NCBI GenBank assembly: GCA_905339165.1
Contig: CAJPFH010000006.1
Span: 1 to 64,000, forward strand
Origin: Flavobacteriales bacterium
GTDB lineage: Bacteria; Bacteroidota; Bacteroidia; Flavobacteriales_E; Vicingaceae
DNA length: 64,000 bases
Reading direction: 5' to 3'
Below, piece after piece: positions 1 through 64,000 of this stretch (the stretch's first letter is position 1; every line of letters starts with the position of its first letter). A program made the position numbers and the translations under genes. The notes beneath the pieces are model-generated. The model did no database searches and was not told where the DNA came from. It saw nothing but the letters and a program-made list of their open reading frames with translations.

Positions 1-206
1 AAGCGTTTGTTCAGTTCAATAATGTACAAGGCTTGTTCTTCTATTTGTTTGAGCAAACGGGCACTCATATCAGAAAGGCTTATGCCTTTTTCCATTACTT
101 CTTTTGCGCTGGGTACGTTGGGTAAATGTTGGTACAAGTAAAGATAAGGAAATATTTTTGAGAATGGCAACTGGTTTAATGTAAAAATGAAAGGGATAAC
201 GAATGG
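1..206 (-). pseudogene. Truncated tail of a large Bacteroidota surface/structural protein
   Basis: An open frame enters from the right at a TAG stop (207-209) and runs off the left edge. It reads HLPNVPSAKEVMEKGISLSD, then SDMSARLLKQIEEQALYIIE. From memory this matches the conserved C-terminal tail of many long Bacteroidota proteins (pattern HLPxVPSAxEV...GI...LLxKIEELTLYxIE). In those proteins it follows hundreds of residues. Here a stop lies only about 35 residues before it, and the only ATG (complement of 93-95) falls inside the conserved block. It is probably a decayed fragment or the result of a frameshift; a short real gene starting at that ATG is possible. Confidence 0.35.
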
Positions 207-286
207 CTATTTTCTAACGAAAAAACTCTTATAAACTCGTCTTGTACATTTAAAAAATTAAGATTTTAACTTTTCAGAATCTGAAC

Positions 287-799
287 TTATTTTCCAAACA
301 ATGCTTTTAGCTCTGTCGCTTCTTCGGGTTTCATTTTACCGGCCAATATTAAACTAAGTTGTTTTCTGCGTAATGCGGCATCGAAGCGTTCTTTTTCCTC
401 ATCGGTTTCGGGTAATAATTCCGGAACTTCTATGGGTTTTCCAATTTGGTCTACCGCCACAAAAGTATAAATAGCGCTATTGCATTTAATTTTATTACCC
501 GAGCGAAAATCTTCTACAAAAACATCGATATAAACTTCCATGGAAGAAGTAAAGGCCCGAGAAATTTTTGCTTCAAGAGTAACCACATCGCCCAGTTTAA
601 TGGGTTGCCCGAAAGAAACATTGTTTACCGAGGCGGTAACTACAATTCTACGGCAATGCCTGTGGGCGGCAATGGCTGCAGCAATATCCATCCAATGCAA
701 TAAGCGTCCGCCCATTAAATTACCGAGGGTGTTGGTATCATTTGGCAGTACAATTTCGGTCATTACGGTTTGCGATTCTTTGGGGGTTTTTGCTTTCAT
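287..799 (-). CDS. Acyl-CoA thioesterase, hotdog fold (YciA/BACH type)
   Basis: This 170-residue protein hydrolyses acyl-CoA thioesters to free acid and CoA in the cytoplasm. The N-terminus has the family's PND..TLGNLMGGRLLHWMD block, with the conserved Asn20-Asp21 and Gly30-Gly31 and then Asp38 on the hotdog helix. The later SFxxPIxxGDVV stretch is also typical. Length fits a single-hotdog enzyme that assembles as a hexamer. The last 35 residues are charged and less conserved. The start lies 9 bases after the adenylyltransferase stop, so the two genes are probably co-transcribed. Acyl-chain preference cannot be read from sequence. Confidence 0.9.
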   Translation of the reverse strand: MKAKTPKESQTVMTEIVLPNDTNTLGNLMGGRLLHWMDIAAAIAAHRHCRRIVVTASVNNVSFGQPIKLGDVVTLEAKISRAFTSSMEVYIDVFVEDFRSGNKIKCNSAIYTFVAVDQIGKPIEVPELLPETDEEKERFDAALRRKQLSLILAGKMKPEEATELKALFGK

Positions 800-808
800 G
801 TGGTTAAG

Positions 809-1945
809 TTAAATAAAGGGTAGATTGTTGTCTATTTCTTTTGCCCAGGCACTTATTCCGCCTTTTAAATTGTATGTGTTAGTGAAGCCTTGTTCCTGCA
901 AAAATTCAATTACTTTGGCACTGCGTATTCCGCTGCGACAATATACAATTACGGGAACATCTTTTTTTATTTTGTTTAAGTTAAGAGGTATCGTATTTAT
1001 GGGAATAAATTCACCACCTATGTGTGCTGCTTCTCTTTCTGCGGGTTCGCGTACATCGAGCAATTGAAAGGTTTGTTGGGAGTCAATTTTTTGTTTTAGT
1101 TCTTGTACGCTTATTTCTTTAATGGTATCATTGGTGGATGTATTGCAAAATAATTCGTAATCGATTAAGGTTTGTTGGGTGGGTTTTTCTCCGTTTAAGG
1201 GATTTTTTGGGTTTTTGTTTATTTTCATTACCCTGCTTTGCATGGTAAGGGTATCGAAAATAAACATTTTACCGGAAAGCGGTTCTCCTATTCCTGTAAT
1301 TACTTTAATAATTTCGCTGGCTTGCATGGCTCCTATAATGCCTGGCAAAACCCCTAGTACACCGGCTTCGGCACAGTTTGGCACAGCTCCCGGTGGAGGT
1401 GGAGTGGGGAAAACATCGCGATAATTGGGTCCGCGAGCACCTTCTTTCTCTAACAAATTAAAAACCGATACCTGCCCTTCGAAGCGGTAAATAGAAGCAA
1501 ATACATTAATTTTTTCGTATAACACACAAGCATCATTTACCAAGTAGCGTGTGGCAAAATTGTCGGTTCCATCGGCAACAATATCGTAGTTTTTAATTAT
1601 TTCCAAGGCATTGCTACTGTTAAATCGGGTATTGTAAGTAGTAATTTGTATGTGCGGATTTAGTGCAGCGAGTTTGTTTTTTGCGATTTCGGTTTTAAGT
1701 TTACCTACCTCACCAGAGGTAAATAATACTTGTCTCTGCAGGTTCGATTCGTCTATGGTATCGTAGTCTACAATACCAATTTTTCCAACCCCTGCGGCTG
1801 TAAGGTAAAGTAGTACCGGAGAGCCCAAGCCGCCCGCACCAATTACCAATACGCGGGCCTTTTTAAGTTTTTCTTGCCCTTTGGTTCCTAACTGCGGAAT
1901 GAGCAAATGACGGCTGTATCGTTTTAGTTCTTCGTTTGAAAACAT
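809..1945 (-). CDS. MoeB/ThiF-type adenylyltransferase with C-terminal rhodanese domain
   Basis: A 378-residue E1-like enzyme predicted to adenylate the C-terminus of a ThiS/MoaD-like sulfur carrier and, through its rhodanese domain, help load sulfur on it. The nucleotide loop GAGGLGSP starts at residue 36, followed by the LQRQVLF arginine segment and DGTDNF. The rhodanese active-site loop CRSGIRS has its cysteine at residue 336. MoeB enzymes usually carry two CxxC zinc pairs; the first place reads NYRD here and I see no clear second pair, so the zinc site appears lost. This resembles MoeZ/Uba4 in layout. No carrier-protein gene is adjacent, so the pathway (molybdopterin, thiamine or tRNA thiolation) is open. 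Confidence 0.88.
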   Translation of the reverse strand: MFSNEELKRYSRHLLIPQLGTKGQEKLKKARVLVIGAGGLGSPVLLYLTAAGVGKIGIVDYDTIDESNLQRQVLFTSGEVGKLKTEIAKNKLAALNPHIQITTYNTRFNSSNALEIIKNYDIVADGTDNFATRYLVNDACVLYEKINVFASIYRFEGQVSVFNLLEKEGARGPNYRDVFPTPPPPGAVPNCAEAGVLGVLPGIIGAMQASEIIKVITGIGEPLSGKMFIFDTLTMQSRVMKINKNPKNPLNGEKPTQQTLIDYELFCNTSTNDTIKEISVQELKQKIDSQQTFQLLDVREPAEREAAHIGGEFIPINTIPLNLNKIKKDVPVIVYCRSGIRSAKVIEFLQEQGFTNTYNLKGGISAWAKEIDNNLPFI

Positions 1946-1952
1946 ACTGCCG

Positions 1953-1960
1953 CAAAAGTA
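1953..1960 (-). promoter_or_regulatory. -7 box for the adenylyltransferase operon
   Basis: The minus strand reads TACTTTTG, a perfect TAnnTTTG, 7 bases before the ATG at 1945. The upstream side is occupied by the terminator hairpin of the preceding gene, so terminator and promoter abut. The leader would be very short or absent. Confidence 0.4.
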
Positions 1961-1987
1961 AGAAAGCGGGAGGATTTCCCGCTTTCT
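1961..1987 (-). terminator. Hairpin terminator after the T9SS cargo gene
   Basis: A near-perfect stem, AGAAAGCGGGA pairing with TCCCGCTTTCT around a short loop, lies 28 bases after the stop of the gene at 2016-3002. On the minus strand it is followed by TACTTTTG, a weak T-tract that also forms the next promoter's -7 box. Confidence 0.6.
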
Positions 1988-2015
1988 TTTAAAAAGGTAT
2001 TGTAAAAGATGGGTT

Positions 2016-3002
2016 TTACTCTACCATCAATTTTTTAGTAAAAGTTTCTTTTCCATTCACTATAGAAATAAAATACATCCCTTTGTTAAGATGGCTAATG
2101 TTTATAGAATTGGTTTGGTTTCTATTGGTTTGGTGTAGTAAAACCACTTTGCCAGTAATATCAGAAACAGTAATTTGAGCAGAGGTAGAATTTCCGCACT
2201 GAACTGTAATGTTGTTTTTGGCGGGGTTAGGAAACACGTTAAAAAGATTTTCTTTAGTGGGTTCAATAATAGAATTGCTATTGGGGTCGTAAGTACGTAC
2301 CATTTTTACGGTGGTGGTATTTCCCATTACGGTTACTACATTATAAATTACCTGGAAAAGAGGGTGTTTATAAGCGGGATCCATAAAATTATAAGTGGTA
2401 GAAACGGTGTTGGTAACTACCGGGTTTCCCATAATATTCATGGAATCGTTAATATTTTGAACTGTTTTAGTTCTCAACACACTACCAAAAGAACCAAAAG
2501 AGGTGTTCAGAATACCACTGGCATCGGCACTAAAATTAATGGTTCCTGTTCTGTAAATAGTATTCCCGCCCGAGGTATATGTAGCGGAAAAATTATCGAT
2601 AAAGTTGGTGCCGTAAGAGCATGGGTATTCAAAAAATTTAACAGTGTTTGCATATTGGTAAGTAGTAGCGGTTGAACCAATTCCGTCAATAATCATATCG
2701 TTGGCACTGGTGGTGTAAAAGGTATAATCCTGATTGTTTTCGGTTGAGGCGAGATTAGAGCTTGTAAAAGTTCCTGAATAAGGAGTAGAAGAGGGAGCCA
2801 CATAGCTAAGGGTGTAGGTGGCACTGTCTATTACATTGATATTCCATACCTGGCTTGTTCCTGTGTTTCCTTCGGAAATTCCGGCTACCTTATGAATTTT
2901 TCCGGAAAAAGAATCGCCCACCTGTGGAGCATTGTTGATGGTTTGTGCCACTGTCGACAAAATCAAAATTGATGATGCAAAAAAAGTGTAAAGTTTTTTC
3001 AT
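2016..3002 (-). CDS. Secreted T9SS type A sorting-domain protein
   Basis: This 328-residue protein has an N-terminal signal peptide (MKKLYTFFASSILILSTVAQ) and a C-terminal type A sorting domain of about 75 residues, starting FNVFPNPAKNNITV and ending FTKKLMVE. It should be exported to the periplasm by Sec and across the outer membrane by the T9SS, whose channel SprA is encoded at 19845-27089. The middle is rich in Thr, Ser and Asn with beta-type alternation and no enzyme motif I recognise, so function is unknown. It sits alone between a promoter with repeats and a terminator hairpin, so it is probably monocistronic. Confidence 0.8.
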   Translation of the reverse strand: MKKLYTFFASSILILSTVAQTINNAPQVGDSFSGKIHKVAGISEGNTGTSQVWNINVIDSATYTLSYVAPSSTPYSGTFTSSNLASTENNQDYTFYTTSANDMIIDGIGSTATTYQYANTVKFFEYPCSYGTNFIDNFSATYTSGGNTIYRTGTINFSADASGILNTSFGSFGSVLRTKTVQNINDSMNIMGNPVVTNTVSTTYNFMDPAYKHPLFQVIYNVVTVMGNTTTVKMVRTYDPNSNSIIEPTKENLFNVFPNPAKNNITVQCGNSTSAQITVSDITGKVVLLHQTNRNQTNSINISHLNKGMYFISIVNGKETFTKKLMVE

Positions 3003-3027
3003 GTTAAAGTTTTTAAGGGTTACAATA

Positions 3028-3074
3028 CAAAGATACTTTTTAAGTACACAAGTTAAGTACGTACAGATACTTAA
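3028..3074 (-). promoter_or_regulatory. Promoter embedded in AAGTA/TACTT repeats
   Basis: On the minus strand TATCTTTG (complement of 3028-3035) matches TAnnTTTG, 26 bases before the ATG at 3002. Just upstream are TACTT-TTT-AAGTA (3034-3046) and the inverted repeat TTAAGTA/TACTTAA (3053-3059 and 3068-3074, 8-base spacer). The repeats cover the area between the -7 and -33 boxes, where a regulator could bind. Confidence 0.4.
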
Positions 3075-3196
3075 TTAATGTTTGTTGGAGAGAATCCTCT
3101 TCTTTTTTATTGTAAATAGGCCAAACGAAAAGCGTTTACAAAAAGGCAGTTGAGAGGGGTATGAATTTAGTTAGAGATTTGTAGAAGATATGTTTT

Positions 3197-5362
3197 TTAA
3201 ACAGATTCTTCACTATCTTTTTTCTTAAAAATAGAACTAATGCCTTTTCCAATTTTCTGAACGGCATCAATTCCTCTATTTAAAGGTTCTGCAGAAAAGT
3301 CGCTATATTTTTCGTTGCTTATGTTGTCGGAATAAGGTTGAGGATAGATTACAAACCGGCTATTTTTTGTAAAGTGTTTCTCGAGTTTGGTCGGAAGGTT
3401 TTCCAATGTTCCCATGTAGGAAGCAGCCCCTTTTCGGGCAGATACTAAAATAAACAAATCTTCTGCTTGAATGTGTCTTGATAGCACGAGAAAATCTTCC
3501 CAATCGGTAAAAGGGTTTGCTTTAAATGACACCGTAATCTTTGCTTTTTTAAAAAATTTTTGAACCGCTTTTTCGGTATTCTCGTTAGAATAAAGTAAAA
3601 TGGGAATACTTAATTCCTGAGCCAGTTTCGCTATTTTGCTTAACCATAAGTCAAAGCCGTATTCATGTTCGGTTAAAGGGGGTGCGGCAATCACAATTCT
3701 TTTGTGCAGCACCAACGGTTTTTCTAGGTGGCAAATGAAAGTGGTTTTGTCAGAGTTAGTTAATATACTGTCCATTTTTTCGCCAATCAATTTATCAAAT
3801 AATCCTGATCGTTGTGGCCATCCCAACACAATAATGTTTGCTATTATTTCTCTTGAAATTCTGGCTATACCGCTAGCTGGGTTATGGTCGATAGTGGTAA
3901 TGATATTTACCTTTGTTTCGGAAGCAGAGGCTTGTTTTACATATTCTTCAAGTTTATTTCTTGCTTTTAGAATATTCATTTCAGCTTCTTTGTTATTAGA
4001 AACAACTGAAAGAATGGAAACCGGATTTGCCGATTTTTTTTCTTTGATAAAAATGGCAAACTCAAGAAGTTTTTCTATGCTAGAAACATTTGCAATAGGT
4101 AAAAGAATATGTTCGTTAAGAACACCATCAAATTTTATAAAACTTTCTGTTTCATCTTCCGATTCAATAACAATTTTTTTAGCCGCTTTTTCTGTGGCAA
4201 AAGAGGCCACTATGCAGGTAATGAGAATAAGTATAATGGTACCGTTGAGGATGTTTTCGTCTAATATACCGGCTTTGTAACCCACTAAAATGATTGCCAA
4301 TGTTGCGGCAGCGTGAGAGGTGCTAAGTCCAAAAATAAGTTGTCGCTGTGCTTTAGAATACTTAAATATGAGCTGAGTGAACAAAGCGGCAAGCCATTTT
4401 CCAAAAATAGCCACCAACGTTAGTGTTCCCGCCACTATAAGGGCTGTAGGGCCACTTAAAATTACACGTACATCAACCAACATTCCTACGCTAATAAGAA
4501 AAAACGGAATAAATAGGGAATTTCCAATAAATTCTATGCGGTTCATCAATGCAGAAGAATGTGGAATAAGTTTGTTTAAAGCCAAACCTGCAACGAAAGC
4601 TCCAATGATAGGCTCAACGCCTGCTACTTCTGCTAAAAAGGCCGCTAAAAAAACAATCGACAAGACAAAAATATAGTGTGAATGTTTTTCACTTTCCAAT
4701 TTGCGAAAAAACCATTTTGCGATTTTTGGAATGAGAAGAAACATGATGGCCGAGAAAATGATTAATGAAACCCCTAATCTAATCCAAAATTCTGAGTTTA
4801 AACTTCCCTGACTTTTTCCTATCACTACGGCCAAAATAATAAGCACGGCTGTATCGGTTAATATGGTTCCACCTACGGTAACGGCAACCGCCTGATTTTT
4901 TGAAACGCCTAATTTGCTTACAATGGGATAGGCTACGAGTGTATGTGTGGCAAACATGCTGGCAGTAAGAAAACTGGCATTAAAATCGTATCCGAGTATA
5001 TAATAGCAAACCGGAAAACCTACTCCTATTGGAATAATAAACGTAAAAAATCCAAACAAAAGACTTTTATTTTGATTTGTTTTGAATTCGTTCATATCAA
5101 GTTCTAATCCGGCAATGAACATAATGTAAAGAAGTCCGATAGTTGAAAAGAGTTCAATAGCAGAATTTTTCTCAAGCATATTAAATCCATGCGGGCCAAT
5201 TACCACACCCGCTATGATTAATCCGATGATTCCGGGTATATTTAATCTTTTCAGTAGTATGGGAGATAATAGGATAATAAATAAAATCAGCGAAAATATC
5301 AGCACGGGGTTGCCCAATGGTAATTCAAATTCGTGCATTAGGTGTTCAAAAAAAGAGGGCAT
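3197..5362 (-). CDS. CPA2-type cation:proton antiporter with Usp-like cytoplasmic domains
   Basis: A 721-residue inner-membrane transporter. Residues about 15-390 form 11-13 hydrophobic helices typical of the Na+/H+ exchanger fold, including the IPGIIGLIIAGVVIGP segment. The remaining 330 residues look like two tandem universal-stress-protein-like domains (ILLPIANVSSIEKLLEFA and RIVIAAPPLTEHEYGFDLW begin them), which in related proteins bind nucleotides and regulate transport. It would exchange Na+ or K+ for H+. It follows the P-type ATPase gene by 35 bases on the same strand, the last gene of an ion-transport unit. The ion cannot be assigned from sequence. Confidence 0.88.
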   Translation of the reverse strand: MPSFFEHLMHEFELPLGNPVLIFSLILFIILLSPILLKRLNIPGIIGLIIAGVVIGPHGFNMLEKNSAIELFSTIGLLYIMFIAGLELDMNEFKTNQNKSLLFGFFTFIIPIGVGFPVCYYILGYDFNASFLTASMFATHTLVAYPIVSKLGVSKNQAVAVTVGGTILTDTAVLIILAVVIGKSQGSLNSEFWIRLGVSLIIFSAIMFLLIPKIAKWFFRKLESEKHSHYIFVLSIVFLAAFLAEVAGVEPIIGAFVAGLALNKLIPHSSALMNRIEFIGNSLFIPFFLISVGMLVDVRVILSGPTALIVAGTLTLVAIFGKWLAALFTQLIFKYSKAQRQLIFGLSTSHAAATLAIILVGYKAGILDENILNGTIILILITCIVASFATEKAAKKIVIESEDETESFIKFDGVLNEHILLPIANVSSIEKLLEFAIFIKEKKSANPVSILSVVSNNKEAEMNILKARNKLEEYVKQASASETKVNIITTIDHNPASGIARISREIIANIIVLGWPQRSGLFDKLIGEKMDSILTNSDKTTFICHLEKPLVLHKRIVIAAPPLTEHEYGFDLWLSKIAKLAQELSIPILLYSNENTEKAVQKFFKKAKITVSFKANPFTDWEDFLVLSRHIQAEDLFILVSARKGAASYMGTLENLPTKLEKHFTKNSRFVIYPQPYSDNISNEKYSDFSAEPLNRGIDAVQKIGKGISSIFKKKDSEESV

Positions 5363-5397
5363 TAACTGTCTTTTAAATTTTTCTTTTTCAAATTTCC

Positions 5398-7911
5398 TTA
5401 TTTATTCCGAAAGTAGGTAAAAATAGATGTATTTTGCCAATGCGATTGTTTAAAATGCTTTATAAACTCAAGGATAAAGAGCATAGTCATAGCTCCGATT
5501 AATGAAGAGGCAAAATGATTGAAACCCGGAAACTCAAAAGCGAAAATAATTTGCAAAAAAGGAATGGTAATAGTTAGCATCAACATTACAAATGCTACAA
5601 GTGAAATAATGATTACAGCTATATTTTTTTCAAGGATTACAGAAATAAAGCTACGTGTTTTAGATAAAGAAGACAGAATAAGAAATACGTTTCCAATAAT
5701 TAAAGCCGAGAATGTGATGGCTCTTATTTCTCCGTTAGAATGACCCTCATTAATGGAAATAAAATAAATAGTTACAACCATTCCAAGTAATAATATTCCT
5801 TTAAATAAACTGAATGTTATTTTGCTCCATCCGAAAAAAGAATCGTTAGGATTTCGAGGCGGACGTTTCATGATTTTCTTTTCCTCTTGTTCTGATTCAA
5901 AAGCAATGGCACAAACCGGGTCAATAATCAATTCTAAAAAAACAATATGCAGTGGCATTAAAAGAATGGGCAACCACGAAAAAAATGCAGGCAGCAAAAC
6001 CAGTCCAATAATTGGAATGTGAATAGCAATGATGTAAGACATCGCTTTTTGCAGATTGTCAAATACCCTCCTTCCGGAACGTATGGCATGAACAATGGAA
6101 GCAAAATTATCATCTAGCAAAACAAGTGAAGAGGCTTCTCGGGCAACGTCTGTTCCTTTTAATCCCATTGCTACACCAATATCGGCCGCTTTTAATGCCG
6201 GTGCATCATTTACACCATCTCCCGTCATGGCAACAATTTCGCCATTGGCTTTTAGTGCCTTAATAATTTGTAGTTTTTGTTCAGGTACTATTCTTGCAAA
6301 AAGAGTAGTGTGTTTTATCCTTTCCTTTAATTCATCTTCGCTCAGGCTTTGCAATTCTATCCCTGTTAGTACGTTTTCGTTATGTTTTAAACCAATTTGA
6401 TTAGCAATACTTTGGGCTGTTGCGGGATAATCACCAGTAATCATAATCACATTAATTCCTGCCTCATAACAATCTTTTATCGCTTGGGGTACTTCAGCTC
6501 TTATGGGGTCTTCAAAGGCAACGAATCCGGTAAAAGAGAACATGAAATCACTTTGTTTTTCAGGAAGATTAACCATTGCAGCACTACTTGTTGCTGCCGC
6601 CAACACTCTGTACCCTTGTACAGCCAAAGTTTGAACAATGTTGGTATAGCCGGCAATTTCAATTTCCGGCAATCTGCATAACTGATAAATGGCTTCGGGT
6701 GCACCTTTGCAGTATGCTACCGTCAATCCATCAACTTCTGATTTTAAAACCCTGGTCATGGCGAGTAATTCTTTACTCAAAGGGTATTCTTTTATCAGCT
6801 TTAATTGATTTTTTGATGTTTTTATCTTTTCATATTCAATGCTAATGGCCTTTTCCATCGGGTCAATGGAATTTTTTTGAGAGGCATGATTTAACACTGT
6901 CAACAACCCCTTTATTTTTTCTTCACTGGATGTAAAATCGGTTTTGTAATATATTTTATCATTCAGAAACAAGGCCGATATTTCCATTTTGTTTTGGGTA
7001 ATCGTTCCTGTTTTATCACTACACAAAACCGTTGCAGAACCAAGTGTTTCAATGGCAGAAGGCTTGCGTGTCAATACATTGTTTTTTGACAAACGCCAAG
7101 CACCTAATGCCAAAAATATGGTAAGTACTACGGGAAATTCTTCGGGCAGCAATGCCATGGCAGCAGCCAGTCCATTAATAAGGGCGTTTAATATATTGCC
7201 CCGAGTGAAGTAAAACGCAGCAATTACTCCTGAGCTAACGATGGCTCCACTTATAAATAAGTTGCGAATCAGTTTTTTCATTTCACGCTGCAGGCGTGTA
7301 CTTTCTTGTTCTATGCTTTGCAACGAAGTTCCAATTTTGCCAAATTGGGTTTTGGTTCCTGTGCTGATAACTTTTGCAATGCCTTTTCCCTGTACCACTA
7401 ATGTGCCGCTGAATATACGATTTTGGGAATCTTCGTTTTTAATTACCGGAATGGATTCTCCTGTCAGTAAAGATTCATCAATGGTTAGATTGTTGCTTTC
7501 TAAGACCAATGCATCAGCCGGCACACGGTCGCCTTCATGTAAAATAATGATATCATCGGGCACTACATCTCTTCCCGAAATTCTTGTTTCTGTACCATCT
7601 CGAATGACTAAAGCCCTTGGAGAGGCAAGTTGTCTCAAGGCTTCTAATGATTTCTCCGTTTTACGATATTGATAAAAGGTAATTAAAATGATTACGAATA
7701 CCCAACATAATAGAATGATGCCTTCGGAATAGTTGCCCAATAGAAAGTAGACAGAACCACAGCATAGAAGCAGAATAAACATGGGTTCTTTTACCACCTC
7801 TTTAGCAATTTGCCAAACATTTTTTGGTTTTGCAGAGGGTAATTCGTTATACCCGTGCAGTTTTAACTGTTCGGCCGCTTTTTTACCGGTTATTCCATTT
7901 TTTATGCTCAC
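5398..7911 (-). CDS. P-type cation-transporting ATPase (P2-like)
   Basis: An 837-residue inner-membrane pump with the complete P-type core: actuator TGES at residues 150-153, the membrane motif PEEFP at 256-260, the phosphorylation motif DKTGT with Asp299, and TGDGVNDAPALK in the hinge. The N-terminus resembles Ca2+-ATPase leaders (LKLHGYNELP) and lacks heavy-metal CxxC domains, so it is not a P1B copper or zinc pump. PEEFP replaces the PEGLP common in Ca2+ pumps; the last helices keep Glu and Asp (LELIIDP). Ca2+ or Mn2+ is likely but unproven. The start codon is GTG at 7911. Probably co-transcribed with the antiporter downstream. Confidence 0.88.
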   Translation of the reverse strand: MSIKNGITGKKAAEQLKLHGYNELPSAKPKNVWQIAKEVVKEPMFILLLCCGSVYFLLGNYSEGIILLCWVFVIILITFYQYRKTEKSLEALRQLASPRALVIRDGTETRISGRDVVPDDIIILHEGDRVPADALVLESNNLTIDESLLTGESIPVIKNEDSQNRIFSGTLVVQGKGIAKVISTGTKTQFGKIGTSLQSIEQESTRLQREMKKLIRNLFISGAIVSSGVIAAFYFTRGNILNALINGLAAAMALLPEEFPVVLTIFLALGAWRLSKNNVLTRKPSAIETLGSATVLCSDKTGTITQNKMEISALFLNDKIYYKTDFTSSEEKIKGLLTVLNHASQKNSIDPMEKAISIEYEKIKTSKNQLKLIKEYPLSKELLAMTRVLKSEVDGLTVAYCKGAPEAIYQLCRLPEIEIAGYTNIVQTLAVQGYRVLAAATSSAAMVNLPEKQSDFMFSFTGFVAFEDPIRAEVPQAIKDCYEAGINVIMITGDYPATAQSIANQIGLKHNENVLTGIELQSLSEDELKERIKHTTLFARIVPEQKLQIIKALKANGEIVAMTGDGVNDAPALKAADIGVAMGLKGTDVAREASSLVLLDDNFASIVHAIRSGRRVFDNLQKAMSYIIAIHIPIIGLVLLPAFFSWLPILLMPLHIVFLELIIDPVCAIAFESEQEEKKIMKRPPRNPNDSFFGWSKITFSLFKGILLLGMVVTIYFISINEGHSNGEIRAITFSALIIGNVFLILSSLSKTRSFISVILEKNIAVIIISLVAFVMLMLTITIPFLQIIFAFEFPGFNHFASSLIGAMTMLFILEFIKHFKQSHWQNTSIFTYFRNK

Positions 7912-7994
7912 TGTAATATTCTTAACCCAATTTACTTACAACAGGAATAGAAGAGGGTTAAAATATTTGCAGCAAAAGGCTGTTCACTGTTTTT

Positions 7995-8492
7995 CTAATC
8001 GTCATCTTCTTCTGATGGGTTTTGATTCATTGGTGCGGGAGTTTCATTTTGGTTTGCTCTGATTTCTGTATGTCTTATTTCTCCTCCTGTTGTTCCGGTT
8101 TCCTTGCCAAAATAGATTACTACAAAAGCAAAAATCAAAATAGCCATAATTACATATTTTGAAAAAGTTTTTTGTTTAATGCTTGCCCAAAGTCCAAACA
8201 AAGAAAGTCCGCCTAAAATGTAAGTTAGAATTGAAAAAAATTCTGCTGATTCTTCGTGGCTTTCAATGTAGTTTTCTGTTATTCCACTAATGTTTTCAAC
8301 CACATCTTCAGCACCTTCACCGCTTGTCATTGCGGCAATAGAGCTCAGAGAGCCTATAATAAAAAGTAAGAAAGCCGTTCGCTTAACGGCATCGGATTTA
8401 AAAATTAAACCCGTAATCATAACGATTATTCCCACTATCGGGAAAATGATGGGTAAATGGTTTACCACTAAATGAAAATGTGCTGCGTTCAT
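7995..8492 (-). CDS. Small membrane protein, DUF2231-like
   Basis: A 165-residue protein with four predicted membrane helices and a hydrophilic, acidic C-terminus ending in EEDDD. It starts MNAAHFHLVVNHLPIIFP, with His5, His7 and His12, and has a loop rich in Gly/Glu (SGEGAEDVVE) followed by a His-Glu pair. This layout resembles the DUF2231 family of haem-like or electron-transfer membrane proteins, though I identify it from pattern only. Seventeen bases separate it from the VIT gene upstream and 83 from the ATPase downstream, suggesting a shared transcript concerned with metal or redox homeostasis. Confidence 0.6.
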   Translation of the reverse strand: MNAAHFHLVVNHLPIIFPIVGIIVMITGLIFKSDAVKRTAFLLFIIGSLSSIAAMTSGEGAEDVVENISGITENYIESHEESAEFFSILTYILGGLSLFGLWASIKQKTFSKYVIMAILIFAFVVIYFGKETGTTGGEIRHTEIRANQNETPAPMNQNPSEEDDD

Positions 8493-8509
8493 ATATTAAA
8501 ATTTAAAGG

Positions 8510-9211
8510 TTATACATTAACACCAAAAACAGATCCTACCAAAGCAGATAAGCCCATTGCAATGGTTCCCCAAATTACAATTCTTATTACTGCTTTGCTT
8601 ATGCTTGAACCACCTGTTTTTGCAGAAACTGTTCCAAGAATAACCAAAGAAAGTATGGTAAATCCGTAAAGAAAATATTCCATATTTGAAACCGGAGCAA
8701 AGAGTGTTACCAAAAGAGGTAAAAGCCCACCTGCTGTAAATGCTGCACCCGAAGCAAAAGCTGCTTGTATGGGGTTTGCCTGACTTATTTCGTTGATTCC
8801 TAATTCATCACGAATATGTGTTCCTAAAGCGTCTGCCTTGGTTAATTCTTGTGCCACTTGCAATGCGGTTTCTTTTTTTAGGCCTCTTTTTACATAAATC
8901 TCAGCAAGAATTTTCATTTCTGCTTCGGGCATTTCTTTAAGTTCTTGTTTTTCTCTTTCAATGTCGGCTTTTTCAATATCGGTTTGGGAGCTTACCGAAA
9001 CATATTCTCCTGCAGCCATAGATAAAGCACCCGCTACAAGGCCTGCTATGGTTGCTAAAAGAATAGGGTATCTTGTGGTGCTGGCTGTTGCAACTCCAAT
9101 GGCAAGGCTTGATATAGAGATAATCCCGTCATTGGCTCCAAGCACTGCTGCTCTCAACCAGTTACTTCGGTGTATGTAGTGGCTGTCTAAATAATTGTCA
9201 ATAGTTATCAT
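8510..9211 (-). CDS. VIT1/CCC1-family metal (Fe2+/Mn2+) transporter
   Basis: A 233-residue inner-membrane protein of the VIT1/CCC1/nodulin-21 family, known to move Fe2+ or Mn2+ out of the cytosol in exchange for protons. The first helix has the family's signature LGANDGIISISSLAIGV and the second GALSMAAGEYVSVSSQ. Between helices 2 and 3 is a charged cytoplasmic segment rich in Glu and Lys (residues about 80-130), the metal-binding region in the family. Five membrane helices fit. It is the first gene of the minus-strand transport unit, and upstream DNA carries a repeated TTGGCGGT motif. Confidence 0.9.
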   Translation of the reverse strand: MITIDNYLDSHYIHRSNWLRAAVLGANDGIISISSLAIGVATASTTRYPILLATIAGLVAGALSMAAGEYVSVSSQTDIEKADIEREKQELKEMPEAEMKILAEIYVKRGLKKETALQVAQELTKADALGTHIRDELGINEISQANPIQAAFASGAAFTAGGLLPLLVTLFAPVSNMEYFLYGFTILSLVILGTVSAKTGGSSISKAVIRIVIWGTIAMGLSALVGSVFGVNV

Positions 9212-9231
9212 ATTCTTGTGTTTTTAAAATT

Positions 9232-9257
9232 ACCGCCAACGGGTTTATCACCGCCAA
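9232..9257 (-). promoter_or_regulatory. Direct repeat TTGGCGGT upstream of the metal-transport unit
   Basis: On the minus strand TTGGCGGT occurs twice, 18 bases apart (complements of 9250-9257 and 9232-9239), 21-46 bases before the VIT start codon. GC-rich octamers stand out in this AT-rich gap. It could be an operator for a metal-responsive regulator or overlap the -33 region. Confidence 0.3.
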
Positions 9258-9276
9258 AATCAAAAAGAAGTTTAAA

Positions 9277-10827
9277 TTAATCAAGTTCAAACTTAATGCC
9301 TTGAGCGAGGGGTAAATCGTTTCCGTAATTAAGGGTATTGGTTTGTCTTCTCATGTAAATTTTCCATGCATCGGAGCCCGATTCTCTACCTCCTCCTGTT
9401 TCTTTCTCTCCGCCAAAAGCTCCTCCTATTTCTGCTCCACTGGTTCCTATGTTTACGTTGGCAATGCCGCAATCCGAACCTTCGCAGCTAAGAAATTTTT
9501 CGGCTTCACGTATGTTTAGTGTCATAATAGCAGAAGAAAGACCTTGCTTTACTCCATTTTGCATGGCAATAGCTTCCTCTAAATGTTGGTATTTCAATAC
9601 GTATAGTATGGGAGCAAAGGTTTCTTCCTGCACGGTACGGTAGTGGTTTTCTACCTCCACAATAGCAGGCTTTACATAGCAACGGCTTTCAAAATCCAAT
9701 ACCCCTCCTTCAACTAGTATTTTCCCTCCTTCTTTTTTTACGTTTTCAAGGGCATTAAGGTAAAGTTCTACCGCATTAGTATCTATGAGAGGGCCAACGT
9801 GGTTGCTACTGTCTAATGGATTGCCTATTTTAAGTTGAGAGTATGCTTTTACCAAACGCTGTTTTACATCTTCAAAAATACTTTCATGAATCATTAATCT
9901 TCTGGTAGAAGTGCACCGTTGCCCTGCAGTACCTACTGCTCCAAACACCATGGCGGGAATACACATATTTAAATCGGCATGTTGAGAAACAATAATGGCG
10001 TTGTTTCCTCCCAATTCAAGTAAACTTCGGCCTAAGCGTTCGCCTACGGCAGCTCCTACTTTTTTGCCCATACGGGTAGAACCGGTGGCTGAAACAAGGG
10101 GCACGCGTTCATCTTTAGAAAGTAACTCGCCCATTTTATAGTTTCCAATGACCAAACAAGAAACCCCATCGGGCACATTGTTTTTTTCAAAAACTTCGTT
10201 AATGATGTGTTGGCAAGCAATGGCACAAAGCGGGGTTTTTTCCGATGGTTTCCAAATGCAAACATCACCGCAAACCCATGCCAATGCTGTATTCCAACTC
10301 CAAACGGCCACCGGAAAATTAAAGGCCGAAATAATACCTACAATACCCAGCGGATGCCATTGTTCGTACATGCGGTGTTTGGGTCGTTCGCTGTGCATGG
10401 TAAGCCCGTAGAGTTGTCGCGACAAACCTACTGCAAAATCGCAGATGTCAATTATTTCCTGTACTTCGCCTAAGCCTTCCTGTAAAGATTTTCCCATTTC
10501 GTACGATACGAGTTTGCCAAGCGGCTCTTTATACTTTCTAAACGCTTCGCCCATCTGGCGTATTACTTCTCCTCTTTTGGGGGCAGGTACGTTACGCCAC
10601 TGTAAGAAGGCTTCTTCGGCTTTTTTAATGCATGCTTCGTATTCCATTTCGGTAGCCGAAGTAACTGAGGCAATTCTTTTTCCGTCAACAGGAGAGAAAG
10701 ATTCAATTTTTTCTCCGCGGGTGGCAAACCAGTGTTTTCCGGCTGCAGCTCCCTTGTTTTCGGGTTTAATGCCCAGTGTTTGCAATATTTCTTTTATTGC
10801 GTTTTCTTGTGTGGTAACGGTTGACAT
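9277..10827 (-). CDS. ALDH7-type (antiquitin-like) aldehyde dehydrogenase
   Basis: About 516 residues from the chosen start; an NAD(P)-dependent dehydrogenase most like alpha-aminoadipic semialdehyde dehydrogenase, which acts in lysine catabolism. Family landmarks are clear: EQWHPLGIVGIISAFNFPVA, LLELGGNNAII with the general base Glu, TAGQRCTSTRR with the catalytic Cys, and GAEIGGAFGGEKETGGGRES near the end. An ATG at 10902 would add 25 residues, but a perfect -7 box (complement of 10847-10854) lies inside that extension, so the ATG at 10827 (MSTVTTQ) is preferred. No other lysine-degradation genes adjoin it, so the physiological aldehyde is uncertain. Confidence 0.9.
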   Translation of the reverse strand: MSTVTTQENAIKEILQTLGIKPENKGAAAGKHWFATRGEKIESFSPVDGKRIASVTSATEMEYEACIKKAEEAFLQWRNVPAPKRGEVIRQMGEAFRKYKEPLGKLVSYEMGKSLQEGLGEVQEIIDICDFAVGLSRQLYGLTMHSERPKHRMYEQWHPLGIVGIISAFNFPVAVWSWNTALAWVCGDVCIWKPSEKTPLCAIACQHIINEVFEKNNVPDGVSCLVIGNYKMGELLSKDERVPLVSATGSTRMGKKVGAAVGERLGRSLLELGGNNAIIVSQHADLNMCIPAMVFGAVGTAGQRCTSTRRLMIHESIFEDVKQRLVKAYSQLKIGNPLDSSNHVGPLIDTNAVELYLNALENVKKEGGKILVEGGVLDFESRCYVKPAIVEVENHYRTVQEETFAPILYVLKYQHLEEAIAMQNGVKQGLSSAIMTLNIREAEKFLSCEGSDCGIANVNIGTSGAEIGGAFGGEKETGGGRESGSDAWKIYMRRQTNTLNYGNDLPLAQGIKFELD

Positions 10828-10846
10828 ATTTGGTTTTTTTGGGTCA

Positions 10847-10854
10847 CAAAGGTA
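10847..10854 (-). promoter_or_regulatory. -7 box for the aldehyde dehydrogenase
   Basis: The minus strand reads TACCTTTG, a perfect TAnnTTTG, 19 bases before the ATG at 10827. It decides the start codon, because it lies inside the longer open frame that begins at 10902. Confidence 0.45.
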
Positions 10855-10937
10855 AGCATCTTTAAAGAAAGAAAATTTTACATATAAATTGCCAATCTTC
10901 AACTTTACAGATATTGGGTTTTTATTAATCTTGCACT

Positions 10938-11525
10938 ATGTTATTAGATGTAGCATTTGATTATTGGAGTTGGGTAGTAATTCCCCTGCTCATATTTTTT
11001 GCCCGATTAATAGATGTTTCGCTGGCTACTATGCGCCACATATTGGTAGGAAAGGGCATGAAGCATATTGTCCCTTTTTTGGGGTTTTTCGAAGTGCTTA
11101 TTTGGTTACTTGCTATTACACAGGTAATGCAAAACCTTACCAATGTAGTATGTTATGTGGCCTGGGCGGCCGGCTTTTCTACCGGAACGTATTTGGGAAT
11201 GGTAATAGAAGAAAAAATAGCCTTAGGGTATCAGATGGTAAGAATTATTACCAACCAGCAAAGCGAAGAATTGATAGAAGAATTAAAGAAACAAGGACAT
11301 GGAGTAACCGTGGTTCCTGCACAAGGAGCAATGGGCCCTGTAAAAATGGTTTTTACGGTGGTTAAACGGAAAGATGTAAACGCAGTAATAAAACAAATTC
11401 GGGAATTTAATCCTCAATCTTTTTTTTCGGTAGAGGATATACGAAATACAAGTGCAGGAGTGTTTTCTAATAATGGGAGTGCCAGTGTTATCGGAAATTT
11501 ATTTAGTATCAGAAAAGGGAAATAG
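10938..11525 (+). CDS. UPF0316/DUF2179-family membrane protein
   Basis: A 195-residue protein with three N-terminal membrane helices (residues about 10-90) containing the family signature FFARLIDVSLATMRHILVGKG, then a cytoplasmic DUF2179 domain (about 95-170) with MVRIITNQQ and KMVFTVVKRKD. DUF2179 domains are thought to bind small ligands, possibly nucleotides, but no function is established. It is transcribed divergently from the aldehyde dehydrogenase and converges on the ChaN-like gene with a 5-base gap. Length is normal for the family. Confidence 0.85.
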   Translation: MLLDVAFDYWSWVVIPLLIFFARLIDVSLATMRHILVGKGMKHIVPFLGFFEVLIWLLAITQVMQNLTNVVCYVAWAAGFSTGTYLGMVIEEKIALGYQMVRIITNQQSEELIEELKKQGHGVTVVPAQGAMGPVKMVFTVVKRKDVNAVIKQIREFNPQSFFSVEDIRNTSAGVFSNNGSASVIGNLFSIRKGK

Positions 11526-11530
11526 TTTTT

Positions 11531-12388
11531 TTAATATGTTTTAGTCATACTGGCCGGAACGCAAATAATATAATCTGCCTGGCCTTTATGTTCATCATTT
11601 AATTTGCTTACATTATCTTGCTCAACAGTGGTAATGGTGGCTACATTCAGTTTGGGTTTTTTGTCTTTTATGTACCAAACAATGCCCTGGTAGTTATTGG
11701 AATGGTATGCCCCGTTATAATGAATGAAAATACCCTCTTTAATTATATTTTCTAAAATAAAATGAGCCATGGTAGCATCTTTTAGAGCTTGCGATTTTGG
11801 GATATTATCTCCACCATGTCCGCCCATCATGGCTAACATATCTTTGTAGCAAGCCAATTCCGGGTCATATTTAATGGGAAGGGGAGCTATCCATTTTTTA
11901 GCTTCTTTGCTCACATCGTTTAACGCTTCCAGTCCGCTTTTATACACTATGTTGGCGTATCTGCGGGGTACATTGGCGGCTACAAAAGAGAGTTTGTTTT
12001 TTTTGGCAAAATCGAGTAAAGGCTGATAATCGGTTTCGTTATTAGGCCACAGGCGGGCTTGTTCTTTAAATGTTTTGTAGGTTATTTGGTCTTTTAAATA
12101 TTCGTTTAGTAATTCCTGATTATCGGCTTCGTACATTTCTGCTCCCAACACCATTTTATCATTGTATTTTTCAAAAAGGTCTTTGGTTATTTCGTATTCC
12201 ATCCAATGCGAAATGGGGTTGTTGTGTAATTCGCCAATAAACAGAACATCAGCTTTAGCGGTATTTTCCAGCATGGTTTGGTAAGAAACCTCTATGCCGT
12301 TTTTATCAAAAATTTTATAGGCCGGTTTTTCTTGAGCAAACAAAGCGATGCTAAATAAACAGGCAAAAGCAAACAATAGTTTTTTCAT
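11531..12388 (-). CDS. ChaN-like (haem-regulated) exported protein
   Basis: A 285-residue protein with a cleavable signal peptide (ends SIALFAQE). ChaN proteins are iron- or haem-regulated; Campylobacter ChaN binds two cofacial haems. Family landmarks are GELHNNPISHWMEYEI, LGAEMYEADNQ, and AANVPRRY. A His-rich stretch MMGGHGGD occurs mid-protein, followed by MAHFILENI. Most ChaN proteins are lipoproteins; this one has no lipobox cysteine, so it is probably periplasmic or secreted. No haem-uptake operon surrounds it, though hemE is 1.6 kb away. Confidence 0.8.
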   Translation of the reverse strand: MKKLLFAFACLFSIALFAQEKPAYKIFDKNGIEVSYQTMLENTAKADVLFIGELHNNPISHWMEYEITKDLFEKYNDKMVLGAEMYEADNQELLNEYLKDQITYKTFKEQARLWPNNETDYQPLLDFAKKNKLSFVAANVPRRYANIVYKSGLEALNDVSKEAKKWIAPLPIKYDPELACYKDMLAMMGGHGGDNIPKSQALKDATMAHFILENIIKEGIFIHYNGAYHSNNYQGIVWYIKDKKPKLNVATITTVEQDNVSKLNDEHKGQADYIICVPASMTKTY

Positions 12389-12474
12389 AAATAAAATTTT
12401 TACAAAGGTGCAAACTTTTCTGCAACACCTATGCCGAATTTGTATGGGCGTTTAAAAAAACGGATGAATGGTAT

Positions 12475-13062
12475 TTACTCGTTGAATTTATCGAATAACA
12501 CTCTAAAACGAACACTTCGGGAGTATTTTTTAAAGCTATTTGTAGGTAAAAAACGCATCTCTGTGTTTAGAATCAGTTCGGGCTTATAGGTATTCATCCA
12601 TTCGTTAAAAACAACATCGGTGGTAGTAAACGAGTAGCGGTAACGAAACTTATGCGAGTTTATCGCTTCGGCAAAAAATTTCTCAAATTCTTTTATCTCA
12701 ATGTTGTTTTTTGCCAACATCAATTTTAAACTTTCGGGTTTAAATTTTTCTTGGTTGGTTATGAGTGTATAATTACATACCACCGATGATGGGGCTGATT
12801 TAACGGAGTAATACGTATGATCCATCAAAATTTTTCCTTTCCCCTTTTTTAGTTTGTATACAAAGGGGCCGGCAAAATAAATAGTGGTATCTCCTTTTAA
12901 AAAAACTTTTACAAATGTGGCAGGACCTTTAGGTCCTTTTGATGAGACATTTCCTTTTCCTGTACCTCCTCCGGCTCCGGCAGGGGCCACGCGGCACGAA
13001 CTAATTAGGAGGACAAAAATAGTTGTTGCAAAAAAGGAGATATTCCATTTCATCATATTCAA
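12475..13062 (-). CDS. Hypothetical lipoprotein, Gly/Lys-rich linker
   Basis: A 195-residue protein of unknown function. The signal peptide ends LLISSC, a lipobox with the lipidated Cys at about residue 23, followed by a flexible Gly-, Pro- and Lys-rich linker (APAGAGGGTGKGNVSSKGPK). The remainder is a mixed alpha/beta domain with no recognised motif and no Cys pairs. Its start overlaps the stop of the upstream lipoprotein gene by 4 bases, so the two are translationally coupled and likely act together in the envelope. Confidence 0.65.
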   Translation of the reverse strand: MNMMKWNISFFATTIFVLLISSCRVAPAGAGGGTGKGNVSSKGPKGPATFVKVFLKGDTTIYFAGPFVYKLKKGKGKILMDHTYYSVKSAPSSVVCNYTLITNQEKFKPESLKLMLAKNNIEIKEFEKFFAEAINSHKFRYRYSFTTTDVVFNEWMNTYKPELILNTEMRFLPTNSFKKYSRSVRFRVLFDKFNE

Positions 13063-13562
13063 TGTACTTTTTTTGAAAAAAAGCTTTCTAAATTATTGTA
13101 GTAGGCTTTTGTGTTGGTAGAATCTGTGCTTACGTAATCGTACATCAAAATCAATCCGCTTTTAGGCTCGTCAAAAACTACTCGACTTAAATAAAAATTA
13201 TTCTTCTTAAGAAAAAAAGCCTGGCATTTTGTTTTAGCGGTAAAAGTTTTATCAGCCAACCAAACAAAGGACGAATCGTTTATTTGATAGGCATTAAATT
13301 CCGAAGAATGTATTTCGGAACTGGCTCCAATAAATACTCTGTAATTTTTGCTTTTGTTAGCAATGGTACGGTTCAGGTAAATTTCGGCATCGAGCTTACA
13401 ACATTCTTTGTATTCATCAACCTTTTCTTTGGGTACCGGATAAAAATTTTCCTCACCGGGGTCAAGTTTATAAATACTGTACATGCCAAATGGCACTTCC
13501 TTTTTTGATTTACACGCAAATAATATTAGAATAAAAAACAAATACCCTAAAACAGATTTCAT
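13059..13562 (-). CDS. Hypothetical lipoprotein
   Basis: A 167-residue protein of unknown function. Its signal peptide carries the lipobox ILFAC (Cys16) followed by KSKKEVPF, so it should be a membrane-anchored lipoprotein. Two further cysteines lie adjacent (ECCK) near residue 54 and another at about residue 113. The domain has several beta-like segments and an SYNTYKAYYNNLESFF-type helical tail without known motif. It is the upstream partner of the overlapping lipoprotein gene at 12475-13062. Confidence 0.6.
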   Translation of the reverse strand: MKSVLGYLFFILILFACKSKKEVPFGMYSIYKLDPGEENFYPVPKEKVDEYKECCKLDAEIYLNRTIANKSKNYRVFIGASSEIHSSEFNAYQINDSSFVWLADKTFTAKTKCQAFFLKKNNFYLSRVVFDEPKSGLILMYDYVSTDSTNTKAYYNNLESFFSKKVH

Positions 13563-13584
13563 AGTTTATGAATTTAGAAAAAAT

Positions 13585-13615
13585 AAAAAAAGCAGCATTT
13601 ACAGCTGCTTTTTTT
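13585..13615 (-). terminator. Hairpin terminator after the TRL-like gene
   Basis: A GCAGC/GCTGC stem with a 7-base loop is flanked by A and T runs that extend the pairing to 12 base pairs. It lies 18 bases after the TRL-like stop; the flanking A run gives the U-tract on the minus transcript, and the structure could also work in the other direction. Confidence 0.75.
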
Positions 13616-13632
13616 AAAAAATGCAAGAAAAA

Positions 13633-13914
13633 TTATTCTCCTGTAACAGTAGTTTCGTGAGTAATAATAATTCCTAATACGTTTTTGTTAGTGTAATCAA
13701 CAGTAGCAATTTTGTTGATACCGCCATTTTTAGCGGCTGATTGTAAACCAAAATCAACACCAAAACAAAGGATGTGGAAGTAGCAAGTACCTGAAGATTT
13801 ACCTACTTTAGATCCAATTGAATTTTGTGTAACCATGCTTGGTCTTGTGTACGAACAAGATGCCATTAAAGCACCTGCAGCAACTAACATTAATACGTTT
13901 CTTACTTTTTTCAT
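13633..13914 (-). CDS. TRL-like family lipoprotein
   Basis: A 93-residue exported protein with a lipobox LMASC (Cys20). It matches the TRL-like family (first named from a tRNA-associated locus): GSKVGKSSG, then GLQSAAKNGGINKIATVDY and a C-terminal TTVTGE are the family's hallmarks. In family members the core resembles a short glycine-rich envelope protein of unknown role. Two extra cysteines (CYFHILC) lie mid-protein. It has its own terminator downstream; a near-consensus -7 box (TATACTTG) lies upstream on the minus strand. Confidence 0.8.
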   Translation of the reverse strand: MKKVRNVLMLVAAGALMASCSYTRPSMVTQNSIGSKVGKSSGTCYFHILCFGVDFGLQSAAKNGGINKIATVDYTNKNVLGIIITHETTVTGE

Positions 13915-14024
13915 AATTAAGGGTTTTGGGTTTTACTTAAAATTTAGTGGCAAGTATAGGTATTTATTTTTTTATGTACAAAAAATTATTTGTAAATCTA
14001 TATTATTTATGGTAAAGTACGTAT

Positions 14025-15059
14025 TTATACATAGGGGTAGGTTCTTACAAAATCGGCAAGTTTAGCTACGTTTTCAATAGGAGTTCCGGGTAAAATACCA
14101 TGCCCTAAATTAAAAATGTATCCCTTTTTGTTTTCAACGCTTTTTAAAAGTTTTGAGGCGTGTTTTTCAATCGTTTTCCAATCGGCAAAAAGCAAGGTGG
14201 GGTCTAGGTTTCCCTGAACAGCTACTTCGTAATTTAATTCTTTCCAAGCATTGGCAAGGTTGGTTTTCCAGTCTATACCCACCACATTGGTACCAGTGGC
14301 TTTAAAATGATGTAGCAGATGAGAGGTGTTGGTGCCAAAAAGAATAACAGGAACCGAACTTTTTGCTTTAATTTTTTTAATCATATTCAACATGTGTGGA
14401 TGCACATAGTCTAGATAATCGTCTTCGCTTAAAATACCCACCCAGCTATCAAAAATTTGAATAGCTGCCGCACCGCATTCTGCCTGAAAAGTAAGATATT
14501 CGGCCATGCTTTCTGCTAAAAAATTCAATAGTTTATTCCAAGCCTCCGTGTGATTATACATCATTTTTTTTAGTTCAATGTAGCTTTTAGAGCCCCCCCC
14601 TTCAATCATGTAGCTGGCTAAGGTAAAAGGAGCTCCTGCAAAACCAATGCAAGGCACATTCAGTTCTTTTTTTAGCATTTGCAAGGCTTTCCCTGTAAAA
14701 TGCAAATGTTCTGAGGCGTTAATGGGCTTTAATTTTTCAACGTCTGTTTTATTACGAATCGGATTATTAATTACGGGACCTACACCTCCTTTGTACCAAA
14801 AATCAATTCCCATTGGCCCGAGCGGAATAAGAATATCGGAAAAAACAATGGCTGCATCTAAGTTAAATTGCTTTATGGGGAGAAGCGTAACTTGTGTAAT
14901 TAATTCCGGATTTTGGCAAATTTCAATCATAGAATATTTGTCTTTAATAGCCATATATTCTTTTTGGTAACGCCCCGCCTGACGCATAAACCAAACGGGC
15001 GTATGCGAAACAGGCTCTTTGCGACAGGCTTTTAAAAAAGTATCGTTAAATGCACTCAT
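14025..15059 (-). CDS. hemE: Uroporphyrinogen decarboxylase
   Basis: A 344-residue cytoplasmic enzyme that converts uroporphyrinogen III to coproporphyrinogen III by removing four acetate carboxyl groups in haem synthesis. The N-terminal PVWFMRQAGRY holds the conserved arginines that bind the substrate, and GPMGIDFW, FAGAPFTLASYMIEGGGSK and the C-terminal FNLGHGILPGTP are diagnostic. Length is normal. An eight-C run near 14586 encodes the Gly-rich loop and keeps the frame open. It stands apart from other haem genes here. Confidence 0.95.
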   Translation of the reverse strand: MSAFNDTFLKACRKEPVSHTPVWFMRQAGRYQKEYMAIKDKYSMIEICQNPELITQVTLLPIKQFNLDAAIVFSDILIPLGPMGIDFWYKGGVGPVINNPIRNKTDVEKLKPINASEHLHFTGKALQMLKKELNVPCIGFAGAPFTLASYMIEGGGSKSYIELKKMMYNHTEAWNKLLNFLAESMAEYLTFQAECGAAAIQIFDSWVGILSEDDYLDYVHPHMLNMIKKIKAKSSVPVILFGTNTSHLLHHFKATGTNVVGIDWKTNLANAWKELNYEVAVQGNLDPTLLFADWKTIEKHASKLLKSVENKKGYIFNLGHGILPGTPIENVAKLADFVRTYPYV

Positions 15060-15110
15060 TTTTTTTAAAAATATTTTGACAAAGAAAACAATTATATAAG
15101 ACTATCGTTT

Positions 15111-15461
15111 TTAAAATTCTTTTTTAACGATTAAAATATAATTGTTTTCAATAGGAAGATAGCCCATTTCGTAGCAATAATAGTAAGAACTGCCTTTTTG
15201 TGTAGTATAAATAGTGGTAAAGTAATTAAAGTCAAAACCGTCTTTTAAAAGCGTATCTCTAAGCACTTTGTTTTTTTCGCCCTTAAACCGGGCCTCTAAA
15301 ATACGCTTGTTTTTACGAAGAATGTTGTTTACGTTCCTCATATAGCTTGTGCTATCGCTGTTTAGCTTATTGTTGAAAGCATTGCGGCATGCATCGGAAC
15401 AAAACCGCTTATCGGCTCGACCCACTATGGCTTCTCCGCATTCGGAACATTGTTTTTTCAT
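15111..15461 (-). CDS. Zinc-ribbon protein of unknown function
   Basis: A 116-residue protein. The first 26 residues form a zinc ribbon: CSEC at 4-7 and CSDAC at 21-25, with KRFCSDACRNAFNN, a pattern like the DUF2116 ribbon. The rest is a basic helical segment (RNVNNILRKNKRILEAR) and a beta-rich tail. It has no catalytic motif. A basic, ribbon-bearing protein divergent from ssb suggests nucleic-acid binding, but that is inference. The shared upstream region has inverted repeats that could be its own operator. Confidence 0.6.
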   Translation of the reverse strand: MKKQCSECGEAIVGRADKRFCSDACRNAFNNKLNSDSTSYMRNVNNILRKNKRILEARFKGEKNKVLRDTLLKDGFDFNYFTTIYTTQKGSSYYYCYEMGYLPIENNYILIVKKEF

Positions 15462-15474
15462 AATCTGTTTATTC

Positions 15475-15524
15475 GTTTACAAACGGTAGTAAATGTTTGT
15501 AAATATATACAAACGTATGTAAAT
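15475..15524. promoter_or_regulatory. Inverted-repeat cluster between the zinc-ribbon gene and ssb
   Basis: TTTACAAAC (15476-15484) and GTTTGTAAA (15495-15503) form a perfect 9-base inverted repeat with a 10-base spacer. A second, imperfect one follows (TACAAAC/GTATGTA, 15508-15521). The minus strand of the second contains TACGTTTG, a TAnnTTTG match that could be the -7 box of the zinc-ribbon gene. Confidence 0.45.
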
Positions 15525-15627
15525 GACCAAAAACCGAGTAAACATTTTTGCTGTACCCATTTTTGCCCCATCGTTCTTAAACCAAAAACAGAAATCAATT
15601 AATGTTAAACTATAAAATTTATGTATT

Positions 15628-15975
15628 ATGAAAAGTATGAGAAACAAAGTGCAATTAATCGGCAACTTAGGGATTAACCCCGAAATGATGGATTTGCAAA
15701 AAGGACAAAAACTAGCTAAATTTTCGCTGGCCACTAACGAATCGTATTATAATGCGAGTGGTGATAAAATAACCGATACGCAATGGCATCAGTTGGTTGC
15801 GTGGGGAAAAGTAGCCGAGCGTGTAGAGAAACTGCTAAAAAAAGGTACCGAAGTAGCCATAGAAGGCAAATTAGTAAACCGCAGCTACGAAGATAAAGCT
15901 GGAAATAAACGCTACGTAACCGAAGTAGTGGTTAATGATTTCCTTCTTTTAGGAGGCAGAAAAGAAACGAATTAG
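15628..15975 (+). CDS. ssb: Single-stranded DNA-binding protein, short form
   Basis: A 115-residue OB-fold protein that binds single-stranded DNA as a tetramer in replication, repair and recombination. The N-terminal NKVQLIGNLG, the aromatic/W stretch TQWHQLVAWGKVAE and KGTEVAIEGKLVNRSYEDKAG are clear SSB signatures. It ends just after the OB fold at GGRKETN, without the acidic tail (usually ending DDDIPF) through which SSB recruits partner proteins. Short SSBs like this are often a second, accessory copy for DNA uptake or mobile elements; a full-length ssb probably lies elsewhere. Confidence 0.92.
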   Translation: MKSMRNKVQLIGNLGINPEMMDLQKGQKLAKFSLATNESYYNASGDKITDTQWHQLVAWGKVAERVEKLLKKGTEVAIEGKLVNRSYEDKAGNKRYVTEVVVNDFLLLGGRKETN

Positions 15976-15992
15976 TGCCCTTATCGTTTTGT

Positions 15993-16026
15993 AAAAAAGC
16001 TCACAAACATTTTGTGAGCTTTTTTT
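15993..16026 (+). terminator. Rho-independent terminator after ssb
   Basis: A 15-base-pair stem (AAAAAAGCTCACAAA with TTTGTGAGCTTTTTT) and a 3-base loop, followed directly by a T run. It starts 17 bases after the ssb stop and ends just before the MarR operator. Confidence 0.85.
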
Positions 16027-16032
16027 ATTTAT

Positions 16033-16052
16033 ATATTTGTTGCAACAAATAT
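16033..16052. promoter_or_regulatory. Perfect 20-bp palindrome, probable MarR operator
   Basis: ATATTTGTTGCAACAAATAT is a perfect 20-base palindrome with the TTGCAA centre common in MarR-family operators. Its TTTG and TTG overlap the -33 region 20-23 bases upstream of the TAGCTTTG -7 box, so bound MarR would block RNA polymerase. It lies 33 bases before the marR start codon. Confidence 0.7.
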
Positions 16053-16062
16053 TGTTTTTGTT

Positions 16063-16070
16063 TAGCTTTG
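16063..16070 (+). promoter_or_regulatory. -7 box of the marR-pirin operon
   Basis: TAGCTTTG is a perfect TAnnTTTG. The paired -33 TTG lies inside the palindrome at 16033-16052, at the spacing expected in Bacteroidota. Confidence 0.5.
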
Positions 16071-16084
16071 TAAAAAAATGAAAA

Positions 16085-16537
16085 ATGAAGATAGAAGAAG
16101 CTATCAAGCAAAGTACATTTAAAAACGGTGTACAAAAGGCTTTGGTAAATTTAGTTTATACGGGTAACTGGCTTCGCGACATACACGAAAAAACATTTAA
16201 AGCATTTGATATTCTTCCCCAACACTTTAATGTACTAAGAATACTAAAAGGGAAACACCCTAATCCGGTATCGCCCGGAGAAATAAAAGAAGTGATGCTC
16301 GACAAGGGCCACGACCTTACCCGCCTGCTCGATAAATTAGTAAAACAAGGTTTGGTAAACAGAAAAACCTGCAGCGAAAACAGAAGAAAAATCGATATAA
16401 CTCTTACTGAAAAAGGCTTGTCGAAATTAGAAGAAATGAACAAAAACTTAGATAATAACACCCTGCCAATAAACCACCATATTTCAGAAAAGGAGGCTTT
16501 GTTGCTGAGTGATTTACTTGATAAATTAAGAGGATAA
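16085..16537 (+). CDS. MarR-family transcriptional regulator
   Basis: A 150-residue winged-helix repressor. The DNA-binding part (residues about 40-110) has FNVLRILKGKHPNPVSPGEI, the recognition-helix region DLTRLLDKLVKQGLVNR and the wing ENRRKIDITLTEKG, all typical of MarR. A Cys (Cys98) sits in the loop TCSENRRK. MarR proteins bind palindromes as dimers and release on sensing phenolics or oxidants. The palindrome just upstream overlaps its own promoter, so autorepression is likely. The pirin gene follows after 2 bases and is probably under the same control. Confidence 0.88.
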   Translation: MKIEEAIKQSTFKNGVQKALVNLVYTGNWLRDIHEKTFKAFDILPQHFNVLRILKGKHPNPVSPGEIKEVMLDKGHDLTRLLDKLVKQGLVNRKTCSENRRKIDITLTEKGLSKLEEMNKNLDNNTLPINHHISEKEALLLSDLLDKLRG

Positions 16538-16539
16538 CG

Positions 16540-17256
16540 ATGCAAACTGTTTTATATAAAGCAAACCAAAGAGGTTTTGTAAACCATGGTTGGTTAAAAG
16601 CAGCCCACTCATTTAGCTTTGGCTCTTGGTACAATGCCGACAAAATACGTTTTGGTATGTTGCGTGTTTTAAACGATGATGAAATAGCCCCTCATCAGGG
16701 CTTTTCTGAACATCCGCACGATAATATGGAAATCATTACATTGGTTCAGGAAGGCGAATTAAAGCACAAAGACAGTATGGGAAACGAAATGATTATGCAT
16801 CCCAACGAAGTACAGGTAATGAGTGCCGGCAGTGGAATTCTTCATTCGGAAATAAATCCCTCTGCATCGATTACAAAATTGTTTCAAATTTGGGTTTTTC
16901 CGAATCAAAAAAATGTAACTCCACGCTACGAACAAAAAAAATATTTGCCCGAGAACAGAAAAAATAAATGGCAGGAAATTATTAAACCACACACACAAAC
17001 TGAAGGAGAAGGTATTTTTATTTACCAAGAAGCATGGTTTTATTTATGCGATTTAGAAGAAAATCAAAACATAACATATACTCAAAAAAAGGCCGGAAAC
17101 GGAGCGTATGTTTTTGTAATAAACGGAGAAATTAAAATTCAATCCCAAACATTGCAAACAAGGGACGCCATAGGGATTACAGATTTTTCTGAGTTTATTA
17201 TTCATTCCACCTCAAAGTCCTGTCTATTGCTTATAGAGGTTCCTATGAATTTGTAA
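16540..17256 (+). CDS. Pirin-family bicupin (quercetinase-like)
   Basis: A 238-residue cupin protein. The metal ligands match human pirin: His58, His60, His102 and Glu104 (GFSEHPHDNMEI and GSGILHSEIN), so a bound Fe or similar metal is expected. Bacterial relatives include YhhW quercetinase, which cleaves a flavonoid; others act as redox-sensing regulators. The second cupin lacks the full ligand set, as is usual. Co-transcription with a MarR repressor points to response to an electrophile, phenolic or oxidant. The natural substrate cannot be predicted. Confidence 0.88.
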   Translation: MQTVLYKANQRGFVNHGWLKAAHSFSFGSWYNADKIRFGMLRVLNDDEIAPHQGFSEHPHDNMEIITLVQEGELKHKDSMGNEMIMHPNEVQVMSAGSGILHSEINPSASITKLFQIWVFPNQKNVTPRYEQKKYLPENRKNKWQEIIKPHTQTEGEGIFIYQEAWFYLCDLEENQNITYTQKKAGNGAYVFVINGEIKIQSQTLQTRDAIGITDFSEFIIHSTSKSCLLLIEVPMNL

Positions 17257-17349
17257 AAAACGAGATTCAGTTGTATTTTTTATTTAACTTTAGTGCTGCA
17301 TTCTATTTTTTGAAAAACAATCTAATAGAAAACGTACAAAATAATATTT

Positions 17350-19392
17350 ATGAAAAAACAATTCTCTTTTTTTCTTTGCTTGGTTTTATTCCTTTTATTC
17401 TCATGCCAAACAGAAACAACAAAAACAGAACTTGTGAAAGATCCTGATTATGGATTTTCGCTCAGTAATTTAGACACTAGCGTATTGCCTTGTACTAATT
17501 TTTACCAATATGCGGTAGGTGGTTGGCTTAAACAAAACCCTGTGCCAGCTAGCGAATCCAAGTGGGGTTCTTTTAGTATCTTAAACAATGAAAATCTTGC
17601 TAAACTAAAAGTAATATTAGAACAAACATCGGCCAAACAGCAAAAAAAAGGAAGCGATGAACAACTGGTTGGCGATATGTACAAATCGGCCATAGACTCA
17701 AACTTGGTAAATGAAATCGGAATAAGACCTCTCGAAAATTACATAAGAAAAATAGAAACTCTTTCCACTACCGATGAAATACTTTCGATGTTAGCCGAAA
17801 TGCGTAAACAGGGTTCCGGTTTTTTATTTGGTTATTATGTAGGGCAAGACGAAAAAAACAGCGAAAAATATATAACCACTATTTATCAGGGAGGCCTTGG
17901 TTTGCCCGATCGTGAATTTTATTTTCCGCAAGACGAAAGAGGAAATACTATATTAACAGAATACAAAAACCACATAAAACAACTGTTTTTACTTATCGGA
18001 AAATCGGATACCGAGGCAGAAAAAAATGCAAAATTTGTTTGGGAAATAGAAATACAATTAGCCCAACACTCTACGGATAGAGTGGCTCTCCGAGACCCCG
18101 AAAAATCTTATAATCTTAAAACAATACAAGAATTACATCAACTGGCTCCTAATATAAATTGGGATATATTTATGGAATCGGCCGGTTTAAAAGGCGTTTC
18201 AGAAGTAGTGGTAGGGCAACCACAGTTTTTAGTGAATGTAAGTAAAATGTTAAAAGCAGTTTCTTTAGAAAAATGGAAAGCTTACATTACTTTTCATTTA
18301 GTAAACGATTTTTCGCCTTACCTTACCTTTCCTTTTGAAAAAGCCCATTTTGATTTTTACGATAAAACTCTTTCTGGAAAAAAAGAAATGAAACCCCGCT
18401 GGAAAAGAAGTTTAGAAATAATTAACAGCACATTGGGCGAAACCATGGGGAAACTCTATGTGCAAAAACACTTTAGCGAAAGCAGTAAAAAACGAATTGC
18501 CCAAATGGTTGAAAATCTGCGTGAAGTTTACAAAGAAAGAATTTTACAGCTCGATTGGATGAGTGATAGCACGAAACAACAAGCCCTTGTTAAACTAGAA
18601 AAATTTAATAAAAAAATAGGGTATCCCGATATATGGAAAGACTACAGCAACATAGAAATAAACTACAACACATTAGTGCAAAACGTAATGAATTGCAGAC
18701 AATGGCAATATCAAGAAATGGTAACTCGAATAGGAAAACCTGTTGATAAAAACGAGTGGCTTATGAATCCGCAAACCATTAACGCATACTATAGCCCCAA
18801 TATGAACGAAATCGTTTTTCCGGCAGCTATTTTGCAACCCCCATTTTTTAATCCCGATGCCGATGATGCGATTAATTACGGAGGCATTGGTGCCGTAATA
18901 GGACATGAGTTCACACATGGTTTTGATGATCAGGGAGCAAAATTTGATGGTAACGGAAACATGCACAACTGGTGGAGTGATGCCGACAAAACCAAGTTCA
19001 AAGAACGCACCGATGTGCTTGTAAAGCAATTTAACGAATACCAACCCATAGAAAATGTATTTGTAAACGGAGAACTTACATTGGGCGAAAATATGGCCGA
19101 TTTGGGAGGCTTGCTGCTCGCTTATTATGCATTGGAGAAATCCATGCAAACGAAAAATCACACAAAAATCAACAACTTTACATACCAACAGCGTTTTTTC
19201 TTAGGTTGGGCACAGGTTTGGCATGCTAACATTAAAGACGAAGCCATGGGGCAAATGGTAAAAACAGATCCCCATTCTCCCAGCGAATACAGAGTAAACG
19301 GCCCTCTTTCTAATTTACCCGAATTTATTAATGCATGGAGGTGTAAAGAGGGTAACGCGATGGTGCGAAAAGAAAAAGTAAAGATTTGGTAA
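17350..19392 (+). CDS. M13-family (neprilysin/PepO-like) zinc metallopeptidase lipoprotein
   Basis: A 680-residue exported endopeptidase that cleaves short peptides. The signal ends LLFSC, a lipobox with Cys at about residue 20, so it is a surface or periplasmic lipoprotein. The zinc motif is HEFTH (His519, Glu520, His523), with Glu580 in GENMADLGG as the third ligand. NAYYSPNMNEIVFPAAILQP and the C-terminal RVNGPLSNLPEF are M13 hallmarks; the large N-terminal helical domain that limits access to small peptides is also present. It is likely a peptide scavenger; it has its own transcript. Confidence 0.93.
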   Translation: MKKQFSFFLCLVLFLLFSCQTETTKTELVKDPDYGFSLSNLDTSVLPCTNFYQYAVGGWLKQNPVPASESKWGSFSILNNENLAKLKVILEQTSAKQQKKGSDEQLVGDMYKSAIDSNLVNEIGIRPLENYIRKIETLSTTDEILSMLAEMRKQGSGFLFGYYVGQDEKNSEKYITTIYQGGLGLPDREFYFPQDERGNTILTEYKNHIKQLFLLIGKSDTEAEKNAKFVWEIEIQLAQHSTDRVALRDPEKSYNLKTIQELHQLAPNINWDIFMESAGLKGVSEVVVGQPQFLVNVSKMLKAVSLEKWKAYITFHLVNDFSPYLTFPFEKAHFDFYDKTLSGKKEMKPRWKRSLEIINSTLGETMGKLYVQKHFSESSKKRIAQMVENLREVYKERILQLDWMSDSTKQQALVKLEKFNKKIGYPDIWKDYSNIEINYNTLVQNVMNCRQWQYQEMVTRIGKPVDKNEWLMNPQTINAYYSPNMNEIVFPAAILQPPFFNPDADDAINYGGIGAVIGHEFTHGFDDQGAKFDGNGNMHNWWSDADKTKFKERTDVLVKQFNEYQPIENVFVNGELTLGENMADLGGLLLAYYALEKSMQTKNHTKINNFTYQQRFFLGWAQVWHANIKDEAMGQMVKTDPHSPSEYRVNGPLSNLPEFINAWRCKEGNAMVRKEKVKIW

Positions 19393-19419
19393 ATTCTCCT
19401 GCCATAAAAGCACATTCAT

Positions 19420-19427
19420 TACTTTTG
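19420..19427 (+). promoter_or_regulatory. -7 box for the small gene at 19444
   Basis: TACTTTTG, a perfect TAnnTTTG, 16 bases before the ATG. Its presence supports the small downstream gene being real and separately transcribed. Confidence 0.4.
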
Positions 19428-19443
19428 AAAAAAAACAATTACT

Positions 19444-19824
19444 ATGTTAGTTACAGAATTTAGCGAAACCTGCTTTCAGTACAGCCACTTTGAAGTATGG
19501 CAAATAGATAATCTCGATGCTTTTTTTAAAGGGAATACGATTCTAGAAAAAATTTTCGAAGACTATTATAAAATGCCCCTCGTGGATTTAAAAACAAAAC
19601 GCTCCGATATTCAAGATACCGATATAATGATTATTACCAAACTTTTGGCACAAGTTGACGATAAGCATTTTTTTATTTTTACACTACACGATGAAAATCA
19701 TTTGGAACTTATAAAAATGCAAAAACTTAATATCATGAACTTTGGTTTGGACATAGAAAAAATAAGTCCCGATAAGGTTTTTGTAATGCTAATGGATAAA
19801 AAAATGCAGGAGCATTTGAATTAA
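19444..19824 (+). CDS. Hypothetical cytoplasmic protein
   Basis: A 126-residue protein of unknown function. It has no signal peptide or membrane helix. It is mixed alpha/beta with an acidic surface (IQDTDIMIITKLLAQVDDKHFFIF) and two Cys (10 and none later). No motif I know. Supported as a gene by its own -7 box, coding-like composition and a closely packed position, 51 bases after the peptidase and converging on sprA with a 20-base gap. Confidence 0.5.
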   Translation: MLVTEFSETCFQYSHFEVWQIDNLDAFFKGNTILEKIFEDYYKMPLVDLKTKRSDIQDTDIMIITKLLAQVDDKHFFIFTLHDENHLELIKMQKLNIMNFGLDIEKISPDKVFVMLMDKKMQEHLN

Positions 19825-19844
19825 AATTTTACTTCAAATTTATT

Positions 19845-22800
19845 TTACTGCGATAAGGAGAACCTTAAACTAATTCCTGCATTTGTGTTTGCTGTTGGGA
19901 AAGTGGTAGAAATAAAAGGTTTCGTTAATACTTTGTCGTAAAACAACCGTAAATTCAGGTTTTTACTCAATCGATAATCTCCGGTAATTTTAATGGAAAT
20001 AATACGTTGCCCACCGGTTAATTGGTGGCTTTCTTCTACAATTTTTCTAATAATCGTTAAATTGTTACGTATAGAAAAATCGGCTCTTAAATCAAAATCG
20101 CTTACCGGTTGTTTTCTGTCCGGACCAAATTTTATAGGGAAACGCATATCTTTAAACTTATATCCGGCACCTAAAATTATTTCACGGCCTTTTACTTCGG
20201 TTATCTGATTGTTGTTTAAACTCAACGATATATTTCGGTCGGTTTTTAGTTCCACTTTTGAGAGTAAACTATTATTCCAACTCATATCAAAATTAATGAG
20301 TGGACTAAATTGTTCCGAAATAGAAACGGTAGCTATTTGGTATTGATTTATAAAATTGTTGTTTATATCTCTGGCCGATGGGTTTCCTTGTGCATCTTCA
20401 GCATACAGCAAGTTTGCCGTAAAAGAGCTAACATTGTAAGTAGACCGGTAACCATGCCCAACGGTAATGTTTTTAAAATATTTTTTAAAGAAGTCTAATT
20501 TGTTTAAGCCATCAAAAGTAACCCTCCAGTTGGGAAGCGGTATTTGTGGAAATTGTTCTAACGAAGTAAACTTAGCACTTTTACCGGCATAAGCAGCTCT
20601 AAAAGCATTTATGAGTACTTCTTGGTGGGTGGCTCCGTATCCATCAAAATACCCGGTTCCTGTGGGTGCCGAGTTTGGATTTTTCTCTCCTAACCGATTA
20701 GAAACATTTTTTCTTTCTTCAAGTAATTTTTTAAATGTGGCCGAAGAATAATCTTTTTTATCGTCAGTAATAAATGCCGTTCTCCAGGTAATAAACGATA
20801 TGCTGTAGTTTCCGGTAATAGTGGGTGGTGTGCCAAAATTATAAAAGGGTTCAACTCCCGGTTGTGTATCGTCCCAAAAGAATTGTTGAGTTGTATTTTG
20901 GGCATATCTGCGGTTGGCAGTAAGTTCAATTCTTACGCTTTCTATGGGGCGTATAGTCATTCGGCCTTCTAGGTTTTTAGAGAGTGTATTGGAATACTGG
21001 TACATTAACACACGATTAGGAGTAAGCCAGCCTTTTTCAGCAGCAAAAACAGGGTAGTTTGGGTCTTGCATTCCCATTATGAAATTGTATCCGGGGGCAT
21101 CAAATGCAGGGTCAAAACCCATAATTTTTGTTTCTCTTCCGTAGCCTGGAAGCAAGGTTCCCCTATCTTCAGAATAGGTTGCAGAAACATTTTTAACACC
21201 CATTAGCAGTTTAAAAAACCGGTCGTGGATACGAGAACCTATTTCTGCTTCTTTCTTTTCTTTTTCTTTGGCTTTTTTGTCTTCAGGCTTTTGTTCTTCG
21301 CCTGGTTTTGGCTTGGGTTTTGGAGCAGGTTTTTTAGGTTTTGGAGAATTTAATTTTTTAAAATAAGGTACTTTGTTATAAAGAGTTACCATATTAAACT
21401 GCCCATTCAGCTGCTTAGAGTTTGCATTTTGAATGGTATGTCCTAGTGTATCGGCTCCAATGGGGGCTCTTTTCCAGTCATAGCTGCCGGTATAACGGGC
21501 GGTAGCGGTAACAAAATCGAGTAGTGGTAGTTTATTGATGGGGAGGTTGTAATCTAAACTAAAATTATGTCGGTATTGTGTATTTAGTCCCCAGGTGCTA
21601 ATGCTTTTCATAACGGAATCTTTAAATTCGCTGTATTCTTCTTTGTATCTTTTATCTACTCTTCCATCGGGTTCGCCAATTACTGAGTTATTGGTAGCAT
21701 CGAAGGCAAATTTTAAAGATTTTGTAAAGTCGTGACGAAGGCTATAAATACGGTTCCAGTAAAAACTTTTTTGATAAAGGGTGGGTAAAGAAATATCGTA
21801 AATAGTATTGTTTCTTCGTTGCCTTTCGTTGTAAAGTCTGTCGAAATTGGTTTGAAAGCTGTATTGTTTTGGGGTAAGATAAAAATTAAATTCGTGCAGC
21901 CACTTTAACGATTTTTTTGTGCTGATGTATTTAGAGGATTTAAAGGGTTGGTAGTTTTTTGGATTTGCGTTGTAATTGTAAGCAATCCCTCCTTTGTAGT
22001 TCTTTTTTGTATCGTATTCGGTATTAATGTCACGTTGCAGGGTTTCGGTATAAGCATAAGTAAGCGAAAGATTTTCTACATCGTAAATATGGGGTTTGCT
22101 TTGTGCTCCTTTCTCTTTACGCACATTGGTAAAATTAATGCTTCTTATTTTTTGATAGGTTTCGCTGCGTTTTTTAACAGAATCTTTTACCTCTTTAGTA
22201 ATTTCTTCCGACTGTAAAAAGTCTTTAAACTCAATATCGGGGTCTAGCGGATTATAGCGTGGTGTAATCCATTCTTCGGATACTCCGTAGAACATAGGTA
22301 CACTAATTTTAGTTTGCTCGGGCAAGAATTTCCCTAACTCTACATTAGTAGATAAATCGTATCTCTGCCTTGTTTCTTGTTGACGTTCGTTTAATTTTTT
22401 TTCTATGCTTCCCCAACCGGGAGTGCTCATTCCTGCTGAGAGGGTAGCTGTTCCTAAATCGGCAACATTGGTAGTTACTCTGCCAATAGTAGCCCACCCA
22501 CCTTTATTGTTAAAATCGGATAATCGCAATTCGTTTACCCATATTTCGGCACATTTAGCAAGGCCATCATCATTCGGGTTGGTCTCCGATGCTTTAGGAT
22601 TTCTAACTCCAATGAGTATGGTTTTTACTTTACTAAGGTTTGGATTTCCTTTTATTCGAATAATGTTTTTCTTTCCGCTTTCTGCAATAAAATCGGTGAT
22701 TACATAGGGAATGTTTATAGAAACTCCGGCATTTGGATCGAGTAGTAGTTCATTTCTTTTTGTTTTGGCTGCATATAATTTTTCGAATTCAAGGTCGAGG

Positions 22801-25800
22801 TTATTGTATTCCGGCCAAATATCATTTTCGTTTCGGCTACCCCAGGGGGTAACTTTTAAAGGAATTTCATATTCGTAATAATTATCGTTAAAGTCGGTAC
22901 CCAAACGAATAAATACAGATAAATCATTATCGTTTAGTGTTTCGGTCGACTTTTTTTGTTCGGCATGAATAAACATTTTGAGCCTTTTGTACTGGCGTAT
23001 ATCCAGATTCAGGTTTTTGAAAGAGGCTCTGGCATCTCCATTTTTAAGGTTGCACACATCTAATACAAGAGCTTGTTCGTTTAGTTGTTGTAGTATAGCC
23101 GAATTGCTGGTACGGGCCAATTGTCTTTGGATGCCTGGAGGTAAAACATAAGGAACAGGTTGCTTTTCAGAGTTTTCTTCTACGTTTACAGCTCCTACAT
23201 TAAAAGTGGTTTCGTCTTCATCGTTAGGAATGTACTCTCCGTTCGATAATAAATTACCATTATATTTTCTCCATTCTCCTCTTATTAAATCTAAGGTAGC
23301 AAATCGTAACACAATAGGTTGACTAAAGCCTTTAACGAACATACGCATAAAGCGAATGGCTTTAAAATCATAAATTTCTCCAACCACTCTGTCAGGCATA
23401 CGTATGGGGACTTTAAACTGGTACCAGCGTACTTTACGGGTTCCGTTAGGTGTTTGGGCTTCGGCTGTGTAAATGTTGGTAATGTAATTTTTTCCTACGT
23501 TCGATTCATCTAAGTCTTGTGGGGTAAGACGAATTTGATACTGGTAATAGTTTTCTTTTCGATCTTGGTTATTGTCTAAATTTATATCTTCTACATCAGG
23601 CAGGGTGGTGGCAGAGGTTGGATAAGATTCTCCTCCGCTTCCTGTTTCGGCCGAATTTCCTTGAAAATTATTGTATTTTTTATAGCGTTCAAGAATGCTT
23701 TTTTTGTCGTTGTCGTAACTAGTTCCACGGTAGTACTTGTAGTTATCAGAAGCAATATCTCCATTCAACGCTTGTTGTGCGGCCGGAGAAAGGGCATCAT
23801 AAAAACTTTTAAAGTGTTCCTGCTCTTCGGCATCGTTTAATCCGTCAAGCCCTATATCTTGAAAGGTTCTTGTGCCGGTTTGGTTATCGAAGGCGTAAAT
23901 AATGGGTTGTTGTTTGGCTACTCTGCCCCATGAGGTATAATCGTAATCGGCATTGTTTACATTGGCAGAGGTAGGCAATCCATTTTCAAAACTTTTTCGA
24001 TTATCGCGTAATATATCTTCCGAAATACTTCCTAAGTTAATATAGAGGTCTCCTCCAGAATGATTGGGGTTTCCGTCTTCGGGGTCAAAAGGATCCATCA
24101 TCCAAAATTGAATAAATTCAATATTAGAGGCTTCAAAATCGGTGGTTTGTAAATCGCGCATTATACCTCCCCAGCGACTGGCAGGGTTATTTAATAAACC
24201 GTTGCTCATATTCGTTCCGGCAGAGTATGCACTAGGATTGGCATCGAAATTATAAGGGCCTCTTTCTTCCGGATAGAAGGCTAAATCGAGCACCGGAATG
24301 TTAGTTACTACATTATTAGCTAATGATTTGTTTGGAAATACTTCTAATTGGTCAACCTGTCTCATGTAGTGGTTAGAACGCATGTCTTTATCGTCTTTAA
24401 TATGTGCGGGCGTTCTGGAGTCTATTCTCCAAAAAAGAGGATCTATTACATACCATGCAAGATTCGCTCTGTTGTAACCGTACGCAAGGTTATCCGAGAG
24501 ATTTCCTTCGGGGAATAAGTCGGGTTGCTTTTGTGGAGTACTTGCAATTCTCCATCTATTAAAAGCTTTAATATCTATGGCCGATTGGCTTCCTTCAAAA
24601 TCGTCAACATAAGCAATCCCTTCTCTGGTAATGGCTCTAGAGTTTCCGGGTATTAAATAGGCAAATTCTCCTTGTACGGTTAATGACGATTTTTCTTTGG
24701 TAGAATAAAAGGGAAGTTTATCGGCAAGGCGTGTAATAATGGGAGCTTCCTTAGTGTAGGTAGCATCTAAGCCAACTACAGTATTTGCTATGGGTTCATT
24801 TCCTATGTTTATTTTTTGCGTCATGGGGCGTTCTGCTAATCGTAATACAGTACCACCAATATTTATGTTTTCATTGAACTTGTAGTCTAATCTTGCTCCT
24901 ACCATGGTTTTAACCTGAACAGCAAATAGGGCATTGCTTTGAAGCGATACTTTAATGGGCTGCCCTGACTGGAGTAGGCCGGAATTGATAATTTTTACCC
25001 GGCCTAAGTTGTAATCTACGGTATAATCCACATTTTCGGTAAGCGGGCTTCCTCCTGCGGTAACCACTACAGAGCCTTGCGGAATGTTTAACGCATTTAA
25101 AGAAATTTCGGACCCCGATGAAGAGGAATACTGGCCTTTAATCGTGTAACGATTGTGCGGAGCATCTAATTTAGCAAGTGCTTGAGTAGTGGTATAAAGT
25201 GAATCGAAGGCAAATTTGTTAGCGAGAGCAGTTTCGCCCGAATTAAACTTATTTCGCAACCCCGAGCTAAAAGGTTCTAATACCGGAAAATAAATTCTGC
25301 CATTGGTGGGGTTAATGGTTATGCCCGGAACAAAGTCAAAAACACCATCGGCTCCGGGTTGATTCATTTGGTTTAGTCGGTCTATATCGGTAAGCATAAT
25401 AATGGGCTTGCCTCTTACCGAGCCCTCGGGTAAAAAGGGAATTTCTACTCCTGTTTCGGGATTTAAATACCATACATCTAATAAAAAATCTTTTTGACTT
25501 ACATTAAACGCTCCAAGGGCATAAACGTTTTTCATCATCAAATTCCAGTTTGGAATTTTGGTGTTTAAAATGGTACTTTTTAATAATTTAAGATAGAGGG
25601 CATTTTGTCCGTTTATACCGTCTGTAGAAAATTCACCTACCTGATAGGTTTTACCATTGTAGGTATATTGGTAAGCAACAGCAACTATATCATCATCCCC
25701 AATCATAGAGTTTAACGATACGTAGCCTAGTTGCGGATTTAGTATATATTCAGACGATGAGAGCATGCGTGCGTTTTCATACACTTCATAGTCTAATCCA

Positions 25801-27089
25801 TTAATAAAACCAAGCCCGTCAAGAACAACAGAAGCATTGGTGAAAGAACGTATGGCCGATGAATTTGGAAATCCTGAACTTAAGTTAGAATAGAGGTTGT
25901 TTGCATTGTTATCCGGAATGGGGGAATTTATATCATTATCCGAAGTTAAATCATCTCTGTGAATATGAGTTTGTGTTGCTTCACCAAGGTCTTGCACAGC
26001 TACTATGTTACGTATGTTGTCTGTTGCTCTATTTACATTCGACACCCAAATCTCTACGCGGTTTACGGTAATACGAGAGCTAATGAGGGGTGGATTAGAA
26101 AGGGATGATTCGTATTGGTCTCGGAAAAATTGCGATAAAAAGAAGTGTTTGTTAGCCTCATAATCGGCTACATTTTTTTCAAATTCTTGTATTTGAGCTC
26201 CTCCGGTAATTTCAATTTCTTTCTTTTCTCCTTTCTCTTGAGATAGAACTGTGGTAACTCGTAGCCTTCCGAATTTTAGTTCCGATTTTATTCCAAACAA
26301 AGTTTGGCTTCCCGTAATTAATGAGCCTTTTACAGGCAGGGCTACATTACCGGCTTCAATTTTTTGAATAATTTCGTCTTCGTATCCTGTGTATTCCAAT
26401 TTCATTTGGTTTTCAAAGTCGAAGGTTGCCTGTGTGTTGTAATTGGTAGAAATTCTTAGTTTATCGCCAATTTGTCCAATTACACTAAGTTGTATTCGTT
26501 GGTCGAAATCGAAAGTAGTGACCCTTCTTTGTCGTTCAGGTATAGCAGGGTTATCTCTTCTAGAACTATTTACTCCAAAAATAAGTTCGGCTGAGCCATT
26601 GGGGCGAATCTCAATTTTATCCCCTCCAAAAATGCGGTCGAATGCTTCGCTTTCTACTTTTAATGTAGGAGCTAATCCTTTTGCTCCATGAGCCATATCA
26701 CTTTCTGTCCCCGACTTTTCTCTCCAATACTCTTTGGTTCTTTTTTTAAAATCGTACTCTAAGTATTCTTCGAAGGTAAGATAAGAGGGGGGACGGAAGT
26801 TGTAATTGCCGTATTTTTCTTTATAGTTGTAGTTTCCTGTTTCGGGGTCGTACTCGTAACCCGATTTTATGTTTTCGGGTTGGTTTAAATATAATCCTCC
26901 GTTGTTGTTTGTACCAAAGGGGTAAGGTAATTGCACTTCGGGGGAGTCTGGAGGGGGAGATGGTGCATAAAAACCTAAGGGTTTAGCTACCGAATGAGGA
27001 GTTTTTAAAAAAGATACCCCTGAAGCGATAAGAATACTTAACGAAACAAAAAGAAGTAGCCGATATATGTAAGTAATTTTTAAATTCAA
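19845..27089 (-). CDS. sprA: SprA/Sov, outer-membrane channel of the type IX secretion system
   Basis: At 2414 residues this is the largest gene here. SprA (Sov in Porphyromonas) forms a huge 36-strand beta-barrel through which T9SS cargo leaves the cell. A signal-anchor segment (residues about 5-25) is followed by a proline-rich part, DKIEIRPNGSAELIFGVNSS, and repeated long beta-rich sections with LTPQ-type and aromatic motifs such as GWATIGRVTTNVADLGTATL. A low-complexity Lys/Pro stretch (KPKPKPGEEQKPEDKKAKEK) marks a variable loop. Length and signatures fit a complete gene. It follows ruvA by 13 bases and maeB further up, so it is probably transcribed with them. Cargo in this window is listed at the other T9SS entries. 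Confidence 0.93.
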   Translation of the reverse strand: MNLKITYIYRLLLFVSLSILIASGVSFLKTPHSVAKPLGFYAPSPPPDSPEVQLPYPFGTNNNGGLYLNQPENIKSGYEYDPETGNYNYKEKYGNYNFRPPSYLTFEEYLEYDFKKRTKEYWREKSGTESDMAHGAKGLAPTLKVESEAFDRIFGGDKIEIRPNGSAELIFGVNSSRRDNPAIPERQRRVTTFDFDQRIQLSVIGQIGDKLRISTNYNTQATFDFENQMKLEYTGYEDEIIQKIEAGNVALPVKGSLITGSQTLFGIKSELKFGRLRVTTVLSQEKGEKKEIEITGGAQIQEFEKNVADYEANKHFFLSQFFRDQYESSLSNPPLISSRITVNRVEIWVSNVNRATDNIRNIVAVQDLGEATQTHIHRDDLTSDNDINSPIPDNNANNLYSNLSSGFPNSSAIRSFTNASVVLDGLGFINGLDYEVYENARMLSSSEYILNPQLGYVSLNSMIGDDDIVAVAYQYTYNGKTYQVGEFSTDGINGQNALYLKLLKSTILNTKIPNWNLMMKNVYALGAFNVSQKDFLLDVWYLNPETGVEIPFLPEGSVRGKPIIMLTDIDRLNQMNQPGADGVFDFVPGITINPTNGRIYFPVLEPFSSGLRNKFNSGETALANKFAFDSLYTTTQALAKLDAPHNRYTIKGQYSSSSGSEISLNALNIPQGSVVVTAGGSPLTENVDYTVDYNLGRVKIINSGLLQSGQPIKVSLQSNALFAVQVKTMVGARLDYKFNENINIGGTVLRLAERPMTQKINIGNEPIANTVVGLDATYTKEAPIITRLADKLPFYSTKEKSSLTVQGEFAYLIPGNSRAITREGIAYVDDFEGSQSAIDIKAFNRWRIASTPQKQPDLFPEGNLSDNLAYGYNRANLAWYVIDPLFWRIDSRTPAHIKDDKDMRSNHYMRQVDQLEVFPNKSLANNVVTNIPVLDLAFYPEERGPYNFDANPSAYSAGTNMSNGLLNNPASRWGGIMRDLQTTDFEASNIEFIQFWMMDPFDPEDGNPNHSGGDLYINLGSISEDILRDNRKSFENGLPTSANVNNADYDYTSWGRVAKQQPIIYAFDNQTGTRTFQDIGLDGLNDAEEQEHFKSFYDALSPAAQQALNGDIASDNYKYYRGTSYDNDKKSILERYKKYNNFQGNSAETGSGGESYPTSATTLPDVEDINLDNNQDRKENYYQYQIRLTPQDLDESNVGKNYITNIYTAEAQTPNGTRKVRWYQFKVPIRMPDRVVGEIYDFKAIRFMRMFVKGFSQPIVLRFATLDLIRGEWRKYNGNLLSNGEYIPNDEDETTFNVGAVNVEENSEKQPVPYVLPPGIQRQLARTSNSAILQQLNEQALVLDVCNLKNGDARASFKNLNLDIRQYKRLKMFIHAEQKKSTETLNDNDLSVFIRLGTDFNDNYYEYEIPLKVTPWGSRNENDIWPEYNNLDLEFEKLYAAKTKRNELLLDPNAGVSINIPYVITDFIAESGKKNIIRIKGNPNLSKVKTILIGVRNPKASETNPNDDGLAKCAEIWVNELRLSDFNNKGGWATIGRVTTNVADLGTATLSAGMSTPGWGSIEKKLNERQQETRQRYDLSTNVELGKFLPEQTKISVPMFYGVSEEWITPRYNPLDPDIEFKDFLQSEEITKEVKDSVKKRSETYQKIRSINFTNVRKEKGAQSKPHIYDVENLSLTYAYTETLQRDINTEYDTKKNYKGGIAYNYNANPKNYQPFKSSKYISTKKSLKWLHEFNFYLTPKQYSFQTNFDRLYNERQRRNNTIYDISLPTLYQKSFYWNRIYSLRHDFTKSLKFAFDATNNSVIGEPDGRVDKRYKEEYSEFKDSVMKSISTWGLNTQYRHNFSLDYNLPINKLPLLDFVTATARYTGSYDWKRAPIGADTLGHTIQNANSKQLNGQFNMVTLYNKVPYFKKLNSPKPKKPAPKPKPKPGEEQKPEDKKAKEKEKKEAEIGSRIHDRFFKLLMGVKNVSATYSEDRGTLLPGYGRETKIMGFDPAFDAPGYNFIMGMQDPNYPVFAAEKGWLTPNRVLMYQYSNTLSKNLEGRMTIRPIESVRIELTANRRYAQNTTQQFFWDDTQPGVEPFYNFGTPPTITGNYSISFITWRTAFITDDKKDYSSATFKKLLEERKNVSNRLGEKNPNSAPTGTGYFDGYGATHQEVLINAFRAAYAGKSAKFTSLEQFPQIPLPNWRVTFDGLNKLDFFKKYFKNITVGHGYRSTYNVSSFTANLLYAEDAQGNPSARDINNNFINQYQIATVSISEQFSPLINFDMSWNNSLLSKVELKTDRNISLSLNNNQITEVKGREIILGAGYKFKDMRFPIKFGPDRKQPVSDFDLRADFSIRNNLTIIRKIVEESHQLTGGQRIISIKITGDYRLSKNLNLRLFYDKVLTKPFISTTFPTANTNAGISLRFSLSQ

Positions 27090-27102
27090 AGTAAATACTT
27101 GC

Positions 27103-27687
27103 TTATAAGGCTTTTAGAGCTTTTTTAATAATTTCTTCTACGCTTGCTTCTGTGTTGGAGGCAATGATTTGATTAACTACCTTTTCTGTTTGAATTTTTG
27201 AAAAACCAAGCATAACCAAGGCCGATAACGCTTCTTCTTTAGAAGTATTGTTTTGAGCATTGATAATTTGAGGTGAAAAATGGTCGCCTTTCATTAATTT
27301 ATCTCTTAGATCAATAATAATTCTTTCGGCCGATTTAGTTCCAATGCCCTTTATGCTTTTAAGTAGGTTTACATCTTTAGAAATAATGGCATTTTTAATT
27401 TCGGCAGCACTAAGTGAAGAAAGAATTAATATAGCGGTGGCTGCCCCTACCCCCGAAACAGATATGAGTTGGAGGAATAATTCTTTTTCGCTTTTTTCAG
27501 CAAAACCATAAAGAAGATGAGCATCTTCTCTCACAATAAGGTGTGTATGTAGTTTACATAAATCGTTACCGGGTAATTTTGAAAAAGTATTCAGGGAAAT
27601 ATTAACCAAATAACCAACTCCTGCACAGTTTATTATAACGTAAGTGGGTGTTTTTTCAAAAATTTTCCCTTCAATGTAAGCAATCAT
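27103..27687 (-). CDS. ruvA: Holliday junction branch migration protein RuvA
   Basis: A 194-residue DNA-repair protein. RuvA tetramers bind Holliday junctions and load the RuvB motor. Landmarks are the OB-fold start MIAYIEGKIFEKTPTYVIINC, HTHLIVREDAHLLYGF, the helix-hairpin-helix GVGAATAILILSSL and GIGTKSAERIIIDLRDK, and a C-terminal domain that contacts RuvB. The length is normal. Ten bases separate it from maeB upstream and 13 from sprA downstream, an operon linking recombination, carbon and secretion genes without obvious functional reason. Confidence 0.95.
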   Translation of the reverse strand: MIAYIEGKIFEKTPTYVIINCAGVGYLVNISLNTFSKLPGNDLCKLHTHLIVREDAHLLYGFAEKSEKELFLQLISVSGVGAATAILILSSLSAAEIKNAIISKDVNLLKSIKGIGTKSAERIIIDLRDKLMKGDHFSPQIINAQNNTSKEEALSALVMLGFSKIQTEKVVNQIIASNTEASVEEIIKKALKAL

Positions 27688-27697
27688 AATAGTTTAA

Positions 27698-29971
27698 TTA
27701 GGGTAATCGGGTTTGGGCATCGGCAGCAGCAAGTGCAGCCATATTTACAATTTCTCTTACGGAACTTCCTAATTGTAGTATGTGTACAGGTTTTTTCATT
27801 CCCAGTAAAATAGGTCCTATAGATTCGGCTCTTCCTATTTCTTGCATTAATTTATAGGCAATGTTTCCTGAAGCTAAATTTGGAAAAATCAGGGTATTTA
27901 CTCTTTTATTGGTAAGAGACGAAAAAGGAAAAATTTCGTTTAATAAATCGGAATTAAGTGCAAAGTTTGCCTGAATCTCTCCATCTACTTCAATTTCGGG
28001 ATATTCTGTGTGTAATATTTCAACCGCTTCGCGCATTTTAACGGCATCGGGGCCTTCGGCCGAACCAAAATTAGAATAGGATAAAAGAGCAATGTTAGGT
28101 TTAGTGCCGAATCGGTTTACTATTTTATTTACGAGTACAACTAAATCAACAATTTCGCGGCAGGTTGGATTTAAATTAACGGTGGTATCAGCTAAAAAAT
28201 AGGGGCCATTTTTCGTATTAATGATGTGCATTCCGGCAATGCGGTTAATACCATCGTCTTTTCCTATAACCTGCAATGCGGGCTTAATAGTGGAGGGATA
28301 GTTTCGGGTAAGACCCGAAATCATAGCATCGGCATCACCAGCTTCGAGCATGGCCGATCCATAATAATTTCGCTCTCGCATAATGTGTTGAGCTTCATGT
28401 AAGTTTATTCCTCTTCTTTTTCGTTTTTCGAAAAGATATTTTGCGTATTTCAATCGGTTGTTGGCTTCTTCTTCGCAACGAGGATCAATTATTTTTACGG
28501 TATCCAATTCAAGGTTATACTCTTGGATAAGTCTTAATATTTTTTCTTTTTTCCCCAGTAAAATTGGAATAGCTATTTCCTCGTCCTTAATAATTTGTGC
28601 GGCTTTTAGAATTTTGGGGTGATCGGCTTCGGCAAAAATTACTTTTTTAAGTTCTTTCTTGGCTCGTTCTGTTATACTTCGCATTAACTTGTTGTCTTGC
28701 CCGAGTCGGTTAGAAAGAGCTTCTGTGTATTCTTCCCAATTTTTAATAGGAGCTTGGGCTACTCCTGATTTGATAGCCGCTTTAGCCACAGCCGGAGCTA
28801 CTGTTGAGAGCAGCCTTGGGTCTAAGGGTTTTGGAATAAAATAATCTTTTCCGAAAACTAGATTTTTTTCGCCATATGCACGATTTACAATATCGGGCAC
28901 AGGTTGTTTGGCTAACTCAGAAATTGCATAAACGGCAGCCAATTTCATTTCTTCGTTTATGGCAGTAGCTCGCACATCGAGGGCTCCTCTAAATATAAAC
29001 GGAAACCCCAATACGTTGTTTACTTGATTTGGATGGTCGGAACGCCCGGTAGCCATAATAATATCCGGGCGGGCTGCAATAGCTTCTTTGTAGCTAATTT
29101 CGGGATCTGGGTTAGCTAAGGCAAAAACAATGGGGTTTTTTGCCATGGAACGAACCATTTCTTTGGTTAAAATATTTCCTTTTGACAAACCCAAAAATAC
29201 ATCGGCTCCTTTGATGGCATCTTTTAGAGTATTTATCGATTTGTTAGTAGAGTAAACTTTTTTATACTTGTCCAAATCAGTTCTTTTGTTATTTATTACC
29301 CCTTTACTGTCGCAGATAATTACATTTTCTTTTTTTACTCCCAGAGCAATGTAGAGTTTTATGCAAGAGAGGGCAGATGCTCCTGCTCCGTTTACCACCA
29401 CTTTTATTTTTGCTATTTTTTTATTTGCAACATCAAGTGCATTAAGTAAAGCGGCACTTGTAATAATAGCAGTTCCATGCTGGTCATCGTGCATTACCGG
29501 AATGTGCAACTCATCTTTTAAGCGTTTTTCAATTTCAAAACATTCGGGGGCTTTTATATCCTCAAGGTTTATTCCGCCAAACGTAGGAGATATTGCTTTC
29601 ACTGTGTTTACGAAATGGTCAACATCTTTAGCATCTACTTCAATATCGAATACATCAATGTCGGCAAATATTTTAAAGAGCAACCCTTTTCCTTCCATCA
29701 CAGGTTTCGATGCGTCCGGCCCTATATCTCCTAAGCCCAGCACGGCTGTTCCGTTTGAAATTACAGCTACTAAGTTTCCTTTAGCAGTATATTTATAAAC
29801 ATTTTCCGTTTTTTTAGCTATTTCTAAGCAGGGAACTGCTACTCCAGGCGAGTAAGCTAAGGATAAATCTCTTTGCGAACTATATGGTTTGGTAGGAACT
29901 ACCTCAATTTTTCCGGGTTTACCTGATGAATGATAATCTAACGCTTCTTGCTCTTTTCTTGTCTTAGACAT
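27698..29971 (-). CDS. maeB: NADP-dependent malic enzyme with phosphate acetyltransferase-like domain
   Basis: A 757-residue enzyme that decarboxylates malate to pyruvate, making NADPH. The N-terminal malic domain (residues about 1-170) has LAYSPGVAVPC and HDDQHGTAI; the middle has the nucleotide fold VVNGAGASALSCIKLY; residues about 430-757 resemble phosphate acetyltransferase (FAEADHPKILKAA, NYYGSAMLEAGDADAMISG). This three-part MaeB layout is common and the last part is usually regulatory (acetyl-CoA) rather than catalytic. It heads the minus-strand unit with ruvA and sprA. Confidence 0.93.
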   Translation of the reverse strand: MSKTRKEQEALDYHSSGKPGKIEVVPTKPYSSQRDLSLAYSPGVAVPCLEIAKKTENVYKYTAKGNLVAVISNGTAVLGLGDIGPDASKPVMEGKGLLFKIFADIDVFDIEVDAKDVDHFVNTVKAISPTFGGINLEDIKAPECFEIEKRLKDELHIPVMHDDQHGTAIITSAALLNALDVANKKIAKIKVVVNGAGASALSCIKLYIALGVKKENVIICDSKGVINNKRTDLDKYKKVYSTNKSINTLKDAIKGADVFLGLSKGNILTKEMVRSMAKNPIVFALANPDPEISYKEAIAARPDIIMATGRSDHPNQVNNVLGFPFIFRGALDVRATAINEEMKLAAVYAISELAKQPVPDIVNRAYGEKNLVFGKDYFIPKPLDPRLLSTVAPAVAKAAIKSGVAQAPIKNWEEYTEALSNRLGQDNKLMRSITERAKKELKKVIFAEADHPKILKAAQIIKDEEIAIPILLGKKEKILRLIQEYNLELDTVKIIDPRCEEEANNRLKYAKYLFEKRKRRGINLHEAQHIMRERNYYGSAMLEAGDADAMISGLTRNYPSTIKPALQVIGKDDGINRIAGMHIINTKNGPYFLADTTVNLNPTCREIVDLVVLVNKIVNRFGTKPNIALLSYSNFGSAEGPDAVKMREAVEILHTEYPEIEVDGEIQANFALNSDLLNEIFPFSSLTNKRVNTLIFPNLASGNIAYKLMQEIGRAESIGPILLGMKKPVHILQLGSSVREIVNMAALAAADAQTRLP

Positions 29972-29999
29972 ATTAACTTTTTATATAAGTTGGAACTTG

Positions 30000-30072
30000 T
30001 AAAAGTATTAAAAAGTATTAAAATGCTATATCGTATCAAAAAAGGTTGGTTTTCTAAATTTTATTTAGAAAA
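30000..30072. promoter_or_regulatory. Divergent maeB/sirtuin control region with tandem and inverted repeats
   Basis: A 10-base tandem duplication (AAAAGTATTA twice, 30001-30020) lies beside the minus-strand near-match TACTTTTA (complement of 30000-30007) upstream of maeB. A perfect 10-base inverted repeat, TTTTCTAAAT/ATTTAGAAAA with a 3-base loop, lies at 30050-30072, 21 bases before the sirtuin start. It could form a leader hairpin or bind a regulator. Confidence 0.35.
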
Positions 30073-30092
30073 TTTAGCCATTCAAGTTTTAT

Positions 30093-30791
30093 ATGAAAAA
30101 GAAAAAAGTAGTGGTATTTACAGGAGCAGGAATTAGTGCCGAAAGCGGACTAAAAACCTTTAGAGATACCGGAGGTTTGTGGGAGAATTATAACATCTCA
30201 GAAGTGGCTACTCCGGAGGCATGGAAGAAAGATCCCGAAAAGGTATTGAGTTTTTACAATATCAGGCGAAAACAAACCATAGAGGCGAAACCAAATAAAG
30301 CCCACTATGCAATAGCCCAATTAGAAGAAAAATTTGAGGTTTTTGTTATCACTCAAAACATTGATGATTTGCATGAAAGAGGGGGTTCAACAAAGGTGTT
30401 GCATTTGCACGGAGAGATACGAAAAGCTCAAAGTAGCAAAAACCCCGATTTAGTATATAATATCAAAGGTTGGAAACTGGAAATAGGTGAAAAATGTGAA
30501 ATGGGGTCGCAACTTCGCCCCAATGTAGTTTGGTTTGGCGAACCGGTGTTAAAAATGGGCGAAGCTTACGAAATCACTTCCAATGCAGACATTTTTATTG
30601 TAATAGGAACTTCACTTTCCGTATATCCAGCAGCCGGTTTGTTGGAGATGGCTCCGGTAAATGCCGAAAAATACGTAATCGACCCGGCTCCAATCAATTT
30701 GTATTCACAAAAGGAATTTGTTAAGCATATAAAAGAAAAAGCCAGTACCGGAGTTTCGGCACTGGCCCTTAAACTGCTAAAAGAGGATTAA
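30093..30791 (+). CDS. Sir2-family NAD-dependent deacylase lacking the zinc cysteines
   Basis: A 232-residue sirtuin that removes acyl groups from protein lysines using NAD. It has GAGISAESGL for NAD binding, TQNIDDLHERGG, and the catalytic His106 in LHGEIR. Tyr55 and Arg58 (FYNIRR) match the pair that lets SIRT5 and CobB accept succinyl or malonyl lysine, so desuccinylase activity is plausible. The zinc-binding CxxC pairs are replaced: the module reads SSKNPDL and then only Cys135. Such forms are common in Bacteroidota, as far as I know. It has its own leader, divergent from maeB. Confidence 0.9.
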   Translation: MKKKKVVVFTGAGISAESGLKTFRDTGGLWENYNISEVATPEAWKKDPEKVLSFYNIRRKQTIEAKPNKAHYAIAQLEEKFEVFVITQNIDDLHERGGSTKVLHLHGEIRKAQSSKNPDLVYNIKGWKLEIGEKCEMGSQLRPNVVWFGEPVLKMGEAYEITSNADIFIVIGTSLSVYPAAGLLEMAPVNAEKYVIDPAPINLYSQKEFVKHIKEKASTGVSALALKLLKED

Positions 30792-30792
30792 T

Positions 30793-31542
30793 TTATTTAC
30801 TAATAACTAATTTTTTGGAGCTTAACAATTTTCCATCGGCTTTAAAACCATAAAAGTAAATTCCTGAAGAAAGTGAACTGACATCTAGTTTAATCTCTCC
30901 ATTTTTTCCGGTTGTTGGCACTTGTAGTATCTCATTTCCTATAACATCAATTACTACTAAATGGGCAGCAGCTATATTTTCAGCAATGGTATAAGATATG
31001 GAAACAAATTTTTCGGCAGGATTTGGAAAGGCATTGTAAGAAGTTTTCGCTGTGCTGATAGTCTGAATACCAGTGGCCCAGGTAGTCCAAGTAATAATGG
31101 TCGAAACAGAATCATTAGGATTATTCATGTCATACGCAGTAATTCCCCATGTAGCAGAAGTGTTGCCCCCCCAAGCAAAAGCAAAAGGAGCTATTTTTAG
31201 TGTTAAGTCCTTATTGTTTCCTGCAACTGTTCCATTTCCGGAAATAGTTTGTGCTCCTGTTATGCCTGCGGTAGCGGTGTAACAAGCCTGTCCAAAGCAT
31301 ACCTGCAAATCGGAATTAGGGAAATTTAATATTTGATACGCTTTTATTTTATAGTCAATAGAATTGGAAGAAATATTTTCAACATGGAATTTTGTTTCTG
31401 ACATCATAGTGGGGGTACCGCTTTCCATATGCGTTAAACCTCCTATATTATTATCCAAATGGTCTAGTATTTTTAAGGATTGGGCTCTTGATGCAAAAAG
31501 AAAAGAGAAGGCCAACGAACAAAGAAATAAATGTTTTTTCAT
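30793..31542 (-). CDS. Secreted T9SS type A sorting-domain protein
   Basis: A 249-residue secreted protein. The signal peptide ends LFASRAQS, and residues about 175-249 form a type A sorting domain (YNAFPNPAEKFVSISYTI through KLLSSKKLVISK). The body starts with ILDHLDNNIGG and has a beta-rich stretch with a single Cys pair (CFGQACYTA), likely a disulfide. Unknown function. It converges on the sirtuin gene with a 1-base gap. Its minus-strand promoter (TATATTTG) is listed separately. Confidence 0.78.
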   Translation of the reverse strand: MKKHLFLCSLAFSFLFASRAQSLKILDHLDNNIGGLTHMESGTPTMMSETKFHVENISSNSIDYKIKAYQILNFPNSDLQVCFGQACYTATAGITGAQTISGNGTVAGNNKDLTLKIAPFAFAWGGNTSATWGITAYDMNNPNDSVSTIITWTTWATGIQTISTAKTSYNAFPNPAEKFVSISYTIAENIAAAHLVVIDVIGNEILQVPTTGKNGEIKLDVSSLSSGIYFYGFKADGKLLSSKKLVISK

Positions 31543-31566
31543 AGGGGATCAGTTATTTAATTTTAC

Positions 31567-31574
31567 CAAATATA
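31567..31574 (-). promoter_or_regulatory. -7 box for the T9SS cargo gene at 30793-31542
   Basis: The minus strand reads TATATTTG. A TTG lies 21 bases upstream, matching the -33 spacing expected in Bacteroidota. The ATG at 31542 is 25 bases downstream. Confidence 0.45.
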
Positions 31575-31682
31575 CAAAATTTCACCAAATTTGTTCAAGA
31601 AAGTAGTCTTTACTTATTTTTATATTTTAATAGGTTTCCAAGAATTAATTCAAAACTGATTTTATTAGCATCTGTAAAAGAG

Positions 31683-31690
31683 TACATTTG
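31683..31690 (+). promoter_or_regulatory. -7 box for the gene at 31720
   Basis: TACATTTG, a perfect TAnnTTTG, 29 bases before the ATG. I see no good -33 partner. Confidence 0.4.
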
Positions 31691-31719
31691 TTATTAACCT
31701 TAAAACAAAAATATTAATT

Positions 31720-33873
31720 ATGAAAAAAATTACAACCTTAGTATCAGTTGCTTTAATCGCCTTAGGCTCTTACGCACAAAAAGGCTTTAATTGCAACAAC
31801 TGCGAAGTGGCCCCCTTAGCAGGGAAAGGCAATTCGCCCAGTGAAAAAGCCCTTTGGGATATTCAATTTGACCACGCTGCCGGAGCTTTGCCCGGGAGAG
31901 CGGGAGCCTATTGGACCGGCACAGAATTTTGGATATCTCGTTGGAGCAACGACTCTCTTTTTACGGTAAACAATAGCGGCACAGTTACAGCCTCTTTTAA
32001 GATAGCTGGAATTACCGGAGTTCGCGGAATTACCGGAGATGGCACATCTCTTTATCTTGCAACAAATTCAACAACAGTTTATAAAGTGAACCCCGCTACA
32101 AAAACATTAATAAGTACTATTACTGTTCCGGCTGCTGCTCGTTATATAACCTATGATGCCAGTTTAAATGGAGGTGCGGGAGGTTTTTACATTGGAAGTT
32201 TTAACTCGGCCATAACAAAGTGCAGTATGACTGGTGCAAACTTGGGTTCTATCGCTCCGGGAACACACGGTTTAACCGGAATTTATGGTTTGGCTTATGA
32301 TAATATTTCTACAGGAGGCCCTTATCTATGGGCTTACGACCAAGGTGGAAATGGTGGTCAAATTGTACAACTAAAACTTCCTGCCGGTACTCAAACCGGT
32401 TTAATACACGATGCTACGGTTGATTTTCCTGGTATTGCCGGAGGATTGTTTATTGCTCAAAACATTGTTCCCGGTAAAAACACCATTGGTGGTATTGCTC
32501 AAGGAGTATCTCTCTTTGGGTATGAGTTAGCTAATCCTAATGCAAATGATGCTAAAATGGCTAGCTTAGATATTCCAAAGTATGCAGTAAATCCTTCTGC
32601 AGTACAAATTAAAGGAACCATTAAAAACAATGGTTCTAACACCATTACTGCAATGACTATTAAATGGAATGATGGCTCAAACACATACACACAAAACCTT
32701 ACTAGTTTAAATATTCAGGCTTGGCAGAATTATAATTTCACACATTCTACCTCGCTAAATATTACAAACACTAATACCATTAACGTAAAAGTTTGGGTAG
32801 AATTAGCGGGCGACCAAGATGTTACGAATGATACCATGAAAACTACTGTTACAGGAGTAGCCTATGTGCCACAAAAAAGAGTTTTTGGAGAAGAGGCTAC
32901 TGGTACATGGTGCCAATGGTGTCCTCGTGGGGCCTGCTTTATGGATCAAATGGCAACAGATTATCCAAGTACATGGGTAGGTGCAGCGGTACACAATAAC
33001 GATCCAATGGTAGTAACTGCTTGGGATCAAGGATTAGGAGCGTTCATTAGCGGATACCCTAGCGGAACAGTAGATAGAGTAAATTCCGATGTGGATCCTT
33101 CTCAGTTCCCTGCAGAGTACAATGTATTAATAAACAAAGTAGTTCCTGTTGCGGTAGATATAAAAAACATATCGTACAATTCTGTTACTAAAGTGGTAAC
33201 CTTTACAGTAGAAGGTGACTTTGTAGCCGCATTAACCGGTAACTACAAAATTAATGCGGTAATTACTGAGGATGGAGTAACGGGTACCACCTCTGCATAC
33301 AACCAAGCAAATGCCTATGCAGGTGGTGGAAATGGGGTAATGTGCGGATTCGAAAGCAAACCAAACCCGGTTCCGGCTGCTCAAATGGTTTACGACCATG
33401 TAGGAAGAGCTTTGCTTGACGGATTTGGCGGAAGTTCATTACCAGGCTCAATTCCAATTGGAATTCAAAGCAAAACATATAATTATACCGTGCCAAGTGG
33501 TGTAAACGTAAATAAAATCCATTTGGTAGGTATGATTTTAGATGGTTCAGATGGTTCTATATTGAATTGCAAAGCGAGTAGTGTACCCACCGGAGTGAAG
33601 GAAGATATCAATGCTCAATTCGATTTGAATATTTATCCTAACCCTTCAGAAAACAACACAGCGGTAACATTCTTTTTACCAAACAATAACAATGTAAAAG
33701 TTGAGATTTACAATATTATGGGAGCGGTTGTAAAATCGCAAAATTTAGGTAACCTAAACCACGGCAATCACAGAGTAGAATTTAACGTAAACGATTTAGA
33801 AAATGGTTTATATTTCGTTAATCTTACTGCCGGAACAAGAGTTATTTCTAAAAAATTAACCATCTTAAAGTAA
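31720..33873 (+). CDS. Secreted Omp28-like thioredoxin-fold protein with T9SS sorting domain
   Basis: A 717-residue secreted protein. After a signal peptide (ends GSYAQK), residues about 40-270 look like a beta-propeller (repeats such as GVRGITGDGTSLYLA and ITGIYGLAYDN). Residues about 275-385 look like a CARDB-type beta-sandwich. From about 385 an Omp28-related thioredoxin-like domain carries CQWC (Cys398/Cys401) in EEATGTWCQWCPRG. The last 75 residues are a type A sorting domain (NIYPNPSENNTAVTFF to ISKKLTILK). It is probably surface-exposed and may act on disulfides, but the substrate is unknown. A terminator follows. Confidence 0.8.
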   Translation: MKKITTLVSVALIALGSYAQKGFNCNNCEVAPLAGKGNSPSEKALWDIQFDHAAGALPGRAGAYWTGTEFWISRWSNDSLFTVNNSGTVTASFKIAGITGVRGITGDGTSLYLATNSTTVYKVNPATKTLISTITVPAAARYITYDASLNGGAGGFYIGSFNSAITKCSMTGANLGSIAPGTHGLTGIYGLAYDNISTGGPYLWAYDQGGNGGQIVQLKLPAGTQTGLIHDATVDFPGIAGGLFIAQNIVPGKNTIGGIAQGVSLFGYELANPNANDAKMASLDIPKYAVNPSAVQIKGTIKNNGSNTITAMTIKWNDGSNTYTQNLTSLNIQAWQNYNFTHSTSLNITNTNTINVKVWVELAGDQDVTNDTMKTTVTGVAYVPQKRVFGEEATGTWCQWCPRGACFMDQMATDYPSTWVGAAVHNNDPMVVTAWDQGLGAFISGYPSGTVDRVNSDVDPSQFPAEYNVLINKVVPVAVDIKNISYNSVTKVVTFTVEGDFVAALTGNYKINAVITEDGVTGTTSAYNQANAYAGGGNGVMCGFESKPNPVPAAQMVYDHVGRALLDGFGGSSLPGSIPIGIQSKTYNYTVPSGVNVNKIHLVGMILDGSDGSILNCKASSVPTGVKEDINAQFDLNIYPNPSENNTAVTFFLPNNNNVKVEIYNIMGAVVKSQNLGNLNHGNHRVEFNVNDLENGLYFVNLTAGTRVISKKLTILK

Positions 33874-33885
33874 TACATTCTTTAA

Positions 33886-33923
33886 ATAAGTGGAGGGGGT
33901 ATTTGTGCCCCCTCTCTTATTTT
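33886..33923 (+). terminator. Terminator after the Omp28-like secreted protein
   Basis: A GAGGGGG/CCCCCTC stem with an 8-base loop, then TCTTATTTT. It lies about 19 bases past the stop and separates this gene from the tlpA-like operon. Confidence 0.6.
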
Positions 33924-34054
33924 ATAGGGTTTCAATTTTCATAAATCAATTTAAAAATTTAAAAATCTCTTATTGTGTATTTTTACGGTTCAAAAAGAAA
34001 ATGTTTGGTTACTTTGGCAGAGTAATTGTTTTATAAAGCGGAAAAAGAAAAATT

Positions 34055-34564
34055 ATGAAAAAAATTATTTGCACATTCTGCGTTGTTATTTCATCAGTCG
34101 GTCTCTTTGCTCAAAATGGCAGAGGAATACCTGAGGCTGAGGTAAAAGACTTAAAAGGAAGCTCGTTTAACACCAAAAACCTTTCGAACAATGGAAAACC
34201 TATGGTAATTAATTTTTGGGCTACATGGTGTACTCCGTGTAAAAAAGAATTAAATAACATAGCCGAAATTTACGATGAGTGGCAAGAAGAAACGGGGGTT
34301 AAAATTGTAGCTATTTCTATAGACGATACTCGTAACATGAGCAAAGTGGCTCCCTACGTTAACAGCAAATCATGGGAGTATGAGGTTTACTTAGATCCCA
34401 ATGGCGATTTTAAAAGAGCTTTAAATGTGAACAATGTTCCTCATACCTTTTTAATAAACGGCAAAGGAGAAATTGTTTGGCAACACAACTCCTATTCAGA
34501 GGGCGATGAACACGAACTGTATGAATTAATCAAAAAACTTTCTAAAGGCGAAACCATTGAATAG
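34055..34564 (+). CDS. TlpA-like periplasmic thioredoxin
   Basis: A 169-residue secreted thioredoxin-fold protein with a signal peptide (ends VGLFAQNG). Its redox motif is CTPC (Cys59 and Cys62) in FWATWCTPCKKE, followed by the family's ISIDDTRN and the cis-proline loop VNNVPHTFLIN. TlpA-type proteins reduce or shuttle disulfides in the periplasm, often for cytochrome or outer-membrane protein assembly. Its stop overlaps the start of the DUF6029 gene (TTG inside ATTGAATAG), so the two are translationally coupled. Confidence 0.88.
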   Translation: MKKIICTFCVVISSVGLFAQNGRGIPEAEVKDLKGSSFNTKNLSNNGKPMVINFWATWCTPCKKELNNIAEIYDEWQEETGVKIVAISIDDTRNMSKVAPYVNSKSWEYEVYLDPNGDFKRALNVNNVPHTFLINGKGEIVWQHNSYSEGDEHELYELIKKLSKGETIE

Positions 34565-36230
34565 ATTTTATTCTGATCGTTTTTTATTTTCCAAAGTAGT
34601 TATTTCTCTGAGCTTTTTCTGTTGGGCTAACACCTCTTTATCGCAAGAAAAGGAAAAACCAAACTACGGTCAGGTACACGGGAATTTTGAAACCAACATA
34701 CAATACTATAACGAAGACACCCTCATCGGGGCGAAACAACCTCCTGAAAAAATGCTGATGAGTGGTTTCGCAAATGTTATTTATACTAACGGAAATTTCG
34801 AAGCAGGCATACGGTACGAAAGCTATTTAAATGCACTACAGGGTTTCCCTACGGCTTATAAAGGGAATGGAATTCCTTTTAAATATGTATCGTTTCACAA
34901 AGATAATCTAAGCATGACGGCCGGAAATTTTTACGAACAGTTTGGCAGCGGAATGATTCTTAGAGCTTACGAAAGCAGAGGCTTAGGTTACGACAATGCT
35001 TTTGAAGGATTTAGAGCCTCATATAAACCCATAAATGGGGTAGTGTTAAAAGGTCTCATCGGGAAACAACGAAAATATTTTACAACTAGCGAGGGGATTG
35101 TTAGAGGTGTAGACGGAGAAATAAATATCAGCGAACTTTCTGATTCACTTGCAGAGATGAAAACAAAAATAATACTTGGAGGAAGCTTTGTCAGTAAATT
35201 TCAGGCCGACCAAAATTCGCAATTTGTGCTACCCGAAAATGTTGGGTCTTGGGCAGGAAGAATGAATATAATAAATGGAGGAATAAATTTTTATACAGAA
35301 TACGTTTACAAAATTAACGACCCCAGTGCAGATAACGGATTTATTTATAAGCCGGGCGATGCTCTTTTAACTCAAATCAGCTACTCTACTAAAGGCTTTG
35401 GAATTTCTCTAAGCGGAAAAAGAAATGACAATATGAGTTTCCGATCGGAAAGAGATGCCGCACTTACCGATGTGCTGATTAATTATATTCCTACCCTAAC
35501 AAAACAACACACTTACAATCTTTTGGCTACTTTATACCCGTATGCTACACAACCTAACGGAGAAGTGGGTTATCAGGCCGAAGTAAATTACCAGTTTAAA
35601 AAAGAAAGCTTTTTAGGGGGTAAGTATGGCACCTCGTTATTAGTAAACTACTCTGAAGTGAGAAACTTAGACACAATTCGCTTAAACGATGAAACAACTA
35701 ACCGAATAGGATATACCTCTGATTATTTTGGATTTAATGGTCAAGTGTACTTCAAAGAGCTTTATGCCGAGATAACTAAAAAATTTTCTAAAAAAGTAAA
35801 AGGAACATTTGCCTATGCAAATCAAATTTTCAATATCGAAGTAATACAGGGAAAACCCGGAAAACCAACCATATATTCAAATACAGCAATTATTGACATT
35901 ACCTATAAAATAAATCTTAAACACGCTATTAGAACTGAGCTGCAAGCGTTGTTAACCAAACAAGATAAACAAGATTGGGCAACTGCTTTAATAGAGTACA
36001 CATTTTCTCCGCATTGGTTTGTTGCCGTAATGGATCAGTACAATTATGGCAATAAAAAAACACAAGAAAGAGTTCATTACTACAATGGCTCGGTAGGTTA
36101 TGTGAACAAGGGAAACAGATTTATGGTTACTTATGGAAGACAAAGGGCCGGTATTTTCTGCGTTGGGGGTGTGTGCAGAAATGTGCCCGCTGCAAATGGC
36201 TTAATATTTACGATTACCAGCAGTTTTTAA
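34557..36230 (+). CDS. DUF6029-family outer-membrane beta-barrel protein
   Basis: A 557-residue exported protein with an N-terminal signal (VVISLSFFCWANTSLSQ). The rest is alternating beta with many aromatic residues and Gly/Asn turns (YENGNFEAGIRYESY, RYSY-type strands), ending in an F-terminal ITSSF, as in outer-membrane barrels. From memory it matches DUF6029, found in Bacteroidota next to TlpA and Omp28-like genes; its function is not established. The start is an unusual TTG overlapping tlpA; no ATG in this frame lies upstream. It may be a partner or client of the TlpA protein. Confidence 0.75.
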   Translation: MNRFYSDRFLFSKVVISLSFFCWANTSLSQEKEKPNYGQVHGNFETNIQYYNEDTLIGAKQPPEKMLMSGFANVIYTNGNFEAGIRYESYLNALQGFPTAYKGNGIPFKYVSFHKDNLSMTAGNFYEQFGSGMILRAYESRGLGYDNAFEGFRASYKPINGVVLKGLIGKQRKYFTTSEGIVRGVDGEINISELSDSLAEMKTKIILGGSFVSKFQADQNSQFVLPENVGSWAGRMNIINGGINFYTEYVYKINDPSADNGFIYKPGDALLTQISYSTKGFGISLSGKRNDNMSFRSERDAALTDVLINYIPTLTKQHTYNLLATLYPYATQPNGEVGYQAEVNYQFKKESFLGGKYGTSLLVNYSEVRNLDTIRLNDETTNRIGYTSDYFGFNGQVYFKELYAEITKKFSKKVKGTFAYANQIFNIEVIQGKPGKPTIYSNTAIIDITYKINLKHAIRTELQALLTKQDKQDWATALIEYTFSPHWFVAVMDQYNYGNKKTQERVHYYNGSVGYVNKGNRFMVTYGRQRAGIFCVGGVCRNVPAANGLIFTITSSF

Positions 36231-36240
36231 AAATACATTT

Positions 36241-37059
36241 ATGAAAAATTTATCAATTATATTTTTAGTGTTTCTCTTTACACTAAATTCTTGCGATAAA
36301 GTAAAAACCCCCATACAATCTACAGGTAATAATCCGGCAGATACAACACAAGTTATTAAACGCAGAATTTTAATAGAAGAATTTACTGGTCAGCTTTGTA
36401 CTTTTTGTCCTGATGGAGCTAGAGAAATAGAAAGATTAGTGGAAGTGTACGGGTTACAAATTATACCTGTATCAATACATGCCGGTAGTTTTGCCGAACC
36501 GGGAAATGGAGCGTGGAACGATTTTACCACCACAGCCGGAGATGTTTATCTGGCCACCTTTGGTGTTTCAAGCTATCCGGCAGCCGCAGTTTCTAGAATC
36601 AATACAGCCGAAATAACAGGAAAAAATCAATGGGAATCTAAAATTCTTAGCATCAAAGACGATGAACCCTATGCCGAGATAAAAATTACAAATACATACA
36701 ATACCACTACTAAAAAAGTAGATATAAATGCAGAATTAGAATGGCTTAAAGATGCCGAAAGTGGTGTAAACTATAAGTTACAAGTGTATATTATAGAAAA
36801 TCACATTACCGCTAAACAAATTGATAATGGGGTTACCATTAACGATTACGACCATAAGCATATGTTCCGTGCCGATGTAAATACTCCGTGGGGAGATATT
36901 GTTAGCACATCACAAAAAGGTCAAAAAGAAAATTTTTCCTACACCTATACTCTCGACCCTACGTGGAAAGAAAACGATTGTGAAGTGATTGTTTTTATTT
37001 ACAAAGAAGGCCCCCATTACGAGGTAATGCAGGCGGCAGTAAAACATGTGGTAGAGTAA
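36241..37059 (+). CDS. Omp28-related lipoprotein with CxxC
   Basis: A 272-residue lipoprotein; the signal ends LNSC (Cys18). From residue about 38 it is an Omp28-like thioredoxin-fold domain with CTFC (Cys53 and Cys56) in EEFTGQLCTFCPDGAREIE, VSIHAGSF and GVSSYPAAAVSRI. The C-terminal half is a beta-sandwich with a TYTLDPTWKENDCEVIVFIYKEG segment. Omp28 proteins are outer-membrane-associated in Porphyromonas. It starts 10 bases after the DUF6029 stop, so tlpA, DUF6029 and this gene probably form one transcript. Confidence 0.85.
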   Translation: MKNLSIIFLVFLFTLNSCDKVKTPIQSTGNNPADTTQVIKRRILIEEFTGQLCTFCPDGAREIERLVEVYGLQIIPVSIHAGSFAEPGNGAWNDFTTTAGDVYLATFGVSSYPAAAVSRINTAEITGKNQWESKILSIKDDEPYAEIKITNTYNTTTKKVDINAELEWLKDAESGVNYKLQVYIIENHITAKQIDNGVTINDYDHKHMFRADVNTPWGDIVSTSQKGQKENFSYTYTLDPTWKENDCEVIVFIYKEGPHYEVMQAAVKHVVE

Positions 37060-37108
37060 ACATTCTGTTTTTTACATTGTTTTTTCTCGTAAACACATTA
37101 ATATATTC

Positions 37109-37612
37109 ATGAGCGAAATAGTAAACAGAGTAGCACAAAGTAATATTATCACCCTTCATTTAGAAGATTTTTATCCCAAAGAGGAACGTGTTATTATTGA
37201 TATCAAAGACCAACTCTGGCAAGGTTTTGCACTAAAAGAAAAAAACTTCAGAGAATTTATTGATACTCATAACTGGCCGCAATATCAAAATAAACTGGTT
37301 GCGGTACATTGCTCGGCTGATGCCATTGTTCCAACATGGGCTTACATGTTAGTAGCAGCTGCATTACAACCATTTGCCAAAGAAATTTTTTTCGGAAATG
37401 CGGAAATGCTCGAAATATTTTTATTTAACAAAGCACTTCAACAGTTAAATGTAGAAGAATTTAAAGACACAAAAGTAGTGGTAAAAGGTTGTGGAAACAA
37501 ACCAATACCCGCCTCTGCCTATCTGCAAATAACAGCTCTATTAAGACCCCTTGTAAAAAGCATAATGTTTGGCGAAGCCTGTTCCACTGTGCCGGTTTAC
37601 AAAAAAAAATAA
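37109..37612 (+). CDS. DUF2480 family protein
   Basis: A 167-residue cytoplasmic protein matching DUF2480 of Bacteroidota. The fold is alpha/beta with motifs such as KDQLWQGFALKEKNFREF, VAVHCSADAIVPTWAYML and VKGCGNKPIPASAYLQI. No enzymatic function is known to me. It has two clusters of small residues that could contact a ligand (CSAD and GCGN). It ends immediately before the M1 peptidase frame begins; the true start of that peptidase is 60 bases in. Confidence 0.75.
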   Translation: MSEIVNRVAQSNIITLHLEDFYPKEERVIIDIKDQLWQGFALKEKNFREFIDTHNWPQYQNKLVAVHCSADAIVPTWAYMLVAAALQPFAKEIFFGNAEMLEIFLFNKALQQLNVEEFKDTKVVVKGCGNKPIPASAYLQITALLRPLVKSIMFGEACSTVPVYKKK

Positions 37613-37647
37613 ATGTATTTTAATTCAGTGAGTTGGTGCTTAAAAAG

Positions 37648-37655
37648 TATATTTG
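37648..37655 (+). promoter_or_regulatory. -7 box for the M1 aminopeptidase
   Basis: TATATTTG is a perfect TAnnTTTG, 17 bases before the ATG at 37673. It lies inside the longer frame that opens at 37613, so it supports the shorter start. Confidence 0.4.
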
Positions 37656-37672
37656 TAAAACAAACACCCCTT

Positions 37673-39604
37673 ATGAAACAAACACTTATACTTTTTTGCA
37701 CCTTTGCCCTTACAGGAAATCTGTTTTCTCAGCAAATTTTTCACGATCAGGTTTGCAAAATAGCACAATCTGAAAAGCTAACTAAAGGAGCCAAAGTACC
37801 AATAGATAAAAAAAATAATATTACAGGAAACTACGATATTAAATACCAACGCATGCACTGGCAGGTAAATCCTCAGGTTTACTATATAGCCGGAAACATT
37901 ACCTCCTATTTTACCATTCCTCAAAATGGAACAGACACTATCAATTTTAATTTATCCGATAGCCTAACTGTAGACTCAATAAAATACCACTCGAGTAATA
38001 TTTCTTTCATTCATGCAAATAATTTATTGAAAGTACAATTTCCTTCAGTAATACCCATAAATACATTAGATTCGGTTACTGTTTATTATCAGGGAAAACC
38101 TTCTACATCGGGTTTTGGATCTTTTATACAAACATCACATGCGAACGATTCCATTATTTGGACTCTTTCCGAGCCTTTTGGAGCTGCCGATTGGTGGCCT
38201 TGCAAACAAGACTTATCCGACAAAGTAGATTCTGTAGACATTTACGTTACCACCCCCGCACAGTACAGAGTAGCTAGCAATGGTTTACTAATAAGTGAAA
38301 TCAATTTAGGCGGAAACAAAACTTTTCACTGGAAACATAAATACCCAATTACAGCCTATCTTGTTGCCATTGCCGTTACCAATTATGCATATTACTCAAA
38401 TTATGCTACCCTAACCAATGGCACATTAGAAATATTAAACTATGTTTTCCCCGAAGATTTACTTACGGCACAAGCTCAAACACCAGGCATTGTTCCTATT
38501 TTACAACTTTTTGATACGTTGATTGAACCTTATCCGTTTTCAAACGAAAAATACGGACATGCACAATTTGGTTGGGGTGGAGGAATGGAACATCAAACCA
38601 TGAGTTTTATGGGAAGTTTCGGGCACGAGTTGATGGCACACGAATTGGCACATCAGTGGTTTGGCGATAAAGTAACTTGTGCTTCGTGGGAAGATATATG
38701 GCTAAACGAAGGCTTTGCTACCTACCTAACAGGTTTAACCTACGAACACATGTTTAATGGATTTTGGTGGCCCCTTTGGAAAAAAGGAACCATAAACAGT
38801 ATTGTTTCTTTGCCCGATGGCTCTGTTATGGTTGATGATACAGCGAACGTAAGCCGAATTTTTAGTAGTCGCTTAAGCTATAAAAAAGGAGCCTATGTAT
38901 TACACATGCTACGTTGGGTAATGGGCGATTCGGCTTTTTATGCCGGGGTTAAAAATTACCTCAACGATTCTCAACTTTCTTATGGCTATGCATATACTTC
39001 CCATTTAAAACAGCATTTAGAGAATACCTCTAATTTAAACCTTACAGAGTTTTTTAACGATTGGTATTATAAAGAAGGATACCCTTCTTACCAAATAACA
39101 TGGGAACAAACAGGCAGCAATATAACTGTGAAAATAGATCAAACCCAATCGCACCCTAGTGTTTCTTTTTTCGAAATGCCTGTTCCTATTAAGTTTTTTG
39201 CAGGAAATACCGATACTACAGTCGTTTTTAAACATACTTCATCTGGCGAATTATTTTCTTTTACATGGAACCATTCTATAGATTCGTTACAGTTCGACCC
39301 TTCACTATGGATTATTTCGGCTAATAACACCATCAGTGTGGGTATACAGGATTTAGTAAACCAAAGCGGAATGGCGAAAGTTTATCCTAATCCGGCAAAA
39401 GATTTTATAAATATTCTCTTCCCCGCTAACGAACCATTTTCCCAAATAACTATTTTTGATGTTAACGGAAAAATGGTTTTACATCAGCAAATAACAGAAA
39501 GAGAAAAGCATTTGGTTAATGTAAAAAGCCTCCCCAAAGGATTTTATACACTCAAATTACAGGGGCAAAAAAGTATTCAAAATCACAAATTCGTAAAAGA
39601 CTAA
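37673..39604 (+). CDS. Secreted M1-family aminopeptidase with T9SS sorting domain
   Basis: 643 residues from the chosen start. A zinc aminopeptidase exported by the T9SS; it removes N-terminal residues from peptides. Signal peptide TLILFCTFALTGNLFSQQ. The zinc site is HELAH (His323, Glu324, His327) with Glu346 in NEGFATY, at the usual 18-residue spacing. GGMEHQ is the exopeptidase GxMEN-like loop. The last 75 residues, beginning AKVYPNPAKDFINILF, are a type A sorting domain. An ATG at 37613 would add 20 residues with no signal-like character and overlaps the promoter, so it was not used. A DUF4349 lipoprotein follows in 6 bases. Confidence 0.9.
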   Translation: MKQTLILFCTFALTGNLFSQQIFHDQVCKIAQSEKLTKGAKVPIDKKNNITGNYDIKYQRMHWQVNPQVYYIAGNITSYFTIPQNGTDTINFNLSDSLTVDSIKYHSSNISFIHANNLLKVQFPSVIPINTLDSVTVYYQGKPSTSGFGSFIQTSHANDSIIWTLSEPFGAADWWPCKQDLSDKVDSVDIYVTTPAQYRVASNGLLISEINLGGNKTFHWKHKYPITAYLVAIAVTNYAYYSNYATLTNGTLEILNYVFPEDLLTAQAQTPGIVPILQLFDTLIEPYPFSNEKYGHAQFGWGGGMEHQTMSFMGSFGHELMAHELAHQWFGDKVTCASWEDIWLNEGFATYLTGLTYEHMFNGFWWPLWKKGTINSIVSLPDGSVMVDDTANVSRIFSSRLSYKKGAYVLHMLRWVMGDSAFYAGVKNYLNDSQLSYGYAYTSHLKQHLENTSNLNLTEFFNDWYYKEGYPSYQITWEQTGSNITVKIDQTQSHPSVSFFEMPVPIKFFAGNTDTTVVFKHTSSGELFSFTWNHSIDSLQFDPSLWIISANNTISVGIQDLVNQSGMAKVYPNPAKDFINILFPANEPFSQITIFDVNGKMVLHQQITEREKHLVNVKSLPKGFYTLKLQGQKSIQNHKFVKD

Positions 39605-39610
39605 TTTTAC

Positions 39611-40438
39611 TTGAAAACCCATTTTAAAATACTCGCTTCAATTGTAATTACACTCATTGCTTTATCCTCTTGCAGTTCTGAACATAGTAATAAAGCCTAC
39701 GAAAGCTATGCTGCCCAAAGTGATCTTTCTGAACCCGAAGGGAAAGGAGGAGAAGTAGGAATTGAACAGCAAAACCTTATTGCCGAACGAAAATTAATAA
39801 AAGAAGGAAGTATAACTTTTGAGACAGAAAATGTGCAAAAATCAAAAGAGCGCATTTTCAAATCATTAAAAGAGGTAAACGCTTATGTAGCAAACGAAAA
39901 TACGTACACTTATTCCGATAAACAAGAATATAGAATGGTAATAAGAGTTCCTGCTGGTCAATTTGATGTGCTTCTATCCAATATTTCAAACATTGCCTCT
40001 AAAATAGATTCCAAAAATGTAGACGTATTAGATGTAACTGAAGAATACATTGATATTGAAGCCAGAATAAAAACAAAAAAGGAACTGGAAAACAGATACA
40101 AAGAAATTTTAAAACAAGCCAATAAAGTAGAAGAAATCCTTTCTATAGAAAAAGAAATAGGGCAACTACGTACAGAAATTGAAGCGGTAGAAGGGCGTAT
40201 GCGTTATTTAAAAGATAAAATAGGGTATAGCACCCTAACAGTAACATTCTACCAAAAAATAAATGCAGCCTTTGGTTTTTCACTAAAACTTACACAAGGA
40301 ATTAAAAATGGCTGGACGAATCTTTTATGGTTTATGATAGGTCTAATAAACATTTGGCCATTTCTACTTTTAATTATAGTAACAGTTTATTTTACAAGAC
40401 GTTACATAAAGAATAAAAAACAAAAAAATAAACTCTAA
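39611..40438 (+). CDS. DUF4349 lipoprotein
   Basis: A 275-residue protein with lipobox ALSSC (Cys21) and a predicted C-terminal membrane helix (residues about 240-262). Residues about 55-235 match DUF4349: REDKI-type coil (IEKEIGQLRTEIEAVEGRMRYLKDKIGYSTL) following RMVIRVPAGQFDVLL. The coiled-coil part and two membrane anchors suggest a bridge to envelope structures; in some organisms DUF4349 proteins lie next to extracytoplasmic stress genes. The start codon is TTG, supported by the signal sequence directly after it. Co-transcribed with the aminopeptidase (6-base gap). Confidence 0.8.
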   Translation: MKTHFKILASIVITLIALSSCSSEHSNKAYESYAAQSDLSEPEGKGGEVGIEQQNLIAERKLIKEGSITFETENVQKSKERIFKSLKEVNAYVANENTYTYSDKQEYRMVIRVPAGQFDVLLSNISNIASKIDSKNVDVLDVTEEYIDIEARIKTKKELENRYKEILKQANKVEEILSIEKEIGQLRTEIEAVEGRMRYLKDKIGYSTLTVTFYQKINAAFGFSLKLTQGIKNGWTNLLWFMIGLINIWPFLLLIIVTVYFTRRYIKNKKQKNKL

Positions 40439-40445
40439 CCTCCTC

Positions 40446-40472
40446 AGAATAATTTACAATTACAATTATTCT
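40446..40472 (+). repeat. Inverted repeat after the DUF4349 gene, possible terminator
   Basis: AGAATAATT and AATTATTCT form a perfect 9-base stem with a 9-base loop, 8 bases past the stop. The following bases (TGTAACCC) are not T-rich, so it may be a mRNA-end hairpin rather than a classic terminator. Confidence 0.4.
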
Positions 40473-40542
40473 TGTAACCCTATTGGGTAAATATACGTAG
40501 CAGCGATTTTGAAATTATTAGGTATTTACACTGAATAATTTT

Positions 40543-40550
40543 TACATTTG
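40543..40550 (+). promoter_or_regulatory. -7 box for the T9SS gene at 40571
   Basis: TACATTTG, perfect TAnnTTTG, 20 bases before the ATG. The same TACATTTG with a 20-base leader recurs at 43317 before the ECF sigma gene. Confidence 0.4.
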
Positions 40551-40570
40551 CCATAGATCATAAGATTACT

Positions 40571-41560
40571 ATGCTCAGAAAGTTGTTTTTTTGCTTGTTT
40601 TTTTACTTTACCGCAACGCATATTTTTGCTGCTTGCTATTCTACCGGAAACGGTAATTGGAATAATACAGCTACTTGGTTGTGTAATGGAGTAAATGCAG
40701 TGCCGGGTTGTGGAGATACCATTTATATTCAAACCGGACATACCGTAACAGTAACAAATCAAAATAATTATTACGGTATACCGGGTTGTGCTCCTATGCA
40801 TATCGTTGTTTATGGTACGCTTCAGTTTACTAATGGAAACAAATTAGACTTACCCTGCGGTTCTTCGGTAACCATACCCGTTGGAGGATTGGTTCAAAAA
40901 TCGGGGTCAGGAGGAGGTAGTTCTACGCTAATTGGAATATGTGGAGTTAATGTGTGGACGGCTGGTGACGGACCACAACCGGGGCCTTTAAGCTGGGGTG
41001 GACCACCTTTACCCATTTCTTTAGTTTCTTTTACTGCAGATTTAAAAGAAACTGCGGTTCTACTAAATTGGATTACGGCATCTGAGCAAAACAATAATTA
41101 TTTTACAATAGAAAGAAGTAATAACGCAATAGTTTGGGAGCAAATAGGTATTGTGAAAGGTGCAGGAAATAGTAGTACTACCCTTAATTATTCTTTCTTG
41201 GATAAAAATCCTCTTTCCGGCATCTCCTATTACCGGCTTAAGCAAACCGATTTTGACGGAAAATCTGATATTTCAGATATTGTTTCGGTAAGCAATTTTA
41301 ATATTGAACTAGTAAGTGTTTTTCCTAATCCGGCTAATGATAATATTACTTTTTTATTGATAAGCAAAGAAGATATGACTTGTACCATAAATATATTTAA
41401 CGCCTTAGGACAAGTAGTAGAAAATTATAATTTAAACCTTAAAAAAGGAGAAAATAAAATTCGCCATTCTGTTAATAAACTTAGTTCCGGAGTTAATCTT
41501 ATAGGGATAAGTTTGAATGGGAAGTTTGTTGCTAAAAAACAATTTTTAGTAGGGCAATAA
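40571..41560 (+). CDS. Secreted T9SS protein with fibronectin-like domain
   Basis: A 329-residue exported protein. After the signal (ends THIFAACYST) there is a small Cys-containing beta domain (residues about 20-130; CYSTGN, CNGVNAVPGCGD) like domains that precede T9SS tails. Residues about 145-240 have the linker LPISLVSFTA and a fibronectin type III-like stretch (WITASEQNNNYFTIERS, SYYRLKQTDFDGKSD). Residues about 250-329 are a type A sorting domain (SVFPNPANDNITFLLIS). Role unknown; perhaps adhesive. Confidence 0.75.
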   Translation: MLRKLFFCLFFYFTATHIFAACYSTGNGNWNNTATWLCNGVNAVPGCGDTIYIQTGHTVTVTNQNNYYGIPGCAPMHIVVYGTLQFTNGNKLDLPCGSSVTIPVGGLVQKSGSGGGSSTLIGICGVNVWTAGDGPQPGPLSWGGPPLPISLVSFTADLKETAVLLNWITASEQNNNYFTIERSNNAIVWEQIGIVKGAGNSSTTLNYSFLDKNPLSGISYYRLKQTDFDGKSDISDIVSVSNFNIELVSVFPNPANDNITFLLISKEDMTCTINIFNALGQVVENYNLNLKKGENKIRHSVNKLSSGVNLIGISLNGKFVAKKQFLVGQ

Positions 41561-41566
41561 GAAGGC

Positions 41567-41592
41567 ACAAATTTGCTTTATGTACAAATTTG
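41567..41592. promoter_or_regulatory. Repeated ACAAATTTG(T) motif upstream of the gene at 41641
   Basis: ACAAATTTG at 41567-41575 and the palindrome ACAAATTTGT at 41584-41593, 17 bases apart, lie in the 80-base gap before the next gene. A TACATTTC near-match to the -7 box follows at 41613-41620. Candidate operator. Confidence 0.3.
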
Positions 41593-41640
41593 TTAATTTG
41601 TTAAAAATGTGGTACATTTCGCCTCTAAATAAAAAAAAGG

Positions 41641-42258
41641 TTGAAAAAACAATTCTTTTTATCGGCTGTTTTTTACTTGCTTTTATTGGGTAAGTTTTTT
41701 GCACTAGATAAAACTCCAATAGTAGCCGAAATAGTTTCATTTGAGGCCGTTTTGAATAATCAAGAAGTTTATTTTTATTGGACCACTCAAACCGAAAACA
41801 ATGCCGAGCAGTTTGTTGTAGAATGTTCGGTAGATGGCAAACTTTTTGAAGAAGTGATAGTTCTTCCTGCGGTGGGCAACAGCGATATTCCAATCGAATA
41901 TTTTGATGTAGATCAAACCCCGGAATCGGGCCAATCTTTTTACCGATTAAAAATTACCGACTCTAAAGGAAATACTCATTATACTTCTTCTGTTCCGGTT
42001 ATGAATACTGGTGAGCAAATTAAAATTAATATAGAACAAACAGGAAATAATTGTCTGCAAAATGGAATCGAAAAAGAAAACATTTTAATGATTTTACGTG
42101 ACCAAACCGGCACAGAATATTATTCAAAATTTAATCTTTATAAAAAAGATAATTTGCTTGCAGGTTGCGATTTAGAGCAAAGGGTGCCAGCCGGCATTTA
42201 CGTGGTTACCGGAGCCTCTAAACATATTTACTACTCTTCCAAATTAGTAGTAGAATAG
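41641..42258 (+). CDS. Secreted protein related to the fibronectin-like neighbour
   Basis: A 205-residue exported protein. TTG start with signal peptide KKQFFLSAVFYLLLLGKFFA. Residues about 28-120 resemble the Fn3-like stretch of the upstream T9SS protein (VSFEAVLNNQEVYFYWTTQT, SFYRLKITDSKGNTHYTS), suggesting duplication. The C-terminal part (about 125-205) has two Cys and ends in YYSSKLVVE, a short beta end that resembles the last strand of a sorting domain but lacks the usual PNP motif. Probably secreted; T9SS export uncertain. Confidence 0.55.
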   Translation: MKKQFFLSAVFYLLLLGKFFALDKTPIVAEIVSFEAVLNNQEVYFYWTTQTENNAEQFVVECSVDGKLFEEVIVLPAVGNSDIPIEYFDVDQTPESGQSFYRLKITDSKGNTHYTSSVPVMNTGEQIKINIEQTGNNCLQNGIEKENILMILRDQTGTEYYSKFNLYKKDNLLAGCDLEQRVPAGIYVVTGASKHIYYSSKLVVE

Positions 42259-42274
42259 TCTGCCGCCATTAATG

Positions 42275-42282
42275 GTTTAAAC
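42275..42282. promoter_or_regulatory. GTTTAAAC palindrome upstream of the MerR gene
   Basis: An 8-base palindrome, 46 bases before the MerR start, followed by TTGCT. The same octamer lies before the ECF sigma gene at 43303-43310, also followed by TTGCT, so a shared regulator is plausible. Confidence 0.35.
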
Positions 42283-42328
42283 ATTATTATTTGCTTTTTG
42301 TTTTGTTGGAATAGTTTACCAAACAAAG

Positions 42329-43204
42329 ATGGCAAAGTATTCAATAAAAGAGATAGAAAGTTTAACAGGCATTAAAGCTCATACCATACGCATTTGGGAA
42401 AAAAGATACAATATCATTAACCCCGAACGCACCTCTACCAATATTCGCTTGTATTCCGATGGGGATATTAAAAGAATTTTAAATGTTTCTATTTTAAATC
42501 ATCACGGTTTAAAAATTTCTAAAATCTCAGATTTGTCTAATGATGAAATAAACAATAAAGTGTTACAGCTTACCCTACATTGCAAAGAGGAAGACAGATT
42601 TGTTGATATGCTGGTAGCTTGCATGGTAGAATTAGACGAGCAAAGATTTGAAAAAATAGTAAGCAATTCCGTTTTTAAAATTGGCTTTGAAGAAACAATA
42701 AGCAATGTTGTTTATCCATTATTAGACCGCATTGGTGTTCTTTGGCAAACCGGCAGTATTTCGGCTGCCCAAGAACATTTTATGTCTAATTTAATACGAC
42801 AAAAATTAATTGCAGCTATTGATATTCTTCCTCCCTGCGAAAAAAAAGAACATAATCAATATTTATTGTTTCTTCCCGAAGGCGAACAACACGAAATAGG
42901 TCTTTTGTTTTATTATTACCTATTAAAAAAGAACGGAAAATATGTTATTTATTTAGGGCAATCGGTTCCCCTAAACGATGTAATAGAAATAGCAGAAACA
43001 CGAACCCCTCCATTTCTTTTAACCGCTTTTGTTTGCTCACAAAATAGCATAGATGTGTTATCTTATTTGCAAGAACTAGAAAAAATAAAAAATGTAGAAA
43101 AAATATATATAACCGGAGCTTTTGCCAACCAATTGACTCATACATCCTGTAAAACAGAACTTATTAGCAATATAAAACAATTCTATAAAAACATTTTGGT
43201 TTAA
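42329..43204 (+). CDS. MerR-family regulator with B12-binding domain (CarH/LitR-like)
   Basis: A 291-residue predicted light- and cobalamin-responsive repressor. The N-terminal MerR helix-turn-helix (residues 1-70) has SLTGIKAHTIRIWEKRYNI. The helical B12-contact part has W139-x9-E149-H150, the same spacing as the W, E, H set used by CarH from Thermus to bind and sense adenosylcobalamin. The Rossmann domain has the ExHxxG motif at 186-191 (His188 as lower cobalt ligand). The position after the Trp, His132 in CarH, is Gln140 here, so the light-state bis-His bond may not form. Its neighbour is an ECF sigma factor. In several Bacteroidota such pairs control carotenoid genes, which are absent here. 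Confidence 0.82.
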   Translation: MAKYSIKEIESLTGIKAHTIRIWEKRYNIINPERTSTNIRLYSDGDIKRILNVSILNHHGLKISKISDLSNDEINNKVLQLTLHCKEEDRFVDMLVACMVELDEQRFEKIVSNSVFKIGFEETISNVVYPLLDRIGVLWQTGSISAAQEHFMSNLIRQKLIAAIDILPPCEKKEHNQYLLFLPEGEQHEIGLLFYYYLLKKNGKYVIYLGQSVPLNDVIEIAETRTPPFLLTAFVCSQNSIDVLSYLQELEKIKNVEKIYITGAFANQLTHTSCKTELISNIKQFYKNILV

Positions 43205-43302
43205 ATTAAGCAGTTGATTTGTGTTGATTCACCTCAATTTTTATGCGTTTAATCTAAAAAACATGAGCCACATCATAAAATAATATGATAAAAATCATAA
43301 AT

Positions 43303-43310
43303 GTTTAAAC
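43303..43310. promoter_or_regulatory. GTTTAAAC palindrome upstream of the ECF sigma gene
   Basis: Second copy of the octamer found before the MerR gene, here extended to a 10-base palindrome (TGTTTAAACA), 6 bases upstream of the -7 box TACATTTG. A bound regulator would cover the spacer of the promoter. Two TTGATT copies at a 10-base pitch (43214-43229) lie further up. Confidence 0.35.
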
Positions 43311-43316
43311 AAATCG

Positions 43317-43324
43317 TACATTTG
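43317..43324 (+). promoter_or_regulatory. -7 box for the ECF sigma factor
   Basis: TACATTTG, perfect TAnnTTTG, 20 bases before the ATG at 43345. It overlaps the 3' flank of the GTTTAAAC palindrome region. Confidence 0.45.
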
Positions 43325-43344
43325 CTGAACAAAATTAAAAGTGT

Positions 43345-43851
43345 ATGACAGCAATAGAGTTTAATCATCAGGTGGTAAAGCTGCAAACTCCCTTAAAATA
43401 TTTTGCCATAAAACTTACTGCAGATGCCGAAGATGCTCATGATCTTTTACAAGATACTATTTTAAAAGCATTTAAATACCGAGATAAATTTGTAGATAAA
43501 ACAAACCTGAAAGCATGGTTGTATACCATTATGAAAAATACTTTTATAAACAACTATCGCAGGTCGGTGCGTACAAGAATGATAATAGACAATAGTAAAG
43601 ATTTGTACGTTATAAATACTCCCTCAAAAGTGGTAAATGAAACGGTGGTTTCAAAAATTACGCACAACGATATTTGGAAATCGGTAAATGAATTAAATAA
43701 TGAATTACGTACCCCTTTTAAAATGCACGTAGAAGGCTTTAAATATAAAGAAATTGCCGATGAAATGAATTTGCCTATAGGTACCGTAAAAAGCCGCATT
43801 TTTTTAGCACGCAAAAAGCTAATGGAAGAATTGAAAGAAATTAGAAACTAA
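43345..43851 (+). CDS. ECF-family RNA polymerase sigma factor
   Basis: A 168-residue sigma factor that redirects RNA polymerase. Region 2 reads AEDAHDLLQDTILKAFKYR and AWLYTIMKNTFINNYRR; region 4 has MHVEGFKYKEIADEMNLPIGTVKSRIFLARKKL. No anti-sigma gene is adjacent, so control is probably at its own promoter by the upstream B12-MerR regulator. From memory this subgroup of ECF factors sits by carotenoid genes in many Bacteroidota. It ends 20 bases before the convergent hflX. Confidence 0.9.
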   Translation: MTAIEFNHQVVKLQTPLKYFAIKLTADAEDAHDLLQDTILKAFKYRDKFVDKTNLKAWLYTIMKNTFINNYRRSVRTRMIIDNSKDLYVINTPSKVVNETVVSKITHNDIWKSVNELNNELRTPFKMHVEGFKYKEIADEMNLPIGTVKSRIFLARKKLMEELKEIRN

Positions 43852-43871
43852 TTATTTAAAATCTTTTTAGT

Positions 43872-45065
43872 TTAGTAAAGCAACTTATGAGGATAAATTT
43901 CCACATGTAGTTGCTTTATTTTTTTGTACAGAAGTTCTCTGAGGGGTTCAATATTTTCTTTTTTTGTGGCAGAAATAAAAATGCAGTCGTTATTTAGTTT
44001 TCCCATCCATGTTTCTCTCAGTTCTTCAATACTTACGTTTTCTTTTGTTTTTTCAGAAAGATCAAATGGATCTTTTTCTGTAAAGTGGTAAGCATCTATT
44101 TTATTAAAAATTAGAATAGTGGGCTTGTCTAATGCTTTCAAGTCCTTAAGAGTTTCATTCACCACATTTATTTGTTCTTCAAATGTGGGGTGCGAAATAT
44201 CCACTACATGAAGTAATAAATCAGCTTCACGAACCTCGTCTAAGGTAGATTTAAAAGATTCGATTAGGTGTGTAGGAAGTTTACGAATAAAACCAACCGT
44301 ATCGGAAAGTAAAAAGGGTAAATTTCCGATTACCACTTTTCTAACAGTAGTATCTAAGGTGGCGAATAATTTATTTTCTGCAAACACTTCCGATTTGCTG
44401 AGCATATTCATAAGGGTGGATTTACCCACGTTGGTATAACCTACCAACGCCACACGAACCAGTTGATCGCGGTTTTTGCGCTGGGTTAGCATTTGTTTGT
44501 CTATTGTTTTCAGTTCGTTTTTCAGTTTCGAAATTTTTTCAAGTACAATTCTTTTGTCACTTTCAATTTGTAATTCGCCCGAACCGCTTCGTGTTCCGGT
44601 GCCACCACGCTGGCGTTCAAGGTGTGTCCACATGCGTTTTAAGCGTGGCAGCACGTATTGGTAACGGGCTAATTCTACTTGTGCCTTTGCATGCGAGGTG
44701 CGGGCTCGTTGGGCAAAAATGGTTAAAATAAGTGAAGTGCGATCTTGCACATCGCATTGTAATTCTTTTTCTAAATTGCGTTGTTGCGATGGGGTAAGTT
44801 CGTCATCAAATACTACAAGAGTAATTTCGTGTTGTTTAACAAATTCGGCAATTTCTTTTAGTTTTCCGGAGCCAATATAGGTTCCGGGAAGGGGTTTGGT
44901 TAGTTTTTGGGTAAAGCGTTTTACTACATTATACCCAGAGGTGTAAACCAAAAATTCAAGTTCATTTAAAAATTCATTTATTTGTTGGTCATCATTTTCT
45001 TTTAAGGAAACTCCAACCAATACTGCTTTATCTTTTTTTACATTAGTGGTTTCGGTATTCTTCAT
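43872..45065 (-). CDS. hflX: GTPase HflX
   Basis: A 397-residue ribosome-associated GTPase that splits stalled ribosomes, notably under heat stress. The N-terminal HflX domain (residues about 1-190) has FTQKLTKPLPGTYIGSGKL and the RQRGGTGTRSGSGE loop; the G domain has GYTNVGKSTL (G1) and NKID (G4). Family fingerprint ARYQYVLPRLKRMWTHLERQ is present. The length is standard. It follows the small haem-like membrane protein by 4 bases on the minus strand, so one promoter should serve both. Confidence 0.95.
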   Translation of the reverse strand: MKNTETTNVKKDKAVLVGVSLKENDDQQINEFLNELEFLVYTSGYNVVKRFTQKLTKPLPGTYIGSGKLKEIAEFVKQHEITLVVFDDELTPSQQRNLEKELQCDVQDRTSLILTIFAQRARTSHAKAQVELARYQYVLPRLKRMWTHLERQRGGTGTRSGSGELQIESDKRIVLEKISKLKNELKTIDKQMLTQRKNRDQLVRVALVGYTNVGKSTLMNMLSKSEVFAENKLFATLDTTVRKVVIGNLPFLLSDTVGFIRKLPTHLIESFKSTLDEVREADLLLHVVDISHPTFEEQINVVNETLKDLKALDKPTILIFNKIDAYHFTEKDPFDLSEKTKENVSIEELRETWMGKLNNDCIFISATKKENIEPLRELLYKKIKQLHVEIYPHKLLY

Positions 45066-45069
45066 AAAG

Positions 45070-45531
45070 TTAAAACCAACCTCTCCCTTCGCCTACCAAA
45101 AGGGTTGGCCACGGAATAAGCATCATTATGAGTAAAAAAGCAAGTGTATAAAAGAGAACAGTACGTTTGTGTTTTAGTTGGTCATTAACTGCTTTTTTGG
45201 TAAGTATTCTACCCATTGTAATTAGAGCAATGGCAGCTATCATTCCTCCTATGTGTTCTACTGCCCAAAATCGTAAAATGGAATCTTTCATGGCAAAGCC
45301 CATTCCACGAACCATTGCAACTTGTATAAACGGACTGATAAAGTATAAAAACAAACCAATGAGTAATTGGGTGTGGGCAGTAATCATTAGAAATAATCCA
45401 ATTTTATTGTCGGTAGATTCAAAAGGAGTTTTGTTTAATAATCCTTTAATAGATCGCACTATAGCAAGGATAATCAGAAACAACAAAACATAACGTAAAA
45501 AGGAGTGCAAGTGAAGTAGTCCGGTGTACAT
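45070..45531 (-). CDS. Cytochrome b-like four-helix membrane protein
   Basis: A 153-residue protein with four predicted membrane helices. His7 and His9 (LHLHSFLRY), a later His (TAHTQLLIG) and HIGG in the third helix area could bind haem between helices, as in b-type cytochromes; this is pattern-based. The second half has GRILTKKAV and an aromatic C-terminus. Such proteins are often annotated 'cytochrome B' in Bacteroidota without proof. It is the first gene of a unit with hflX, 4 bases apart. Confidence 0.6.
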   Translation of the reverse strand: MYTGLLHLHSFLRYVLLFLIILAIVRSIKGLLNKTPFESTDNKIGLFLMITAHTQLLIGLFLYFISPFIQVAMVRGMGFAMKDSILRFWAVEHIGGMIAAIALITMGRILTKKAVNDQLKHKRTVLFYTLAFLLIMMLIPWPTLLVGEGRGWF

Positions 45532-45544
45532 AATAAGGTTTTGG

Positions 45545-45552
45545 CAAAAGTA
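45545..45552 (-). promoter_or_regulatory. -7 box for the cytochrome b-like/hflX unit
   Basis: The minus strand reads TACTTTTG (perfect TAnnTTTG), 13 bases before the ATG at 45531. Confidence 0.45.
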
Positions 45553-45664
45553 ACAAATACAATGTTTAAATGTTTTTACGGAGATTTATTTTTGCTTAAA
45601 AACAGAGGGTCCAAATTAAAAACGGTTCATCTGATTAAAAATATTTTTCGGATTTAGAAGAGCA

Positions 45665-47833
45665 TTAAACCTGTATTCCTATAATACAAACATCATCAAT
45701 TTGTTCTAATTTACCTTTCCATGTTTCGAAAGAGGTATGGATAAGTTCTTTTTGTTTGGCCATCGTTTGGTTTTGAATGCTTAATAAAAGAGATTTAAGT
45801 TTAGACGATTTAAATTTCTTGCCTTTTTCACCACCAAACTGGTCTTGCAAACCATCGGTAAAAAGGTAAACAATATCTTTTTTTTGTAATTCAATAGTGT
45901 GTGTGGTAAAAGGCAATGGATTATCAACTTTTCCAATGGGTTGTTTGTTGGGTTTAATCTCTAACAGTTCTTTATTTTTATTACGAATAACCCATAAAGG
46001 ATTATTTGCTCCCGCCCATTCTAATACAATTTTTCGGTTTTCACTTTCATTGTGTTTATTGATTAGAATTGAAGCGAGTGAAATATCCATTCCATCTAAA
46101 ACATCTTCATTATTCTTACTTAGTTTTTCTATAACAATCTCTCTTGTTCTAGAAAGCAGGTTTCCTGGGTTTTCATTTTTTTCTTCAAGCAAGGCCTTAG
46201 AAAGTGCATTACTGCACACTACACTTACCATAGCTCCGGGTACACCATGTCCAGTACAATCAGCAGCAGCAAAGTATATTCTTTCGTTTAATTTTTCTAT
46301 CCAATAGAAATCACCTGCTACAATGTCTTTTGGTTTGTAAAAAATAAAATGGTTAGGAAGTAGTTCTTGTATTGTTTTATTTGAAGGTAAAATTGCTTCT
46401 TGTATGCGTTTGGCATAGGTAATGCTATCTAAAATGTCTTTATTTTTTGCACGAATAATCTTGTTTTGAGAGCGACTAATTTTCAAATTTTTAAAAATAA
46501 GAAATGCAATTATGGTTAAGAATAATAATCCCCCAATTGATGCATAAATAAACATTGATTGCCGTTTTTCTTTTTCTTTCAAAATTTCTATTTTTCTTTT
46601 GTTTTCTTCTTTTGCCAAAGCTTCTTTTTTATCAAAATCATATTGCATTTGCTGCTGTATATTTTTTTTGGAATTTTCTTCATTTACTATACTATCTTTT
46701 AAAGCAATAAATTTTTTATAATGATCCAATGCAAGTTTATACTGTTTTGTTGTATCGTATAACAGATAAAAATAATGTTCCTGATCTCTTAGTAATCCTA
46801 ATGCGTTTAATTCGTTTGATATCTCTAATGCTTTTTTTAAATATTGCTCGGCTTTTAAATATTCACCGGAATGAAGGTATAAGGCTCCTAAATTTCCGAT
46901 AGTTATGGCTTCATAATATTTATTCCCAAGGTCTTTACACACATCTAACATTAAGGAAAAATACTTTAATGCATTTTCTTTTAATTTTTTTTTTTCTTTA
47001 GGAATAGTTGTTAAATTGTACTGCTCAGAAAATACTGAAGCCACATTTAATAATACTGCGGCTTCTATGTTTTTATCGTTTGTTTCCTTAGTAATCTCTA
47101 GTGCTTTTTCGTAATATTCTAATGCTTTTTGTAATATTTTATTTTTTTCAGTTACACTTTTTATATTGGTTGATTGCTCGGCATAAACTGTTCCGATGTT
47201 TACATATTGATTCATCTTTAGTCTTATGTTACCTATGGACTCTGCCATTACCAACACATTTGTATAATATTCAATGGCTTTTGTATAATTTTTTTCCTCG
47301 GTATATACAATACCAATATTTCCCATATTAATAAGTATGCCTTCATCATAATTAATTTCTTCGTTAATTCGTAAGGCTTTGAAGAAATATTCAAGAGCTT
47401 TAGGATGATTAGATTGGCTTAAGTTGACTAAACCTAAACCCGAAAAAGCATTTGAAAGCATTAGCTTAAATTTTTCTTTTTCTGCAATTTGTTGTGCATT
47501 TTCAAAACAACTTTTTGCATGAGAAAATTCCCCCATGGAGTAATATGTGTCTCCAAGTTTAATTAAGGCATTTCCCATTCCCACTTTTGAATTTATTGAA
47601 CGAGCTATTTTAAAAGCCTTTTTACTGAATTCTAAAGCTTGTTTGTTGTTATGATATAATACCTTGCCAACAAGTTTAATGTATGCACTAATTTTTTGTG
47701 TATCCGCAGCATTAGAATTCGTTAAGGTAATTAACGAGTCTAAAAACGCATTTTTCTCGAAAGCAAAATACTTGTAGTGATAAAATAGTAAAAAATAGAC
47801 CAGAAGAAGGCTCTTTACGAATTTACTTTTCAT
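45665..47833 (-). CDS. TPR-repeat sensor with SpoIIE-type PP2C phosphatase domain
   Basis: A 722-residue signalling protein. An N-terminal signal or membrane segment (residues about 8-25) is followed by about eight tetratricopeptide repeats (residues about 40-390; YSMGEFSHAKSCFENAQ, YYTNVLVMAESIG, GEYLKAEQYLKKALEI), a coiled part, a membrane helix (FIYASIGGLLFLTIIAFLIF), a short linker and a C-terminal SpoIIE phosphatase domain (residues about 490-722; AGDFYWIEKL, AAADCTGHGVPGAMVSV). The TPRs face the periplasm; the phosphatase is cytoplasmic and would dephosphorylate a serine on a partner, classically an anti-anti-sigma factor. This TPR-SpoIIE layout is common in Bacteroidota, ligand unknown. 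A palindrome lies in its upstream region. Confidence 0.85.
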   Translation of the reverse strand: MKSKFVKSLLLVYFLLFYHYKYFAFEKNAFLDSLITLTNSNAADTQKISAYIKLVGKVLYHNNKQALEFSKKAFKIARSINSKVGMGNALIKLGDTYYSMGEFSHAKSCFENAQQIAEKEKFKLMLSNAFSGLGLVNLSQSNHPKALEYFFKALRINEEINYDEGILINMGNIGIVYTEEKNYTKAIEYYTNVLVMAESIGNIRLKMNQYVNIGTVYAEQSTNIKSVTEKNKILQKALEYYEKALEITKETNDKNIEAAVLLNVASVFSEQYNLTTIPKEKKKLKENALKYFSLMLDVCKDLGNKYYEAITIGNLGALYLHSGEYLKAEQYLKKALEISNELNALGLLRDQEHYFYLLYDTTKQYKLALDHYKKFIALKDSIVNEENSKKNIQQQMQYDFDKKEALAKEENKRKIEILKEKEKRQSMFIYASIGGLLFLTIIAFLIFKNLKISRSQNKIIRAKNKDILDSITYAKRIQEAILPSNKTIQELLPNHFIFYKPKDIVAGDFYWIEKLNERIYFAAADCTGHGVPGAMVSVVCSNALSKALLEEKNENPGNLLSRTREIVIEKLSKNNEDVLDGMDISLASILINKHNESENRKIVLEWAGANNPLWVIRNKNKELLEIKPNKQPIGKVDNPLPFTTHTIELQKKDIVYLFTDGLQDQFGGEKGKKFKSSKLKSLLLSIQNQTMAKQKELIHTSFETWKGKLEQIDDVCIIGIQV

Positions 47834-47881
47834 TTACATGAAATACTTTAAAAATGCAGTCAAACAAAAATGCTTATAAGA

Positions 47882-47896
47882 TATTGAAATTCAATA
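47882..47896. promoter_or_regulatory. Palindrome TATTGAAATTCAATA between the SpoIIE-type gene and nspC
   Basis: A perfect 15-base palindrome about an unpaired central base, in the 180-base divergent gap, 49 bases upstream of the minus gene's start. Could be an operator for either side. Confidence 0.35.
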
Positions 47897-47985
47897 CACA
47901 AAAATAATAAAATATTTATAATAAGGAGTACAAATGAAATTTTACTCATTATCGTGCTTTTTAGATTTATAAGTGCTTTTGCAAT

Positions 47986-47993
47986 TACCTTTG
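47986..47993 (+). promoter_or_regulatory. -7 box for the nspC-his operon
   Basis: TACCTTTG, perfect TAnnTTTG, 20 bases before the ATG at 48014, similar in leader length to those at 40543 and 43317. Confidence 0.4.
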
Positions 47994-48013
47994 CCTCTCT
48001 ATAAATTAGAATT

Positions 48014-49150
48014 ATGCCGGTTGATATTAAAAAAATTCCATTGCCTTGCTATGTGTTAGAAGAAGATTTACTAAGAAAAAACCTAACGCTTATTAAACAT
48101 GTATCTGAAACAGCCGGAGTGGAAATAATTTTAGCTTTTAAAGGTTTTGCTATGTGGGGAGCATTTCCGATAGTTCGCGAATATATAAACGGAGCCACTG
48201 CCAGTTCGTTAAACGAAGCCAGGCTTTGTTTCGAGGAAATGAAAACTAAATCGCACACCTACTGCGTAGCCATTTCCGATAATGAAATAGACGAATTATT
48301 AAAATACTCATCACACATTACATTTAACTCGCTAAACCAGTTTAATAAGTACAAAGAAAAAGCAAAAGCAGCCGGTGTTTCGTGCGGAATACGTGTAAAT
48401 CCACAATATTCTGAAGTAACCACCGAGTTGTATAATCCTTGTTCGCCCCATTCGCGTTTGGGTATGTGCATAGAACATTTCAAAGAAACATTACCCGAAG
48501 CATTGGAAGGCTTGCATTTTCATGCACTCTGCGAAAATGATTCTTATACCCTTGAAAAAACATTGCAAGCATTTGAAAAAAACTTTGCACATCTCATTAA
48601 ACAGGCCAAGTGGATTAATATGGGCGGAGGACATTTAATGACTAAGCAGGGGTACGATACCAATCACCTTATTCAGGTACTTAAAGCATTTCAACAACGC
48701 TATCCAAAGATACACGTAATCCTTGAGCCGGGTAGTGCCTTTGCCTGGCAAACAGGTTCGTTATACTCTACGGTATTAGACGTGGTAGAAAATAACGGAG
48801 TTAAAACAGCAATAGTAGATGTTTCTTTTACAGCACATATGCCCGATTGTTTAGAAATGCCCTATCGCCCAAAAATTACGGGAGCAACAGATCCCATAAA
48901 AGGGAAACCAACCTACCGCATTGGCGGTACAAGTTGCCTTTCGGGCGATTTTATGTTTGAATATTCTTTTGAATACGAACTAAAAGAAGGAGACACACTT
49001 GTTTTCGAAGACATGATTCACTACACCATGGTTAAAACCTCTACCTTTAACGGAGTAAAACACCCCTCTATTGGTATTTGGACTAAAGAAAACACTTTTA
49101 AATGGCTGAAAAAATTCGGCTATATCGATTATAAAAACAGGCTTTCTTAG
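48014..49150 (+). CDS. nspC: Carboxynorspermidine decarboxylase
   Basis: A 378-residue pyridoxal-phosphate enzyme of the alanine racemase-fold decarboxylases. It decarboxylates carboxynorspermidine or carboxyspermidine to the polyamine. Lys43 (ILAFKGFAMW) is the likely PLP lysine; HFHALCEND and EPGSAFAWQTG are fold hallmarks, and GGTSCLSGDFMFEYSF holds the Cys of the active-site dyad. Its usual partner, the carboxynorspermidine dehydrogenase, is not in this window. It leads an operon with three his genes, 3 bases from hisA, which is not a functional link I can explain. Confidence 0.9.
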   Translation: MPVDIKKIPLPCYVLEEDLLRKNLTLIKHVSETAGVEIILAFKGFAMWGAFPIVREYINGATASSLNEARLCFEEMKTKSHTYCVAISDNEIDELLKYSSHITFNSLNQFNKYKEKAKAAGVSCGIRVNPQYSEVTTELYNPCSPHSRLGMCIEHFKETLPEALEGLHFHALCENDSYTLEKTLQAFEKNFAHLIKQAKWINMGGGHLMTKQGYDTNHLIQVLKAFQQRYPKIHVILEPGSAFAWQTGSLYSTVLDVVENNGVKTAIVDVSFTAHMPDCLEMPYRPKITGATDPIKGKPTYRIGGTSCLSGDFMFEYSFEYELKEGDTLVFEDMIHYTMVKTSTFNGVKHPSIGIWTKENTFKWLKKFGYIDYKNRLS

Positions 49151-49153
49151 GCT

Positions 49154-49870
49154 ATGCTCGTTATTCCGGCCATAGATATTATAGAAGGCAAATGTGTTCG
49201 GCTTACCAAAGGGGATTATAGTACAAAGAGAATATACAACGAAAATCCATTAGAAATAGCCCTGCAGTTTCAAGATGCCGGACTCACTCATTTGCATCTT
49301 GTAGATTTAGACGGAGCCAAAAACAAACACATTGTAAACTGGAAAGTAATTGAAAAAATTTGCTCAAAAACAACATTAAAAATAGATGTGGGAGGAGGCA
49401 TAAAATCAGATCAAGCCATAAATATTGTGTTTGAGTGTGGAGCTGCTCAAATAACTGCCGGAAGCATTGCAGCTACAGAACCCGAAAAAGTGTACGAATG
49501 GATAAATAAATTTAGTGCAGAAAAAATTATATTGGGAGCAGATGTCCTCAACGAAAAAATTGCCATCAATGGTTGGAAAGAAAATACCGAAACCAATATT
49601 TTTTCTTTTTTAAAAACCTATTCCCAACAAGGAATACAGTACTGTATTTGTACCGATATTTCTAAAGATGGAATGCTGCAAGGCCCTTCCGTTATTTTAT
49701 ACGAAAACATTTTACAACAACATCCCGAACTAAAGCTCATAGCCAGTGGTGGAATAAGTTCTGTAAACGATTTAAAGCTATTGCGTCAAAAAGGATTATA
49801 TGCAGCCATAGTGGGGAAAGCCTTGTACGAAAATAAAATTTCTCTTAAAGAACTCTCACTGTTTTTATAA
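49154..49870 (+). CDS. hisA: ProFAR isomerase (HisA)
   Basis: A 238-residue TIM-barrel enzyme of histidine synthesis that isomerises ProFAR to [20 protein letters not shown] carries the first catalytic Asp8; the later GGGIKSD and [12 protein letters not shown] phosphate loops are clear. The length is normal. Next gene hisF begins after one base. Confidence 0.95.
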
Positions 49871-49871
49871 C

Positions 49872-50627
49872 ATGTTAGCCAAACGCATTATACCCTGTCT
49901 CGATATAAAAAATGGAAGAACCGTAAAAGGAGTTCGTTTCGAAAACTTACAAGATGCAGGAAATTCTGTAGAGCTGGCTAAATGGTATGCCAATGAGGGA
50001 GCCGATGAACTCGTGTTTTTAGATATAACAGCTACTAACGAAAACAGAGGAACACTTTTAAAATTAGTGAAAGAAGTTGCTGATGAAGTGTATATTCCAT
50101 TTACCGTAGGAGGGGGAATTCGTAGTGTAGAAGATGTGGCAGAAATACTATATGCGGGAGCCGATAAAATTTCAGTCAACTCAGCAGCTTTTAATCGCCC
50201 AAAATTAATTACCGAAGTAGCTACTCGTTTTGGGAGCCAATGTGTAGTACTTGCAGTAGATGCCAAACAAATAAACGGAGAATGGATGGTTTACCTAAAT
50301 GGGGGCACGTTGCCTACGCAAAAAAAATTGTTTGACTGGTGTAAAGAAGCTGTAGAAATGGGAGTCGGAGAAATTTTATTTACCTCTATGGATAATGATG
50401 GCACCAAAAACGGATTTGCCAACAATGCACTTTGTTGGCTTTCAGAAAACCTTAATGTTCCTATTATTGCATCGGGAGGAGCGGGATCCATGTTGCATTT
50501 TTTACAGGCCTTTACCGTTGGAAAAGCCGATGCTACTTTAGCTGCCAGCGTTTTTCATTATAAAGAAATTGAAATAAAAGGATTAAAAAAATTCCTTTCA
50601 CAACATAAAATTGAAGTAAGAATATGA
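49872..50627 (+). CDS. hisF: Imidazole glycerol phosphate synthase cyclase subunit (HisF)
   Basis: A 251-residue TIM-barrel enzyme that makes imidazole glycerol phosphate and AICAR with ammonia supplied by His[18 protein letters not shown] has the catalytic Asp11; VVLAVDAKQ carries the second Asp. [13 protein letters not shown] and IASGGAGSM are the phosphate loops. The glutaminase partner hisH is not in this window, so it must lie elsewhere. It overlaps hisIE by 4 bases. Confidence 0.96.
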
Positions 50628-51217
50628 GCCCCGATTTTACAAAACAAAATGGTCTTATACCGGCCATTATTCAGGATTATGAAACCCAAAAAGTATTAAT
50701 GCTTGGGTACATGAATCAGGAAGCTTTTGAAAAAACTAAAAGCGAAAAAAAGGTAACCTTCTATAGTCGCAGTAAAAACAGGCTTTGGACAAAAGGCGAA
50801 GAATCTGGAAATTTTCTGGAAGTAAAAGAGATAATGCTCGACTGTGATTCCGATACATTCTTAATTAAAGCGAAGCCGCATGGTTCTGTTTGCCACACCG
50901 GTTCCGATACTTGTTGGAAAGAATACAATCACTCGCATTTTGGTTTTTTTTCAACATTAGAATCAATTATTGAAGGTAGAAAAAATCATTTTTCCGATAC
51001 CAGCTATGTGTCTCAGTTATTCTCAAAAGGGCTCAATAAAATAGCACAAAAAGTAGGCGAAGAAGCAGTTGAGTTAGTAATAGAAGCAAAAGACGATAAC
51101 GAAATACTCTTCCTAAATGAAGCAGCCGATTTGCTTTTTCACTATCTTATTTTATTGAAAGCAAAAGGATACAACTTAGAAAAAATAGAACATATTTTAA
51201 AAGAAAGACATCGGTAA
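50624..51217 (+). CDS. hisIE: Bifunctional PRA-cyclohydrolase/PRA-diphosphatase (HisIE)
   Basis: A 197-residue fused enzyme for two early steps of histidine synthesis. The HisI part (residues about 1-110) has the metal motifs [10 protein letters not shown] and [11 protein letters not shown], with [17 protein letters not shown]. The HisE part (about 115-197) is helical with [20 protein letters not shown]. Fusion in this order is common in Bacteroidota. It ends the operon; the large T9SS gene converges on it with a 4-base gap. Confidence 0.95.
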
Positions 51218-51221
51218 AAAA

Positions 51222-54200
51222 CTATTTTCCAATGAATCCGGCTACTACACAAGGCTTTTTATAATGCCTAACAGCCCCCGATAAGTTGTACACCTCAACA
51301 TAAACAATATAAATTCCTATGCGGGCTTTTTCGTAATGATCTCCAATGCCGTCCCAAGAAATAGTCCCTTTACTTGCCAGCAATTCATTTTGTATCAACT
51401 TGCGAAAAATTCTCCCTTCGTTATCGTAAATAAAAATGCTGCCCACAAAACCGGGTTCTCCAAAATCATAATGTATGTTTAAAACGTCATTGTATCCATC
51501 GTTGTCGGGCGAAAAAATTTCGGGCTCTAGGCTCATTTCATCAGTTCCTTCGCCTGCCTGAAACTGAGAATTTTCAAAACCGGGTGTAGCAAAACCTGCG
51601 CTTTCGGCAGCCGAATGCCAATTGGTAACATCGTTGGTAGGGCGGTTAAAATCGATTCGTTCTAGTGTGATTCCTTTTTTATCTTTTAATAAAGGGAAGT
51701 GCATTTTTTCCGTATAATCAAAACGGTCGCACACTTCATCAATATTATTTATAAGAATAACTGTTCCCTCTGAATTATTATAAGAGGGAAGCGAAGACAT
51801 TTGTATAAATCTTCCGGGTTTTGTGTTAGGGTATTCTACGGTAATATTTATAGTATCTTTGGTTAAAACAAGGTATTCCCCGGGTTTTAATAAATAAGGA
51901 GTATCAGAAATGGTTTTTAAATTGGAAAAAGTTTGGTTATCGTAGTTGGCCAGTTTCCAGTTTTGAAGGTTAATGTTTTTCTGAGAGTGGTTGTAAACTT
52001 CTACAAAGTCGGAACCTCCGGTACGTGGATTAAAAAGTACTTCGTTGATAACCACATCGAGCGGATTTGCTTGTTCCGGTAGAGCAAACTGTGCTTTATT
52101 TTGCGTGCCTATACTGTTTCCTATGCAATCGGTAAGTCCGCTAACCAGTACTGTATAAGTAGTTTGAATTTGAAGTTTATTTAAAAGATTCAGTACAATG
52201 GTTTTTCTATCTATTTTTTTAGAAGCTATCGTAATTCCATTATCAATACTATAGGAAGCAAAAACAGCAGAAACACTATCTATTATCTCGTTAAATGTAA
52301 GAAGAACTGTGCTGTCGTTCAGAGCATTGGCTTTCAGTAATTTAGGGCCTTCGGTGTCGGGGTTGTTTCCAAAAATAGAGTTTATTTTTCCGGGAGTTCC
52401 GCCCGAAGAATGAATGGATGCCGCCCAGTTTTCTCCTTCTCCGCAAGGGTTATTCGGGTCTATCATTTCCAGTGTCCATCCTCCGTTTATTTTCAATTCG
52501 TTTTTGTACCAAGCATCACTGTAGTTTACATTGGATAGGATTTGATTAAGGGCATTTTTCAAACTCAGGTTATCTCCGCTATTGTTTAACGAGGGCCAGC
52601 TACTTAAACCTAAAGTATAGCCATACGGGTTATAAAGATTCTGATTTGAGGAGGGACAAAGTATAGCATAACTGTTGGGGAGTAAAACCCCCTTAGGAAT
52701 AGTGGTGCTTGAAATGGGATCGGAAAAGAGTAAACCATCTAAAAGTAATACTTTTCCTGTAGAGTTATATAATTCTACAAATTCATACTCGGGTAATGAG
52801 ATAGGGTTAGAGGGGTTTGCAAATATTTCGTTAATTACTATTTCGAAGGGTTGTGGTTTTACACCTATACCAAACAGAAGAGTATTGTTGTTTAGTGGAT
52901 TTCCGGGGCAATCTGAGGCGTTGGTAATAGTAAGTGTGTAGGCGGTAGCCGAATCGAGTGTGGGAAAAAAATCGAGACGAACACCCATAAAATCAGGAGC
53001 AATAGGTTGAACCAAAGTTACCGTAATCCCATTGTTTAAAGCATAAGTTGCATTGGCAAGCGAGAGGCTGTCCATGCTCTTGTCAAAAAAAAAGTCGGCC
53101 TGAAAGTTTGTATTCATTAATACGGAAATTAAATTGGGCTTAGTAGTATCCGGATTATTATTATACAGAGAGTTTTGTGCAGCAGGAGTTCCCCCATTGG
53201 GGTCGTTACTGGCTTTCCAATTGTTTAATCCGGTACAAGGGGTTTCGGGGTTTATTTGTTCTAAGGTCCAGCCTCCGCTTTTTTTACCGGCATCTCCATA
53301 CCATGTGTCGGAATAACTTAAGGCATCTATCAGGGTATTGGTGTTTGATTGCAGCGTAATATTGTCTCCGGTGTTGTTTAGTGCAGGCCAGGTATTTAAC
53401 CCCATTACAGGACCAAAAAACTTATAATAAATGGTATCGCTGCTTTTGCACAGGATAAGAAAATCGTTTGGTTTTAAAATGTAGTTTGAAAGAATACCGG
53501 TACTGCTGCCATCTGAAAATTTCCATCCGCTTAATTGAAAGTATTTATTTCCCGGATTGTAAATTTCTATAAACTCTTTATTGGGTAAACCTACTTGGGG
53601 GTCGGGGTCGGCCAATATTTCATTAATTACTACATCACGGTAGCTTGCCGTAGAAAGCAAATAATAAATGAAGTTTGCCGTAGCGTTAGTAACCACATTG
53701 TTACTATAATCTTCTACATTGTTTACGGTAAGCGTATAAGGAGAATTACTAATAAAGGAATTGGCAAAAGTAAGGTGTACTAGCTTAAAATTTAATCCAT
53801 CGCGAATAGCTGAAATAGGAGTACCTATTCCATTATTTACAGAATAATTTAAGGAGGTTTCGGAAGTAATTAATTCAACATTTTCATCAAATAAAACATC
53901 GAGTTCGGTGGCTGATACAGGAGTAGCTGATACAATAGCCGGAGGGGTAAGGTCATAAATGATGGGGCCGACATAAAAATCATCAAAAAAATGTTTGTTA
54001 AAAAAGCTATTGGTACTTTGGGTAATAAAAATTCCGAAAGAATTGCTTGTTAAAACACTAGCATCAGTAACAGTTCCTTCTAAAAAATAATTTGCTCCTG
54101 TGCCTGTTATATCTCGGTGTAATTCCCATACATTGGCAAGGGTTCGTGTAATTTTTATTTTTAGGATGTTGTTAGAAAAATTAGTAACCCCATCGAGCCC

Positions 54201-54626
54201 ATCTATTATTTTAGTGTTAACTCCTGAAACGCGCTTGTATAAACAAATATCATCTTGGGTATTACCTACCCTCACAAAATAACCGTTTATGCCAGGTGCT
54301 AAGAGGTTGGCTTGATCGGAAGTTAAAAAAATATCAACATAATTAGCACTGGAGGTATTAAATTGCAAATTCAGGTAAAATTCCCACTGACAATCGTTTA
54401 CCTGAGTGCTAGGTGTAGAAAGATAAAACGAAGTAGAGGCAATTTGTTTATTGGATCGCAGTAAATTATTTCCACCGCTATTTATAACAGTAAAAACGGT
54501 ATCATCCCCTGTCCATATGGGATTTGCAGTAAAATCTCCATCGGAAAAATCATCGGTAAACTGAGCAAAGGTGTTTATGCATACCAGCAGGAAAAATGTT
54601 GAAAATATGACACGGAAAAAAAGCAT
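51222..54626 (-). CDS. Large secreted lamin-tail protein with T9SS type B sorting domain
   Basis: A 1134-residue protein with signal peptide (ends CINTFAQ). A laminin-G-like domain (about 22-215) is followed by three pairs of Ig-like (Big_5-type) and lamin-tail domains: lamin tails begin VVINEILADP, VINEIFANP and VVINEVLFNP, the Ig-like ones end in YTLTVNNVEDYSNN or similar. The C-terminus (EPEIFSPDNDGYNDVLNIHY, SIFIYDNEGRIFRKL, RIGIYIVYVEVYN) is a type B sorting domain of the CHU/gliding kind, which often goes with PorP/SprF-like partners. It is probably a surface adhesin or wall protein. Not a known enzyme. Confidence 0.82.
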   Translation of the reverse strand: MLFFRVIFSTFFLLVCINTFAQFTDDFSDGDFTANPIWTGDDTVFTVINSGGNNLLRSNKQIASTSFYLSTPSTQVNDCQWEFYLNLQFNTSSANYVDIFLTSDQANLLAPGINGYFVRVGNTQDDICLYKRVSGVNTKIIDGLDGVTNFSNNILKIKITRTLANVWELHRDITGTGANYFLEGTVTDASVLTSNSFGIFITQSTNSFFNKHFFDDFYVGPIIYDLTPPAIVSATPVSATELDVLFDENVELITSETSLNYSVNNGIGTPISAIRDGLNFKLVHLTFANSFISNSPYTLTVNNVEDYSNNVVTNATANFIYYLLSTASYRDVVINEILADPDPQVGLPNKEFIEIYNPGNKYFQLSGWKFSDGSSTGILSNYILKPNDFLILCKSSDTIYYKFFGPVMGLNTWPALNNTGDNITLQSNTNTLIDALSYSDTWYGDAGKKSGGWTLEQINPETPCTGLNNWKASNDPNGGTPAAQNSLYNNNPDTTKPNLISVLMNTNFQADFFFDKSMDSLSLANATYALNNGITVTLVQPIAPDFMGVRLDFFPTLDSATAYTLTITNASDCPGNPLNNNTLLFGIGVKPQPFEIVINEIFANPSNPISLPEYEFVELYNSTGKVLLLDGLLFSDPISSTTIPKGVLLPNSYAILCPSSNQNLYNPYGYTLGLSSWPSLNNSGDNLSLKNALNQILSNVNYSDAWYKNELKINGGWTLEMIDPNNPCGEGENWAASIHSSGGTPGKINSIFGNNPDTEGPKLLKANALNDSTVLLTFNEIIDSVSAVFASYSIDNGITIASKKIDRKTIVLNLLNKLQIQTTYTVLVSGLTDCIGNSIGTQNKAQFALPEQANPLDVVINEVLFNPRTGGSDFVEVYNHSQKNINLQNWKLANYDNQTFSNLKTISDTPYLLKPGEYLVLTKDTINITVEYPNTKPGRFIQMSSLPSYNNSEGTVILINNIDEVCDRFDYTEKMHFPLLKDKKGITLERIDFNRPTNDVTNWHSAAESAGFATPGFENSQFQAGEGTDEMSLEPEIFSPDNDGYNDVLNIHYDFGEPGFVGSIFIYDNEGRIFRKLIQNELLASKGTISWDGIGDHYEKARIGIYIVYVEVYNLSGAVRHYKKPCVVAGFIGK

Positions 54627-54686
54627 AAATCATGTTTAAGCAGGGTAAATGTAATATTTTTGCTGTTTATTTATACCAACTAACTA

Positions 54687-54704
54687 TTATTAAAATTTTA
54701 ATAA
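54687..54704. repeat. AT palindrome just before asd
   Basis: TTATTAAAATTTTAATAA is a perfect 18-base palindrome ending 1 base before the asd ATG. It could be a leader hairpin that hides the start, or simple AT bias. Confidence 0.25.
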
Positions 54705-54705
54705 A

Positions 54706-55716
54706 ATGAAAATAGCCGTAGTAGGAGCCACCGGATTGGTGGGTAGTATTATGTTAAAAGTATTGGAAGAACGCAATTTTCCGGTAAGTGAATTATTGCC
54801 GGTAGCCTCAGAAAAATCGGTTGGCAGCGAAGTATTATTTAAAGGAAAGAAATATAAAGTAATAGATATCGAAGAAGCCATAAAACAAAAACCGGTTATT
54901 GCTATTTTTTCGGCAGGGGGAGGGACCTCTTTAGAATGGGCTCCAAAATTTGCCGAAGTAGGTACTACTGTAATCGACAACTCTTCGGCATGGAGAATGG
55001 ATCCTACAAAAAAATTAGTGGTTCCGGAGGTAAATGCTCATTGCCTAAAAAAAGAAGATAAAATAATTGCAAATCCAAACTGTTCTACTATTCAAATGGT
55101 AGTGGTTTTAAATCCCCTGCATAAAAAATACAAGATTAAAAGGGTGGTGGTTTCTACCTACCAAAGTGTAACAGGTACAGGTAAAAAAGCAGTAGATCAA
55201 ATGATGAATGAGCGAAAAGGTATAAAAGGCGAAATGGCTTATCCTTATCAAATTGACCTAAATGTGCTCCCACATATTGATGTTTTTTTGGAAAACGGAT
55301 ATACCAAAGAAGAAATGAAAATGATTTTAGAAACCAACAAAATAATGGAAGATGATACCATTCAGGTTACTGCTACTACCGTTCGAATTCCTACGATGGG
55401 AGGACATAGCGAGAGTGTAAATGTACAATTCGAAAACGATTTTGATTTACAGGAAATTCGCCAAATGTTAGCCTCTACACCTGGAGTTATTTTACAAGAT
55501 AATCCTGAAATGAATATTTACCCTATGCCCCTTTTGGCACATAATAAAGACGAAGTTTTTGTGGGTCGCATACGCAGAGATTTTTCTCAGCCAAACACTC
55601 TCAACCTTTGGATTGTGGCCGATAATTTACGCAAAGGAGCTGCCACCAATGCAGTTCAAATAGCCGAATATTTAGTGGCTAAACACCTTATACAGCTACC
55701 GCAAAGCGTTGCGTAA
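54706..55716 (+). CDS. asd: Aspartate-semialdehyde dehydrogenase
   Basis: A 336-residue NADPH-dependent enzyme that reduces aspartyl phosphate to the semialdehyde, the branch point to lysine, threonine and methionine. The NADP loop GATGLVGSIML starts at residue 8, and the catalytic cysteine is Cys126 in NPNCSTIQM. SVTGTGKKAVDQ and PTMGGHSES are also diagnostic. It lies apart from other amino-acid genes; the preceding palindrome is noted separately. Confidence 0.96.
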   Translation: MKIAVVGATGLVGSIMLKVLEERNFPVSELLPVASEKSVGSEVLFKGKKYKVIDIEEAIKQKPVIAIFSAGGGTSLEWAPKFAEVGTTVIDNSSAWRMDPTKKLVVPEVNAHCLKKEDKIIANPNCSTIQMVVVLNPLHKKYKIKRVVVSTYQSVTGTGKKAVDQMMNERKGIKGEMAYPYQIDLNVLPHIDVFLENGYTKEEMKMILETNKIMEDDTIQVTATTVRIPTMGGHSESVNVQFENDFDLQEIRQMLASTPGVILQDNPEMNIYPMPLLAHNKDEVFVGRIRRDFSQPNTLNLWIVADNLRKGAATNAVQIAEYLVAKHLIQLPQSVA

Positions 55717-55743
55717 CGTATAATTTACAGCCCTAAGTGGGCA

Positions 55744-55751
55744 TAAATTTG
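55744..55751 (+). promoter_or_regulatory. -7 box of uvrC, near-leaderless
   Basis: TAAATTTG is a perfect TAnnTTTG ending only 5 bases before the ATG at 55757, so the transcript would begin at or close to the start codon. Confidence 0.35.
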
Positions 55752-55756
55752 CACTT

Positions 55757-57553
55757 ATGCCTATAGCCGATATCACCAAACAAATTAGCTATTTACCTAA
55801 CCACCCGGGCGTATACCGTTTTTATAATTCCGCTGGAAAAATTATTTATGTAGGCAAAGCGAAAGACTTAAAAAAAAGGGTTTCATCGTATTTTACAAAG
55901 CAACCCGAAAGTGGCAAAACGGCCTTAATGGTAAAACAAATTGCCGATGTTAAAACAATTGTGGTAAATACAGAAGTTGAAGCCCTTTTATTAGAGAATA
56001 CGCTCATTAAAGAATTTAAGCCTCGGTATAATATTTTGCTCAAAGACGATAAAACCTATCCATGGATTTGCATAAAAAAAGAAAGATTTCCGCGCGTATT
56101 TTCTACCCGTCATTTGGTTAAAGACGGTTCGCAATACTTTGGCCCATACGCCTCGGTACGCACTATGAAAACGCTGTTAGACCTATTAAAACAATTGTAC
56201 AAGCTGCGAACGTGCTCTTACCAGCTTTCCGAAGAAAATATAAAAAACAACAAATTTAAAGTGTGCCTCGAATATCATTTAGGCAACTGCAAAGCCCCAT
56301 GCGAAGGGATGCAAACAGAAAAGGAATACAACGAATACATTACTCAATTAAAAGAAATTTTAAAAGGAAACATTAGCGAAATTACCCAACTCCTAAAACA
56401 GCAAATAAACGAATGTGCCGAAAAACTTCAGTTCGAAGAAGCTCAGGAATTAAAAGAAAAATTAGAACGGCTACAGAACTATAAAAACAAAACAACCGTA
56501 GTAAACTCAACGGTAAATAATGTAGATGTATTTTCGTTTGTAAAAAATGAAGGAACCGCTTTTATTAATTACATGAAAGTAAAAGCAGGAGCGGTAGTTC
56601 AATCGCATAGTATTGAATTAAAAACAAAACTAGAAGAAACAGACGGTCAATTGCTCGATTTAGCTATCATTGAACTACGCCAGCGTTTTCAATCCAACTC
56701 ATCAGAAATTATTTTACCTTTTTTGCCCGATACCCTTTTGCCTGATGTACAATTGCATGTACCACAGCGAGGCGATAAAAAAAGACTGCTAGAACTTTCC
56801 GAAAAAAATGCAGTATATTTTATGAATGAAAAACTAAGGCAAGCTAAAAAAATAAATCCACAAACTCACCATCGTATCCTTGAAAAATTAAAAACCGATT
56901 TAAATTTATCGGCTTTGCCGGTTCATATCGAATGTTTTGATAATTCTAATATGCAAGGGACTAATGCGGTATCGGCCTGTGTCGTTTTTAAAAACGGAAA
57001 ACCCAGTAAAAAAGATTACCGTCATTTTAACATAAAAACAGTTGAAGGCCCTAATGATTTTGCCAGTATGGAAGAAGCTGTGTACAGACGATACAAGCGA
57101 ATGTGTGAAGAAAAAATGCCACTTCCACAACTTATTATTATTGACGGAGGAAAAGGACAATTATCATCAGCACTTACAGCATTAAAACAATTAAATTTAT
57201 CAGAAAAAATAAAAATCATTGGCATCGCCAAACGCCTCGAAGAAATTTTTTTCCCGGGCGAATCTATTCCTTTGTATATCGACAAACGTTCAGAATCACT
57301 TAAACTAATTCAGCACTTGCGCAACGAAGCACATCGTTTCGGGCTAAAACATTACCGAAGTAAGCACTCCAAACAACTCGTGGTATCAGAATTCGACCAT
57401 ATAAAAGGAATTGGCGAGAAAAGTAAGCAAGCCCTTTTGCAAAAATTCAAATCTATTACCCGCTTAAAAAAAGCCGAGAAAAAAGAAATTGCAGCCGTAA
57501 TTGGAATTAAGAAAACCGAAATTTTAATTAAAACATTCGAGGCTACACCTTGA
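55757..57553 (+). CDS. uvrC: Excinuclease ABC subunit UvrC
   Basis: A 598-residue nucleotide-excision-repair nuclease that cuts on both sides of a lesion after UvrAB loading. GIY-YIG domain (about 10-95; GVYRFYNSAGKIIYVGKAK), UVR motif contacting UvrB (about 205-240), RNase H-like nuclease (about 370-520; ECFDNSNMQGTNAVSACVVF and IIDGGKGQLSSAL), and helix-hairpin-helix repeats (IKGIGEKSKQALLQKF). Length typical. Its last 11 bases overlap the end of the convergent HNH-like gene. Confidence 0.96.
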   Translation: MPIADITKQISYLPNHPGVYRFYNSAGKIIYVGKAKDLKKRVSSYFTKQPESGKTALMVKQIADVKTIVVNTEVEALLLENTLIKEFKPRYNILLKDDKTYPWICIKKERFPRVFSTRHLVKDGSQYFGPYASVRTMKTLLDLLKQLYKLRTCSYQLSEENIKNNKFKVCLEYHLGNCKAPCEGMQTEKEYNEYITQLKEILKGNISEITQLLKQQINECAEKLQFEEAQELKEKLERLQNYKNKTTVVNSTVNNVDVFSFVKNEGTAFINYMKVKAGAVVQSHSIELKTKLEETDGQLLDLAIIELRQRFQSNSSEIILPFLPDTLLPDVQLHVPQRGDKKRLLELSEKNAVYFMNEKLRQAKKINPQTHHRILEKLKTDLNLSALPVHIECFDNSNMQGTNAVSACVVFKNGKPSKKDYRHFNIKTVEGPNDFASMEEAVYRRYKRMCEEKMPLPQLIIIDGGKGQLSSALTALKQLNLSEKIKIIGIAKRLEEIFFPGESIPLYIDKRSESLKLIQHLRNEAHRFGLKHYRSKHSKQLVVSEFDHIKGIGEKSKQALLQKFKSITRLKKAEKKEIAAVIGIKKTEILIKTFEATP

Positions 57554-58121
57554 TATGTCCCCAGTTCTCGCCACTTTTAATCCGATAGGCCTGCATTTCG
57601 CTAATATTAAACTGTTGGGAAATTTTTTGAATCGTTTGTTTTCTTTTAGGATTAAGTAACATCGTCTTTAAACGAGTTACTTGTTTAACGGTAAGTTTTT
57701 GCCCATCGCGCATTCGGTTAAATTCAATAAGTTTTTTTCTTGCCGCAATAACTTTTGGGCTTTTCTTGTTATGTAACACCAATTCTTCCTTGCTACCCCA
57801 TTTTAAGTTAGAAGCTTTGTTATTTCCCCTTGTACGGTTTAAGTGAAGCACATACGTCTGCGATTTTTTGGGTTTTGGAAGGAATTTTTCAGCCACCAAC
57901 CGATGTACAAAAAAATGTTTGTTTTGTATGCCTTTTTTAGTGGTTACTTTATATCTGAAAACTTTATAGCCGTCTACATCGCTGCATTTTAGTATGTTTC
58001 CGTCTTTGGTGGTTTTTTTAAAACTCATCATACGCCCGTAATTAGAAACAGCATACCGCAACTTTAATTGATGAGGAAAAACACATTCTTTCCATTTTTC
58101 GTTTTCGTAAAATTTTGCCAT
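57543..58121 (-). CDS. NUMOD4/HNH-type endonuclease-like protein
   Basis: A 192-residue protein. N-terminal NUMOD4-like motif (WKECVFPHQLKLRYAVSNYG, then RMMSF), then an HNH-type domain (VHRLVAEKFLP, VLHLNRTRGNNKASNLKWGS), where the usual HID or HxD is HLN so one catalytic Asp is replaced. The C-terminus has a helix-turn-helix-like tail (LTVKQVTRLKTMLL, KISQQFNISEMQAYRI). This architecture occurs in homing endonucleases and phage HNH proteins. It stands alone, convergent with uvrC and 27 bases from gpsA. Homing activity is doubtful without an intact active site. Confidence 0.72.
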   Translation of the reverse strand: MAKFYENEKWKECVFPHQLKLRYAVSNYGRMMSFKKTTKDGNILKCSDVDGYKVFRYKVTTKKGIQNKHFFVHRLVAEKFLPKPKKSQTYVLHLNRTRGNNKASNLKWGSKEELVLHNKKSPKVIAARKKLIEFNRMRDGQKLTVKQVTRLKTMLLNPKRKQTIQKISQQFNISEMQAYRIKSGENWGHIKV

Positions 58122-58148
58122 AATTGGTGGGTTTAGAGGAATAGAATA

Positions 58149-59147
58149 TTATGATAGTTTATCGGTTAGCAAACTTATTTCCATAATGGGCGACATTTTT
58201 TCGTACAATATCCTGTAAACAGCTTCGGTAATAGGCATCTGCACGTTAAATTTTTTATTCATTTCGTGCAAACTTTTAACCGCATAGTAACCTTCGGCAG
58301 TCATATTCATTTCTAACTGGGCCGCTTTTACCGAATATCCTTTTCCAATCATGGTTCCAAAATTCCGATTTCTCGAAAATTGAGAATAAGCAGTTACAAG
58401 TAAATCGCCAAGATAAGCCGATGATTTTACATCGCGGTGAATAGGATTAACTGCATCTACAAAGCGTTCTATTTCCTGAATGGCATTTGTAACCAAAATG
58501 GCCTGAAAATTATCGCCATATCCTAATCCGTGGCAGATACCAGCCGCAATGGCAAATACATTTTTGAGTACAGCTGATAGTTCAGTTCCAAATAAATCAT
58601 CGGAAACGGTTGTTTTAATGTACCGACAGGATAGAAGATTTGCCATCCTTTCAGCATAGAGGGTATTCTGGCAAGCTATGGTAAGGTACGAAAGCTTCTC
58701 CATGGCTACTTCTTCGGCATGGCAAGGGCCGCATATAATGCCTATTTTATCGTATGGTGTACCAAATTGTTTATGAAAAAAGCGAGCTGGTATGGCGTGG
58801 TATTCGGGCACCATGCCTTTGATGGCCGAAAATAATATTTTATTCTCTATACCGCTTGTTTTATGAGTATTAAATACGTCTACCAAAAAGGCTGCGGGAA
58901 CGCCCATAATAAGTATTTCGCTTTCGTTTATAACATGCTGAAGGTTTGTGCTCACAGATACCTTGTTGGACTCAAACTGAATAGAGCTTAGATAATTGGG
59001 ATTATGATAAAATTTAGTAAAGTGTTCAGCGGCTTTTTCATTTCGCATCCACCAATGGATATGCGACACATTGTTTCCAAGAATTTTAACCAATGCAGTA
59101 GGCCAACTCCCTCCGCCAATAACTCCAATTTTCATTGTTTTCCCCAA
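58149..59147 (-). CDS. gpsA: NAD(P)+-dependent glycerol-3-phosphate dehydrogenase
   Basis: A 332-residue enzyme that makes glycerol-3-phosphate for phospholipid synthesis. The family elements LSAVLKNVFAIAAGICHGLGYGDN (catalytic Lys), GDLLVTAYSQFSRNRNFG and the C-terminal PITEAVYRILYE are all clear. The dinucleotide loop reads GGGSWPTAL where most have GAGSWGTAL, so the third glycine is Pro; related Bacteroidota enzymes, from memory, have Ala there. Alternative start at the second ATG (59135, MKIGVIG). The upstream gene is the SBBP protein. Confidence 0.92.
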   Translation of the reverse strand: MGKTMKIGVIGGGSWPTALVKILGNNVSHIHWWMRNEKAAEHFTKFYHNPNYLSSIQFESNKVSVSTNLQHVINESEILIMGVPAAFLVDVFNTHKTSGIENKILFSAIKGMVPEYHAIPARFFHKQFGTPYDKIGIICGPCHAEEVAMEKLSYLTIACQNTLYAERMANLLSCRYIKTTVSDDLFGTELSAVLKNVFAIAAGICHGLGYGDNFQAILVTNAIQEIERFVDAVNPIHRDVKSSAYLGDLLVTAYSQFSRNRNFGTMIGKGYSVKAAQLEMNMTAEGYYAVKSLHEMNKKFNVQMPITEAVYRILYEKMSPIMEISLLTDKLS

Positions 59148-59168
59148 TTAAATATGCTCGATATTAAA

Positions 59169-62093
59169 CTAGTGAACAATCATTTTTTCTATGGAATAAA
59201 AGGCGTTTTCTTTACTTATTTCAATAAAATAAACCCCGGTTTCTACGTTGGGAATGCTTAGTTCTAGTGTAGTGTTTCCGGAAATCTGTTTGCGACTAGA
59301 GTAAATAATTTCTCCGACTATATTATATATTTTAAAGAAATACGTACCGGCATCTGCATTATTAAATTGAATAGAAAAGCTGCCATTATTCGGATTAGGG
59401 AAAACACCTATTTGAGCATTTTTATCAAACTCATTTACTCCTACACAAGATTGTACAATTACATTGGTGGTAGTGGTGTCTTTACAGCCGTAAGCATCTT
59501 CAACCATAAGGGTGTAAGTTCCGGCAGCAGCCATCGTTACGTTAGGAATATTGGCGTTTTGTTGTGAACTGGAAAAGCCGTTTGGTCCTGTCCAATTGTA
59601 AATAGTGCCTCCAAATCCGCTCAAAATAAGTGTTTGTGTTTCGCAAACAGGGCTGTTGCTAATAGCAAACGCACTAGGTGCCGAAATGGCCACATTTACA
59701 AAAGAAACGCTGATGCACCCCGCCTGATTGGTTACGATAACGGTATAGGTACCCGTATTTACAAAGGTTACATTCGGAATACTTGGGTTTTGTTGAGTAG
59801 AGGTAAATCCATTAGGGCCCGACCAAGAGTAAGTTACCCCCCCGCTTGATGTTAACTGAAGAGTTTGCCCCATACACAGAGGAGCATTACTGCCTGCGGT
59901 AGAGAATGAGGGGCAATTTTCAAAGCGTGTAAGGAATGCATCGTATTGTCCTCCTCCAAAAGTGGTTTGATGTACTCCAGGAGTGGCAATATTGTTGGTG
60001 CTGTTTGTAATCCCCGAAATGTACACATTATTGTTTGTATCTACTGCAACGGCATGGGCAATGTCTTGGTTTACTCCTCCATAATACGTTCCCCACAAGC
60101 GGTAACAAGTGGTATCTATTCTTGCCACGTATGCATCGTTAAAACCCGAAACAGTGTCTTTAAAGGCTAGGTTAGTAGCAATTCCCATGGTACTTTCTGT
60201 TTGTCCGCAAATAAATACATCGCCTTTTCCTGAAGGGTCTATGGCGATTCCGTAAACAAAATCGTTGCTATTTCCTCCATAGTAAGTGCTCCATTTACGA
60301 ACTCCGGCCGATGTAAAGCGAGCAACATATCCGTCAAATGGGCCTCCTCCGTATATAGGTTGATGTACTCCAGCTGAGGTTATTCCGCTTGTACTTTGCG
60401 TGTAACCGGATATGTAAACGATATTACCTAAAGAGGGTTCAACGGTTAACCCAAAACCATAATCAGCATTGTTTGCTCCAAAATAGGTTCCCCATTGGCG
60501 AGTTCCAGAAGCGTTGAATTTCACTAAAAAGGCATCAAATAAACCTCCTCCATATACAGGTTGGTGAGAGCCTCCTGTGGAAATGGCAGAGTTACTGGCT
60601 GTATACCCACCCATATATACATTACCAAATTTATCGGTGGCTAAGCCTCGCGAACGGTCTTCGGCATTTCCTCCGTAGTAGGTTCCCCATTGGCGAACGC
60701 CCGAACTATCGAATTTTGCAAGAAAACCATCATAATAACCGCCTCCAAATGATTGTTGGTGAGAGCTTGGGGTTGAAATTGTTCCCGCATTGGTACTTGA
60801 GGTGTATCCGCATAAAAAAACATTTGCGTTGTTATCAACTGCCACATCGTTTCCATAGTCGTATACAGAACCACCATAGTAGGTTCCCCACACTCTGGTT
60901 CCGTTAGGGGTAAGTTTTACTAAAAAAGCATCATAATTAGAGCCATTAAGAGCGGGTTGATGAGAGCTTGGGGTACTTATAGCGGTTGTACTATTGGTTT
61001 CTCCGGTAAAATATATATAGCCGCTATTATCGGTAGTAATTCCGTATCCGTAATCCAAGTTGGCACCACCATAGTACGTGGCCCAAAGCAGCGTGCCGTT
61101 TAAGGTGTCAAATTTTGCTACAAAAGCATCATAAATTCCACCTCCGTAGGTAGTTTGATGTGTTCCGTTAGTGGCAATATTTGCATTGCTTCCGGTATAA
61201 CCTACCATATAAATTTGTCCATTTTTATCGCGATTTATGTTGTTGCTCCAATCGTACGCACTACCTCCAAAATAGGTAGACCAATACAATGATGGGTTTG
61301 GGTCAATAACAAGGGTTTTTGATTGATCGTAATTTGGCACATTAAAACCGAAGGTGCTTTTTTGTTGTGTAAAAGAAACAGAAATCGGTTGCTTGTTTTC
61401 GGCAATAAAACTTTCGGGAATGTTTTCAAACATTTCTCCATGTATCACGTCAATTTGTATTTTTTCATTTTTTAATTGAGTGTTGTTACTCCCTTTATAA
61501 ATCCATTTAATGTGGGAGGCATTTCCGCCCGGATGTAAAATAAAATTGTATTTTACTCCGGTTTCGTTAGTTATAAATTCTAAATCAATTTTTGGGTATA
61601 GGTTTTTATAGGTTACCTTAGAAAACTGCCTTACTTGAGTAATGCCTAGTTGTGGGGTGCCTGTTGTATAATAATTGTAGTAATGCATTGAAGGATTTTC
61701 GGCAATGATTTCGGGTTGAGGGTTGGCATTAATAAATTCTATATCGATACGATGATTGGTGTACGTTATTTCTCCACCTTTTCGGTTTTGTTTAGGATCC
61801 GTTCCTTCGGCAGGAGCATCAGTGCCTTTAACTTCTGCGGTATATGTATCGTAACTGAAACTATTTTTCTTTAGTTGAACATTTAATCCGGGGCTGTGTA
61901 AAATATATTTTACCTGAGTATTTGGAATAAAATGTTGGTTTACAACCTGTCCTTTGTTTTCAGTAAATCCAAGTTTAGAGTGGTTGTTATGGGGTTGTTC
62001 CGAAGCTATAATAGTTTGCGAAAAAAAGAGGAATACAGTGCAAACAGTAAAAGAAAAGGAAGTACAAATAAAAGTTAAAGAGATTCTTTTCAT
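59169..62093 (-). CDS. Secreted SBBP beta-propeller protein with T9SS sorting domain
   Basis: A 974-residue protein. Signal peptide, then an N-terminal domain (about 35-265; FTENKGQVVNQHFIPNTQVKY) of the kind that precedes SBBP repeats. Seven repeats of about 55 residues follow, each with a core like WGTYYGG (YWSTYFGG, LWATYYGG, VWGTYYGG, QWGTYYGG, QWGTYFGA, KWSTYYGG, LWGTYYGG), likely blades of one seven-bladed propeller. Then two Ig/PKD-like domains (YSWSGPNGF and YNWTGPNGF) and a type A sorting domain (GVFPNPNNGSFSIQFN). It is a probable surface protein of unknown role. Confidence 0.85.
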   Translation of the reverse strand: MKRISLTFICTSFSFTVCTVFLFFSQTIIASEQPHNNHSKLGFTENKGQVVNQHFIPNTQVKYILHSPGLNVQLKKNSFSYDTYTAEVKGTDAPAEGTDPKQNRKGGEITYTNHRIDIEFINANPQPEIIAENPSMHYYNYYTTGTPQLGITQVRQFSKVTYKNLYPKIDLEFITNETGVKYNFILHPGGNASHIKWIYKGSNNTQLKNEKIQIDVIHGEMFENIPESFIAENKQPISVSFTQQKSTFGFNVPNYDQSKTLVIDPNPSLYWSTYFGGSAYDWSNNINRDKNGQIYMVGYTGSNANIATNGTHQTTYGGGIYDAFVAKFDTLNGTLLWATYYGGANLDYGYGITTDNSGYIYFTGETNSTTAISTPSSHQPALNGSNYDAFLVKLTPNGTRVWGTYYGGSVYDYGNDVAVDNNANVFLCGYTSSTNAGTISTPSSHQQSFGGGYYDGFLAKFDSSGVRQWGTYYGGNAEDRSRGLATDKFGNVYMGGYTASNSAISTGGSHQPVYGGGLFDAFLVKFNASGTRQWGTYFGANNADYGFGLTVEPSLGNIVYISGYTQSTSGITSAGVHQPIYGGGPFDGYVARFTSAGVRKWSTYYGGNSNDFVYGIAIDPSGKGDVFICGQTESTMGIATNLAFKDTVSGFNDAYVARIDTTCYRLWGTYYGGVNQDIAHAVAVDTNNNVYISGITNSTNNIATPGVHQTTFGGGQYDAFLTRFENCPSFSTAGSNAPLCMGQTLQLTSSGGVTYSWSGPNGFTSTQQNPSIPNVTFVNTGTYTVIVTNQAGCISVSFVNVAISAPSAFAISNSPVCETQTLILSGFGGTIYNWTGPNGFSSSQQNANIPNVTMAAAGTYTLMVEDAYGCKDTTTTNVIVQSCVGVNEFDKNAQIGVFPNPNNGSFSIQFNNADAGTYFFKIYNIVGEIIYSSRKQISGNTTLELSIPNVETGVYFIEISKENAFYSIEKMIVH

Positions 62094-62218
62094 AGCGGTT
62101 TATTTTTTTAAAACAGGTAAATTTAGTAAAGTTTTTAAAACAGAAAATTTATTTGTAAGAGTATTATAACGATCTGAGCCATGACGAAAGATGAACACTC
62201 TAAGTTGCACGTACATTT

Positions 62219-64000
62219 TTAAGCAAAAGTTTGTAAATCATATAACTTTTTATACACTCCGTTTTGTTGAATAAGCTGTGAATGTGTTCCTGTTTCAACA
62301 ATATTTCCTTGATGTAAAACAATTATTTTGTCGGCATGCTGTATGGTAGAAAGCCTGTGAGCTACAACCAACGATGTGCGGTTTTGCATTAATTTTTGCA
62401 GGGCATCTTGTACCAGTCGTTCGGATTCGGTATCGAGAGCAGAGGTGGCCTCATCTAAAATTAAAATAGGCGGATTTTTAAGTATGGCACGGGCAATAGC
62501 AATGCGTTGTTTTTGTCCGCCCGAGAGTTTATCGCCTCGGTCGCCAATGGGGGTGTAATACCCTTCTTCCATTTGCGAAATAAATTCGTGTGCATTGGCT
62601 ATTTTTGCAGCTTCAAATACTTTTTCCTGAGTAACGCCAATGCTGCCAAAAGCAATGTTGTTAAAAATGGTATCGTTGAAAAGCACCGATTCTTGAGAAA
62701 CAATGCCCATGAGCGAACGTAGGTCTTTTACTTTAATGTTTTTTATGGGAATATCGTCTATAACTATTTCGCCTTCTTGTACATCGTAAAAGCGGGGTAG
62801 CAAATCGGCAAAGGTGGTTTTTCCGCTTCCCGATTGACCAACCAATGCAACCATTTCCCCCTTTTTTATCTCAACCTGTATATTTTTCAGAACGCCTTCT
62901 TTTTGGTAGGCAAAGGATACGTTTTTATATTCAATTATATTTGTAAAACTTTCTTTGCTTACGGCATTTTTACTATCTCGAATAGGATTTTCTGCTCGTA
63001 AAATTTCTTCAATTCTTTCTACCGAAGCAGCTCCTTTTTGTACGTTGTTGTATGCGGTTGAAAAGGATTTTACGGGATTTAGTAATTGAGAAAAAATAAT
63101 AATATAACCAATAAACTCACTACCATTCAATTCGAAATTATTATTTATAACGAGGCTTCCGCCAAAATACACTAGTGATATCATTACCAATGAACCTAAA
63201 AATTCGCTTATGGGTGAGGCTAAATCTTTTTTTCGGTACATTTTAAGCATTATTAACCGATATTGTTCGTTCACTCTGTCAAATTTATGTTCATTAAATT
63301 TTTCAGCATTAAATGCTTTAATTACCCTTAATCCACCAAGGGTTTCTTCAACATAAGAAAGTAATAGGCTCATTTTGCCCTGCCCTAGCGATGAGGTTTT
63401 TCTTAAACTGCGACCTATTTGTCCAATAATTAAACCGCCAACCGGCAGCAGGAGGAGAGAAAAAAGAGTGAGTTGCGGACTAATAAACAACATGGCCAAT
63501 AGGGAAAATAGAATGGACATAGGGTCGCGAAAGAGCATTTCTAAAGAACTCATAATAGACCATTCTACCTCTTGTACATCAGAAGAGATGCGTGTTATAA
63601 CATCTCCTTTTCTGGTTTCGGAATAGTAAGAAAGTGGCAAGGAAATGATTTTTTCGTATAATTTTTTACGCAGATCTTTAATGACTCCAATGCGTATAAC
63701 GGCAATGTAGTACATAGCCATGTAACGAAAAAAGTTTTTTAAAAAAAACAACACAGCAACCAATATACAAATAAGTACTAATGCCGAGGTGGTTCCGTGT
63801 TCGGAAATATAAATGCTCATTTGGTAATCCGAATAATTTTTTAGCCCTTCTTTAGAAAATACAAAAACAGGCTTTTCGGTAATGGGAGTGGTTTCTCCAA
63901 AAAGCAGGTTTAAAAAAGGAATGAACAAAACAAGCGAGAGTAAATTAAATACTACGGAAAGTACGTTAAACAAAATGTTTAGTATAGCGTAACTTTTGTA
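62219..64000 (-). CDS. MsbA-type ABC exporter (5' end outside the window)
   Basis: A fused permease-ATPase; the window holds about 590 residues and the reading frame stays open to the right edge, so the start is missing. A TTG at 63973 is inside the first helix and is not a true start; residues before it (YAILNILFNVLS) match the usual beginning of such exporters. Six membrane helices (about 1-310), then the ATPase with Walker A GQSGSGKTT, signature LSGGQKQR, Walker B ILILDEATSALD and the H-loop VVAHRLS. The substrate is probably lipid A or another lipid, by family resemblance. Confidence 0.9.
   Translation of the reverse strand, partial: YKSYAILNILFNVLSVVFNLLSLVLFIPFLNLLFGETTPITEKPVFVFSKEGLKNYSDYQMSIYISEHGTTSALVLICILVAVLFFLKNFFRYMAMYYIAVIRIGVIKDLRKKLYEKIISLPLSYYSETRKGDVITRISSDVQEVEWSIMSSLEMLFRDPMSILFSLLAMLFISPQLTLFSLLLLPVGGLIIGQIGRSLRKTSSLGQGKMSLLLSYVEETLGGLRVIKAFNAEKFNEHKFDRVNEQYRLIMLKMYRKKDLASPISEFLGSLVMISLVYFGGSLVINNNFELNGSEFIGYIIIFSQLLNPVKSFSTAYNNVQKGAASVERIEEILRAENPIRDSKNAVSKESFTNIIEYKNVSFAYQKEGVLKNIQVEIKKGEMVALVGQSGSGKTTFADLLPRFYDVQEGEIVIDDIPIKNIKVKDLRSLMGIVSQESVLFNDTIFNNIAFGSIGVTQEKVFEAAKIANAHEFISQMEEGYYTPIGDRGDKLSGGQKQRIAIARAILKNPPILILDEATSALDTESERLVQDALQKLMQNRTSLVVAHRLSTIQHADKIIVLHQGNIVETGTHSQLIQQNGVYKKLYDLQTFA

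Follow-up and report, generated by a model that had tools for sequence, protein, structure and literature searches.

The genes merR and ecf in the window, by which is meant the whole stretch of 64,000 nucleotides that was analysed (positions 1-64000 of contig 6 in a 3.16-Mb draft genome scored as 100% complete), are a real and maintained CarH-like pair of sensor and sigma factor, with two distinct predicted control sites and without pigment genes. The most plausible hypothesis for their function, to which we give a probability of roughly 0.6, is that AdoCbl-bound MerR would repress ecf in the dark, that light or loss of AdoCbl would release this repression, and that the sigma factor would then drive merR as feedback together with a small stress regulon.

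The merR-ecf locus

The module and its boundary comprise the following features.

42278 to 42302, forward strand: predicted ECF-sigma promoter of merR, TAAAC-N16-TGTT (-35 AAAC at 42279-42282, -10 TGTT at 42299-42302)
42329 to 43204, forward strand: merR, encoding a CarH/LitR-like repressor of 291 aa with a B12-binding domain (Pfam MerR_1, B12-binding_2)
43302 to 43331, forward strand: inverted repeat TGTTTAA-N16-CTGAACA, the putative operator of MerR, which encloses the predicted sigma-A -7 box TACATTTG (43317-43324)
43345 to 43851, forward strand: ecf, encoding an ECF-type RNA polymerase sigma factor of 168 aa (Pfam Sigma70_r2, Sigma70_r4_2)
43872 to 45065, reverse strand: hflX, the convergent neighbour that bounds the module and lies outside it (TIGR03156 GTP_HflX, E 5e-128)

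Both reading frames, and hflX as the next gene, had been predicted originally and were confirmed by ORF positions and domain searches. A gap of 140 bases separates merR, a single-copy gene in this genome, from ecf, and the stop codons of ecf and hflX lie only 20 bases apart, with no crt remnants at the pair. No RNA element was matched in Rfam within 41000-46000. Since no anti-sigma gene lies beside ecf, the ECF factor would be regulated through its own synthesis. The genome also encodes a PduO-type cobalamin adenosyltransferase, which could make AdoCbl and is a point in favour of reading MerR as a sensor. A small signal-peptide-like ORF (41641-42258) immediately precedes merR, here and in the other species of the genus; it has no Pfam match and a dN/dS of 0.09.

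Carotenoid and photolyase genes in this genome and its relatives

The pair was expected from the original prediction to stand without carotenoid genes, and phytoene synthase (PF00494) is indeed absent from the whole genome, scored as complete, and from the other species of the genus. Photolyase, searched for with PF00875 only, is also absent from the genome. Among 46 genomes of the order, all from one family, MerR was found in 31, phytoene synthase in 29 and both in 27. MerR occurs without PF00494 in both members of this genus and in two incomplete genomes, G035 and G036, in which the contig stops at the gene or the pair and which were counted neither way; phytoene synthase without MerR occurs in two incomplete genomes, and in G023 the two genes lie on separate short contigs. 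The surroundings of merR were read in 28 genomes besides that of the window, and crtI-crtB lies within three genes in 26 of these, 13 of which have the ECF gene between merR and crt. The two exceptions are the sister species (G005), which has no crt, and G036, where the contig is cut off beside the pair, so that outside this genus all 26 legible MerR loci of the order have crt alongside. The names crtI and photolyase were checked on one locus, while crtB was identified through PF00494.

A different picture emerges from 80 named loci across the phylum, of which 21 combine ECF with crt, 31 have ECF without crt (that is, no crtI or crtB within about 5 kb), two have crt without ECF and 26 have neither. 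The claim that such pairs in Bacteroidota usually sit beside crt genes therefore holds within the order (26 of 28) but not phylum-wide, where 31 of the 52 loci with the pair are crt-free, mostly in Bacteroidales according to their record labels. In a tree of 68 joined MerR and ECF sequences, built with a quick method, the genus of the window is placed beside the crt clade of the order with a support of 90 and outside the starred fork of that clade; the crt-free Bacteroidales rows for the most part group apart. This topology would fit loss of crt and never having had it alike.

Several other arrangements were observed during this survey. The order relative G028 has three B12-MerR genes (L063, L065), two of which share the short contig L065, where no crt was recognised. 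An aspartate-kinase-like gene, named by eye, lies 113-153 bases after the crt-free pair in five Bacteroidales loci (L208, L218, L242, L249, L267), and in five further loci of the survey (L217, L234, L240, L254, L269) a crtZ-like gene lies just before the B12-MerR gene, after which the queries used recognised no ECF, crtI or crtB. In a metagenome-assembled genome labelled Chryseobacterium (L260, 5001-5786) a B12-MerR gene directly precedes crtI-crtB; by contrast, the light-induced Chryseobacterium lacus is reported to lack car and lit genes, and a regulator of unknown kind is suspected there (PMC7064467).

One may ask whether the pair is a relic, left to drift without function after the loss of crt and photolyase. 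Such a history would suit the absence here of both well-supported target pathways, the lack of a clear regulon described below and the retention of crt beside the pair in relatives of the order, but the sequences do not have the appearance of drift. When the genus's two species are compared, dN/dS is 0.10 for MerR (dN 0.023, dS 0.22) and 0.07 for hflX; the ECF factor is identical at 167 of 168 residues and the region upstream of ecf at 137 of 140 bases. Furthermore, there are many crt-free pairs, most of which fall into a group of their own. By these measures the MerR-ECF pair is under purifying selection and maintained, and a functionless relic is quite improbable.

A predicted operator upstream of ecf

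The conserved operator-like element of the module is situated in the predicted promoter of ecf, the gene adjoining merR. The 30-bp inverted repeat TGTTTAA-N16-YTRAACA is present in all 67 ecf upstream regions (15 from the order and 52 named loci; column counts are from the 45 sites with full flanks) when at least 10 of 12 arm bases are required, and it is perfect in 56 of them. Reversed ecf upstream regions, used as control, gave five matches at this threshold and none that was perfect. The repeat encloses TACATTTG, which we take to be a Bacteroidota-type -7 box, and in a perfect-match scan the exact repeat occurs once in the 3.16-Mb genome. Where genomes of the order lack a linked ECF gene, the repeat instead precedes merR(-crt), in 13 of 15 cases (two by a looser pattern), which fits its being the operator of MerR itself. 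The placement of both conserved elements is gene-specific; which protein binds which element is our inference.

Allowing one mismatch yields 13 operator sites in the genome, 10 within coding sequence and three intergenic. Second targets of MerR were sought among the latter and rejected, as no obvious light gene follows any of the three, although one lies 12 bases before what appears by eye to be a further sigma factor gene.

A predicted ECF promoter upstream of merR

Another element, RAAC-N16-YGTT, precedes merR in 14 of 15 order genomes with a linked ECF gene, in two of 15 merR upstream regions without one, and in none of 15 ecf upstream regions; L046, a near-copy, was left out of these 15-row counts. 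Among 20 spacings tried in this discovery set, 16 was unique, with the next best reaching 3/15. Both this pattern and that of the operator were first spotted by eye on the order relatives, and the counts from the order are therefore descriptive, with the 52 named ECF-linked loci serving as the independent test. In these the element was found before merR in 24, of which 21 belong to the 31 crt-free and three to the 21 crt-linked loci, and it was also found in 6 of 26 named loci in which neither ECF nor crt was recognised. Spacing 16 again stood out in the crt-free loci, where the next best spacing gave 7/31. The low frequency in crt-linked loci indicates that the proposed feedback is not universal.

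The original prediction had centred on the octamer GTTTAAAC, followed by TTGCT, as a palindrome shared by the two upstream regions. Both copies are present, at 42275-42282 before merR and at 43303-43310 before ecf, with TTGCT 8 and 11 bases later, respectively. As a shared element the octamer was rejected, since it occurs at chance frequency (4 observed and 3.6 expected in the window; 116 in the genome and 95 for the reversed pattern), is found in only 4 of 47 merR or ecf upstream regions of the order, and is altered to GCTTAAAC on the merR side in the sister species. Crt genes beside the pair elsewhere, with the octamer absent from related genomes, had been named as telling against the prediction, and for the octamer this is what was found. 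The ecf-side copy is part of TGTTTAAACAAATCGTACATTTGCTGAACA (43302-43331), the inverted repeat TGTTTAA-N16-YTRAACA, and the merR-side copy overlaps the -35 AAAC of TAAAC-N16-TGTT. The two copies thus appear to belong to two different elements, a predicted MerR operator at ecf and a predicted ECF-type promoter at merR, and the better-conserved operator would take the place of the octamer.

The model implied by the first proposal, in which both octamers are MerR sites and both promoters are controlled by MerR, draws on the two copies in this genome and on the operator pattern that precedes merR in 4 of 31 crt-free named loci. It is hard to reconcile with the chance frequency of the octamer and with the sister species, in which the merR copy is broken and RAAC-N16-YGTT remains intact. 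Moreover, none of 16 ECF-linked order genomes has the strict operator before merR, with one looser match (L056), and we consider control of both promoters by MerR very improbable.

The MerR protein as a putative B12 sensor

MerR matches the CarH/LitR chains of T. thermophilus (E 3e-21) in an alignment spanning residues 3-224. Its AlphaFold model (mean pLDDT 83.5) superimposes on the cobalamin domain of CarH with Z 21.3 and an rmsd of 2.4 over 192 aligned residues, on the domain of the photocobilin SasPcob with Z 20.5 and on that of CtMerR with Z 19.9. Pfam, alignment and model agree on the complete architecture of class I CarH/LitR proteins, a MerR DNA-binding domain followed by four-helix and Rossmann B12-binding domains. 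With 107 bits over residues 3-224 the protein falls below the 400-bit cut-off of the NCBIfam equivalog CarH (NF052513); judged by sequence, MerR is homologous to CarH but lies outside this equivalog.

The W139-x9-E149-H150 set and His188 are as originally described and are invariant across 16 aligned ECF-linked MerR proteins. SignatureFinder proposes GxxW, EH, GxxH and GxxxP as light-response motifs (PMC11796333), and all four are present in MerR, as GVLW, EH, GEQH and GQSVP; by a crude text match, all four occur in 63 of 109 proteins. The position of CarH His132, the residue of the bis-His ligation that follows photolysis in T. thermophilus CarH, is occupied by Gln140. The presence of this glutamine had been pointed out correctly, but as a distinctive substitution it was rejected, being ordinary in Bacteroidota: histidine is found there in none of 31 proteins of the order, and the 108 proteins that carry the W-x9-EH motif have Q (67), L (28) or other residues (13) but never H.

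His132 is reported to be needed for full light-driven break-up of the T. thermophilus CarH tetramer, the H132A variant being mostly tetrameric in light (PMC10442372). Nevertheless, according to PMC11796333, light still converts the CtMerR tetramer into monomers although this protein has Arg in place of His132, and the light-responsive photocobilin SasPcob has Gln there. The Arg of CtMerR suggests that His132 says more about mechanism than about family membership, and taken together these reports make a His132-independent light response of MerR possible but not assured.

These residues also bear on another explanation, that the pair senses AdoCbl supply or the redox state of cobalamin instead of light, apo-MerR leaving the operator when AdoCbl is scarce. 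This would agree with the glutamine in MerR and the lack of histidine in every relative, with the behaviour of H132A, and with the fact that DNA binding of the CarH type is AdoCbl-dependent in any case. In addition, crt-free pairs come mostly from Bacteroidales metagenome-assembled genomes, and some isolate names seem to indicate sediment, where light is scarce. The light-driven monomerisation of CtMerR and the glutamine of a photocobilin weigh in the other direction, as does the company of photolyase and carotenoid genes that the module keeps in relatives. Sensing of AdoCbl or of cobalamin redox state instead of light is unlikely in our opinion.

Candidate regulon of the sigma factor

Among relatives that have the pair, SDR genes are preceded by the ECF motif in 7 of 10 cases, compared with 12 of 437 for genes of other kinds (p 8e-9 by Fisher's test); most of these SDR genes lead to photolyase, forming SDR-photolyase units. 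By gene, the motif was found before merR in 37/67, crtB in 4/34 and photolyase itself in 1/14, and linked crt genes run co-directional with ecf. Single strict sites in relatives precede, among others, a DUF2805 gene (G002) and msrA (G040).

In the genome studied here no genome-wide excess of the motif was found (86 compared with 88 in the control), and its strict form is not above control either (15 compared with 20 sites). Nine of the 15 strict sites are just upstream of a gene, merR among them. Besides merR this leaves eight, where 4.1 were expected from the same half-sites at other spacings (P about 0.06); this is the fairer control and its figure was adopted, superseding the strong upstream placement (9 compared with 1.1) obtained with a shuffled-column control. 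Strict sites precede an Fe/Mn sod gene by 70 bases and a DUF4199 gene by 29 bases, both families having been assigned by domain search, and two genes by 133 and 139 bases. The latter are presumably rpoD and etfB, judging by their domains.

The sod site is present in both species of the genus, and sod was rejected as a conserved target because none of the seven ECF-linked relatives with a start found has the site; three rows in which no start was found (L176, L197, L201) were left out of this comparison. The sister species has two near-identical copies of the sequence that precedes sod, ECF-like site included, on the reverse strand of G005 contig 28 (L172, at about 133 and 1696), and one of them no longer leads into sod. 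An ECF-like site also precedes a PTPS-folE-x-fabD cluster (fabD named by eye), with 17 bases between its boxes here and 16 in the sister species. In three of the 31 crt-free loci (L204, L215 and L251, all Bacteroidales) the gene immediately after ecf is PTPS or folE, recognised by eye, but the PTPS and folE genes scored in ECF loci carry no motif of their own (0/1 and 0/5). PTPS-folE and sod may be regarded as weak candidates for the regulon in this genome, leading but unproven.

As the pair is uncoupled from carotenoid genes, any regulon must differ from a carotenoid one. The idea of a different regulon acting through the sigma factor stands to this extent, crt being absent, but the strict sites (15 compared with 20) do not amount to a clear regulon.

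Discussion

A MerR operator over ecf, an ECF-type promoter before merR and the lack of an anti-sigma gene make negative feedback the simplest reading of the module. In the dark, AdoCbl-bound MerR would occupy the 30-bp inverted repeat across the ecf promoter and block ecf; light would break the Co-C bond, or AdoCbl would be lost, and the promoter would be freed. The ECF sigma factor would then transcribe merR from RAAC-N16-YGTT, refilling the repressor and making the response self-limiting, and would also transcribe a small stress regulon. In relatives this regulon would include the SDR-photolyase unit, and in this genus, which lacks crt and photolyase, it would have other members. Among the observations that count against the circuit, the best-supported sigma targets of relatives are missing here, and MerR lacks His132, reported to be needed for full light-driven tetramer break-up in T. 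thermophilus CarH.

One may speculate further that a standard negative-feedback light/AdoCbl circuit extends across Bacteroidota, with TGTTTAA-N16-TTRAACA at ecf and RAAC-N16-YGTT at merR. Carotenoids would be one plug-in output, and the large crt-free branch and this genus would have others, e.g. pterin (PTPS-folE) synthesis and superoxide defence, by way of a His132-independent photochemistry. This generalisation is tentative and in our judgement falls short of even odds.

These results define, at the sequence level, the two control sites of a Bacteroidota B12-MerR/ECF module, and the regulon should therefore be predictable and testable genome by genome. The module persists where its usual companion, the pigment pathway, is missing, and the large set of B12-MerR proteins without His132 offers a test of whether the bis-His photochemistry of CarH applies generally. 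Titles and the beginnings of abstracts in the open-access literature, subscription papers being outside the scope of the search, contained no recognisable report of a B12-MerR/ECF pair in Bacteroidota.

The nearest known system is LitR-LitS of Streptomyces coelicolor, in which LitR acts on litS, sigma-LitS transcribes crtE and light-activated LitR is reported to promote litS (PMC12705666). The likeness would lie in a B12-MerR photosensor placed over a sigma factor that reads target promoters. Activation is described for LitR, whereas the repeat over the promoter suggests repression here. Furthermore, merR has a predicted ECF promoter here and carotenoid genes are lacking; crt transcription by the sigma factor, as in LitR-LitS, has no counterpart without PF00494 in this genome or the sister species.

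With CarH of Thermus thermophilus and Myxococcus xanthus the protein shares the MerR, four-helix and Rossmann B12 domains, the GxxW, EH, GxxH and GxxxP motifs and, as predicted here, an operator over the target promoter. It differs in lacking the equivalent of His132 (T. thermophilus numbering), in an inverted-repeat operator where CarH is reported to use tandem 11-bp direct repeats (PMC9304148), and in its predicted target, a sigma factor gene and not crt. CtMerR of Chloracidobacterium thermophilum (PDB 8JBS/8JBT) is likewise a B12-MerR without His at the 132 position and resembles the model at the Z given above, but identity in the structural alignment is 19%, and linkage to a sigma factor is not described for it in the available part of PMC11796333.

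Class II LitR proteins of Pseudomonas keep the four-helix part of the B12 domain only and work with LOV proteins, and an ECF factor is not described for this system in the part of the report available (PMC9758184). Their light regulon, which comprises phrB, SDR, folE and cryB (PMC9758184), is nonetheless carotenoid-free, and its photolyase, SDR and GTP cyclohydrolase I genes recall the SDR-photolyase units of the relatives and the candidate folE of the genome described here.
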